Positions 1 to 39,865 of a DNA stretch of 39,865 nt are shown here, piece by piece. The stretch's first letter is position 1. Each line of letters begins with the position of its first letter. This DNA comes from Verrucomicrobiota bacterium. GTDB taxonomy: Bacteria; Verrucomicrobiota; Verrucomicrobiia; Verrucomicrobiales; Akkermansiaceae. The DNA is taken from contig JAGWXY010000014.1 in NCBI GenBank assembly GCA_018969605.1, positions 1 through 39,865 of the forward strand. The letters run 5' to 3'. The notes beneath the pieces are model-generated. The model was not told the origin of the DNA and made no database searches. It saw nothing but the letters and a program-made list of their open reading frames with translations. A program made the position numbers and the translations under genes.

Positions 1-857
1 CCACTGATGTCGCGACCTTGGTGGATCAGATGTTTCACCGGCGACTGCAAGCGAAGCTCGCCACCCATCGCGGTGAAGACATCGGCCATCGCCCGGGAAA
101 TCCGATTCAAACCACCCTGCACATGATAAACCCCATAGCGGTACTCGGTGAAGGAAAGGATGCTGAACAAAGCCGGGCAATGCCACGGCGACATGCCGAG
201 ATATTTGGCCTGAAAGGTAAACGCGAGCTTGAGACGCTCGTCCTCGAAGTAATCGCCGAGCACATCGTGCACGCTCCGAGTCGTGAGCACATGCGGCAAC
301 GCCTTGATCAGATGCGGACGCAAAAACGCGCTGAGTTTGTGATAGGGATACTGCAAGCACGGATAGATCGCGCGGAACTTGGCACCCTGCTCATGCATGT
401 AGCGCAAGAACCCGCCACTGCTTCCGGGAAAAACCCGCTCGATCTCACCCGCCATCTTCTGCTTGTCGCTGAAGGTATGCATCGAGGTCTCCCCCCAACT
501 CAACTTGGTCATCGGGTTGAGATCGACAAACTCCAGATGATCCTCGCTCTTGCCACCCAACTCGGCAAAAATCTCATCGAGGCAAAATTTTTGGTGCAGA
601 AAGGTCGGCCCCAGATCGAACGAGTAATCACCCAATCGCACTTCCGAATTGCGGCCACCAACCCGATCGTTTTTCTCGACAATCGTGACCTTGAATCCCC
701 GGTGCGCCAGCAGCATGCCGGCGGTCAAACCACCAGGCCCGGCACCCACTACCACCACATGTTTTTGCTTCGCAGCTCGCGCAATCCGATCGGACATGCG
801 CCGAAGCTGTGGAATGATCCCCACCGGGTCAAGACCCCAGCCACTTGATCGCGTCAT
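1..857 (-). CDS. CrtI-like phytoene desaturase / carotenoid FAD oxidoreductase (3' end outside window)
   Basis: The frame is open from the start codon down to the first base of the window, so the C-terminus is missing. The N-terminus has a classic FAD-binding dinucleotide fold, HVVVVGAGPGGLTAGMLLAH, followed by IVEKNDRVGGR and YSFDLGPTFLH. Further on come FQAKYLGMSPWHCPALFSIL and GGLNRISRAMADVFTAMGGE. This is the usual order in phytoene desaturases and related carotenoid desaturases or isomerases, which use FAD at the membrane to oxidise polyene chains. Two in-frame ATGs are possible, at 857 (purines GGAG just upstream, but spaced too closely) and at 797, which gives a start nearer the FAD motif. 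The family assignment is firm. The exact substrate (phytoene, diapophytoene or zeta-carotene) cannot be told. No other carotenoid gene lies in the window. Confidence 0.85.
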   Translation of the reverse strand, partial: MTRSSGWGLDPVGIIPQLRRMSDRIARAAKQKHVVVVGAGPGGLTAGMLLAHRGFKVTIVEKNDRVGGRNSEVRLGDYSFDLGPTFLHQKFCLDEIFAELGGKSEDHLEFVDLNPMTKLSWGETSMHTFSDKQKMAGEIERVFPGSSGGFLRYMHEQGAKFRAIYPCLQYPYHKLSAFLRPHLIKALPHVLTTRSVHDVLGDYFEDERLKLAFTFQAKYLGMSPWHCPALFSILSFTEYRYGVYHVQGGLNRISRAMADVFTAMGGELRLQSPVKHLIHQGRDIS

Positions 858-984
858 ATCTCCAACATAAAAACTGCGCGATGCGTAGATAGGCGGAGCA
901 AAATTTCGGTGGACATTCCCACGCCGGCAAGCTAACCCTCGCCGCCCCGCGCCGCGGACCCAACCCCAGCGCAAGGAAATTTTC

Positions 985-1059
<75 letters not shown>

Positions 1060-1176
1060 CTGTCCGCCCAGAGGGAAACCAACCCACCCTCGCGTCGCCC
1101 GATCGACAAAACCAGCGCGGCAAATCCCCTGCTCTTACGGCTTTCTTTTTTGCCTCGGGAGTGAAACCTTTTCGCC

Positions 1177-1509
1177 ATGCCGGATGCGATCTCATCGACC
1201 CAACTGATTCTCCTCACATCGATCCTTGGTGTGCTGCTACTGCTCGCACTGATCCTCACCCGCATTTCCAACAACCTCGCACGCGTTTCGCGACACCTGA
1301 ACGATGTCACCAAACGAATGGATGGTCCGTCATCGAGAGAGATCGAAACCCGCCAGGAAAGCCTGGGCGCATACGAAACATTTCTCAACGAAGACCCCGA
1401 ACGGCTCAAATTGCCGAAAAAGGAATGCTTCAGACTCTATCGGATCTGGCGCAAGGAAAAAGGCCTCAATTGGGCACCGCCACAAAGCAGTTCCGAACCG
1501 CAAGGCTGA
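1177..1509 (+). CDS. Small single-span membrane protein, unknown function
   Basis: This 110-residue protein has one hydrophobic segment (about residues 9-28, LILLTSILGVLLLLALILTR). A charged cytoplasmic part follows, with a C-terminal block containing FLNEDPERLKLPKKECFRLY and IWRKEKGLNW. The family is not recognised. The pattern of one N-terminal helix plus a compact basic C-terminal motif suggests a membrane-anchored small domain. It starts at an ATG 10 bases after a C-rich stretch without a Shine-Dalgarno sequence. It lies between a tRNA gene and the respiratory super-operon, and a hairpin with a T-run right after its stop suggests it is transcribed separately from the act genes. It could be an overprediction, but the hydrophobic profile argues for a real gene. 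Confidence 0.65.
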   Translation: MPDAISSTQLILLTSILGVLLLLALILTRISNNLARVSRHLNDVTKRMDGPSSREIETRQESLGAYETFLNEDPERLKLPKKECFRLYRIWRKEKGLNWAPPQSSSEPQG

Positions 1510-1541
1510 AATTCAAAAAATCCGAAGGAATTTCTTTTTTT
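1508..1541 (+). terminator. Possible intrinsic terminator after the small membrane protein
   Basis: GAAATTC (1508-1514) and GAATTTC (1528-1534) form a perfect 7-bp stem with a 13-nt loop, followed at once by seven T residues. The stem is AT-rich and therefore weak. Its position at the stop codon of the upstream gene and before the act operon fits a terminator. Confidence 0.45.
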
Positions 1542-1655
1542 CGATTGCATGCGCGTTGTCGGTTTGCATGCTCGCCCCGCACCGGCGGCACCCTAAATCC
1601 GCAGGTTCATTCGTGCTAAAACCACGAACTTTGAAGCACACGCTCCGTCAATACC

Positions 1656-2354
1656 ATGGCAAATATTTTTCCCCGTTGGTCCAATCTGTTGCCGCTCAAA
1701 ATTGCCGTCTGCATCGGATCTGCGGTGGCCGGGGTCGCCCTCGCCTTCAACTACTACGCAACGCCAAAATCCCTTACTGTCGGCTATCAACCCTCCCAGC
1801 CGATCCCCTTCTCCCACAAGATCCACGTCGACCAACTCGGGCTCGACTGCCGCTACTGCCACTCGTTCGTCGATGTCTCCGGCCACTCGAATGTCCCAAC
1901 CAGCAACACCTGCTGGAACTGCCACCAGCATGTGCAACGCGATAGCCCGAAACTCGCTCCGCTCCATCGCTCGATGGACCCGGCCTTTCCCGGCTACGAC
2001 GGCAAGCCGATCGAGTGGGTCCGCATCCACAAATCGCCTGATTACGTCTATTTCAACCATTCAGCTCACGTAAACCGCGGTATTTCCTGCCAAAGCTGCC
2101 ACGGCGATGTGAACAAAATGGAAGTGGTCTATCAGGACCAAAGCCACTCGATGGGCTGGTGCCTCGAGTGCCACCGGGCCCCCGAAAAGCACCTCCGCCC
2201 GCTCGAAGAAGTGTACAACTTTGACTACAACGCGGAGACCTACATCTCCAACAACCCGCAGTTGGGCGTCAAAACCACCAAGGATCTCGGCCTGAAACTC
2301 AAGGAGCAGTTTGATGTGAAACCCAAGGAAAGCTGCGCCACCTGCCACCACTGA
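1656..2354 (+). CDS. actA: ActA: pentaheme c-type cytochrome subunit of alternative complex III
   Basis: ActA is the multiheme cytochrome of the quinol:cytochrome c oxidoreductase called alternative complex III. It passes electrons from the iron-sulfur subunit towards the monoheme subunit and the terminal oxidase. Five CXXCH heme sites are visible: CRYCH (65-69), CWNCH (86-90), CQSCH (145-149), CLECH (169-173) and CATCH (227-231). A hydrophobic N-terminal segment (about 13-34) is an uncleaved anchor or signal. Extra histidines in FSHKIHVDQ and YFNHSAHVNRG are placed like the second axial ligands of cytochrome c7-type folds. The 232-residue length fits the family. It is the first gene of the act series, 45 bases before actB. 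The start ATG is preceded by a pyrimidine/A leader, not a ribosome-binding site. Confidence 0.95.
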   Translation: MANIFPRWSNLLPLKIAVCIGSAVAGVALAFNYYATPKSLTVGYQPSQPIPFSHKIHVDQLGLDCRYCHSFVDVSGHSNVPTSNTCWNCHQHVQRDSPKLAPLHRSMDPAFPGYDGKPIEWVRIHKSPDYVYFNHSAHVNRGISCQSCHGDVNKMEVVYQDQSHSMGWCLECHRAPEKHLRPLEEVYNFDYNAETYISNNPQLGVKTTKDLGLKLKEQFDVKPKESCATCHH

Positions 2355-2399
2355 TCCGCCCCCCAACCCGATTTTCCACCCCTTTTTCCGCAGTCACCC

Positions 2400-5777
<3,378 letters not shown>

Positions 5778-5780
5778 AGA

Positions 5781-5895
5781 CACAAGACTTCAAGACACAA
5801 GACGCAAGAGAATGAAACAGAACACCAGCAAGACCAATGTCGCGCGCAAGGGAAGCACTCTCTTCCCTCTTGATTCTTGCAGTCTTGCTTCTTGC
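5781..5895 (+). repeat. CAAGAnn heptamer cluster and its inverted copy in the actB-actC gap
   Basis: The 159-bp gap between actB and actC contains about four CAAGA(C/G)-type units at 5781-5810. A reverse-complement set of TCTTG units follows at 5867-5895. The two clusters can pair imperfectly to form a long hairpin of about 30 bases per arm. The same type of TTCTTG/CTTGCTTC sequence recurs at 24271-24376. The function is unknown; it could be a mobile or slippage-derived repeat, or an mRNA structure tuning expression within the operon. Confidence 0.55.
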
Positions 5896-5936
5896 ATCTC
5901 CGGCCATCTCTCCTAACGCCCCTCATTTTACCCACC

Positions 5937-7412
5937 ATGGCATCCTCAACCCCAACCGCGAACGAAAGCCACCCGGAGATCAAACTCCCGGTACTCGAAC
6001 GCGAACAGCTCATCCTCAACAACCGCTCCTACAATTGGATCACCGAGCGGATCTGCGGCGTTCTTGAAAACCGGCAACCGCTCCTCTGGTGGCTGCTCTT
6101 CATCCCATCCGCCCTCATCGCCCTCATCGGCGTCGGCGGCGGCCTCACCTACCTCGTCGCCAGCGGCGTCGGCGTCTGGGGCATGACCAACCGCGTCTTT
6201 TGGGGCTGGGACATCACCAACTTCGTTTTCTGGATCGGCATCGGCCACGCCGGCACGCTGATCTCCGCCGTGCTCTTCCTCACCCGTCAAAACTGGCGCA
6301 CCTCGATCAACCGCGCCGCCGAGGCGATGACGATCTTCGCGGTGATCTGTGCCGGCATTTTCCCAGCCTTCCACGTCGGCCGCGTCTGGTTCGCATGGTT
6401 CCTCGCACCGATCCCGAACGCCAACGCGATCTGGCAAAACTTCAAGTCCCCCCTGCTCTGGGACGTATTCGCGGTCTCGACCTATTTCACGATCTCCCTG
6501 ATTTTCTGGTACCTCGGCATGGTCCCCGACCTCGCCACGATCCGCGACCGCTGCAAACCCGGGCTGCGCAAATTCCTCTACGGTATCTTCGCGATGGGCT
6601 GGCGCGGCGGCAACCGCCAGTGGAGCCACTACGAAATGGCCTACCTCCTGCTCGCCGCCCTCTCGACCCCGCTCGTGCTCTCGGTGCACTCGGTGGTGTC
6701 CTTCGACTTCGCCACCTCAGTGGTCCCCGGCTGGCACACGACGATCTTCCCACCCTACTTCGTCGCCGGCGCGATCTTCGGTGGCTTCGCGATGGTGCTC
6801 ACGATCATGGTCCCCGCACGCTTCATCTATGGCCTGCAGGACCTGATCACGATGAAGCACATCGACAACATGGCCAAGATCATCCTGCTCACCGGCACGA
6901 TCGTTGGCTACGCCTACCTGATGGAGCTCTTCGTCGCATTCTATTCGGGCGCGATCTATGAAATGGATGCCTTCAAGTTCCGCATCGCCGGCCCATACTG
7001 GTGGGCCTACGCGGCGATGATGTCGCTCAACGTGCTCTCGCCACAGCTCTTCTGGTTCAAAGCCTGCCGCGAAAACCTCTGGGTCATCATGGCCGTCGCG
7101 ATGTGCGTCAATGTCGGCATGTGGTTCGAGCGCTTCGTCATCATCGTTACCACCCTCGCCCGCATGTGGCTCCCCGGCGACTGGAAAACCTACAGCCCCA
7201 GCGGCGTGGAAATGATGACCTTTGTCGGCACGATCGGCCTCTTCCTCGCGCTCTTCATGCTGTTCCTCAAATTCCTCCCCTGCATCAACATCGCCGAGGT
7301 GAAATGGACACTCCCGCAGTCCGATCCTCACCACGACGACAAGGAACACCACCCGGACCACGGCATCGCCAGTGAAGCCGCCTATCAGAAGGAATTGGTC
7401 TCCTCGAAATAA
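5937..7412 (+). CDS. actC: ActC: NrfD/PsrC-like integral membrane subunit of alternative complex III
   Basis: ActC is one of two quinol-binding membrane subunits of alternative complex III and sits under ActB. The protein (491 residues) has about ten hydrophobic segments, starting with [20 protein letters not shown]. It has NrfD-family hallmarks such as [20 protein letters not shown] near residues 88-107 and the pair of polar helices around [18 protein letters not shown]. Its C-terminus is charged and rich in Asp and His. The frame is open upstream to 5877, but the ATG at 5937 gives the family-typical MASSTP start and avoids the repeat cluster. It is followed after 32 bases by actD. Confidence 0.94.
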
Positions 7413-7444
7413 TTTCCAACAACCATCACCCAACCATTTCACCC

Positions 7445-8002
7445 GTGAGCACCACCCGCAAACGCGTCTACGGCTACCTCGCCGAATTCAAGAGCGCCTC
7501 CGCCCTCTACAAGGCAGCGGAAAAAATCCGCGACTCCGGTTTTCGGAAATGGGACTGCTACTCGCCCTACCCAATCCACGGCCTTGATGGCGCGATGGGC
7601 ATGAAACGCTCGATCCTTCCATGGTTCGTGTTCTTCGGCGGCATGACCGGTACTGCCACGGCCTTCGCCCTCGCCTACTCGACCCAAGTGGTGATCTACC
7701 CGACCATCGTTCAGGCCAAGCCCGCCAATATCTTCACTATCCCGGCCTTCTTTCCGGTGATGTTCGAGCTGACCATTCTCTTCTCTGGCTTCACGGTACT
7801 CTTCGGCCTGCTCGCGCTGACCCAACTCCCGCGCCTCAACCACCCGCTCTTCGCCAGCAAACAATTTCACCGCGCCACCGACGATGGTTTCTTCATCGCC
7901 ATCGAAGCACGCGACCCGAAATTCAACCCGGAAAAAACCCGCAGCCTCCTCGCCGAAATCGGCGGCGACAACATCGAACTCGTCGAAGAAGAGGATGCCT
8001 GA
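7445..8002 (+). CDS. actD: ActD: DUF3341-type membrane subunit of alternative complex III
   Basis: This 185-residue protein belongs to the DUF3341 family (ActD). It starts with a soluble ferredoxin-fold-like domain (VYGYLAEFKSASALYKAAEK, then FRKWDCYSPYPIHGLDGAMG). Two transmembrane helices follow, at about residues 58-80 and 98-124, and then a soluble tail. ActD has no cofactor; it packs on the membrane and cytoplasmic side of the complex. The start codon is GTG, preceded only by TTTCACCC. It lies between actC and actE, as in other act operons. Confidence 0.93.
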   Translation: MSTTRKRVYGYLAEFKSASALYKAAEKIRDSGFRKWDCYSPYPIHGLDGAMGMKRSILPWFVFFGGMTGTATAFALAYSTQVVIYPTIVQAKPANIFTIPAFFPVMFELTILFSGFTVLFGLLALTQLPRLNHPLFASKQFHRATDDGFFIAIEARDPKFNPEKTRSLLAEIGGDNIELVEEEDA

Positions 8003-8056
8003 TGGCCAAGCCAAATTGCCGAAATCTGAAACCTTGAATCCAACAACCTTCTCCTG

Positions 8057-8698
8057 ATGCGCTATTTCTTCCTAGCCTACGCGATCATCGCACTCCTCGT
8101 TGTCGGCATCTTCGGCATCCGCGGCCAGAAGTTCTCTCAGCCTCCCGTCCGAATTTTCCCTGACATGGATGAGCAGGACAAATTGAAGGCCCAAAAGCCC
8201 TCCGCGTTTTTCGCCGACGGCCATGGTGGCAGGCTCCCCGTGCCCCAGACCCAACCCCGCGGCTTCAACCCCGCCGGCGAGTCCAGCATCGGTGGCATCC
8301 CCGAATACGAATTCGGCGGCACGCCCGATTACTACCACACCGGCCAAATCAACGGCTTCTTCGGCACCGGCATGCCAGAACAACTCCAACTCACCGCCGA
8401 GAACGCCCACGAACTCATCGCCCGCGGCAAAGAACGCTACGGCATCTACTGCGCGGTCTGCCACGGATCCTCCGGCAACGGCCTGGGCATGACCAGCCGC
8501 TACGGCGTCCCCGGCATTGCCAACCTCCTTCTCCCCACCTTCGGCGAAGAATCCTACCCGGACGGCCGACTCTACCACACGATCACCAACGGCAAGGGCA
8601 TGATGAGCGGCTATGGCTACAACATCCCGGTCAGGGACCGCTGGGCGATTGTCGCCTATGTCCGCACGCTCCAGGCCGCCAAGGCATCTTCCAAATAA
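8057..8698 (+). CDS. actE: ActE: monoheme cytochrome c subunit of alternative complex III
   Basis: ActE (213 residues) is the monoheme cytochrome of the complex, thought to hand electrons to the downstream carrier or oxidase. It has an N-terminal hydrophobic anchor (residues 4-20) and then FPDMDEQDKLKAQKPS, a variant of the DMxxQPKxKPQ stretch typical of ActE. One heme site, CAVCH (132-136), is followed by a loop with Met182/Met183 (GKGMMSGYG) as the likely distal ligand. The start ATG is 54 bases after actD, with a CT-rich leader. It is followed 15 bases later by actF. Confidence 0.93.
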   Translation: MRYFFLAYAIIALLVVGIFGIRGQKFSQPPVRIFPDMDEQDKLKAQKPSAFFADGHGGRLPVPQTQPRGFNPAGESSIGGIPEYEFGGTPDYYHTGQINGFFGTGMPEQLQLTAENAHELIARGKERYGIYCAVCHGSSGNGLGMTSRYGVPGIANLLLPTFGEESYPDGRLYHTITNGKGMMSGYGYNIPVRDRWAIVAYVRTLQAAKASSK

Positions 8699-8713
8699 TT
8701 TCCCCATCCAGAA

Positions 8714-10024
8714 ATGGCCCACCATCCCGTCACTTCCGCAGAAATCGCCATCCACGGCGATCATCTCGATAGCTCCAAGGTCGCCCGCGTGAAAGGCATC
8801 GCCTTCTTCATCGCACTCGTCGGCACTGCTGCGAGCCTTTACCTGCTTTTCCTCGCCCCGGAAAAAACCCGCGGCTCCTTCGCCTATTCCTGGCTATTTG
8901 CATTCTACTTCTTCCTTACGCTATCCATCGGCGGATGCTTCTGGACCCTCCTCCACAATGTCTCGAACTCCGGCTGGGGCACCTCCGTCCGCCGCACCTT
9001 CGAAAACCTCGGCTCCACCTACCCGTGGATGTTCCTCTTCGGCATCCCGCTGCTCTTCCCGCAAGTTCAGCAATACCTCTACGAGTGGATGAACATCCAC
9101 CGCGCAGGCCACGGCAATGTGAAGGAGCACCTCCACCACGTCGACCACCTGCTCTACAACAAGTACTGGTTCATGAACCTGCCATTCTGGTACGGACGCG
9201 TGATCTTCTGGGGCCTCGGCCTCTCGCTTGTCATCATCGGCCTGCGCAAACTTTCCACCGCCCAAGACACCGACCCAAACCCCGGCACCTCGCGCCTACT
9301 CAAGGCCCGCTTTCACTCGACCTACACGCTCATCATCTTCGCCCTCACGATCACCTTCACCGGCTTCGATTTCATGATGGGCCTCGACTACAAGTGGTTC
9401 TCCACGATGTGGGGCGTCTACCTCTTCGCAGGGTCCGCCCTCAACTCGATGGCAGTCATCATCCTCGTCTGCGCATGGCTCAAAAGCGCCGGCCACCTGA
9501 AACATGTCACCAGCGGTGAGCACTTCCACATCATGGGCAAGCTGCTCTTCGCTTTCACGGTGTTCTGGGCCTACATCACTTTCTCACAATACTTCCTCAT
9601 CTGGTACGCCGGCATCACCGAAGAAACTTCCTACTTCCTGATCCGCAACACCGGCAACTGGAACATCGCGATGATCGCTCTGGTCTTCGGCCACTTCGTG
9701 GTTCCCTTCGTCATCCTCCTGCAAGCATGGCTCAAGAAAAATCCAAAAGCTCTCGCGATCATGGCCGCCTACACGCTCTGCATGCACGTGCTCGACCACT
9801 ACCTGATCACGATCCCCGAACGCGGCATCTCACTCGGCAACATCAAGCCCGAGGTCTTCGGTGAAATCCAAGTCGCCATCCCCGGCGCCTTCTGGGGCGA
9901 CATCCTCGCCTTTGTCAGCATCGGCGCTGCCTTCGTTTTCTTCCTCCTCCGCGCCATCGGCCAGCACTCGCTCTACCCGAACCGCGACCCACGCATCCTC
10001 GAATCCGCCAACCTCTCCAACTGA
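8714..10024 (+). CDS. actF: ActF: second polytopic membrane subunit of alternative complex III
   Basis: ActF (436 residues) is a divergent relative of NrfD/ActC and forms the second half of the membrane domain. About ten hydrophobic helices are visible, starting at GIAFFIALVGTAASLYLLFL (residues 27-46). Conserved-looking blocks include GFDFMMGLDYKWFSTMWGVY (about 219-238) and YFLIWYAGITEETSYFLIR. Other conserved charged residues lie in the helices, as expected for proton pathways. It completes the actABCDEF set in the standard order, with only eight bases to the next gene. Confidence 0.93.
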   Translation: MAHHPVTSAEIAIHGDHLDSSKVARVKGIAFFIALVGTAASLYLLFLAPEKTRGSFAYSWLFAFYFFLTLSIGGCFWTLLHNVSNSGWGTSVRRTFENLGSTYPWMFLFGIPLLFPQVQQYLYEWMNIHRAGHGNVKEHLHHVDHLLYNKYWFMNLPFWYGRVIFWGLGLSLVIIGLRKLSTAQDTDPNPGTSRLLKARFHSTYTLIIFALTITFTGFDFMMGLDYKWFSTMWGVYLFAGSALNSMAVIILVCAWLKSAGHLKHVTSGEHFHIMGKLLFAFTVFWAYITFSQYFLIWYAGITEETSYFLIRNTGNWNIAMIALVFGHFVVPFVILLQAWLKKNPKALAIMAAYTLCMHVLDHYLITIPERGISLGNIKPEVFGEIQVAIPGAFWGDILAFVSIGAAFVFFLLRAIGQHSLYPNRDPRILESANLSN

Positions 10025-10032
10025 TCCCGCCA

Positions 10033-10437
10033 ATGTCCATCGACCCGTCACGCGACAACCCGCTGATCCGCTTTGCCTCATTCTGGTGGGGGCTTGCCAC
10101 CTTCTTTGCCTTCGCATTGATCCTGGCGCTGGTCATCCTTTTCAACCGCAAGGCTCCCGAAACCCTTGAGGACGAAGCCGCCAAGGCGCGTTACAAAACC
10201 AAGGCCGAGGTGATCGCCGCCCAAGCCAGCAGCCTCACACCCGAGGCGATCAATGCCGCCATCCCGGCCGTCGCCGCCAAACTCGCCGCTTCGAAACCCG
10301 CCGCCGTGGAAAAACCCGAGCAGGCAGTCCCCGCACCTCAAGCAGCACCCGCCGCTGCCCCCGCAGCTCCGGCTCCGGCCGCTCCCGCCCCAGAGGCAGC
10401 TCCCGCTGTTGCTGAACCCACCCCAGCCGCCAACTGA
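10033..10437 (+). CDS. Small membrane protein with an Ala/Pro-rich tail, linked to ACIII
   Basis: The 134-residue product has one transmembrane helix (about residues 14-37, within FWWGLATFFAFALILALVIL). A charged helical stretch follows, with YKTKAEVIAAQASSLTPEAI, and from about residue 93 the protein is almost pure Ala, Pro and Glu. There is no CXXCH, no metal motif and no recognised family. Eight bases separate it from actF and 24 from the CcoN-like gene, so it is surely co-transcribed. The helix plus long flexible tail would suit a tether or spacer within a respiratory supercomplex. That role is inference. The tail is low-complexity and its length is probably not conserved. Confidence 0.75.
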   Translation: MSIDPSRDNPLIRFASFWWGLATFFAFALILALVILFNRKAPETLEDEAAKARYKTKAEVIAAQASSLTPEAINAAIPAVAAKLAASKPAAVEKPEQAVPAPQAAPAAAPAAPAPAAPAPEAAPAVAEPTPAAN

Positions 10438-10461
10438 CGCCCCCCTTTCACCCGCAAGCCG

Positions 10462-11955
10462 ATGTCTTCCGCCACCACCTCATCTTCTGAACAGGACGCC
10501 CTGCTGCGCGCCGGGATCGACCGCTCACTGCGCCACCCGGTGATGTTCTTCCTCACCAGCGGTGCCGCATGGCTCGCGGTCTCGATCCTCCTCGGCATCA
10601 TCGCCTCGGCCAAGGTCCACTCGCCCGGTTTGCTCTCGAGCTGCGCATGGCTCACCTACGGCCGCGTGTTTCCCGCTCACCTCAACGCACTGGTCTACGG
10701 CTGGGGCATGCAGGCGGCCTTCGCCGTGATCATCTGGCTCATGGCCCGCCTCTCCCGCAAGGAATGCACCATGACCGGTACCATCCTCACTGCCGGGCAC
10801 CTCTGGAACCTCGGCGTCTCGCTCGGAGTCATCGGCATCCTTTCAGGAAATGGCACGGGCATCCCGTGGATGGAATTTCCGACCTTCGCATGGCCCGTAC
10901 TGCTGATCAGCTACATCGCCATCCTCATCGGCTCATTCATCCAATTCCGCGTCCGCCCCGAAGGCCATGTCTACATCTCGCAATGGTACCTGCTTGCGGC
11001 GATGATCTGGTTCCCCTGGATCTTCATCACCGCCAACACGCTCCTTCACTGCATCCCCGGCCACCCCGTGATGGGTGCCGCGATCAGCGCCTGGTTCCGC
11101 TCAGCCATCATTTTCCTCTTCTTCATGCCCGTCGCGATCGGCGCTGCCTACTACCTCGCTCCCAAGGTCACCGGCCGCCCGATCTTCAGCTACTCACTGG
11201 CCAAGCTCGGCTTCTGGTCGCTCGCGATCATCGCCCCATGGGCCGGCATGCAAAAACTCACCGGCGCACCCATCCCCTACTTCCTCCCCTACCTCGGCGC
11301 CGCCGCCACCGCATTAATCTTCGTGCCCGCCGCCACCGCCGCCTACAACACGATCCGCACCATGCTCTCAGCCGAGGAAACCCTCGCCGTCAGCCCCTCG
11401 CTGCGCTTCACCGTCGCCGGCATCACCGGTCTGGTTGTACTCGCCGCCGCCGCGGTTTTCCTCAACCTCCCAGGCTCAACCCTCCCACTCACGCAATTTT
11501 CCCTCTCCGGCTACGGCTTCGAAATCCTCGCGATCTACGGCTTCTTCAGCCTCGTGATGTTCGGCACCGCCTACTTCATTGTCCCACGCGTCACCCGCCG
11601 CGAATGGCTCTCCAGCCGCCTCATCAAGATCCACTTCCTATTCTCAGTCTACGGCATCATCACCGTGGCACTCATCACTCTGTTCGGCGGACTCCAACAA
11701 GGCATCGGCCAAGAAGACTGGAAACAACCCTGGGCCGCCGCCGCTTCCCGCGCCTACCCTTACGCAGTCGCCAACACGGTCGCTTGGATTCTCATCCTTT
11801 TCTCCAACCTCTTCTTCCTGCTTCACCTCGCCCTGATGTGGATAGGCCTCGGCCGCCGCAGCTCGCATCCGACCCTCTTGCAAAGCGCCCACGCCTCCAG
11901 CCCGCACGGAGCCGAAGGCGACATCGACAACGCCGGACCCGCCACCACCCATTGA
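10462..11955 (+). CDS. CcoN-like (cbb3 subunit I family) protein lacking the heme-copper ligands
   Basis: The fold and many landmarks are those of cbb3 oxidase subunit I: about 12 helices, GRVFPAHLNALVYGWGMQAA (68-87, His73 at the first low-spin heme ligand), QWYLLAAMIWFPWIFITAN, YYLAPKVTGRPIFSYSLAKL, and KIHFLFSVYG. The catalytic residues are gone. Aligning by the YYxxPKxxGRP block, the CuB histidine of WYGHN is Ser214 (WFRSA). The His-His pair after WAG is Gln264-Lys265 (WAGMQKL). The HxH ligands of the high- and low-spin hemes are Phe353 and Ile355. No His-His dipeptide occurs anywhere in the 497 residues. It therefore cannot reduce oxygen by the known mechanism and probably has a structural or other role. 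The ligand positions were aligned by eye. Confidence 0.88.
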   Translation: MSSATTSSSEQDALLRAGIDRSLRHPVMFFLTSGAAWLAVSILLGIIASAKVHSPGLLSSCAWLTYGRVFPAHLNALVYGWGMQAAFAVIIWLMARLSRKECTMTGTILTAGHLWNLGVSLGVIGILSGNGTGIPWMEFPTFAWPVLLISYIAILIGSFIQFRVRPEGHVYISQWYLLAAMIWFPWIFITANTLLHCIPGHPVMGAAISAWFRSAIIFLFFMPVAIGAAYYLAPKVTGRPIFSYSLAKLGFWSLAIIAPWAGMQKLTGAPIPYFLPYLGAAATALIFVPAATAAYNTIRTMLSAEETLAVSPSLRFTVAGITGLVVLAAAAVFLNLPGSTLPLTQFSLSGYGFEILAIYGFFSLVMFGTAYFIVPRVTRREWLSSRLIKIHFLFSVYGIITVALITLFGGLQQGIGQEDWKQPWAAAASRAYPYAVANTVAWILILFSNLFFLLHLALMWIGLGRRSSHPTLLQSAHASSPHGAEGDIDNAGPATTH

Positions 11956-11977
11956 TGCCCCATCACCGATTCACCCC

Positions 11978-12682
11978 ATGAGTCTTCGCACCTTCATTCT
12001 CGGCCTTTCAGCCAGCTTCGGCGTCGCATGGCTCGCCATCGTCGTCATTCCGTTTTTCAAAATGCGCAACCTCGAGCCGATCCAGCTCGATGAAGTCGCC
12101 GACGGCACCACCGGCATCTTTTACCCGAAACGCACCGGCCGCATCGCCGATGGCTCGCGCGTCTATGCCCAAAACGGCTGCTACCTCTGCCACTCGCAAC
12201 TCGTGCGCCCAACCTACGCCGGCAATGACCTCTTCCGCCCGGACTGGGGAGGCCTCAAGTCCGACGGCGACCGCGGCGACACCCGCCGCGAAACCAACGC
12301 CTACGACTTCACCGGCGAGAAATTTGCCCAAATTGGCGTCACCCGCATGGGTCCCGACCTTTCCAACCTCGGCCGCCGCCTCGACGCACTCCACGCCAAA
12401 GGCGAAAGCCCCGAAGCATGGCTCTACAGCTTCCTCTACAACCCGCGCTCGAATCCCGAGCACTGGAAGTCAACCTGCCCGCCACAACCTTTCCTCTTCG
12501 TGAAACGCGAAATCAAAGGCAACCCCTCGCCCGATGCCCTGCCAGTCAATGCCGGCGAAGGCTTCGAAATCGTCCCAGGCCCCGACGCCAAGGCCCTGGT
12601 CTCCTACCTGCTTTCACTCAAGAAAGATCAAAAGGTCCCCGCCGTGCTCAACTTCGCCCCAGCGAAAAAAGCCGGCAGCTGA
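11978..12682 (+). CDS. CcoO-like membrane-anchored monoheme cytochrome c
   Basis: This 234-residue protein follows the CcoN-like gene, as CcoO does in real cbb3 operons, and shares its layout: an N-terminal anchor helix (about 7-27), one heme site in NGCYLCHSQLVRPTY (C68, C71, H72), then MGPDLSNLGRR. Where CcoO carries the distal Met ligand (a ...NMPxYxWL block after NPRS), this protein reads NPRSNPEHWKSTCPPQPFLF, so Cys167 replaces the Met. A His/Cys-ligated heme would have a very low potential, so the protein may be a modified or regulatory carrier. The CcoO relationship is clear from order and motifs; the ligand swap is an alignment by eye. It starts 22 bases after the CcoN-like stop. Confidence 0.85.
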   Translation: MSLRTFILGLSASFGVAWLAIVVIPFFKMRNLEPIQLDEVADGTTGIFYPKRTGRIADGSRVYAQNGCYLCHSQLVRPTYAGNDLFRPDWGGLKSDGDRGDTRRETNAYDFTGEKFAQIGVTRMGPDLSNLGRRLDALHAKGESPEAWLYSFLYNPRSNPEHWKSTCPPQPFLFVKREIKGNPSPDALPVNAGEGFEIVPGPDAKALVSYLLSLKKDQKVPAVLNFAPAKKAGS

Positions 12683-12712
12683 TACTATTCATTCCATTCC
12701 ACCCCTCCCATC

Positions 12713-13492
12713 ATGTCTCTTCCCGAACAAAAGCCAGACCTTGAGGACTCGATCAATGTGAGCGAGGCCCACGGCCGCCTGGTTCGCGAGGCCGCCGCCT
12801 GCGTCCGCGAAAAACGCATTGCCGCCAACGGCTCAGAGCCAATCTCACTCTGGGTCATCGCACTCTGCGGCGTGGTCGTCCTCATCGCCGGGGGCATTCT
12901 CGGCGGTGCCGGCGACTGGTTCAATTACAAGGCTACCTTCCGCGAAGGCTATGTCCGCTCCGCCGCACCCGGCGCCGAAGATACCGGACCTCAACCGAAA
13001 GAAGCCCTCGCCGCCTACATGGCGAAAGGCGCAAAAATTTACTCGGCCAAATGCAACGGCTGCCACGGCGCCGATGCGAAAGGCGATGGTGCCAACTACC
13101 CGTCCCTCGTCGGATCAAAGTGGGTCGTCGGTAGCTCGGAAAAACTTTCGATGATCATCCTCAACGGCCTCCAAGGCCCGACCAGCACCGGCAAAACCTA
13201 CGGCGCCGGCATGCCCGCCCAAGCCGCCGGCCTCACTGCCGAGGACCTCGCCGGAATCATGACCTACATTCGCAACAACTTCGGCAACACCACCGGCGAT
13301 GTGATCACTGCCGAGATGGCCAAAGCCGCCCTCGACATCTCCGCCGCCCGCGCCAAAGCCGGTCAACAAGTCACCGGCGAGGAACTCGTCGCCGATCACG
13401 ACAAGGCCCTCCCCGGCGCACCACTCGACCCGAAAACCATGGTCGATCCCGTCACCCTCGCTCCCGCGACCGCACCCGCCGCCCAGCCCTGA
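12713..13492 (+). CDS. Membrane-anchored monoheme cytochrome c (CcoP position)
   Basis: The 259-residue protein has a soluble N-terminus of about 45 residues and one transmembrane helix (45-66). A class I cytochrome c domain follows, with heme site CNGCHG (114-119) and likely distal ligand Met167 in YGAGMPAQA. Its C-terminal tail is rich in Pro and Ala. It stands where the diheme CcoP would be in a cbb3 operon, but has only one heme domain. It is the best candidate for the direct electron donor to CuA of CtaC, because CtaC here lacks the fused cytochrome domain of caa3 enzymes. That donor role is inference from gene order. Confidence 0.87.
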   Translation: MSLPEQKPDLEDSINVSEAHGRLVREAAACVREKRIAANGSEPISLWVIALCGVVVLIAGGILGGAGDWFNYKATFREGYVRSAAPGAEDTGPQPKEALAAYMAKGAKIYSAKCNGCHGADAKGDGANYPSLVGSKWVVGSSEKLSMIILNGLQGPTSTGKTYGAGMPAQAAGLTAEDLAGIMTYIRNNFGNTTGDVITAEMAKAALDISAARAKAGQQVTGEELVADHDKALPGAPLDPKTMVDPVTLAPATAPAAQP

Positions 13493-13542
13493 GGCCTCGA
13501 ACACACCCTTTATCTCACGACTCGATCCACCACACAGGTACC

Positions 13543-15408
13543 ATGAGCGCTCACTCCAACGACCATCACGACGATCATCATCACAATCCGGGATTCCTCT
13601 CGAAATATGTGTTCTCCACCGACCACAAAATGATCGGCATCCAGTACGGCATCACCGCCCTGCTTTTCCTCGCTTTCGGTTTCTACCTGATGATGGTGAT
13701 GCGCTGGAGCATCGCCTACCCGCACCAACCACTGCCCGAGTGGATGAGCTGGATCTTCACCGACAACTGGAAAGCCCGCTGGCTCCAGGACGGCAAGGTC
13801 ACCGGTGAAACTTACAACATGTTCGGTGCCATGCACGGAACGATCATGGTGTTCCTTGGCATCGTGCCCCTCGGCTTCGGCGCCTTCGGCAACTACGTCA
13901 CCCCTCTTCAAATCGGCGCGCCCGACATGGCATTCCCCCGCCTCAACATGATGAGCTACTGGATCTACCTCGCCGGTGGCCTCGTGATGTGCGCCTCGTT
14001 CTTCATGGAGTCCGGTGCCGCGAAATCCGGATGGACAAACTACTCACCACTCGCCGGATTCGCCGACGGCCAAATCGTCAACCAATGGCTTGCCGGTCAA
14101 ACCCAATGGCTCATCGGCCTGGTCCTGCTCATCACCTCCTCGCTGCTCGGCTCGGTAAACTTCATCACCACCATCATCAACCTCCGCGCCCGCGGCCTCA
14201 CCTGGATGCGCATGCCCTTCTTCGTGTGGGCGATGCTCGTCACCGGTTTCCTTCTCCTGCTCGCCTTCCCGCCGCTCGAAGCCGCCGGCATCATGCAGCT
14301 CATGGACCGCGTGGTCCACTCGTCCTTCTTCATGCCCTCCGGCCTCTTCACCAAGAGCGAAGGCCTCGCCGATCTCTCCGGTGGCGGCTCGCCACTGCTC
14401 TTCCAACACCTCTTCTGGTTCCTAGGCCACCCGGAGGTCTATGTGCTTCTCCTGCCAGCATTCGCCTGCGTCGCGGAAATCATCCCCGTCCACACCCGCA
14501 AGCCGCTATGGGGTTACAAATCGATGGTCTACTCGGTCCTCGTGCTCGGCTTCCTCTCCTTCATCGTGTGGGCGCACCACATGTACATGACCGGCATGGG
14601 CCCGGCAGTTTCGACCTTCTTCCAAACCACCACCGTGCTGATCTCGGTGCCCTCCGTGGTCATCATCACCGCGATGCTCATTTCACTCTGGGGCGGCTCG
14701 ATCCGCTTCACCCCACCCATGATGTGGGCCTGCGCGTTCATCCCGATGTTCGGCATCGGCGGTCTCACTGGCCTTCCGCTCGCCTTCAACCTCGCCGACC
14801 TCCACCTGCACGACACCTACTACGTGATCGGCCATTTCCACTATGTCGTGGCACCGGGCATCCTCTTCGGTTTCTTCGCAGGCATCCTCCACTGGTACCC
14901 GAAAATTACCGGCCGCTTCATGAGCCCGTTCCTGAACCAGCTGCACTTCTGGCCCAGCCTCATCTGCATGAACATCATCTTCTTCCCGATGCTCCTGCAA
15001 GGCATGGCCGGCTTCCACCGCCGCTGGTACAACGGTGGCGATGCCTACCTCTCAAAGGCCGCCGACAGCACCAATGTCTTCGGCAACACGGTCGCCCAAT
15101 ACATCGACATGAACATTCTCATGTCGATGGGCGCATGGACCCTCGCCGTCGCGCAGATCCCCTTCATCATCAACCTATTCACCTCATGGAAATTCGGTCG
15201 CAAGGTCACCAGCGACAACCCATGGAATGCCACCACCCTCGAGTGGGCCACCCCAACCCCTCCAGGCCACGGCAACTTCGAATTCGAACCCGCCGTCTAT
15301 CGCGGACCCTACGAATACAGCCGCCCGGATCACGCCGAGGACTTCATCCCGCAATGGGAAGAACCCAAACGCACCGACTCCTCAGCCCCCACCAAGCCCT
15401 CACATTGA
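13543..15408 (+). CDS. ctaD: CtaD: A-type cytochrome c oxidase subunit I
   Basis: This is the catalytic subunit of an aa3-type heme-copper oxidase, which reduces oxygen to water and pumps protons. All ligands are present: the low-spin heme a His in FGAMHGTIMVF (about 98), CuB His with cross-linked Tyr in LGHPEVYVLLLP, the CuB His-His pair in WAHHMYMTG, and heme a3/a ligands in VIGHFHYVVAPG. The Glu in HPEVY marks an A1-type enzyme, and GAPDMAFPRLNMMSYW fits the D-channel entrance. The N-terminus is unusually His-rich (NDHHDDHHHN), which could bind metal. At 621 residues it has normal family length. The start has a short AGGT upstream, one of very few purine-rich leaders here. Confidence 0.96.
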   Translation: MSAHSNDHHDDHHHNPGFLSKYVFSTDHKMIGIQYGITALLFLAFGFYLMMVMRWSIAYPHQPLPEWMSWIFTDNWKARWLQDGKVTGETYNMFGAMHGTIMVFLGIVPLGFGAFGNYVTPLQIGAPDMAFPRLNMMSYWIYLAGGLVMCASFFMESGAAKSGWTNYSPLAGFADGQIVNQWLAGQTQWLIGLVLLITSSLLGSVNFITTIINLRARGLTWMRMPFFVWAMLVTGFLLLLAFPPLEAAGIMQLMDRVVHSSFFMPSGLFTKSEGLADLSGGGSPLLFQHLFWFLGHPEVYVLLLPAFACVAEIIPVHTRKPLWGYKSMVYSVLVLGFLSFIVWAHHMYMTGMGPAVSTFFQTTTVLISVPSVVIITAMLISLWGGSIRFTPPMMWACAFIPMFGIGGLTGLPLAFNLADLHLHDTYYVIGHFHYVVAPGILFGFFAGILHWYPKITGRFMSPFLNQLHFWPSLICMNIIFFPMLLQGMAGFHRRWYNGGDAYLSKAADSTNVFGNTVAQYIDMNILMSMGAWTLAVAQIPFIINLFTSWKFGRKVTSDNPWNATTLEWATPTPPGHGNFEFEPAVYRGPYEYSRPDHAEDFIPQWEEPKRTDSSAPTKPSH

Positions 15409-15459
15409 TTCCGGTTTTTTCCAATTAAACCGACAACCTCAATCAAGCCAACCCTCTCC

Positions 15460-17073
15460 ATGGAAATTCCATTCGTCGTCCAACCACGCAAGGACACCGG
15501 CCTCTTCAACTCGAAGATCGCCATCTGGCTGTTCCTTGCCTCGGAAGTCATGCTCTTCGGCGGCTTCTTCTCCGCCTATGTCTTCCTCCGCCTCGGCGCC
15601 GATTACCCCTGGCCCGAACGCACACTGCCCGTCCTCCCAGGCCTCATCAACACCTTCATCCTCATCGGCTCATCGGTCACCGTGGTCTTCGCATGGGCCT
15701 CGCTCAAACTCGGCCATTGGGGCCGCTTCAAAATCTTCATGGGCATCACGGTCGCCTGCGCCGCAATCTTCATGGTTTTCAAAGGCATCGAGTACAACGT
15801 GAAGTTCCACCACCAAGGAGTGCGCCTCAAGGACTATACGGTCATCGAAGGTCACCTCGGCTACGAAAAGGAAAACGGCAAGCCGGTCCTCAACCATCAC
15901 GGCAAAAAAATCGAGGAAAACCAAATTCTCATCGAAACCAGCGGACTCACCTACAATACGGTCCGTTTCCACAAACCATGGATCGAGGAAGCCCTCACCC
16001 AGGCCAAACACCGCGGCTCAAAGATTTTCCTCAGCGCCGATGTCAGCGCCGTCACCAAACCCGGCCAGCCGGCTGAAACCATCGCCAAGGCCGGCGACGA
16101 ACTCAGCGTCGCCCTCCTCGAACGCGTCAAAACCGCCCACCTCGCTGCCCGCGCCCACAACGGCAAGCTGCGCACCAGCGCACTCCGCCAGGAATGGAAG
16201 GAAGCAAAAGCCGCAAACCCCGGCAAACGCGATTGGCAAATCTCCTCCGGCGTCAACATCGACACCGCTGCCCTCGCACCCCAACTCCTCACCGAAATCC
16301 CCTCCGTCGCTTTCAAGGTCGATCCACCATCGCGCTTCGACTTCAAGCCCCGTGACATCAAACACGGCGAAACCCAATCGCGCCTGCGCGACGACACCAG
16401 CGTCGAAGGCAAGCTCCTCGATAGCCCGATGGTCTTCCACTATGTCGATGCGATCGACTTCCGCCACCTCGCCATGCGCGCCGTGAAAAAAGGCGTCGAC
16501 CCGATCGTCGCAATCGAAAACTCCTGGCTCATCAAAAACGACCAAGCCGCACGCGAAGCATGGGAATGGAACAAACTCCAAACCGCACGCCTCGAAAAAG
16601 AATTGCTCGAACAATACGGCGTCGATGAAAAAACCGGCAAACCGAAACGCGAACCAACCGCCAAGGAACGCTACCGCATCGGTTGGAAAGAGCTCGTCGC
16701 CAAAGCCGATGGCGTGAACCGCGATCAACAAAAGGTCACGATCAAGGAAGAATTCATGGGCCCCGATTACCAAGGCCGCGAAGGAAAACACACCTTCCCC
16801 CACCTCTCGGTCCCACGAAACGAAATCCGCTTCGCATCAAAATTCACCCCCGCTTGGAACACCTACTACGCGATCTATTTCACCGTCACCGGCCTCCACG
16901 GCCTCCATGTGATCGGTGGCGCGCTCGTGCTGGCCTACTACCTGTTCTTCGGTCGCAAGATGTACGAAACCAACCCGGAATGGCTCGCCAACCGCGTCGA
17001 AGTCGCCGGCCTCTTCTGGCACTTTGTCGACCTGGTCTGGATCTTCGCATTCCCGATCTTCTATTTGATGTAA
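15460..17073 (+). CDS. ctaE: CtaE: cytochrome c oxidase subunit III with a large internal insert
   Basis: Both ends are typical subunit III: IAIWLFLASEVMLFGGFFSA (20-39) and KGIEYNVKFHH near residue 112 at the front; YAIYFTVTGLHGLHVIGGAL (470-489) and VAGLFWHFVDLVWIFAFPIF at the back. Subunit III is usually about 200 residues; this one is 537. The extra length lies between residues about 118 and 465 (bases 15811-16855), exactly where related proteins have a short loop. The insert is hydrophilic, has no clear transmembrane segment, no CXXCH and no recognised domain, and is rich in Lys, Glu and Ala. The reading frame is continuous and flanked by correct family sequence, so it is a true insert, not an assembly error. 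Confidence 0.93.
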   Translation: MEIPFVVQPRKDTGLFNSKIAIWLFLASEVMLFGGFFSAYVFLRLGADYPWPERTLPVLPGLINTFILIGSSVTVVFAWASLKLGHWGRFKIFMGITVACAAIFMVFKGIEYNVKFHHQGVRLKDYTVIEGHLGYEKENGKPVLNHHGKKIEENQILIETSGLTYNTVRFHKPWIEEALTQAKHRGSKIFLSADVSAVTKPGQPAETIAKAGDELSVALLERVKTAHLAARAHNGKLRTSALRQEWKEAKAANPGKRDWQISSGVNIDTAALAPQLLTEIPSVAFKVDPPSRFDFKPRDIKHGETQSRLRDDTSVEGKLLDSPMVFHYVDAIDFRHLAMRAVKKGVDPIVAIENSWLIKNDQAAREAWEWNKLQTARLEKELLEQYGVDEKTGKPKREPTAKERYRIGWKELVAKADGVNRDQQKVTIKEEFMGPDYQGREGKHTFPHLSVPRNEIRFASKFTPAWNTYYAIYFTVTGLHGLHVIGGALVLAYYLFFGRKMYETNPEWLANRVEVAGLFWHFVDLVWIFAFPIFYLM

Positions 17074-17110
17074 TCCAACTTCCCAATTTCACCACCACCC
17101 CCTTCATCCC

Positions 17111-17479
17111 ATGGCCGACACCCCCGAAGCCGTCCGCAAATCCATCCGCACCTACCTCTTCGTCGGCGCCGTCCTCTTCGTCGGCACCGTCCTCACCGTG
17201 CTCGTCGCCACCGTACCTGCACTCGATATCGGCCATCACGGCTTCGATGTATGGGACGCCATCCTCGGCCTCGCCATCGCATCCACCAAGGCCGCTCTCG
17301 TCGCCTTCATCTTCATGCACCTCAACCACGAGAAAAAAGCGGTCTACTGGATCTTCGGCTCCGGCCTCATTTTTGTGATCGCACTCTTCGCCCTCTTCGC
17401 CCTCGCAAAATACGACCCGATCTTCGACAACTTTTTCTACGACCCCACTGGCACTGCCGTGAAACCGATGGCACTCTGA
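17111..17479 (+). CDS. ctaF: CtaF: cytochrome c oxidase subunit IV (prokaryotic COX4 family)
   Basis: The 122-residue protein has three hydrophobic helices, and its second helix ends in the family signature STKAALVAFIFMHLNHEKK. Prokaryotic subunit IV helps assemble and stabilise the CuB site of aa3/caa3 oxidases. It starts 37 bases after ctaE, preceded by CCCTTCATCCC and no Shine-Dalgarno. The order ctaD-ctaE-ctaF is the usual one. Confidence 0.92.
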   Translation: MADTPEAVRKSIRTYLFVGAVLFVGTVLTVLVATVPALDIGHHGFDVWDAILGLAIASTKAALVAFIFMHLNHEKKAVYWIFGSGLIFVIALFALFALAKYDPIFDNFFYDPTGTAVKPMAL

Positions 17480-17497
17480 CATCAATCCACTACCACC

Positions 17498-17698
17498 ATG
17501 TCACTCCGGAACTTCCACATCGTCTTCGTCAGCGTGAGCTCTGCACTCTTCGCGTTCCTCACCCTCTGGTCGTTCCTCTTCGCCCCCGAAAAATCCAGCC
17601 TCACCCACACGATCGGCATCACCGGCATCACAGGCCTCGTCCTTATGCTCGCCTACGGCATCTACTTCCTCCGCAAAACCCGCCAACTGGAAAACTGA
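17498..17698 (+). CDS. Small two-helix membrane protein in the oxidase operon
   Basis: The 66-residue product is almost entirely two transmembrane helices (about 7-29 and 36-59) joined by APEKSSLTHT, with a short basic tail LRKTRQLEN. It has no cofactor motif and no recognised family. It starts 18 bases after ctaF behind TCCACTACCACC and precedes another tiny gene. The most plausible role is a small accessory or assembly subunit of the oxidase, inferred only from its place in the operon. Confidence 0.72.
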   Translation: MSLRNFHIVFVSVSSALFAFLTLWSFLFAPEKSSLTHTIGITGITGLVLMLAYGIYFLRKTRQLEN

Positions 17699-17736
17699 AC
17701 CGCCACATCTTAGCCTCAAACCAAGCCCCATCCGCC

Positions 17737-17940
17737 ATGATCCACCTCTCCATGCTCGCCTGCTCAACCTGCCGCGTCTCGATGATCGAAGGCGGCGGCG
17801 ACGCTGCCGGATGGTCGATCTTTTTCCTGCTCATCGTCATCCTAGCCATGCTCGGCACGATCGCATTTTTCATGTTCCGCATCGCACGCCGCGAAAAAGA
17901 ACACCTCGATCCCGCGCTCAACGATCACTACGAAGGCTGA
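17737..17940 (+). CDS. Tiny CXXC-containing membrane protein before ctaC
   Basis: The 67-residue protein begins MIHLSMLACSTCRVSMIEGG, has one strong transmembrane helix (about 27-47, FSIFF/LLIVILAMLG type) and ends in a charged tail RREKEHLDPALNDHYEG. The CSTC pair next to Met and His residues could hold copper or form a redox disulfide, which would suit a copper-delivery or assembly helper for the CuA site of the next gene. That is inference. The frame is open further upstream, but the ATG at 17737 leaves the usual spacing after the previous gene and gives a coherent membrane protein. Confidence 0.7.
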   Translation: MIHLSMLACSTCRVSMIEGGGDAAGWSIFFLLIVILAMLGTIAFFMFRIARREKEHLDPALNDHYEG

Positions 17941-17994
17941 TCCCGCCCGCGCCAATTTTCAATTTCCCACCACGCAACTTCCCACCTCCCACCC

Positions 17995-18759
17995 ATGAGC
18001 CCCTCGAAACTCCTCGGCATTCCTGAAAACTTCTCCGCCCACGGAGGCCAGGTCGACCACATGATCGATGTGGTCCACTGGTTCATGTTCGCGCTCTTCA
18101 TCGGTTGGACGATTTTCTTCCTCTACTGCATCGTGCGCTTCTGGCACCGCAACAACCCAAAGGCCTCCTACCACGGCGTCAAAAGCCACCTCTCCACGCA
18201 CCTTGAAGTCGGCGTGATCATCATCGAGGCAGTCCTCCTCCTCGGCTTTGCCTTCCCGCTCTGGGCCGAACGCACCGATAGCTGGAAGGAAGTTCAAAAC
18301 CTCAACCCGGTTCGCTCGCGCGTGGTCGGTTGGCAATTCGGCTGGACTTACCACTACCCCGGCAACGACGGCAAATTCGGCCGCGTCGACCCCGCCCTCA
18401 TCTCCGGCACGAACGACCTCGGCATCGACTTCGAAGACCCGAACGCATGGGACGATTTCACCAGCCCGATCCTCAAAATCCCTGTGAACCGACCCGCCGT
18501 CCTCAACATCGGCAGCAAGGATGTCATTCACAACTACTCGATCGTGCCCATGCGCATCCAACAGGACGCCATCCCAGGCCGCGAAATCCCCATGTGGTTC
18601 ACTCCGATCAAAACACTCGAAACCTACGTCGTCTGCGGCCAGCTCTGCGGCGAAGGCCACGGCAACATGATCGGCACCATGGAAGTGGTCGACTCGAAGG
18701 CCTTCGAAACTTGGGCCACCGCCCAGTCCGACGAGGCCCTCAAGGTTCACAAGAAATAA
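17995..18759 (+). CDS. ctaC: CtaC: cytochrome c oxidase subunit II with CuA site
   Basis: Subunit II accepts electrons from cytochrome c at its binuclear CuA centre. Two transmembrane helices are visible (about 27-47 and 72-90), then the aromatic patch VGWQFGWTYHYPG that passes electrons to heme a. The full CuA ligand set follows: His179 (VIHNYSI), then CGQLCGEGHGNM (214-225) with Cys214, Cys218, His222 and Met225. There is no C-terminal cytochrome c domain, so the enzyme is aa3-like and not caa3. Unusually, ctaC comes last in the operon, after two tiny membrane protein genes, instead of before ctaD. The stop is 14 bases from the convergent methyltransferase gene. Confidence 0.95.
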   Translation: MSPSKLLGIPENFSAHGGQVDHMIDVVHWFMFALFIGWTIFFLYCIVRFWHRNNPKASYHGVKSHLSTHLEVGVIIIEAVLLLGFAFPLWAERTDSWKEVQNLNPVRSRVVGWQFGWTYHYPGNDGKFGRVDPALISGTNDLGIDFEDPNAWDDFTSPILKIPVNRPAVLNIGSKDVIHNYSIVPMRIQQDAIPGREIPMWFTPIKTLETYVVCGQLCGEGHGNMIGTMEVVDSKAFETWATAQSDEALKVHKK

Positions 18760-18763
18760 TTCC

Positions 18764-18782
18764 CAAGCCCGATCAGGGCTTG
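18764..18782. terminator. Possible bidirectional hairpin between ctaC and the convergent gene
   Basis: CAAGCCC and GGGCTTG form a perfect 7-bp stem around the loop GATCA, just after the ctaC stop and overlapping the last codons of the opposite gene. No long T-run follows on either strand; on the minus strand there is only a short AATTATTT. It may end the 17-kb respiratory transcript. Confidence 0.4.
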
Positions 18783-19342
18783 CGGGCAATCATCAAAAAC
18801 GGCGCCGGCGCCTTCGTGCCGACCATCGCGTATTTGGCCACTCGCCACGCATCCGCTGCACGCCCGTTCATCCACCGCTCCACACATGCAGCCTCCACGG
18901 CTCCCTGTGGATGACCCGGATAACACACGACCGACAACACGGCACCGGACTTTAAAACCACACCAGCCGCATCAAGCGCGCGCATGGTCTCTGCCGCCTC
19001 GGTTGCCAAGCCATGATCCTCGCCCGGCAAGTACCCAAGGTTGAACACCACCGCCGCCACACTGCCAGCCTCGGCAAATTCGGCCATCCGCGCGTGACTC
19101 GCGAGATGAAATACAACCCGCTCTTCCAGCCCTACCTCACGCAACCTCTCGCGTGTCGAACGCATCGCCGCCTCCTGCACATCGAAGGCCAATACCCGAC
19201 CCGTCGCCCCGACACAGCCCGCCAAAAATTGCGTGTCATGCCCATTGCCCGCCGTCGCATCAATGGCCACATCTCCCTCGCGCAACAACTCACCAATCGT
19301 CTGCTGCGCCAACCGCGTCGGCCTCGGCGGAAAATCCATCAT
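18773..19342 (-). CDS. MnmM/YtqB-like SAM-dependent methyltransferase
   Basis: This protein of about 189 residues has the class I methyltransferase signature AIDATAGNGHDTQFLA, a FDVQEAAM acidic strand, and NLGYLPGEDHG, the hallmark of the 'rRNA methylase' Pfam family that includes B. subtilis YtqB, now assigned as MnmM, which methylates tRNA wobble uridine to make mnm5-type bases. The substrate here is inferred from the family only. The likely start is the ATG at 19342 with GGGTG just upstream; a GTG one codon earlier and an ATG one codon later are alternatives. It converges on ctaC with a shared hairpin between. Confidence 0.82.
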   Translation of the reverse strand: MMDFPPRPTRLAQQTIGELLREGDVAIDATAGNGHDTQFLAGCVGATGRVLAFDVQEAAMRSTRERLREVGLEERVVFHLASHARMAEFAEAGSVAAVVFNLGYLPGEDHGLATEAAETMRALDAAGVVLKSGAVLSVVCYPGHPQGAVEAACVERWMNGRAADAWRVAKYAMVGTKAPAPFLMIARKP

Positions 19343-19414
19343 CACCCAAAGATGCGAAAACCGACGACCCCATTCAACCCGAAATCCGATGTCGGCATCA
19401 CATCGGAGAATTGA

Positions 19415-19499
19415 ACCACTGATTTCACAGATTTACTGATTTTTGAGAGGGCGTCATTCATGACTTTTCTTCATCTGTGCAATCAGTGAAATCAGTGGT
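19415..19499. repeat. Inverted repeat of the ACCACTGATTTCAC type
   Basis: The left arm 19415-19433 (ACCACTGATTTCACAGATT) and right arm 19481-19499 (AATCAGTGAAATCAGTGGT) are reverse complements with one mismatch. The 47-bp centre contains a TGACTTTTCTTCATCTGTGC stretch. This is a well-known type of dispersed intergenic palindrome in several bacterial phyla, probably a REP/MITE-like element. The remainder of 19346-19705 holds no gene I can support; I see only another short palindromic patch near GAATTCCGCGACGCCG and no clear promoter. Confidence 0.75.
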
Positions 19500-19705
19500 C
19501 AAATCTGCTCTGACTGCATTTTAACTTCTGAAATCGCATTCAAACCCGAAACCCGCAAAAGCCCCGGGATTCCGCAGATGATGAATTACAGAATTCCGCG
19601 ACGCCGTCCGCGCATCATCAGCGAGGCAAGGACCGCGTTTCCCCGCATGGCACGAAGCCCCCGCCGCATGTTGAATGATGATGTGGAATCCCACAATCCA
19701 ATGCC

Positions 19706-20548
19706 ATGACCACTACCACATCGAAACAAACGGCTCCCATGAAGATCGTCACCACCGGAAATACGGTGTCTCGCGTGATGGCCTTGATCGCCTTTGCATC
19801 GCCAATGCTTGCGACTTTGCCCGCCCATGCCGAAGCACCTGCGGCATCAACCAAGATGGCGACCGTAGATGCCCAAGTCGTACTCAACACCTACCAGGGC
19901 TTGGTCGAAGAACACCTGTCCGGCGTGCTGCGCAGCATCAAGGTCGTCGCTGAAAGCCCCGAAGCGAAATCCGCAAACTGGGAGCGCACGAGACCGATGC
20001 TCGACCGCCTCGACAAGGATCTCGAGACCGACGCTTCCGTGTGGTACGCGATGCCCAACGGCAGTTACTACTCGACCAGTGCAGAAGGGCTCACCGAGCA
20101 AAACCTCGGCGACCGCTCCTATTTCCCCCGACTGATGGCAGGTCAGGATGTCGAGGGCGATCTGGTAGTGAGCAAATCCACAGGCCACCGCACCGTCATT
20201 GTGGCAACGCCTGTCAAAGTGGACGGCAAGGTCGTGGCCGCCATCGGAGTCTCACTACGCCTGCGCCTCCTCACGCAATTTATCGAGAAGAACACACAAC
20301 TGCCGACTGACATGTATTTTTACTCAATGAACTCCGATGCACTAATTTCGACACATCGAAACATCGACCGCATGTTCAAACATCCGACCGATATCGGCGA
20401 TGAAAGCCTCGGCCCGATTTTCACCAGCGCGCTTGCCAAAGAAAAAGGCCAGCTGGACTACAAGCTGAATGGAAAAAACATCAGCGCCATTTTCCAAAAA
20501 TCCAAAGCACTCGGCTGGCATTTCTTCATCGCCCGGCAATCCGAATAG
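19706..20548 (+). CDS. Secreted orphan Cache-domain (sensor) protein
   Basis: After a signal peptide (hydrophobic MALIAFASPMLATLPAHA, probable cleavage after residue 42) the mature 238 residues look like the extracellular part of a dCache/PDC sensor: VWYAMPNGSYYSTSAEG, NLGDRSYFPRLMAGQDVEGD, SKSTGHRTVIVATPVKVDGK and VVAAIGVSLRL. These are the usual ligand-pocket segments found in chemoreceptors and sensor kinases, which bind amino acids, organic acids or similar small molecules. Here there is no membrane anchor after the domain and no kinase, HAMP or signalling output; the protein ends right after the last strand (LGWHFFIARQSE). It may act as a periplasmic binding protein. An internal ATG at 19739 is an alternative start. 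Confidence 0.82.
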   Translation: MTTTTSKQTAPMKIVTTGNTVSRVMALIAFASPMLATLPAHAEAPAASTKMATVDAQVVLNTYQGLVEEHLSGVLRSIKVVAESPEAKSANWERTRPMLDRLDKDLETDASVWYAMPNGSYYSTSAEGLTEQNLGDRSYFPRLMAGQDVEGDLVVSKSTGHRTVIVATPVKVDGKVVAAIGVSLRLRLLTQFIEKNTQLPTDMYFYSMNSDALISTHRNIDRMFKHPTDIGDESLGPIFTSALAKEKGQLDYKLNGKNISAIFQKSKALGWHFFIARQSE

Positions 20549-20578
20549 GCAGCGAATCCGCAAATTCACACACTTGGG

Positions 20579-21781
20579 CTATCGCGAAAGAAAGCCCAAA
20601 AGATGCAGAGGAAGGCGGTTGTCTTGCGGAACAATGTCGGGCGCGAGCACGATCTTGCGGTCAGCACTGATGCCCTTGAACTGACTTCGCCCTTTGCCTC
20701 TTCCACCAATCTCCAGCGCGATATTCTGCCCCCTGTGCTCAATTAAAAAGTCCGGGGTCTTCTGCCCCCGTGTGCCTTTGAGATAACGAATGGCAATTCC
20801 AGCCTGCCGTATCGCGAACGCAAAAAAGTCTTCGCGCAATCCCCCCGTCGCTTGCTCGATAGGCAAATGCAACAGACGAACGGGCGGCATCAACAACACC
20901 TTCGGCTCACGCAACAAGTTGGTGCCCGCCGGTAATATACGCTGCAACACAAAGGCTTTTTCCAGCGCATCCACATATTGCTCGGCCTTGTACTTGGTGA
21001 TTCCAAGGTTCGTCGAAAGCGATGAGTAATTGATTCCATCCACGGCAGAACGTCCGACGAATGCCACGAGCTTGCGAATGATGGATAACTCATCAACGCG
21101 CAGTCGCAGTGTCTGGGGAATGTCGCGCTCGATGATTTTTTCAAGCGTTGCTGCCAACAAAGGCATTGGGTCAGCTTCCTCCATCGCAAAGGGCAACAAT
21201 CCACCGGACAAATACGACACAAAAAACCTGCCAGCCCGCAGATGACCGGGCGATACTTTACCTCCAAGGAATTCATCAAGACTCAGCAGCGCGTGATCCT
21301 CCCCGTGGGCAAAATGCAGAAACTCGCGAAAACTGAAATAGTCCAGCGCATGCATGCGAACCCGACGCGACAAATCATGCGCCGTGGCCTGCATGGCAAG
21401 CGCAACGGAACTGGTGAACATAACCCGTACCTCAAGGAAGTCGTAGATCTGCTTGAGCGATGCCATGGCACCCGGCAGAAAATGAATCTCATCAATCAGG
21501 AAAACCTGATACTTGTAGCGATCCGCGAGATCCTTCACGACCACAAACAAATCCGCATCATCAGGCAGCGTGTCCGCCGAGAGGTATAAAGCGGTGGGAT
21601 CAGACGCCGCAATCTGCTTGAGCAATATGGTTTTCCCCGCACCTCGCGGACCAACAATGCCAACAAAATGCCGACCTTTGGATCCGATCACCTCAGCATA
21701 CAAATCTCGCTTTAGGACGCGCCTTTTCCCCTCGCCCACCGCCAGGTCATGAAGTTGCAGGATTTGGGTGTACAGGCTCAT
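20579..21781 (-). CDS. AAA-type ATPase with DUF4143-like C-terminal domain
   Basis: The 400-residue protein has a Walker A motif GPRGAGKT (44-51), a Walker B motif VFLIDEIHF (93-101) and a sensor-like stretch VMFTSSVALAM. After that comes a winged-helix-like region (SSLSTNLGITKYKAEQYVDA) and a nuclease-like end PDFLIEHRGQNIALEIGG, the arrangement of the AAA_14/DUF4143 family. These ATPases are widespread in accessory DNA and their biological role is not settled; some members may be toxin-like or defence-related. It stands alone, and its 5' flank is much more AT-rich than the surroundings, which suggests horizontal gain. A perfect inverted repeat covers its promoter region. The product is probably cytoplasmic. 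Confidence 0.85.
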   Translation of the reverse strand: MSLYTQILQLHDLAVGEGKRRVLKRDLYAEVIGSKGRHFVGIVGPRGAGKTILLKQIAASDPTALYLSADTLPDDADLFVVVKDLADRYKYQVFLIDEIHFLPGAMASLKQIYDFLEVRVMFTSSVALAMQATAHDLSRRVRMHALDYFSFREFLHFAHGEDHALLSLDEFLGGKVSPGHLRAGRFFVSYLSGGLLPFAMEEADPMPLLAATLEKIIERDIPQTLRLRVDELSIIRKLVAFVGRSAVDGINYSSLSTNLGITKYKAEQYVDALEKAFVLQRILPAGTNLLREPKVLLMPPVRLLHLPIEQATGGLREDFFAFAIRQAGIAIRYLKGTRGQKTPDFLIEHRGQNIALEIGGRGKGRSQFKGISADRKIVLAPDIVPQDNRLPLHLLGFLSR

Positions 21782-21791
21782 TTGGATGATT

Positions 21792-21824
21792 AATTTGACA
21801 AGATGATATTTATTTTGTCAAATT
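21792..21824 (-). promoter_or_regulatory. Palindromic operator-like site upstream of the AAA ATPase
   Basis: AATTTGACAA (21792-21801) and TTGTCAAATT (21815-21824) are perfect 10-bp inverted repeats separated by 13 bases. They end 10 bases before the ATG. Read on the minus strand the outer arm contains TTGACA, a possible -35 hexamer, so a dimeric repressor binding here could block transcription. No repressor gene lies beside it, so the ATPase itself or an unlinked factor may bind. Confidence 0.55.
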
Positions 21825-21853
21825 TTTAATCAAAATGTGTGTTTTAATCAAAC

Positions 21854-22870
21854 TCAGGCTCTGTTTTCGATGAAACGACGAATGTCAAAATGCTCCTCGG
21901 GCCCCTTCCCATCGAGCATCCAAGTCGCCAGTCGCCGCGCCATGCCCGGCGCGTAAAGCGAACCCTTTGAGCCCAAGCCGTTAAACATCCAGCCTCCGGC
22001 TTGCATCGGGCCAATGAGCGGCTCACTGCGCCTCAGGATCGGCCGCACACCTGCCTCGTGCGCGATGATTTCGAAATCCGCACCACCCAACCTCGTCGCG
22101 ATCCGCCGCAAGCGCTCCAAGCCCGCTTCGCTTGGCTCCATATCGAGCCGCTCCCATTCGTAGGTCGAGCCGAGCTTGTAACACCCATCACCCAGAGGCA
22201 CCAACCACCCACCCGCTCCAACGCGAATCCGCTCCTCATCCCACCCCGCTGCGCGCACAGTGAGAATCTCGCCCTTCGCACATCGCGACTCACCATGCCT
22301 GCCACTCACCAATCCCGCTGCGCCATCACACCACACCCGCGTCACCTCATCGCGATCAAATCGAATCTCATCTTTGCGATAGACCCCCTGCGCTTGGAAA
22401 AATTCACGCGAGCGATCGACAAACATTTTTACATCGAAGCGACCACCTCCGCTGATTTCAAAACCTCCTAACCACCCATCGATCTCCTGCTTCGCAAGTT
22501 CTCTGCCTACCCACACCTCCACATCAGCACGCGCCACCTTCGCACGCATCTTTGCCCACTCGTCATCATTTCCCGCCAGCCGCATGATCGGCATGGGATG
22601 CCACAAAACCATCCCAAGGCGTTCTTCAATGCAGCGGTAAAACTCCAAAGCCTCCGGCAAAAAATCGCCAATCATCGGACTGGGCTCGAAATTTTTTCCG
22701 GTCACCGGATTCACCAAGCCCGCCGCTACCCGTGATGCGGCAATGCCACACTCACGGTCGACCATTTGAAAATCCACACCGCGCCGCCACAACTCCCACG
22801 CAAGGCAGCTGCCAGCCAAACCTTGCCCAACAATCGTCCACACCACACCGCTGTCACTCACTTCAGACAC
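21854..22870 (-). CDS. FAD-dependent oxidoreductase of the DAO family
   Basis: The 338-residue protein has an N-terminal FAD fold IVGQGLAGSCLAWELWRRGV and an ASRVAAGLVNPVTGK stretch. The C-terminus carries HEAGVRPILRRSEPLIGP and NGLGSKGSLYAPGMARRLA, as in glycine oxidase/MnmC-C-type amine oxidases of the DAO superfamily. The substrate is unknown; a role in amino-acid or modified-nucleoside oxidation is possible but unproven. It starts at a GTG at 22870, overlapping the last 13 bases of the upstream gene, which implies translational coupling. It is probably cytoplasmic. Confidence 0.8.
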   Translation of the reverse strand: MSEVSDSGVVWTIVGQGLAGSCLAWELWRRGVDFQMVDRECGIAASRVAAGLVNPVTGKNFEPSPMIGDFLPEALEFYRCIEERLGMVLWHPMPIMRLAGNDDEWAKMRAKVARADVEVWVGRELAKQEIDGWLGGFEISGGGRFDVKMFVDRSREFFQAQGVYRKDEIRFDRDEVTRVWCDGAAGLVSGRHGESRCAKGEILTVRAAGWDEERIRVGAGGWLVPLGDGCYKLGSTYEWERLDMEPSEAGLERLRRIATRLGGADFEIIAHEAGVRPILRRSEPLIGPMQAGGWMFNGLGSKGSLYAPGMARRLATWMLDGKGPEEHFDIRRFIENRA

Positions 22871-23178
22871 GAGGCATCATTCGGATCAACCCACGAAGAA
22901 TCATAACCCTTGGCATAGTTGAACAAATGCCGATGAAGGTAAGGCACAAAATCCGCACGCTTCGCCGCAGGCAAACTTTTGAAAATCGCATCATTCACCG
23001 CGCGCGTCACCTTCTGCATCAAATGCAAGGTCAGCTGACGCCCCTTGCGAGCCCGCTGCACCTGCTTGTGGTTCAACTGCTCTTCGGAGTTCTCCACCAA
23101 CTGGTGCGCGGTCAGCCCCCAGCGCTCCATCAAAGCCTCCACCGGCTGCACCCCATGATCCCGCGTCGCGTCGCTCAT
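22858..23178 (-). CDS. Small putative HTH-type protein of unknown function
   Basis: From the ATG at 23178 the product has 106 residues and begins MSDATRDHGVQPVEALMERW. Then comes GLTAHQLVENSEEQLNHKQV and RARKGRQLTLHLMQK, which look like a lambda-repressor-type helix-turn-helix, and the C-terminus is YLHRHLFNYAKGYDSSWVDP. A longer frame exists to 23271 but lacks homologous-looking sequence, so the shorter start is preferred. I do not recognise a named family. It overlaps the downstream oxidoreductase gene by 13 bases, so the two are in one transcript and may be functionally tied. A DNA- or RNA-binding role is inference. Confidence 0.6.
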   Translation of the reverse strand: MSDATRDHGVQPVEALMERWGLTAHQLVENSEEQLNHKQVQRARKGRQLTLHLMQKVTRAVNDAIFKSLPAAKRADFVPYLHRHLFNYAKGYDSSWVDPNDASCLK

Positions 23179-23290
23179 GCGGCCACCATACACGGCGAGC
23201 CCGCTATTCATAAGCACAAAATCCCGCCGCGCATTTCGATTGCCAGCGTCCCGCGATTCTTGCTTTTTCATGCAAACACACCATCACCCG

Positions 23291-24244
23291 ATGTTCTCCC
23301 ACCTCACCCGCCTCTTCCCGCTCTGGATGTGCCTCAGCGTCGCTCACGCACTCTGGATGCCCAAGGCATGGCTGCCACTCAACAACCCCACCATCACCGT
23401 CAGCGTTCTAGGCGTGGTGATGCTCGGAATGGGCCTCACTCTCAGCGTCGAAGACTTCCGCCGCATCGGCCGCATGCCACGCGCGGTCCTCATGGGCTTC
23501 ATCGCCCAATTCGCCACCATGCCCGCCCTCGGTTGGGGCGTCGCAAAATTTCTTGACCTCCCACCCGCCTACGCAGTCGGCCTCATCCTCGTCGGTTGCT
23601 GCCCAGGTGGCACCGCATCCAATCTCATCACGCTCATCGCCCGCGCCAATGTCGCGCTCTCGGTGATCATGACCGCCTGCTCGACCCTCGCCGCCGTGGT
23701 ACTCACTCCTCTCTTCACCCAACTGCTCGCCGGATCGATCGTCGAGGTCAACGGCTGGCTCCTCTTCAAACAAACTTTGCAAGTCGTGATCGTTCCCGTC
23801 CTGCTCGGCGTGATCCTCAACAGCCGCGCTCCCAAGCTCGTGCAACGCATCCTGCCCGTCGCCCCAATCCTCTCGGTCCTCGGTGTGTGCATGATCTGCG
23901 GCGCAGCCTTCGCCGCCTCGTCGAAAGAAATCCTCGCCCACGGCGGCGAACTCGTCCTCGGCGTTTTCATGCTTCATTTCTGCGGCTTCGTGATCGGCTA
24001 CCTCGTCACCCGCCTCTCTGGTTTCGAAGAGGAAATCGCGCGGACCATCTCCATCGAAGTCGGCATGCAAAATTCCGGACTTGCCATCGTGCTCGCGAAA
24101 CAAGGCTTCCCCAACCTGCCGCTCGCGCCCGTCGTCGGCGCCGTCTCAGGCGTCACCCACTGCCTCATCGGCAGCGTCTTCGCCGCCATCTGGAGCCGCT
24201 TCACACCAAAAAATTCCGATAAGGAGAAACCCTCCCCCACCTGA
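23291..24244 (+). CDS. Bile acid:sodium symporter (BASS) family transporter
   Basis: From the ATG at 23291 the protein has 317 residues in about nine or ten hydrophobic helices. Family marks are LGMGLTLSVEDFRRI near the start, GLILVGCCPGGTASNLITL in the middle, and SIEVGMQNSGLAIVLA near the end, which carries the conserved Glu and Asn of the sodium sites. BASS transporters move organic anions such as bile acids, pantothenate, pyruvate or 2-keto acids with sodium; the substrate here is not predictable. An in-frame ATG at 23270 would add seven residues (MQTHHHP) and is an alternative. It is divergent from the small HTH-type gene and monocistronic. Confidence 0.9.
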   Translation: MFSHLTRLFPLWMCLSVAHALWMPKAWLPLNNPTITVSVLGVVMLGMGLTLSVEDFRRIGRMPRAVLMGFIAQFATMPALGWGVAKFLDLPPAYAVGLILVGCCPGGTASNLITLIARANVALSVIMTACSTLAAVVLTPLFTQLLAGSIVEVNGWLLFKQTLQVVIVPVLLGVILNSRAPKLVQRILPVAPILSVLGVCMICGAAFAASSKEILAHGGELVLGVFMLHFCGFVIGYLVTRLSGFEEEIARTISIEVGMQNSGLAIVLAKQGFPNLPLAPVVGAVSGVTHCLIGSVFAAIWSRFTPKNSDKEKPSPT

Positions 24245-24270
24245 TCGCGGAGTACCCACCTTTTCTCTTC

Positions 24271-24376
24271 CTCTTGCTTCTTACTTCTTGATTGCCTTCA
24301 CTTCGCTCCGGCCATGCCAGTCTGGCTTCGCTTTCATTGCGGGTCGCTAACGCTCCCGCTGCATTCTTGATTCTCT
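24271..24376. repeat. CTTGCTTCTTACTTCTTG-type repeat leader before the GGQ gene
   Basis: The gap between the BASS gene and the next gene holds CTCTTGCTTCTTACTTCTTG followed by ATT at 24271-24293, and CATTCTTGATTCTCT at 24360-24374, the same heptamer type as at 5781-5895. Between them is a patch with CTTCGCTCCGGCC and GTCTGGCTTCGC. The function is unknown. Confidence 0.45.
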
Positions 24377-24377
24377 A

Positions 24378-24788
24378 ATGTCTTCCCCCGTTTCACCGGA
24401 AAAGATCGCCGCGCTCGAACAAAGCATGGCCTCCCTCGGGATTCGCGAAGAAGACCTGCTGGAAAAATTCGTGCGCGGCTCAGGCTCGGGCGGACAAAAA
24501 ATCAACAAGACCTCCAACTGCGTCTTTCTCAAACACCTGCCCACCGGCGTCTGCATCAAATGCCAGGTCGACCGCTCGCGCGAAATGAACCGCTTCCTCG
24601 CACGCCGCGAACTCTGCGATCAACTCGACGCCATCCGCCAAGGCAAGGCGATCGCCAAAACCCAAGCGATCGAAAAATTGCGCCGCCAAAAACGCCCGCG
24701 ATCCCAACGCTCCAAACAGCGCTCCATCGCCGACAAACGCGCACTCTCCCAAAAGAAATCCCTGCGCCGCTCCCCCGGAAACGATTGA
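24378..24788 (+). CDS. Peptide chain release factor-like protein (GGQ, ArfB/C12orf65 type)
   Basis: The 136-residue protein carries the peptidyl-tRNA hydrolysis motif in VRGSGSGGQKINKTSNCVFL (GGQ at 38-40). It lacks the codon-recognition domain of RF1/RF2 and ends in a long, very basic tail (KRPRSQRSKQRS and following). This is the layout of the stand-alone RF-1-domain proteins ArfB (YaeJ) and mitochondrial C12orf65/MTRFR, which rescue stalled ribosomes by binding an empty mRNA channel or a split large subunit. Which subgroup applies is not settled by eye. The start ATG has no Shine-Dalgarno and follows the CTTG-type repeats. Confidence 0.88.
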   Translation: MSSPVSPEKIAALEQSMASLGIREEDLLEKFVRGSGSGGQKINKTSNCVFLKHLPTGVCIKCQVDRSREMNRFLARRELCDQLDAIRQGKAIAKTQAIEKLRRQKRPRSQRSKQRSIADKRALSQKKSLRRSPGND

Positions 24789-24844
24789 GCGCCCCCTAGC
24801 GCAGTCCGCCAAAAGGTGTAGCCGGTTAAGCAAAAGGATTTTGG

Positions 24845-25090
24845 CCATGGCAAGGCGTTGCGCTCATGGAGCGAAGCGACATGGCGGACCCGAAGCAACT
24901 GGCGAGGTTGCTCGGGAACCATCTGGCCAACATTCCGACCCATTTCAACATCTACAACACCAACGCCCACTTGAATGGGATCAACTCCAAAATCTAAGCC
25001 ATCAACTCCAATGCCCGAGGCCTAAGAAACTTCAAAAAATACCGAACCCGAATTCTCTTCTTCTGTGGCAAACATTACCTTGCTCCATAA
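24845..25090 (+). pseudogene. Decayed ISL3-family transposase C-terminus
   Basis: The frame through the ATG at 24881 reads MADPKQLARLLGNHLANIPT, then NAHLNGINSKI, then a TAA stop (24995), and continues in the same frame as AINSNARGLRNFKKYRTRI and LFFCGKHYLAP to a second stop at 25088-25090. INSKI, ARGLRNFKKYRTRI and LFFCGK are the C-terminal signature of ISL3-type DDE transposases. The internal stop, the loss of the rest of the gene and the absence of terminal repeats show a dead remnant. It lies in a gap between convergent genes. Confidence 0.75.
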
Positions 25091-25104
25091 AAATCTAAAA
25101 AGAT

Positions 25105-25141
25105 ACAAAAAAGGACGCCGACCTATCAAAGTCGGCGTCCT
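25105..25141 (-). terminator. Strong intrinsic terminator of the aminotransferase gene
   Basis: GGACGCCGAC (25113-25122) and GTCGGCGTCC (25131-25140) form a perfect 10-bp GC-rich stem with an 8-base loop. Read on the minus strand it is followed by TTTTTTGTATC. It lies just after the stop of the minus-strand aminotransferase gene. Confidence 0.85.
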
Positions 25142-25165
25142 GCAAATCGCTTATAAGCGGGCAAA

Positions 25166-26332
25166 TCAATGCTCGCGGCAGAACTGCTCGAAGCGGGTCA
25201 GGCCTTCATTCAAAATGTCGAGCGTCGTGCAGTAGCTGAGGCGAATGCCTTCGTCGTAGCCGAACGCAATGCCCGGCACGGCGGCCACCTTGTAGCGCGA
25301 GAGAAGTTTGTCGCAAAGGTTCACCGACTTGAGCTGCATGCCGCCGGTGTACACAAAGAAGTAAAACGCACCCTGCGGCTCAACGACGCGAATGTTTGGA
25401 ATCGCCTTCAAGCGCGCAAACATGAACTGACGCTTCACATCGTACTCGCCACGCAGGTCTTCGATGAAGGACTGATCTCCCTCAAGCGCAGCCAGCGCAC
25501 CGTACTGCGAAAAGCTGCTCGCGTTGGAAATCGTGTGGTTCTGGATTTTGTCGATCGCATCGGCCAATGGCTTCGGCGCGGCGGTGTAACCCAAACGCCA
25601 GCCGGTCATGGAATAAGCCTTGGAAAATCCGTTGACCGTGATGGTGAGGTTGTAGAGCTCATCGCTGAGCGATGCGATCGAGACATGCTTGCTCTCGCCG
25701 TACACGAGCTTCTCGTAAATTTCATCCGAGAGGATCACGATGTCCTCGCCGAGTGCGATTTCACCCAAGGCGCGAAGCTCGTCGGCGGTGTACACCGCAC
25801 CGGTCGGGTTGCCGGGTGAATTGATGATCACCATCTTGGTCGCCGGCGTCATCGCATCTTCAAACTGCTCGGGGGTCATCTTCCAACCGGTCGATTCCTT
25901 GGTCTCGACCAAGACCGGCACACCACCGGCAAGACGAACCATCTCAGGATAGGAAACCCAGTACGGCGTCGGGATGATGACCTCGTCTCCTTCTTCGATC
26001 ACCGCAAGGATAGCATTGAAACAGGCCATCTTCGCGCCAGCGGTCACGCAGATCTGATTGGCGGCGTAGTTGAGGTTGTTGTCCTTCAGAAACTTCGCCG
26101 AAAGCGCTTCGCGCAGCTCGGGAATGCCACCGGCCGGAGTGTACTTGGTGCGACCTTCGTTGAGGGCCTTGATCGCTGCCTGTTTGATGAAGTCCGGGGT
26201 ATCAACTTCCGGTTCGCCACCGGCGAGCGCGTAAACTTCCTCGCCTTTGGCGATCATGGCCTTGGCCTGCGCGGTGACGGCCAATGTAAGGGAGGGAGAA
26301 ACCTTTGCGATGCGGGATGAGATGCTGTCCAT
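25166..26332 (-). CDS. Class I aminotransferase, aspartate aminotransferase type
   Basis: The 388-residue PLP enzyme has GGEPEVDTPDF near residue 38, YTPAGGIPELREAL, INSPGNPTGAVY (Asn that contacts PLP), LSDEIYEKLVYG (Asp that binds the pyridine nitrogen), the Schiff-base Lys238 in NGFSKAYSMTGWRLGY, and an Arg in EGIRLSYCT that holds the substrate carboxylate. This is the subgroup Ib aspartate aminotransferase pattern, which moves amino groups between aspartate and 2-oxoglutarate, sometimes also prephenate. The longer open frame to 26443 adds no family sequence, so the ATG at 26332 is chosen. The leader (CTCGACCCCCT) has no Shine-Dalgarno. A strong terminator follows its stop. Confidence 0.92.
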   Translation of the reverse strand: MDSISSRIAKVSPSLTLAVTAQAKAMIAKGEEVYALAGGEPEVDTPDFIKQAAIKALNEGRTKYTPAGGIPELREALSAKFLKDNNLNYAANQICVTAGAKMACFNAILAVIEEGDEVIIPTPYWVSYPEMVRLAGGVPVLVETKESTGWKMTPEQFEDAMTPATKMVIINSPGNPTGAVYTADELRALGEIALGEDIVILSDEIYEKLVYGESKHVSIASLSDELYNLTITVNGFSKAYSMTGWRLGYTAAPKPLADAIDKIQNHTISNASSFSQYGALAALEGDQSFIEDLRGEYDVKRQFMFARLKAIPNIRVVEPQGAFYFFVYTGGMQLKSVNLCDKLLSRYKVAAVPGIAFGYDEGIRLSYCTTLDILNEGLTRFEQFCREH

Positions 26333-26466
26333 AGGGGGTCGAGAATGGGTATGTTTGCACCGGTCCGGTTGGAACGACGCTCTGTGCACCCTCCGTTCCG
26401 GACAAGCGGGCGCTTTTGTGGGGCTTCCCCCAAACCGTGGCAAGCGAAATGCGGAAAATCACGCCA

Positions 26467-27210
26467 TCATGTGAGCCGCCGCAGCTCCAATCGATCCCAA
26501 TACTCGCGGTCCCTGCGGTCCCGAAACATTTCCCCGTACTCGCGCAAACGCTGCCGACCGGCGACGACCTTACCAGCAACCAGGACCTCGTTCATCGCCT
26601 CCTCCGAGCGAATTGTGCGCACTTCGCCAAATTCCTTGCGCAAGACCCGCCGCGTCGCCACCTGCATCGCGCGGTGACCCACCCCAGTCACCAAATTCAC
26701 CGCCAAAACTCCACCCGGCGCCATCGCCCGCCGCAAATACCCCATCAATTTTTCATCCCACGCCTGCGGCCGAAACACATCGGTCTTTCCCGCAAGGTAA
26801 ATGTCATCAATCACCACATCAAACTTCCGCCGATTCTTCGCCAACCACCCGTACGCATCTGCATGCACGACCTCGATACCCAAGGCGTCCAAGTCCATGT
26901 GCTCACGCGCCAAGTCGACAATCTCCGCATCAATGTCCACCGCCACCAATTCGCAATCCGGCAACAAATGCCGCAACACGCGAAACGCCGTGCCCCCAGC
27001 CAATCCCAACATCAACACCGAACGCGGCGGATGCGCCACACCCATCAAGGCCGATGCCGCAATCATGTCCCACGCCAAACCCGTCAAAAACCGATCACGA
27101 TGATAAAACGCATGCACCGCCCCCGCCACCCGAAACTCAGTCGCCCGATCGGACTTCCAAATCTCCAATGCCTGATACCGAGTCTGCACCATTTCCTTGC
27201 GTCGCATCAT
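26467..27210 (-). CDS. Spermidine synthase-like SAM-binding protein
   Basis: The 247-residue protein begins with YQALEIWKSDRATEFRVAGA, then VLMLGLAGGTAFRVLRHLL, ELVAVDIDAEIVDLAREHM, HADAYGWLA and FDVVIDDIYLAGK, the order of the spermine/spermidine synthase fold with the SAM-type nucleotide pocket and the acidic DD in the catalytic region. Many such stand-alone proteins are spermidine synthase-like methyltransferases of unknown substrate, and this one cannot be called SpeE with certainty, because no adenosylmethionine decarboxylase gene lies near. It is followed by LpxI upstream on the same strand with 44 bases between, so the two may be co-transcribed. Confidence 0.8.
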   Translation of the reverse strand: MMRRKEMVQTRYQALEIWKSDRATEFRVAGAVHAFYHRDRFLTGLAWDMIAASALMGVAHPPRSVLMLGLAGGTAFRVLRHLLPDCELVAVDIDAEIVDLAREHMDLDALGIEVVHADAYGWLAKNRRKFDVVIDDIYLAGKTDVFRPQAWDEKLMGYLRRAMAPGGVLAVNLVTGVGHRAMQVATRRVLRKEFGEVRTIRSEEAMNEVLVAGKVVAGRQRLREYGEMFRDRRDREYWDRLELRRLT

Positions 27211-27254
27211 CAGGCAAGATCCTGAACAATCACCTCACCGATGAAAGCGGGAAA

Positions 27255-28094
27255 TCACCGGCCCACCCCAGCGGCGGCATCCAGCGCGTGGATCCCGATC
27301 TGATGCTTGGCGCAGAGCTCAGCGACTTTTTCCTTTTCCAAAAGCAGCGTGCGCTTGGCCTCGATGGTGATGCCGCTCACGCCGGCTGCCGCGCAGGTCT
27401 CAAGCGTTTGCGGCCCGACGACCGGCACATCGAAGCGGAAATCCTGATTCGGTTTGGAGACCTTCACGAGCATCACATCCTTGCCGCGCCCGAGCTCACC
27501 GCCACGACGGATACAGGCGTTGGTGCCTTCAAAGGCCTCGACCGCAAGCACCGTTCCGTGGCGCACGACCACACTTTGGCCAATGTCATGCGCGCTGGTT
27601 TCCTTGGCGATGCGAAATCCAAAATCGGCATCCACGAGCTGACGCTTGCCAAAGGCCGGCCCGCACACATGACCTGCAGCAGGCAAATGGTCATCGAGAA
27701 AAGTCGTGGCCGAAAGCACCTCGATGCCCTCCTTGCCAAGCTCATCGGCGATCGCCCCAAACAGCGTTTCCGCATTGCGCTCCTTCACGCGGGCAAGGAT
27801 CAACAAGACCCGCAAGTCGGGCCGCAGATCAAAAAGATTCTTCGGCGAGATCTGACCCATCATCACCGCCTCGGTCACTCCCTCACCGCGAAAGAAGCGG
27901 ATCATTTTTCCAAGCTGCGCGACACGGAACCACTCGGCGGCATCGGCCAGCTCGGCCAAGTGCGGATCGGTCTCACCATGAAACGCAGCCACCACCAGCT
28001 TCACTCCCGGGCACTGGCGTCGAGCCGCAGCGATAAATGTCGCGGGATAGACCCCGCTGCCTGCGATGATTCCGATGATACGCGGTTGGGACAT
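27255..28094 (-). CDS. lpxI: LpxI: UDP-2,3-diacylglucosamine pyrophosphatase
   Basis: LpxI hydrolyses UDP-2,3-diacylglucosamine to lipid X in lipid A synthesis, replacing the unrelated LpxH. The 279-residue protein shows the DUF1009/LpxI pattern: IIGIIAGSGVYPATFIAAAR at the N-terminus, then LGKMIRFFRGEGVTEAVMMG, and near the C-terminus QSVVVRHGTVLAVEAFEGT, VKVSKPNQDFRFDVPVVGPQ and TCAAAGVSGITIEA. The open frame continues upstream to 28271 through the tRNA-Leu gene, so that part is not protein; the ATG at 28094 gives the family start. It implies an outer membrane with LPS. Confidence 0.92.
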   Translation of the reverse strand: MSQPRIIGIIAGSGVYPATFIAAARRQCPGVKLVVAAFHGETDPHLAELADAAEWFRVAQLGKMIRFFRGEGVTEAVMMGQISPKNLFDLRPDLRVLLILARVKERNAETLFGAIADELGKEGIEVLSATTFLDDHLPAAGHVCGPAFGKRQLVDADFGFRIAKETSAHDIGQSVVVRHGTVLAVEAFEGTNACIRRGGELGRGKDVMLVKVSKPNQDFRFDVPVVGPQTLETCAAAGVSGITIEAKRTLLLEKEKVAELCAKHQIGIHALDAAAGVGR

Positions 28095-28137
28095 GCCGAA
28101 TGATGCGTGAAACCCGGCGCCCGCGTAAAACGGGAAG

Positions 28138-28217
28138 TAGCGGCTGTGGGACTCGAACCCACACTCGTTGGAACTCGATTTTGAGTCGAGCGCGTCTACC
28201 AATTCCGCCAAGCCGCC
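28138..28217 (-). tRNA. tRNA-Leu (anticodon CAA)
   Basis: On the minus strand the acceptor stem is GGCGGCT/AGCCGCT with a G-T pair at the end. The D-arm reads GGCGGAATTGGTAGACGC, the anticodon arm CTCGACTCAAAATCGAG with CAA, then a variable region of about 11 bases, and the T-arm GTGGGTTCGAGTCCCAC. CCA is not encoded (the next bases are CTT), unlike the tRNA-Met in this window. The anticodon reads UUG codons. Confidence 0.93.
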
Positions 28218-28295
28218 TTGGTGGTGACCACTCTGCGGCCCTTTACCCGCCAAATCAAGCGGATTTCCCAAAAAGCCACCGCGCCCGCAGTTCCC

Positions 28296-29705
28296 TCACC
28301 AATCGCTCTTCGTCCGCATCGGCTCGAGCGCCTGATCGTAAATGTTGAACTCAATCCGCTCGACCGCATCCATGACGATCGGTGCCTGGCCAAAGTTTTG
28401 GCTCGAGCCAATCAGCCTCCCCTGCTCGACCGCCTCAAGACGCATCACCAATCGCGAGCCGCTCTTGGTGTAAAGCCGGATGTCGCCATTGCGACGAATC
28501 GCCCGTTCGGAATTCAATGCCTTAAGAGACAGCGTCCGCAAGCGATCGACCGGCAACTTCACTTCACCAAGTCCGGATTTCACAGTCACCATGCCATCAT
28601 CGACCGCCACCAACTCGCCCGACACAAAATCGCCATTCGCCAATCGCATTCCATCCCTCGCAGCATCCGTCGTCGCAGCCCCCTTGGCCGGATCCCACCC
28701 GCCCGGCACCCGCAAGGCAATCCCCCCACGCCCTTCCGGCACACCCTCGACCACTCCGTCCCACTTGCCCACACGAATATCGGAAACCTTTTGCGCCTGG
28801 TCACTCATCGAGAAAAATTGCAACCCGCTGCCAAACTCGTTCTTTTTGAAATCCGGATCCGTCCACACCTCGCAAAGCCGCTCGTTGATCAGCAAACAAA
28901 TGGTCCCAGTAAGCTGGCTGGCACGAATTTCAAAGCGCGCCTTGTTCGCCACCATCAGCAACTGCGAGTTGCCACTTCCGAGGAAATTCTGCGTCGCACA
29001 TTTCCGCAGCCGATAGCTTCCGCGTTGAATCATCAGCTCATAGCCAATGTCCGTCGCATCAGCACCGGCATCATTGGAAAAAATGAAAATCTTCATGCCG
29101 CAGGAATCACCCTTCCACTCGACATTGAACGAAACCGAACATGCCTCCGGCAAAAGATCATCACGACCAATGCCACCAACGCCCATGCTGCGGAATGCGG
29201 TTCGCTCGTAACTCCACACCTCTTTTTCACCGCTCTGGCGCCACCCGTCCATCCCTGTCGGCCCACGATACAAGACCTCGCTCGTTGCCTCGATGCGCGC
29301 GGCGGCGATCATCGCGCGATTGAATTCCATGCGGCCGCCAAATGCCGTGTCGAGCACCACTGCCCGCTCGTTCACCGTCGCCAACTTCCCTCGCGCGACA
29401 TCACCATTGCTCAGATCAAGCACCAACTCGCAGTCTGCCGGACCCGGCGCGGGATTGCCGGGCAAACGCAGCTCGACGATTTTTGAAAGTTGAAATGGTG
29501 CCGCTTTTTCCAATGCCGGCGAATTCCACATCAAGTGATCGACAGCCATCGACTCAAGCGATCCGGTAAGGCGATCCTCATTGGCAAAACGAATCTCTGC
29601 ATCGGCTGCTGTCACAGGCGAGCCGCCGGCGATGAAAAAACCAAGCATCACCAAACGCATGGCATTCGCCAAAGCAACATATGCAATATGGAAAATCACC
29701 TTCAT
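28296..29705 (-). CDS. Secreted paralogue A of a three-member envelope family
   Basis: This 469-residue protein has an N-terminal signal (LVMLGFFIAGGSPVTAADA). A first small module contains IRFANEDRLTGSLESM and a second has LDLSNGDVARGKLATV. Then comes VLYRGPTGMDGW and a long beta-rich middle part with a LamG/concanavalin-like look, and later MRLANGDFVSGELVAVDDG. The family is not a named one I recognise. Its two downstream-encoded relatives share the GD-x(3)-G modules and a Y-x-GP-x(4)-W motif. It is the last gene of a six-gene operon and starts inside the stop of the preceding gene (ATGA). The product is probably periplasmic or outer-membrane-associated. Confidence 0.8.
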   Translation of the reverse strand: MKVIFHIAYVALANAMRLVMLGFFIAGGSPVTAADAEIRFANEDRLTGSLESMAVDHLMWNSPALEKAAPFQLSKIVELRLPGNPAPGPADCELVLDLSNGDVARGKLATVNERAVVLDTAFGGRMEFNRAMIAAARIEATSEVLYRGPTGMDGWRQSGEKEVWSYERTAFRSMGVGGIGRDDLLPEACSVSFNVEWKGDSCGMKIFIFSNDAGADATDIGYELMIQRGSYRLRKCATQNFLGSGNSQLLMVANKARFEIRASQLTGTICLLINERLCEVWTDPDFKKNEFGSGLQFFSMSDQAQKVSDIRVGKWDGVVEGVPEGRGGIALRVPGGWDPAKGAATTDAARDGMRLANGDFVSGELVAVDDGMVTVKSGLGEVKLPVDRLRTLSLKALNSERAIRRNGDIRLYTKSGSRLVMRLEAVEQGRLIGSSQNFGQAPIVMDAVERIEFNIYDQALEPMRTKSDW

Positions 29706-31060
29706 TCGCCTGCTTTGTTTTCTTTCGGAACAGCTTTTTCAATCACTCGCAGTTGCTTGCGTCCGAACTTGAGCGACCCAAGCAAGGGATGATTCACGAT
29801 CGCGACATCCTCCGCAAATCGACAAGATGCAATGCGCAAAACCCCGCCACCGGCAACGCGCAAAAGATAAGAAACCTCCGATGCCGCTGCGGCATCATCA
29901 GCCGACTGCGAGAATAAGACCGTCGAAACATCAGCCTCGGGCAAATCGACCAACTTGTCGCCATAGTCGCTCTTGAAACTCAAGACCCGCCCGGCATTCG
30001 TTGCGGCGATCCCCACAAGCTCACCCGTATATCGCTCATCCTTGCGAGTGATCACGCTGTCGCGATCCGCTGCGGCTCGTCGCTCAGCTCGGTGCCGTTG
30101 CAGCGTGGCATCACTTTCACTCACCCCAATCCCGCGCAGCGATTGCACCACACCATCCGATGCCTGACTGACCAAGGCCATGCCACCACCCGAAGGCACT
30201 GAACCGACCGGATCCCTGAACTCACCCGCTGTCTTGTCATCAAGCATGAGCCGCAAGCTCGAATCTCGTCGGTCGACCTGCAACTCAACCCGCAACTTGC
30301 GGTCCGGAAACTCGGCGGGCATCCGGTTTACAAAGGCAATGGTGGTGTAACGCTTGCCCGTGGCCGACTCGCGCTTGAGCTCCAATCCCGCCGACCCAAA
30401 TTGCAAATAATACCGATCACAACGCTCACCCGCCGCCACCAAGGGGTCGCAAAAATACACCTGCAAACTCGGCATGGCATTTCGTTCCCACTCGAGCTCG
30501 AACTTCAAAATGAAATGCTGCGGCAACTTTAAATCACGGCTGGCATAGGCCTGACCCTCCGCAACCAGCGCCCCATCCTCAAAGTTCCATGTGGATTCAT
30601 CGTCATCCGGGTGCGCCCACTCGCCGCCATCGCGCGGCCCTTCATAGACCACCTTGCGCGCATGGATGCCAAATTGCATTGCCGCCAAGTGCCGACGCTC
30701 GATGCGCAGCTTTCCCAACACCGGCGAATCCACCAAAACCCCGCGCCCGTCCATTTCAACAATTGCACACGGGATCACATCGCCATTGACCAACTCGACC
30801 CTCACGGTCGGCGGCTGGGAATCTTCCGCACCCACCGCAAACTCAACCTTCTCAACCATCGCCCCGCGCAACCGCAATGGCTCATGCGAAAGCTCGCTCT
30901 GCAACTCCATCACCCCATCCTCACCAATCGATCGCAAAACCCCCGTCAAGCGCTCAGCACCACTCGTCAGCGTCACCCCATCGGCACGCAGCCCACCCGC
31001 GCCCGCCATGCTTGCGAACACGAAGCCAAAAACCAAAAACCTGAAATCAAAATTCATCAT
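29702..31060 (-). CDS. Secreted paralogue B of the envelope family
   Basis: From the ATG at 31060 the product has 452 residues with a signal peptide (FLVFGFVFASMAGAGG). It repeats the paralogue layout: TLTSGAERLTGVLRSI, VELVNGDVIPCAIVEM, VVYEGPRDGGEW, a beta-rich centre with FILKFELEWERNAMPSLQVY, and a C-terminal module RKDERYTGELVGI. The start overlaps the last 14 bases of the upstream paralogue, and its own stop overlaps the next start by ATGA, so the three are translated in a coupled way. The function is unknown; binding of a polymer or peptidoglycan part is a guess. Confidence 0.78.
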   Translation of the reverse strand: MMNFDFRFLVFGFVFASMAGAGGLRADGVTLTSGAERLTGVLRSIGEDGVMELQSELSHEPLRLRGAMVEKVEFAVGAEDSQPPTVRVELVNGDVIPCAIVEMDGRGVLVDSPVLGKLRIERRHLAAMQFGIHARKVVYEGPRDGGEWAHPDDDESTWNFEDGALVAEGQAYASRDLKLPQHFILKFELEWERNAMPSLQVYFCDPLVAAGERCDRYYLQFGSAGLELKRESATGKRYTTIAFVNRMPAEFPDRKLRVELQVDRRDSSLRLMLDDKTAGEFRDPVGSVPSGGGMALVSQASDGVVQSLRGIGVSESDATLQRHRAERRAAADRDSVITRKDERYTGELVGIAATNAGRVLSFKSDYGDKLVDLPEADVSTVLFSQSADDAAAASEVSYLLRVAGGGVLRIASCRFAEDVAIVNHPLLGSLKFGRKQLRVIEKAVPKENKAGE

Positions 31061-32522
31061 CCCAGACGTCGACCACTTGCTTGGTGCCATTGAAGTCGAG
31101 CATCACTGCCGATTCAAGCGACAGACCGATCACCCCCAGCAGCGGATTTCTTATCTCGATTTTTTCGCGGTTGCCGGACTCCGGCCGTCCGGTGATCGAG
31201 CCGATCGGCGACAGCCTCACAACCATCGATGCGGCGGATCCCTCGTCGCTCTTGCGTGCGAGTCGATTTTTCGCAAAGCGGATCTCGGCCACATCGCGCA
31301 ATGGAAACGCAAAACTCCCATGCCTCGCCTCCAGTGTGAGTTTGCCGCTTTCATCGAGCAGCCCGACCTTGCCCGAATAACGGTCGACGCCATCGGCCAT
31401 CAACACCACATCCTGATCCTCGGTCTCCATGCTGCGCGCCGAATCAGGCATGCCATTCCACTCGGACACCGTGATGTCGGATATCCGCATCGAAAGGTTT
31501 TCACCACTCGCCGCAAAGGCGATGCCCCCACCCGTGCGACGCGTCGAAGCGCGCTCACCGGCAATCATTCCCGCCTCGCTCCACTGGATCGCAAACTCGT
31601 CATTGATGAACAACGCAAAAGACCCCTGCGCAAGGTTGCTGCGAATCTCGATGCTGGTGCGACCGGTCTCGCTCATGCGCGCGCTGAGGTTGCCCGATTG
31701 AAAACGCTCGAGCCTTGGCTTGCCATCCTTGCCGACATCGCAGCGGTAAAGCATCACATAGTTGGGATAGAGCTGCAGGATGTAGCCATTGCCGCAAAAG
31801 CGCGCGAAGTCGGCGATATCGGCCGCAAGACGCGATGCGGCAGGCGTTTTTTCGTCAGCCTCCGGCTTGGAAAAATCCACATGAAATCCAACCGCCAGTC
31901 CAAGCCGGCTCCTCCATGCCAGATCAAACTTCAGCACCGAGCGTTGCGGCAGGCACGACTCACGATACAACGCGCCACCACCGCGCTCGCCCTGCCAATA
32001 CCATGCCGCTCCCGAATACTGCCAACGCCCCGCTTCCGGCGCAAGCTTGCCATCGGCCGCCGCATCGACCGCTGGCTCGGCTTTCGCAAGCTTCCATTCA
32101 TCTTCGGCAAATGGCCCGTGATAATGCAGCCTGCCCCCCAAAGGATTCGGCGCCAACAAGGCCACAACATCGCGCGGCACCCGCAACTCGCCGGCATACG
32201 AAGTATCAATCACCACCGCATCGGCATCGATCGATTTGATCGTTCCCGGCAAGCGGTCGCCATTGGCAAGGCCCAGATGCGAAACCGTCCGCAGCGGACT
32301 CGCCTTGCCACCGCGAAGCACCACATGACGCACACCACCAGCTTTGAATTCAACCGGCGCATCCACATCATCACGCCGCCAATTCACCACACCACCCTTG
32401 CCAATGCCTTCAAACTTCCCACGCAATTGATCACCCTCGGAAAAACGAATCAGATCCTCGCCACCAGCCAGCAACATGCTCGCGGCACTCATCCACCCAA
32501 CCATGATGATCGCAGTTTTCAT
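31047..32522 (-). CDS. Secreted paralogue C of the envelope family
   Basis: The 491-residue protein has a signal peptide (IIMVGWMSAASMLLAGG), modules IRFSEGDQLRGKFEGI and LGLANGDRLPGTIKSI, then LHYHGPFAEDEWK. A beta-sandwich-like centre has SGAAWYWQGERGGGALY and LPQRSVLKFDLAWR, and late modules include MADGVDRYSGKVGL. It is the longest of the three paralogues, and the clearest case of the repeated GD-x(3)-G module. It overlaps the upstream cyclase-repeat gene by ATGA. Duplicated membership beside a DUF4175-like protein suggests that the proteins together form a surface or periplasmic assembly; this is inference. Confidence 0.78.
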   Translation of the reverse strand: MKTAIIMVGWMSAASMLLAGGEDLIRFSEGDQLRGKFEGIGKGGVVNWRRDDVDAPVEFKAGGVRHVVLRGGKASPLRTVSHLGLANGDRLPGTIKSIDADAVVIDTSYAGELRVPRDVVALLAPNPLGGRLHYHGPFAEDEWKLAKAEPAVDAAADGKLAPEAGRWQYSGAAWYWQGERGGGALYRESCLPQRSVLKFDLAWRSRLGLAVGFHVDFSKPEADEKTPAASRLAADIADFARFCGNGYILQLYPNYVMLYRCDVGKDGKPRLERFQSGNLSARMSETGRTSIEIRSNLAQGSFALFINDEFAIQWSEAGMIAGERASTRRTGGGIAFAASGENLSMRISDITVSEWNGMPDSARSMETEDQDVVLMADGVDRYSGKVGLLDESGKLTLEARHGSFAFPLRDVAEIRFAKNRLARKSDEGSAASMVVRLSPIGSITGRPESGNREKIEIRNPLLGVIGLSLESAVMLDFNGTKQVVDVWDDEF

Positions 32523-33541
32523 TTTTCGTAAATCGGCAGGTATCGGAAATTCAGCGCCAAGGAAAGCAAGGCACCCGCGGTGTTGAACGATGGCCCTTGA
32601 TTGCCGGGAAAGGATCCATCCGATGCCTGGATGATCGAAAGGTAGCGGATGTTGCGCTCATTCCATTCCCGCCACAAGGCATCGTCGGCATGAAACAATG
32701 CCTGCGACATGTAGTACTCGAAATAGTACGGATAATATGGATCGCGATAATCGAGCTTGTCCCTGAGGTAATCGAGGCTTGCCTGATATCCCTTCGAATC
32801 ACGCTCCTTGGCCAGCGATTGGCAGAGCAGCCCGATCGCCGTCAGCGTCGGCTTGCCGCCCGTGAGCGAGGTGTACCCATAGGATCCGTTTTGCGCGCGA
32901 TTGCCGGCAAGATAGGCAAGCGCCTTTCGAATCGCATCGTCGGGCACCGCGATGCCCGCGTTGCGAGCGGCATAAAGCGTGACGAGCTGGCATCCGGTGA
33001 CGGTGGTGTCCGCATCACGGCTATCGGGCGTGTAGCGCCAGCCACCGCTGCGATTGCGCTGCTGCGCGCTGAGAATGAGATCGACCGCCTTGCGCAGCGC
33101 GGGTTCGATCGCGGGATTGTCGACCTGACCATACGCCTCTGCCAAGGCCTTGGCTGCAAAGGCATGATTGTACATGCTCGATCCGATGTACCCGTTCGTG
33201 GGGTCCTGCTGCTTGATGATGTAATCAATGCCCCTGCGGATGTTCACGGCATAGCGACCATCAACAGGATCCTCGCCATGCGCGAGAAACGCCGCGACAC
33301 ACAAGCCGACCACTCCCGGCTCCTCGCCCACGCTGTCATTCCACGAACCCTCAGCACTTTGCGATGCGGCAAGAAACTTCATGCCCTTTTCATAAACAAT
33401 TTCCGCCAATGCCGGCACCACATCGTTGCGCCGCGCGATCGGATCCTGCGCGAAGGCAACACCGGAAAATCCGACCACCATCGCAAGCGACAGAAGGCAG
33501 GGACGCTTGATGCGAATAAGCTTTGGAAAAATTTTCATCAT
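32519..33541 (-). CDS. Secreted prenyltransferase/squalene cyclase-repeat protein
   Basis: After a signal peptide (LLSLAMVVGFSGVAFA) the 340-residue protein shows several alpha/alpha-barrel repeats of the terpene cyclase/prenyltransferase type: FLAASQSAEGSWNDS, YIIKQQDPTNGYIGSS, ILSAQQRNRSGGWRYTPDS, YLAGNRAQNGSYGYTS and IIQASDGSFPGNQGPSF. The Asp-rich active-site motif of squalene-hopene cyclases (DxDD) is not present, and the protein is exported, so it is not a sterol/hopanoid cyclase. Related secreted proteins in PVC bacteria are of unknown function, perhaps protein-protein scaffolds. It is in the middle of the envelope operon, 22 bases after its upstream neighbour. Confidence 0.83.
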   Translation of the reverse strand: MMKIFPKLIRIKRPCLLSLAMVVGFSGVAFAQDPIARRNDVVPALAEIVYEKGMKFLAASQSAEGSWNDSVGEEPGVVGLCVAAFLAHGEDPVDGRYAVNIRRGIDYIIKQQDPTNGYIGSSMYNHAFAAKALAEAYGQVDNPAIEPALRKAVDLILSAQQRNRSGGWRYTPDSRDADTTVTGCQLVTLYAARNAGIAVPDDAIRKALAYLAGNRAQNGSYGYTSLTGGKPTLTAIGLLCQSLAKERDSKGYQASLDYLRDKLDYRDPYYPYYFEYYMSQALFHADDALWREWNERNIRYLSIIQASDGSFPGNQGPSFNTAGALLSLALNFRYLPIYEK

Positions 33542-33563
33542 GTGTTGATGGCAAAATGGTTTT

Positions 33564-34193
33564 TCACTTCACCAAGGTTTCGGCGCCGCGGTTGTAAGCA
33601 TCGAACAATTTTCTGAATTCCTCGGGGATCTCCACCCCGCTACCACCCGCCGCCTTGGGCACCCGCCGCTCCTCAACCTTACCGCCGCTTGCACCACCCT
33701 CCACCGCGTTGGCGGCATCCGAATCACCACCGTTGCCAGCCCCCGCATTGTCGCCGGCCTTGCCATCCTTGCCTTTGCCCTTCCCCTCGCCCTCAGGCTT
33801 GCGACCCATCATCCGCTCCATCATGTCCATCATCGCACCGCTCGCCGCGCTTTCACCGCCTTGGGCCTGACGCTCCTTCGCCGCAGCGTGAATCTTCTCA
33901 ATGATCTCGGTCTGCACCGCCATCGTCTCGCCACCGGTGTCGCCATCGGCCAAGCGATTGGTCGCTTCATCCATCAGGCTCTCGACCTCCTTGAGCAACT
34001 TGATCACCTCCGGCCTGGTTTGCTCGATCGTGAGTTGCTGCACATCCGCCGCAAGCTCGTCCTGCGCATCGGCCACCACCGAGGCGCCATCGATGTGCTT
34101 GGCGACTTTGTTCTCAAACGATTCGGGATCCGCGCCCGCTGTCGAAAGCAGGCCGATGCCACAGGCAAAAATGGAATGGAAAAATTTCATCAT
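33564..34193 (-). CDS. Secreted Gly/Met-rich coiled protein, unknown function
   Basis: The 209-residue product has a signal peptide (FFHSIFACGIGLLSTAGA), a helical segment (VAKHIDGASVVADAQDELAA then QTRPEVIKLLKEVESLMDEA), a Met-rich stretch MMDMMERMMGRK, and a low-complexity GEGKGKGKDGKAGDN/GAGNGG part. A short conserved-looking end VEIPEEFRKLFDAYNRGAE follows. It overlaps the upstream large gene by ATGA. No family is recognised; it looks like an envelope helper for the large coiled-coil protein next to it. Confidence 0.72.
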   Translation of the reverse strand: MMKFFHSIFACGIGLLSTAGADPESFENKVAKHIDGASVVADAQDELAADVQQLTIEQTRPEVIKLLKEVESLMDEATNRLADGDTGGETMAVQTEIIEKIHAAAKERQAQGGESAASGAMMDMMERMMGRKPEGEGKGKGKDGKAGDNAGAGNGGDSDAANAVEGGASGGKVEERRVPKAAGGSGVEIPEEFRKLFDAYNRGAETLVK

Positions 34194-36817
34194 TGGTCCG
34201 GTGATGTGGGAAGCGATCCAGTCGATCGCCGCAGTTGTTCCAAGACGCGGGTCTGCGCCCGCAGGTCCTGCTCGCTTTGAATCATCTTCATCACACGCAG
34301 CATGAACTCAAAGTCTTCGTCCTCCGCATCAGGCGCACCACCGCTTCCACCGCCTCCACCACCATTCATCTCATCACCAAGCTGCGCCGCCCATTGGGTC
34401 AGTTGATCCCCCCATTTTTTCGCCAACTCGGCCGCGCCAAACGAATGGTTTTTCGCAAGCCGCGTGCGCACATCCTCAAGCCCGGAATCAATGTCCGATT
34501 GCTTCATCGAATCCATCAATACCTGGATCGGCTCGGCCTTGGTGCGCGCAAAATAATGCGCGAGGTCCTCCTGCAACCACCGCAAATCCGATGCCGTATC
34601 CGCCTGCTGTTTCGAGCTCTCCTCGATCTTGCGCGCATCGGCCGGATCAAGCCGTTTGGAGGAAAGCCCAAGCATGCGCTCAAATCCTTCCTTGAGCGAA
34701 TCGACAATGCCCGCCTGCTCGCCCGCAGCTTTTTTCAAGCGATTGACAAAGGTCCCGGCCTCAAGCCGCTTGTTGGCATCATTGGCGCGCGCAATCGCAT
34801 CGCGCATTTTTTCAAGTGCCTTGCGCTGACGCTCAATCGCTCCATCCAGATCCTTCGCAGTCTTCTCCGGCGAGTTGGAACTCTCACGCGACTCGGACAA
34901 TTTTTCCTCCACGCCAGGAATGTCGCGCGCGGCAAGTTCGCGCATCGCCCCCTGGGCCTCGGCCAGCTTGCGCAGCGTCTCCTTGTCGATCTGACCATTG
35001 CGCGTGGCATCTTTCATCAGCTGCTCCATTCGCGCCGCAAGCTCATCCGCACGACGGCGCGTCTCGGCCTCCTCGCTCGATTGGGTCTCAAGCCTGCGAC
35101 GGTTTTCCTCATCCGCCAACTTGGCATCATCCAGTTGGCCAAGCCTCTCGTTTTCATCGAGCAATCCGGTTTCGCGCCGAGCAAGATCCTCAAGATCGCC
35201 GATCTGACGATCAAACTGGCTCTTGAGCAACTGCGCGTGTTCATCGCGCGACAAGACATGCAAAATCAAAGGCTCGGAATACGAACGCACGCGACCTGGA
35301 AAAAAATCTTCGGCATACGCTCGCAGCAAAATCTTCTGCGGGCCAATGCCGAATGCCGCCGGAGAAAATGCCACGCTCTCAAGCAAACGCTCGATCCCCG
35401 CCGCGCCAGCCGCCAACTGCATTTCCCCCTTGGCCGGCTTGCCCACACCCGGCCGCGTCAGCTCACCCACCCACTCGATGCCCGCCACCCGCACACCGAA
35501 ATCGTCCTCAGCCAGCAATTCAAAATCCACACTCTCCTCAGGCAACATCACCCTCTGCCGCTCGATCCCCTGCACATAACACAACGCTGGCGCATCCTCC
35601 GCCCCATCAACCCGCAAGCGATACCCACTCGCTCCCTCAAGCCCGTCCTTGTCGACCCATGAAAACGGAATCTCACAGGAAAATGCCCCTAGCTCGAATT
35701 CCCCACTTCGCGCATTTTCCCCATCCATGATCAAGCCCCCGCCATACGGCGCAAGACTGCCACCATCATCTCCACCAGCGCCAAGCAACTGCGCCGGACC
35801 ATACGCGCCCGATCGCAACTCGCGATCCATCCTCAGCACAAAGCGCAGCTTGCTACCCGCCACCGCACTCACCACCCCCGCCGCGCAATCCACCACACGC
35901 TCGCCTAGCCCCAAATACGTCGGCGGCGTCACGATTGCCTCGAGACTCTTTACCGCCGGACGCGCCCGCGGCTCGACCCGCAAGGCATGCCGCATGTCAC
36001 CCGCACGAAAATCAATCGTCCCCACCGATTGCTGACCCGGAAAAACAAATCGATACACCCCGTTTTTCAAATCCGCCGAAACGGCTTGCTGATTTTCAAA
36101 AACCCCACTCGCACGCCCGGGCCGGCGCTCGGAATCATCCGCCAAGCGCAGGCTCACCTCGAAGGCCTCGCCCAAAGGCACCACCATCCGCTCCGGCGCA
36201 TCAACCAAACGCGTGAAGGTGTATCGCTCGGTCTTCGAAAGCGGCAAAATCCATCGCTGCAATGCATTCCACCCGGCCTTAGGCATGAAAAGAAATGCCA
36301 TCAACGCCGATGCCGCCAAGACCCCTGCCACCATCGCCCATCGATGGTGATTCGATGGCGGCAAGGCTTCATCCAAGGATCGCGAAGCCACCTCCGCCGA
36401 CACCGCCTGCATCGCCGCCTCACGCAATCGCGGCGAAAGAGTCTCCTCACCCTCAAGCTGTTCCTGCAATTCGATCGCACCCAGCAAGCGATCCCCCAAG
36501 CCCGGATAGCGCCGCGCAATCAAGCGCGCCAACTGCGCGTCACGCCTCTGACCCCACACCCAACGGTGCAACCAGTACGGCGCAAAAACCGCAAACAAGG
36601 AAACCCCGCCAACCAAAATCAACAAACGCAACCACGCCGGCGTCGGCCACACGCGATCCAACACGAGCACCAACAAGAAAGACACAAGCAATCCCACCAG
36701 TCCTGCCACCACCGCCTCCATCACCTTCAAACGCCATAAGCGCCGACGAAACTCCGCCAACCGCTCATGCAGCGATTCGGGAATAGGAACTCTCGGTGAC
36801 GGAGATGATTGCGCCAT
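34190..36817 (-). CDS. Large DUF4175-like membrane coiled-coil protein
   Basis: The 875-residue protein begins with transmembrane helices (about 36-54, 64-82 and 156-174), then a beta-rich middle part (YTFTRLVDAPERMVVPLGEA). From about residue 520 it has a long charged coiled coil rich in Glu, Arg, Lys and Ala (LLDENERLGQLDDAKLADEE, AIARANDANKRLEAGTF), and it ends in a Gly-rich stretch before EDFEFMLRVMKMIQSEQDLR. The layout resembles DUF4175/TIGR02302-type proteins, which occur beside MoxR-type ATPases in some bacteria. The assignment is by layout, not by a motif. It is the first gene of the operon and starts opposite the histidine kinase gene, about 305 bases away. Confidence 0.7.
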   Translation of the reverse strand: MAQSSPSPRVPIPESLHERLAEFRRRLWRLKVMEAVVAGLVGLLVSFLLVLVLDRVWPTPAWLRLLILVGGVSLFAVFAPYWLHRWVWGQRRDAQLARLIARRYPGLGDRLLGAIELQEQLEGEETLSPRLREAAMQAVSAEVASRSLDEALPPSNHHRWAMVAGVLAASALMAFLFMPKAGWNALQRWILPLSKTERYTFTRLVDAPERMVVPLGEAFEVSLRLADDSERRPGRASGVFENQQAVSADLKNGVYRFVFPGQQSVGTIDFRAGDMRHALRVEPRARPAVKSLEAIVTPPTYLGLGERVVDCAAGVVSAVAGSKLRFVLRMDRELRSGAYGPAQLLGAGGDDGGSLAPYGGGLIMDGENARSGEFELGAFSCEIPFSWVDKDGLEGASGYRLRVDGAEDAPALCYVQGIERQRVMLPEESVDFELLAEDDFGVRVAGIEWVGELTRPGVGKPAKGEMQLAAGAAGIERLLESVAFSPAAFGIGPQKILLRAYAEDFFPGRVRSYSEPLILHVLSRDEHAQLLKSQFDRQIGDLEDLARRETGLLDENERLGQLDDAKLADEENRRRLETQSSEEAETRRRADELAARMEQLMKDATRNGQIDKETLRKLAEAQGAMRELAARDIPGVEEKLSESRESSNSPEKTAKDLDGAIERQRKALEKMRDAIARANDANKRLEAGTFVNRLKKAAGEQAGIVDSLKEGFERMLGLSSKRLDPADARKIEESSKQQADTASDLRWLQEDLAHYFARTKAEPIQVLMDSMKQSDIDSGLEDVRTRLAKNHSFGAAELAKKWGDQLTQWAAQLGDEMNGGGGGGSGGAPDAEDEDFEFMLRVMKMIQSEQDLRAQTRVLEQLRRSTGSLPTSPDQ

Positions 36818-37122
36818 GATTCAAATGATCCAATCCATTCAACAAAACAAAACACGGCCGCGCAAGAGGCCACAGCCAACGCCGCAATCTCACCCGAAGT
36901 CGCCACCACCTCAAGCGGCATTCCATCACCACAACCGGGAAATATCGCGGAAACCCTTTTTGTGATAAAATAAAATACGGTTTTTTTGGACCCAAAAATC
37001 GTGAAACCGTTCAAAAAAAACCGGAAAAAAACGCTCTGTGGAAAATTTTGCAAAAATTTCATCTTCTTCGTTGATTGTTTTTAAAAACGCTTCCAAGGTG
37101 CACCACATCTCATCTCCCCCCG
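36818..37122. promoter_or_regulatory. AT-rich divergent control region between the envelope operon and the two-component genes
   Basis: No gene fits in these 305 bases. The part from 36950 to 37090 is far richer in A and T than its surroundings. It holds ACGGTTT (36977-36983) and AAACCGT (37004-37010) as a 7-bp inverted repeat, and a 12-bp palindrome GTTTTTAAAAAC (37077-37088) 35 bases before the kinase ATG. Runs of A or T at several places may bend DNA. These are candidates for promoters or response-regulator sites; no -35/-10 pair is clear. Confidence 0.5.
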
Positions 37123-38001
37123 ATGAAAATTCCCCCCAACGGTTGGCGCCGTCGCCTCGGCGCGCATTTGTCCATGACCGCAGGCATGGCATGGCTCTGC
37201 CTGCCTGTACTCGAAGCAACGACTAAGCCGCATCAATCCATCGCCGGTCACACGCTTGAATCTCTCGCCAGCCGCGGATCGGGCTGGGCCAGCGCCGCCA
37301 TCCTCGGCGCCGCACTTTTACTCAGCATCTCGAGCATTCACAAACGCCGACGCTCGGAACAAAAACATGTCGAACAAATCCGCCAACGCATCGCCGCCGA
37401 TCTCCACGACGACATCGGCAGCAATCTCGGCAGCCTCTCACTCATCGCCCGCAGCGCGCGCAAGGACCTGATCCGACTCGAGGGGCCCCAGGAAATCGCG
37501 CACGACCTCAGCGAAATGGAAAGCATCGCACGCGAATGCTCACTCGCCATGCGCGACATCGTCTGGATGTGGGAACGCAGCAACGACTCAGTCGGCGATC
37601 TGATCGAACGCATGCGCCAAACCGCCAACCGAATGCTGCGCGAAATGCGCTTCAGCTTCGAATGCCAAGCCTGCGAGATCAACACCCACCTCTCGATCGA
37701 GGCCAAACGCCACCTCTTTCTTTTTTTCAAGGAAGCCCTCCACAACATCATGAAGCACTCGCGCGCCGATCAGGTAAGGGTCCGCGTCTGGGACGAAAAC
37801 GACCAACTTGCCATCGAGATCCGCGACAACGGCAACGGGCTCCCCGGCGCGAACAGCAACCATACGCCCGCAGTCAGCAAACTCCAGGACCGCGCCCATA
37901 CCCTTCACGGCTTGCTTCGAATCGCTTCGAACCACGATGACGGCACCCGCATCCAACTCTTCGTCAAACACTCTCATCTCAACACACAACCCGCCATATG
38001 A
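37123..38001 (+). CDS. NarL-family sensor histidine kinase (HisKA_3 type)
   Basis: The 292-residue protein has an N-terminal helix (about 13-30), a short external stretch and a second helix (about 53-72). The dimerisation/phosphoacceptor motif is IAADLHDDIGSNLGSLSLIA with His95. The ATP domain has N box FFKEALHNIMKHS and G1 box IRDNGNGLPG. The external part is only about 22 residues, too small for an ordinary sensor domain, so it may sense membrane state or a partner protein. The frame opens at 37075, but the ATG at 37123 gives a clean start; its leader is CATCTCCCCCCG, not a ribosome-binding site. Its stop overlaps the response regulator start by ATGA. Confidence 0.9.
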   Translation: MKIPPNGWRRRLGAHLSMTAGMAWLCLPVLEATTKPHQSIAGHTLESLASRGSGWASAAILGAALLLSISSIHKRRRSEQKHVEQIRQRIAADLHDDIGSNLGSLSLIARSARKDLIRLEGPQEIAHDLSEMESIARECSLAMRDIVWMWERSNDSVGDLIERMRQTANRMLREMRFSFECQACEINTHLSIEAKRHLFLFFKEALHNIMKHSRADQVRVRVWDENDQLAIEIRDNGNGLPGANSNHTPAVSKLQDRAHTLHGLLRIASNHDDGTRIQLFVKHSHLNTQPAI

Positions 38002-38678
38002 TTGCAACCGCAGATACCACCAAAACTAATACCGCCACCAAGACTACAAAAATCTGGATCGTCGACGACCACGAGGTCTTCGCCAAACAAATACGCCGCC
38101 TCATCGAGCCGGAACCCGACATGGAATGCACCCAAAATTTCAACTCGGCCGCCGACCTCTTCGAGAAACTTCAGTTCACACGCGATTTTCCCGATCTCCT
38201 TCTGCTCGACCTCGGACTGCCGCGCCGCAGCGGGCTCGATATCTTGCCCGACATCCGCAAGATCATGCCGAACTCAAAAATCCTCGTGCTCACCGCCTCC
38301 GACGATCGCGACAAAGTCTACCGCGCCATCTGCAACGGAGCTTCCGGCTACCTTCTCAAAACCGCCGACCCCGACGACATCATCCAAGGCATCCGCGATG
38401 TCATCGATGGCACCTCGGCACTCAGCGGACCAATCTCCAAAATGATCCTCGACGGGTTTTCGCGTTACGGTCCGGTCGAAGCGATCGAACCACTCACCTC
38501 GCGTGAGGAAGATGTCCTCCACCACCTCGTGCGTGGACTCATCAAAAAGGAAATTGCCGACGAACTCTCAATCTCTCAGCACACCGTCGACATGCACTTG
38601 CGCGCAGTCTACCGCAAACTCCATGTCCGCTCACAAACCGAAGCCGTCTCCAAAGCGCTGAGACAAGGAATCGTGTGA
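37998..38678 (+). CDS. NarL/FixJ-family response regulator
   Basis: The 226-residue protein has a receiver domain with IWIVDDHEVF (19-28), phosphoacceptor Asp71 (LLLLDLGLPRRSG), VLTASDDRD and the YLLKTADP lysine. A LuxR-type helix-turn-helix follows: LTSREEDVLHHLVRGLIKKE and ELSISQHTVDMHLRAVYRKL. The N-terminus carries a Thr-rich tail of about 15 residues. Start codon and kinase stop overlap (ATGA), so the pair is translated together. The target genes are unknown; the divergent envelope operon is the nearest candidate. Confidence 0.93.
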   Translation: MIATADTTKTNTATKTTKIWIVDDHEVFAKQIRRLIEPEPDMECTQNFNSAADLFEKLQFTRDFPDLLLLDLGLPRRSGLDILPDIRKIMPNSKILVLTASDDRDKVYRAICNGASGYLLKTADPDDIIQGIRDVIDGTSALSGPISKMILDGFSRYGPVEAIEPLTSREEDVLHHLVRGLIKKEIADELSISQHTVDMHLRAVYRKLHVRSQTEAVSKALRQGIV

Positions 38679-38726
38679 ACGCACATTGCCACGGAATAAA
38701 AATGCGCCTGCTTCACCGTAGCGGCT

Positions 38727-38858
38727 ATGGGTCGGAATCCGGCTGGGAAAAGCCTGATGATCGATAAGGTCAGCGATGCGCTGGGCTGTGAGCGCAAGCA
38801 CTCGATCAAGCCCCTCAACGGCAAGGTTAGCCTTGCGAAAAAATCGGGGACCTCTTGA
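38727..38858 (+). pseudogene. Possible remnant of an integrase/transposase N-terminus in decayed DNA
   Basis: The frame at 38727 reads MGRNPAGKSLMIDKVSDALG then CERKHSIKPLNGKVSLAKKS. It resembles the N-terminal 'K-x-LDE-x-GYHRKHAI-LL' segment of a family of integrase-core transposases in PVC bacteria. It stops after 43 codons. The rest of the 38679-39308 gap has no intact gene. Other frames show fragments such as ARYELLLITAKLALSGHPKI, but with no clear family. Confidence 0.4.
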
Positions 38859-39146
38859 TGGCCTAGGTGTGGCTGCCTCGGTTTTTGAGCATCCGCACAT
38901 ACAGGCCCGCTACGAACTGCTGCTCATTACGGCCAAACTCGCACTGAGCGGACACCCCAAGATCCTCAAACTGGACTTTGGCGGCAAGTTGGCCTTCGGC
39001 GGCAAGTTTGCCAGCTTTCTCAAACAAGCCTAGCAGCGGCTTGAACGGCCTAACGAGCAGCCGGAACTTCAGCGTCAGCAACTCTCCAGCCCGGAAAGCT
39101 GTTTTCTTCGGCTTTATGAACGACCTTGATGTGATGGATCGATAGG

Positions 39147-39176
39147 TGCAGATCAAGCAACTGCAGATCAAGCAAC
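39147..39176 (+). repeat. 15-bp tandem repeat
   Basis: TGCAGATCAAGCAAC occurs twice in direct tandem (39147-39161 and 39162-39176). It lies in the decayed region before the RAYT gene. A shorter AGACTGATTTT doublet follows at about 39216-39240. Confidence 0.8.
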
Positions 39177-39240
39177 TCGGGGAAGCAGAGAAGGCCAAGC
39201 TACCCCGCCGCAAAATCAGACTGATTTTAAGACTGATTTT

Positions 39241-39263
39241 TATAAAGGGACAGTCCTTTTATA
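39241..39263. repeat. Palindrome just upstream of the RAYT transposase (REP-like)
   Basis: TATAAAGGGAC and GTCCTTTTATA are inverted arms of 11 bases with one mismatch around a single A. Palindromes of this AAAGGGACAGTCC type often lie next to RAYT genes and may be the target or ancestor of REP elements. It ends 46 bases before the RAYT ATG. Confidence 0.6.
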
Positions 39264-39308
39264 CGAATTCTGCTTGCCATCTGGTCTTGGCTGGCTATTC
39301 TCTGCTTC

Positions 39309-39865
39309 ATGCGACAGGCACGTTGGCTGGCGGAGTGGCGCAATTCGGAGTCCAAACCGGTCTTCTACCACTGCATTTCGCGCGTCGTCGACCGGCGCTT
39401 TGTGCTTGGGGCCAGGGAAAAGGAAAAATTCCGCGCCCTGATGCGCATGTACGAGAAATTCTCCGGCTGCCGAGTTACTTCCTACTGCCTGATGGACAAC
39501 CACTTCCATCTCCTGATCGAGGTCCCGCCGATGCCCAGAAATGGCCCGCCCAATGCAAATGCTGAGCTTCCCAACCCAGGCCCGCCCAATGCAAATGCCG
39601 ATCCGCCCAATGCCGGCCTTAGCGACGCCGAGCTCCTGCAGCGCCTCTCCGCTCTCTACAACGATGCCTTCGTCGCGACTGTCGCCAAGGAACTTGCCGA
39701 CGCGCGCAAGCTCGTAAAAGACGGCCTCGCGGAGGAATCCGTCGTCGTGGCGCAGATCCACGCGCGCTACACCTATCGCATGCACGACCTCGGCGAATTC
39801 ATGAAAGGCCTGCTGCAGCGCTACACCCAATGGCACAACCGCATTCACGAACGCAGCGGCCGCTT
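39309..39865 (+). CDS. RAYT: REP-associated Y1/HUH transposase (3' end outside window)
   Basis: This gene runs off the right edge; 185 residues are visible. The Y1-type single-strand transposase signature is present: PVFYHCISRVVDRRFVLG, then the HUH motif in LMDNHFHLLIEV (His65, His67), and YRMHDLGEFMKGLLQRYTQW with candidate catalytic Tyr172. RAYTs are domesticated transposases tied to REP palindromes. The ATG at 39309 gives the family start. After the HUH strand there is an in-frame insert with repeated PPNANA units (78-102), which is not part of the normal fold. No IS-type end is visible on the left. Confidence 0.85.
   Translation, partial: MRQARWLAEWRNSESKPVFYHCISRVVDRRFVLGAREKEKFRALMRMYEKFSGCRVTSYCLMDNHFHLLIEVPPMPRNGPPNANAELPNPGPPNANADPPNAGLSDAELLQRLSALYNDAFVATVAKELADARKLVKDGLAEESVVVAQIHARYTYRMHDLGEFMKGLLQRYTQWHNRIHERSGR

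Follow-up and report, generated by a model that had tools for sequence, protein, structure and literature searches.

A cbb3-type subunit I without its metal ligands, retained in the ACIII operons of many Verrucomicrobia

What is a respiratory-chain operon that already encodes an aa3 oxidase doing with a second oxidase-like subunit I, one from which nearly all of the metal ligands have disappeared? The question is raised by a stretch of 39,865 nucleotides (the window; all positions below refer to it unless another locus is named) from a genome of the Verrucomicrobiota (2.43 Mb, 98.7% complete). The original prediction placed the gene, here called N, inside an ACIII-aa3 operon, and the order actA-F, N, O, P, ctaD, ctaE, ctaC, all on the forward strand, agrees with that placement. 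The ACIII genes encode ActA with five CXXCH motifs (1656..2354), ActB with Fer4 domains (2400..5777) and ActC of the NrfD family (5877..7412), both assigned through Pfam, ActD (7445..8002, PF11821), an ActE-like mono-heme cytochrome c (8057..8698), and ActF (8714..10024), which has no Pfam match and was assigned by position and conservation. The gap between ActF and N encodes a small one-helix, Ala/Pro-rich protein (10033..10437), which could be an ACIII accessory subunit that has no name yet; the protein in this slot has a motif like YxWIDxxxGxVRIPIDxAM in many other loci. N itself (10462..11955, 497 aa) is followed by O, a CcoO-like, membrane-anchored mono-heme cytochrome c with CXXCH at residue 68 (11978..12682), and by P, a CcoP-like mono-heme cytochrome c with CXXCH at residue 114 (12713..13492). 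The aa3 genes encode CtaD, subunit I with its His motifs present (13543..15408), CtaE, subunit III (15460..17073), a small membrane protein taken as subunit IV from position and conservation (17111..17479), and CtaC, subunit II with a CuA motif and no heme c (17995..18759). CtaE has an inserted soluble stretch of about 300 residues, located between the first and the last helices. Loci from the window's taxonomic order also have long CtaE ORFs, with mostly shorter ones elsewhere.

The cbb3 subunit I fold originally claimed for 10462..11955 is borne out by both profile and structure. N scores 135.7 bits against Pfam COX1 (cut-off 34.8), has the 12-helix subunit I fold of the heme-copper oxidase superfamily, and is nearest by sequence, within the COX1 family, to the cbb3 CcoN. 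An AlphaFold2 model of N (pTM 0.84, pLDDT 78.7) matched solved CcoN chains with Z 38.3-39.9 (best Z 39.9, rmsd 2.5 over 439 residues), followed by NO reductase (Z 36.3 and 35.0) and A-type oxidases (Z 31.5 and less). One of the three stretches of the model with pLDDT <50, residues 265-272, lies at the old site. The ligand columns were placed by HMMER alignment to solved cbb3 CcoN and by a 164-sequence alignment; for orientation, the CuB ligands of Pseudomonas stutzeri are given as His207, 257 and 258, plus a cross-linking Tyr (PMC3578206). A single ligand His of six is kept in the window N, namely the low-spin heme His H73 (codon 10678..10680). The column of the first CuB His holds S214 (11101..11103), those of the CuB His-His pair hold Q264-K265 (11251..11256), and F353 to I355 (11518..11526) span the columns of the heme b3 His and of the second low-spin heme His. 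In terms of function, S214, Q264, K265 and F353 stand where the three CuB/FeB His and the proximal His of the high-spin heme should be, and I355 stands where H73 would find its partner in a bis-His low-spin heme b. The cross-link Tyr of the His-pair helix is also absent (A258, 11233..11235), a loss that the original prediction did not mention; its observations that only His73 remains and that no HH dipeptide occurs anywhere in the 497 residues were confirmed. Judged from these columns, N is very probably unable to reduce oxygen.

Automated annotation had been expected to mislabel such a gene as a cbb3 oxidase. The expectation is borne out by the general Pfam COX1 model and by the methanotroph literature discussed below, but not by the NCBIfam ccoN equivalog, against which N scores 103.8 bits, under the cut-off of 583.15. 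Two intact relatives miss that cut-off as well (235.1 and 224.5 bits), so it does not by itself split dead from live N. Against the same model one methanotroph N scored 22.5 bits and another gave no score.

Strong N matches were found in 32 of the 36 other genomes of the genus (absent: G007, G020, G025 and G031) and in 21 of 22 genomes of the order (absent: G040), and the named homologues at 59-84% identity belong mostly to Akkermansiaceae and other Verrucomicrobia. Luteolibacter marinus (L069), a relative in culture, is among the carriers of a degenerate N. A class-wide draw gave matches in 94 of 141 genomes at E 1e-3, a figure that includes ordinary CcoN, with no N match in the 18 listed genomes of genus g18. 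Searching the phylum at E 1e-40 gave matches in 75 of 240 genomes, ordinary CcoN fusions among them, and this search was left out of the counts. The close homologues comprise 70 distinct sequences (loci L001-L094 and L113-L115), with all six columns filled in 68. H73 is present in 70/70, and the alignment of homologues proposed with the original prediction finds the missing ligands conserved as missing, with no ligand His besides H73 in any of the 68. Their six-letter state is HSQKFI in 56/68, which argues against a chance state. One of the six peptide patterns used to find one locus set spans Q264-K265; the loci of the relatives search in genus and order genomes were found without peptide patterns.

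Across 147 distinct N rows (L001-L174, some gapped), six ligand His were counted in 19, five in 1, three in 1, two in 10, one in 96 and none in 20; that is, 127/147 have three or fewer. The cross-link Tyr follows the same division, being present in 20/20 rows with five or six His and in 0/119 of the other fully filled rows, and H73 itself is often lost in degenerate N of other families. The single five-His row is L120 (L120:7536-9050), in which a CuB His is replaced by Arg and a CcoS-like gene still lies upstream; it may represent an early stage of loss or an error in its single assembly. The 19 loci with all six His and the Tyr belong to other families and occupy the same kind of operon slot. 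Intact homologues in that position had been named in the original prediction as the sign of a local decay, and they might suggest that N is a dispensable gene in recent decay. We regard this as extremely improbable, since the same loss is shared by 68/68 fully filled close homologues, the strong N matches found in the genus are free of internal stop codons, and the median pN/pS of N is 0.176. That value is close to ActF (0.175) and lies between CtaD (0.108) and ActB (0.219), O (0.263) and P (0.290), as calculated from 28 pairs of eight named loci with synonymous sites near saturation. These ratios indicate that N is under purifying selection. The intact homologues are real, and a local decay was ruled out by the fixation of the loss in all close homologues together with pN/pS.

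Of the columns conserved at ≥90% in intact rows, 44 remain at ≥80% among the degenerate rows, and in 53 others the letter changes or conservation drops to <50%, columns in between being left uncounted; all six ligands and the Tyr fall among the 53. Several of the 44 kept columns differ from canonical CcoN, which could indicate that N keeps an ion- or quinone-handling role (a proton path or a quinol site) without redox chemistry. We give this reading a small chance only, as Gly, Pro, Trp and Arg make up most of the kept columns, a composition that points to structure. Still less probable is a new metal site or chemistry built from H73 and other residues: the retention of H73 in every close homologue would suit it, but H73 is lost in degenerate N of other families. 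A site formed by other histidines was considered and rejected, since intact and degenerate rows share just one conserved His, H391, which canonical CcoN has too.

The degenerate loci also lack a gene resembling CcoS, the cofactor-inserting maturation factor of cbb3. Among 84 representative loci, a CcoS-like gene was found in 19/19 intact, in the single five-His locus (L120) and in 0/64 fully degenerate ones, positioned between ActF and N or, in L123, just before N; the family-specific profile was trained on 15 intact loci, and the other four and L120 were found untrained. It was not found in the ActF-N gap of the window. Pfam FixS gave matches in 6/10 intact genomes (5 over cut-off), always just upstream of N, and none in 12 degenerate genomes or in the window genome, in a search that misses 4/10 intact genomes. 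Seven independent pairs on the ActB tree showed agreement between CcoS and ligand state in 6 or 7, none opposed, with a median p of 0.0156. Rhodobacter capsulatus CcoS mutants are described as having a cbb3 that is fully assembled but inactive (PMC5742617), so an inactive cbb3 can assemble. With the ligands, the Tyr and the CcoS-like gene gone, and the fold, the operon place and purifying selection kept, the non-catalytic 'pseudo-cbb3' subunit of the original prediction is a well supported description of N.

How often the ligands were lost depends on the tree consulted. The ActB tree (76 loci) needs 10 state changes, at least 7 of them on well supported branches, the ActF tree (81 loci) needs 11 (5 on supported branches) and the O tree (84 loci) needs 6 (4 on supported branches). 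The N tree, in contrast, unites the 64 fully degenerate rows in one clade (support 99) and needs 2 changes, L120 included, as would be expected from one ancient loss after which operons exchanged N or an intact CcoS-N cassette. The degenerate rows have long branches, and they may cluster because long branches attract. When 15 degenerate rows were added one at a time to the intact rows, the N of L135 nested with support 99 within L122/L125/L129, a clade close to which its ActB and ActF are found as well; L138 and L159 were placed beside that clade (64, 0), L157 near L128 (0) and L116 with L119 (87), and the remaining placements were weak. A 32-row N tree divides the degenerate rows, besides L120, into two groups, with L135 and L138 joining L122/L125/L129 (85) and seven others together (98). 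Forcing the nine fully degenerate rows of this subset together costs 26.5 log-likelihood units with p-AU 0.0575, so a single clade is not rejected, and neither is the placement of L135 alone with its three neighbours (p 0.298); nearest-intact identities agree only in part. Weighing the operon trees and the single placements against the N tree and the AU result, we consider a single loss with exchange a serious though unlikely account, and repeated loss of the N ligands is favoured but not proved.

The genes around N suggest what its role may be. The order actB-C-D-E-F, N, O, P is common to intact and degenerate loci. O lies downstream of N in 84/84 representative loci, P is present in 83/84 (exception L131) and ActF lies upstream in 81/84; of the three loci without ActF, two stop at a contig end and the third is the intact L123. 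The latter locus (L123:8913-10715) has an intact N-O-P set with a CcoS-like gene and about 9 kb upstream without act genes, and ActD lies on another contig of its genome. N does not accompany ACIII in all Verrucomicrobia, since one Verrucomicrobiota isolate is described with ActABCDEF followed directly by a caa3 oxidase, with no N-O-P named in that description (PMC13274419). O and P are cytochrome c partners of the CcoO/CcoP type, P with a single heme; the number of CXXCH motifs is one for O in 170/170 loci, and for P it is one in 165/168, two in 2 and none in 1. The axial Met of P is kept in the window and in 82/82 loci with the column filled. In O the corresponding column holds Met in 19/19 intact loci and 48/65 others, the remaining letters being Cys (11), His (3), Ala, Ser and Arg. 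It is Cys in the window (Cys167, opposite a Met in a profile alignment to solved CcoO) and in 39/39 rows of alignment A3 (close relatives), pointing to a c heme with His/Cys ligation and an unusual potential. The structure model of O was poor (pTM 0.55, pLDDT 64.5) and was not used.

In other organisms, the proposed link between ACIII and complex IV is a sixth ActA heme domain (F. johnsoniae) or a heme on the oxidase (caa3 of R. marinus) (PMC8552683). Neither bridging heme is present in the degenerate loci, because ActA has five hemes in 94/95 where found and CtaC lacks heme c in 68/68 (some genomes being counted twice). Apart from ActA and ActE, the operon's remaining c hemes are those of O and P. 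The explanation that we favour, and hold to be reasonably probable, is that a non-catalytic N serves as the membrane anchor of the O and P cytochromes on ACIII, docking or relaying to aa3. N would then be a respiratory pseudoenzyme, a cbb3 subunit I that lacks ligands for heme b3-CuB or a bis-His low-spin heme and remains in the ACIII assembly as one of its membrane subunits. Its origin would be an active ACIII-cbb3 arrangement, still found in some relatives. Electrons would leave ACIII through a c heme to the CuA of the adjacent aa3 oxidase, the exit heme most likely being that of P, whose CXXCH and axial Met are kept; alternatively, N may merely dock ACIII and aa3. The scaffold between complexes that was originally suggested is, by inference, the best remaining reading.

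Several observations weigh against such a hub. ActE alone might feed aa3, in which case O and P are not needed as a wire, and where Cys replaces the axial Met of the O heme, that heme may be unfit for the potential range concerned. The missing bridging heme does not appear special to degenerate loci, as intact loci are alike (five-heme ActA in 17/17 found; CtaC without heme c in 3/3 read). Docking to aa3 is not mirrored by gene order everywhere, because 25/57 degenerate loci with more than 6 kb downstream have no same-strand ctaD after N-O-P. That said, ctaD follows N-O-P in 32/57 degenerate against 3/19 intact loci with such room, an association that would also suit an N that is no structural subunit but helps to assemble the neighbouring aa3 or handles its heme or copper. 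We find this rather improbable, given that N stays with the act genes where no ctaD follows and that the residues it has lost are the metal-binding ones. Two further loci fit the anchor reading poorly by their gene content, namely the intact L123, with N away from act genes, and G098, with a degenerate N and apparently no aa3.

The oxidase complement of whole genomes bears on the same point. In the window genome the COX1 family consists of N and CtaD only and cytochrome bd gave no match; on these searches, the aa3 encoded next to N is the only identified terminal oxidase. In G066 (99% complete) an intact N is the sole COX1 match and cytochrome bd gave no match, so N is the only identified terminal oxidase there. 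An A-type oxidase was found in 33/35 genomes with degenerate or five-His N versus 13/19 with intact N (Fisher p 0.017, kinship uncorrected and types assigned by reading of match scores). Of the 35, two lack an A-type oxidase: G074, where a canonical CcoN fusion was found, and G098. In G098 (L174) no COX1 match other than N was found at E 1e-8 and cytochrome bd is present, so its N serves no aa3.

The verrucomicrobial methanotrophs very probably present the same protein under another name. In family f12, an N match was obtained in ten genomes; every one of them encodes PmoA and has a single N-like match. The five methanotroph N that were read (L167, L169-L172) have 1/6 His, at the K265 column and not at H73. 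The other COX1 matches of f12 are aa3-like, a type of 564-568 aa taken as ba3, and a third type that proved to be cNOR in the three read. In L172, from a PmoA-bearing complete genome (G090), a nos cluster (L172:11846-18094) encoding NosZ (956.9 bits), NosD (451.1 bits) and an ABC ATPase lies between ActF and N, and N-O-P-ctaD follows it. Published descriptions place a cbb3 oxidase directly beside ACIII in these methanotrophs (PMC6688271; PMC8498564), link it to high oxygen affinity (PMC6688271), count the cbb3 type among their terminal oxidases (PMC8498564, PMC10205796) and report for Methylacidiphilum caldifontis IT6 a nos insertion within ACIII genes with adjoining aa3 and 'cbb3' genes (PMC11102522). 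Because the place is the same, in one complete genome down to the nos insertion, and no other CcoN-like match exists in these genomes, the gene described beside ACIII in methanotrophs as a cbb3 oxidase very probably encodes this protein without ligands. A working assumption about methanotroph oxygen affinity and terminal oxidases would be touched by this. As a separate observation, the cbb3 genes of two acidobacterial strains are reported as weakly expressed and not induced at low oxygen (PMC8407424); that they share the ligand loss is offered as an idea only.

Taken together, the alignments indicate that many Verrucomicrobia carry a ligand-less N in the middle of a respiratory-chain operon and that most copies have lost the site. 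N may have the structural task of holding electron-carrying cytochromes in place between two complexes that do work. The wider proposition is that in Verrucomicrobiia a cbb3 core became a structural subunit of ACIII, losing oxidase activity and CcoS repeatedly, to form a cytochrome-holding hub towards aa3, the methanotroph cbb3 being such a dead hub; for this whole chain of claims we see the chances as evenly balanced. If true, a heme-copper oxidase core has survived without its metal centre as a respiratory pseudoenzyme, and the intact-degenerate pairs constitute a natural experiment on the non-catalytic role of N. Matches to 'ccoN' from general models need a ligand check before low-oxygen respiration is inferred from them. 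Our search of the open-access full-text literature found no report of this ligand loss.

Compared with known systems, N shares with cbb3 CcoN the fold, the heme c neighbours O and P and several conserved structural residues, and differs in having 1/6 His ligands, no cross-link Tyr and no CcoS-like gene; cbb3 subunit III is described with two hemes c (PMC3578206), whereas the window P has one CXXCH. A published departure from the cbb3 active site is that of Nitrospina gracilis, in which the Trp near CuB is replaced (PMC3578206); in the window N that Trp (W211) is still present while the His are gone. The Rhodobacter capsulatus CcoS mutants resemble our case as an assembled, inactive cbb3 without CcoS (PMC5742617), whereas the verrucomicrobial state is natural and fixed, and has lost the ligands too. 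Flavobacterium johnsoniae ACIII-aa3 and Rhodothermus marinus ACIII-caa3 likewise have act genes followed by an A-type oxidase, but loci of the window type lack the sixth ActA heme of the former and the CtaC heme c of the latter, and have N-O-P inserted between. The same operon arrangement has been described as an ACIII-cbb3 gene cluster in Opitutaceae and in verrucomicrobial methanotrophs (Refojo 2010, cited in PMC8498564). The intact form, found by us at 19 loci, fits a working C-type oxidase, while in the methanotrophs, where the literature treats it as a cbb3 oxidase, the five N read of ten keep 1/6 His.
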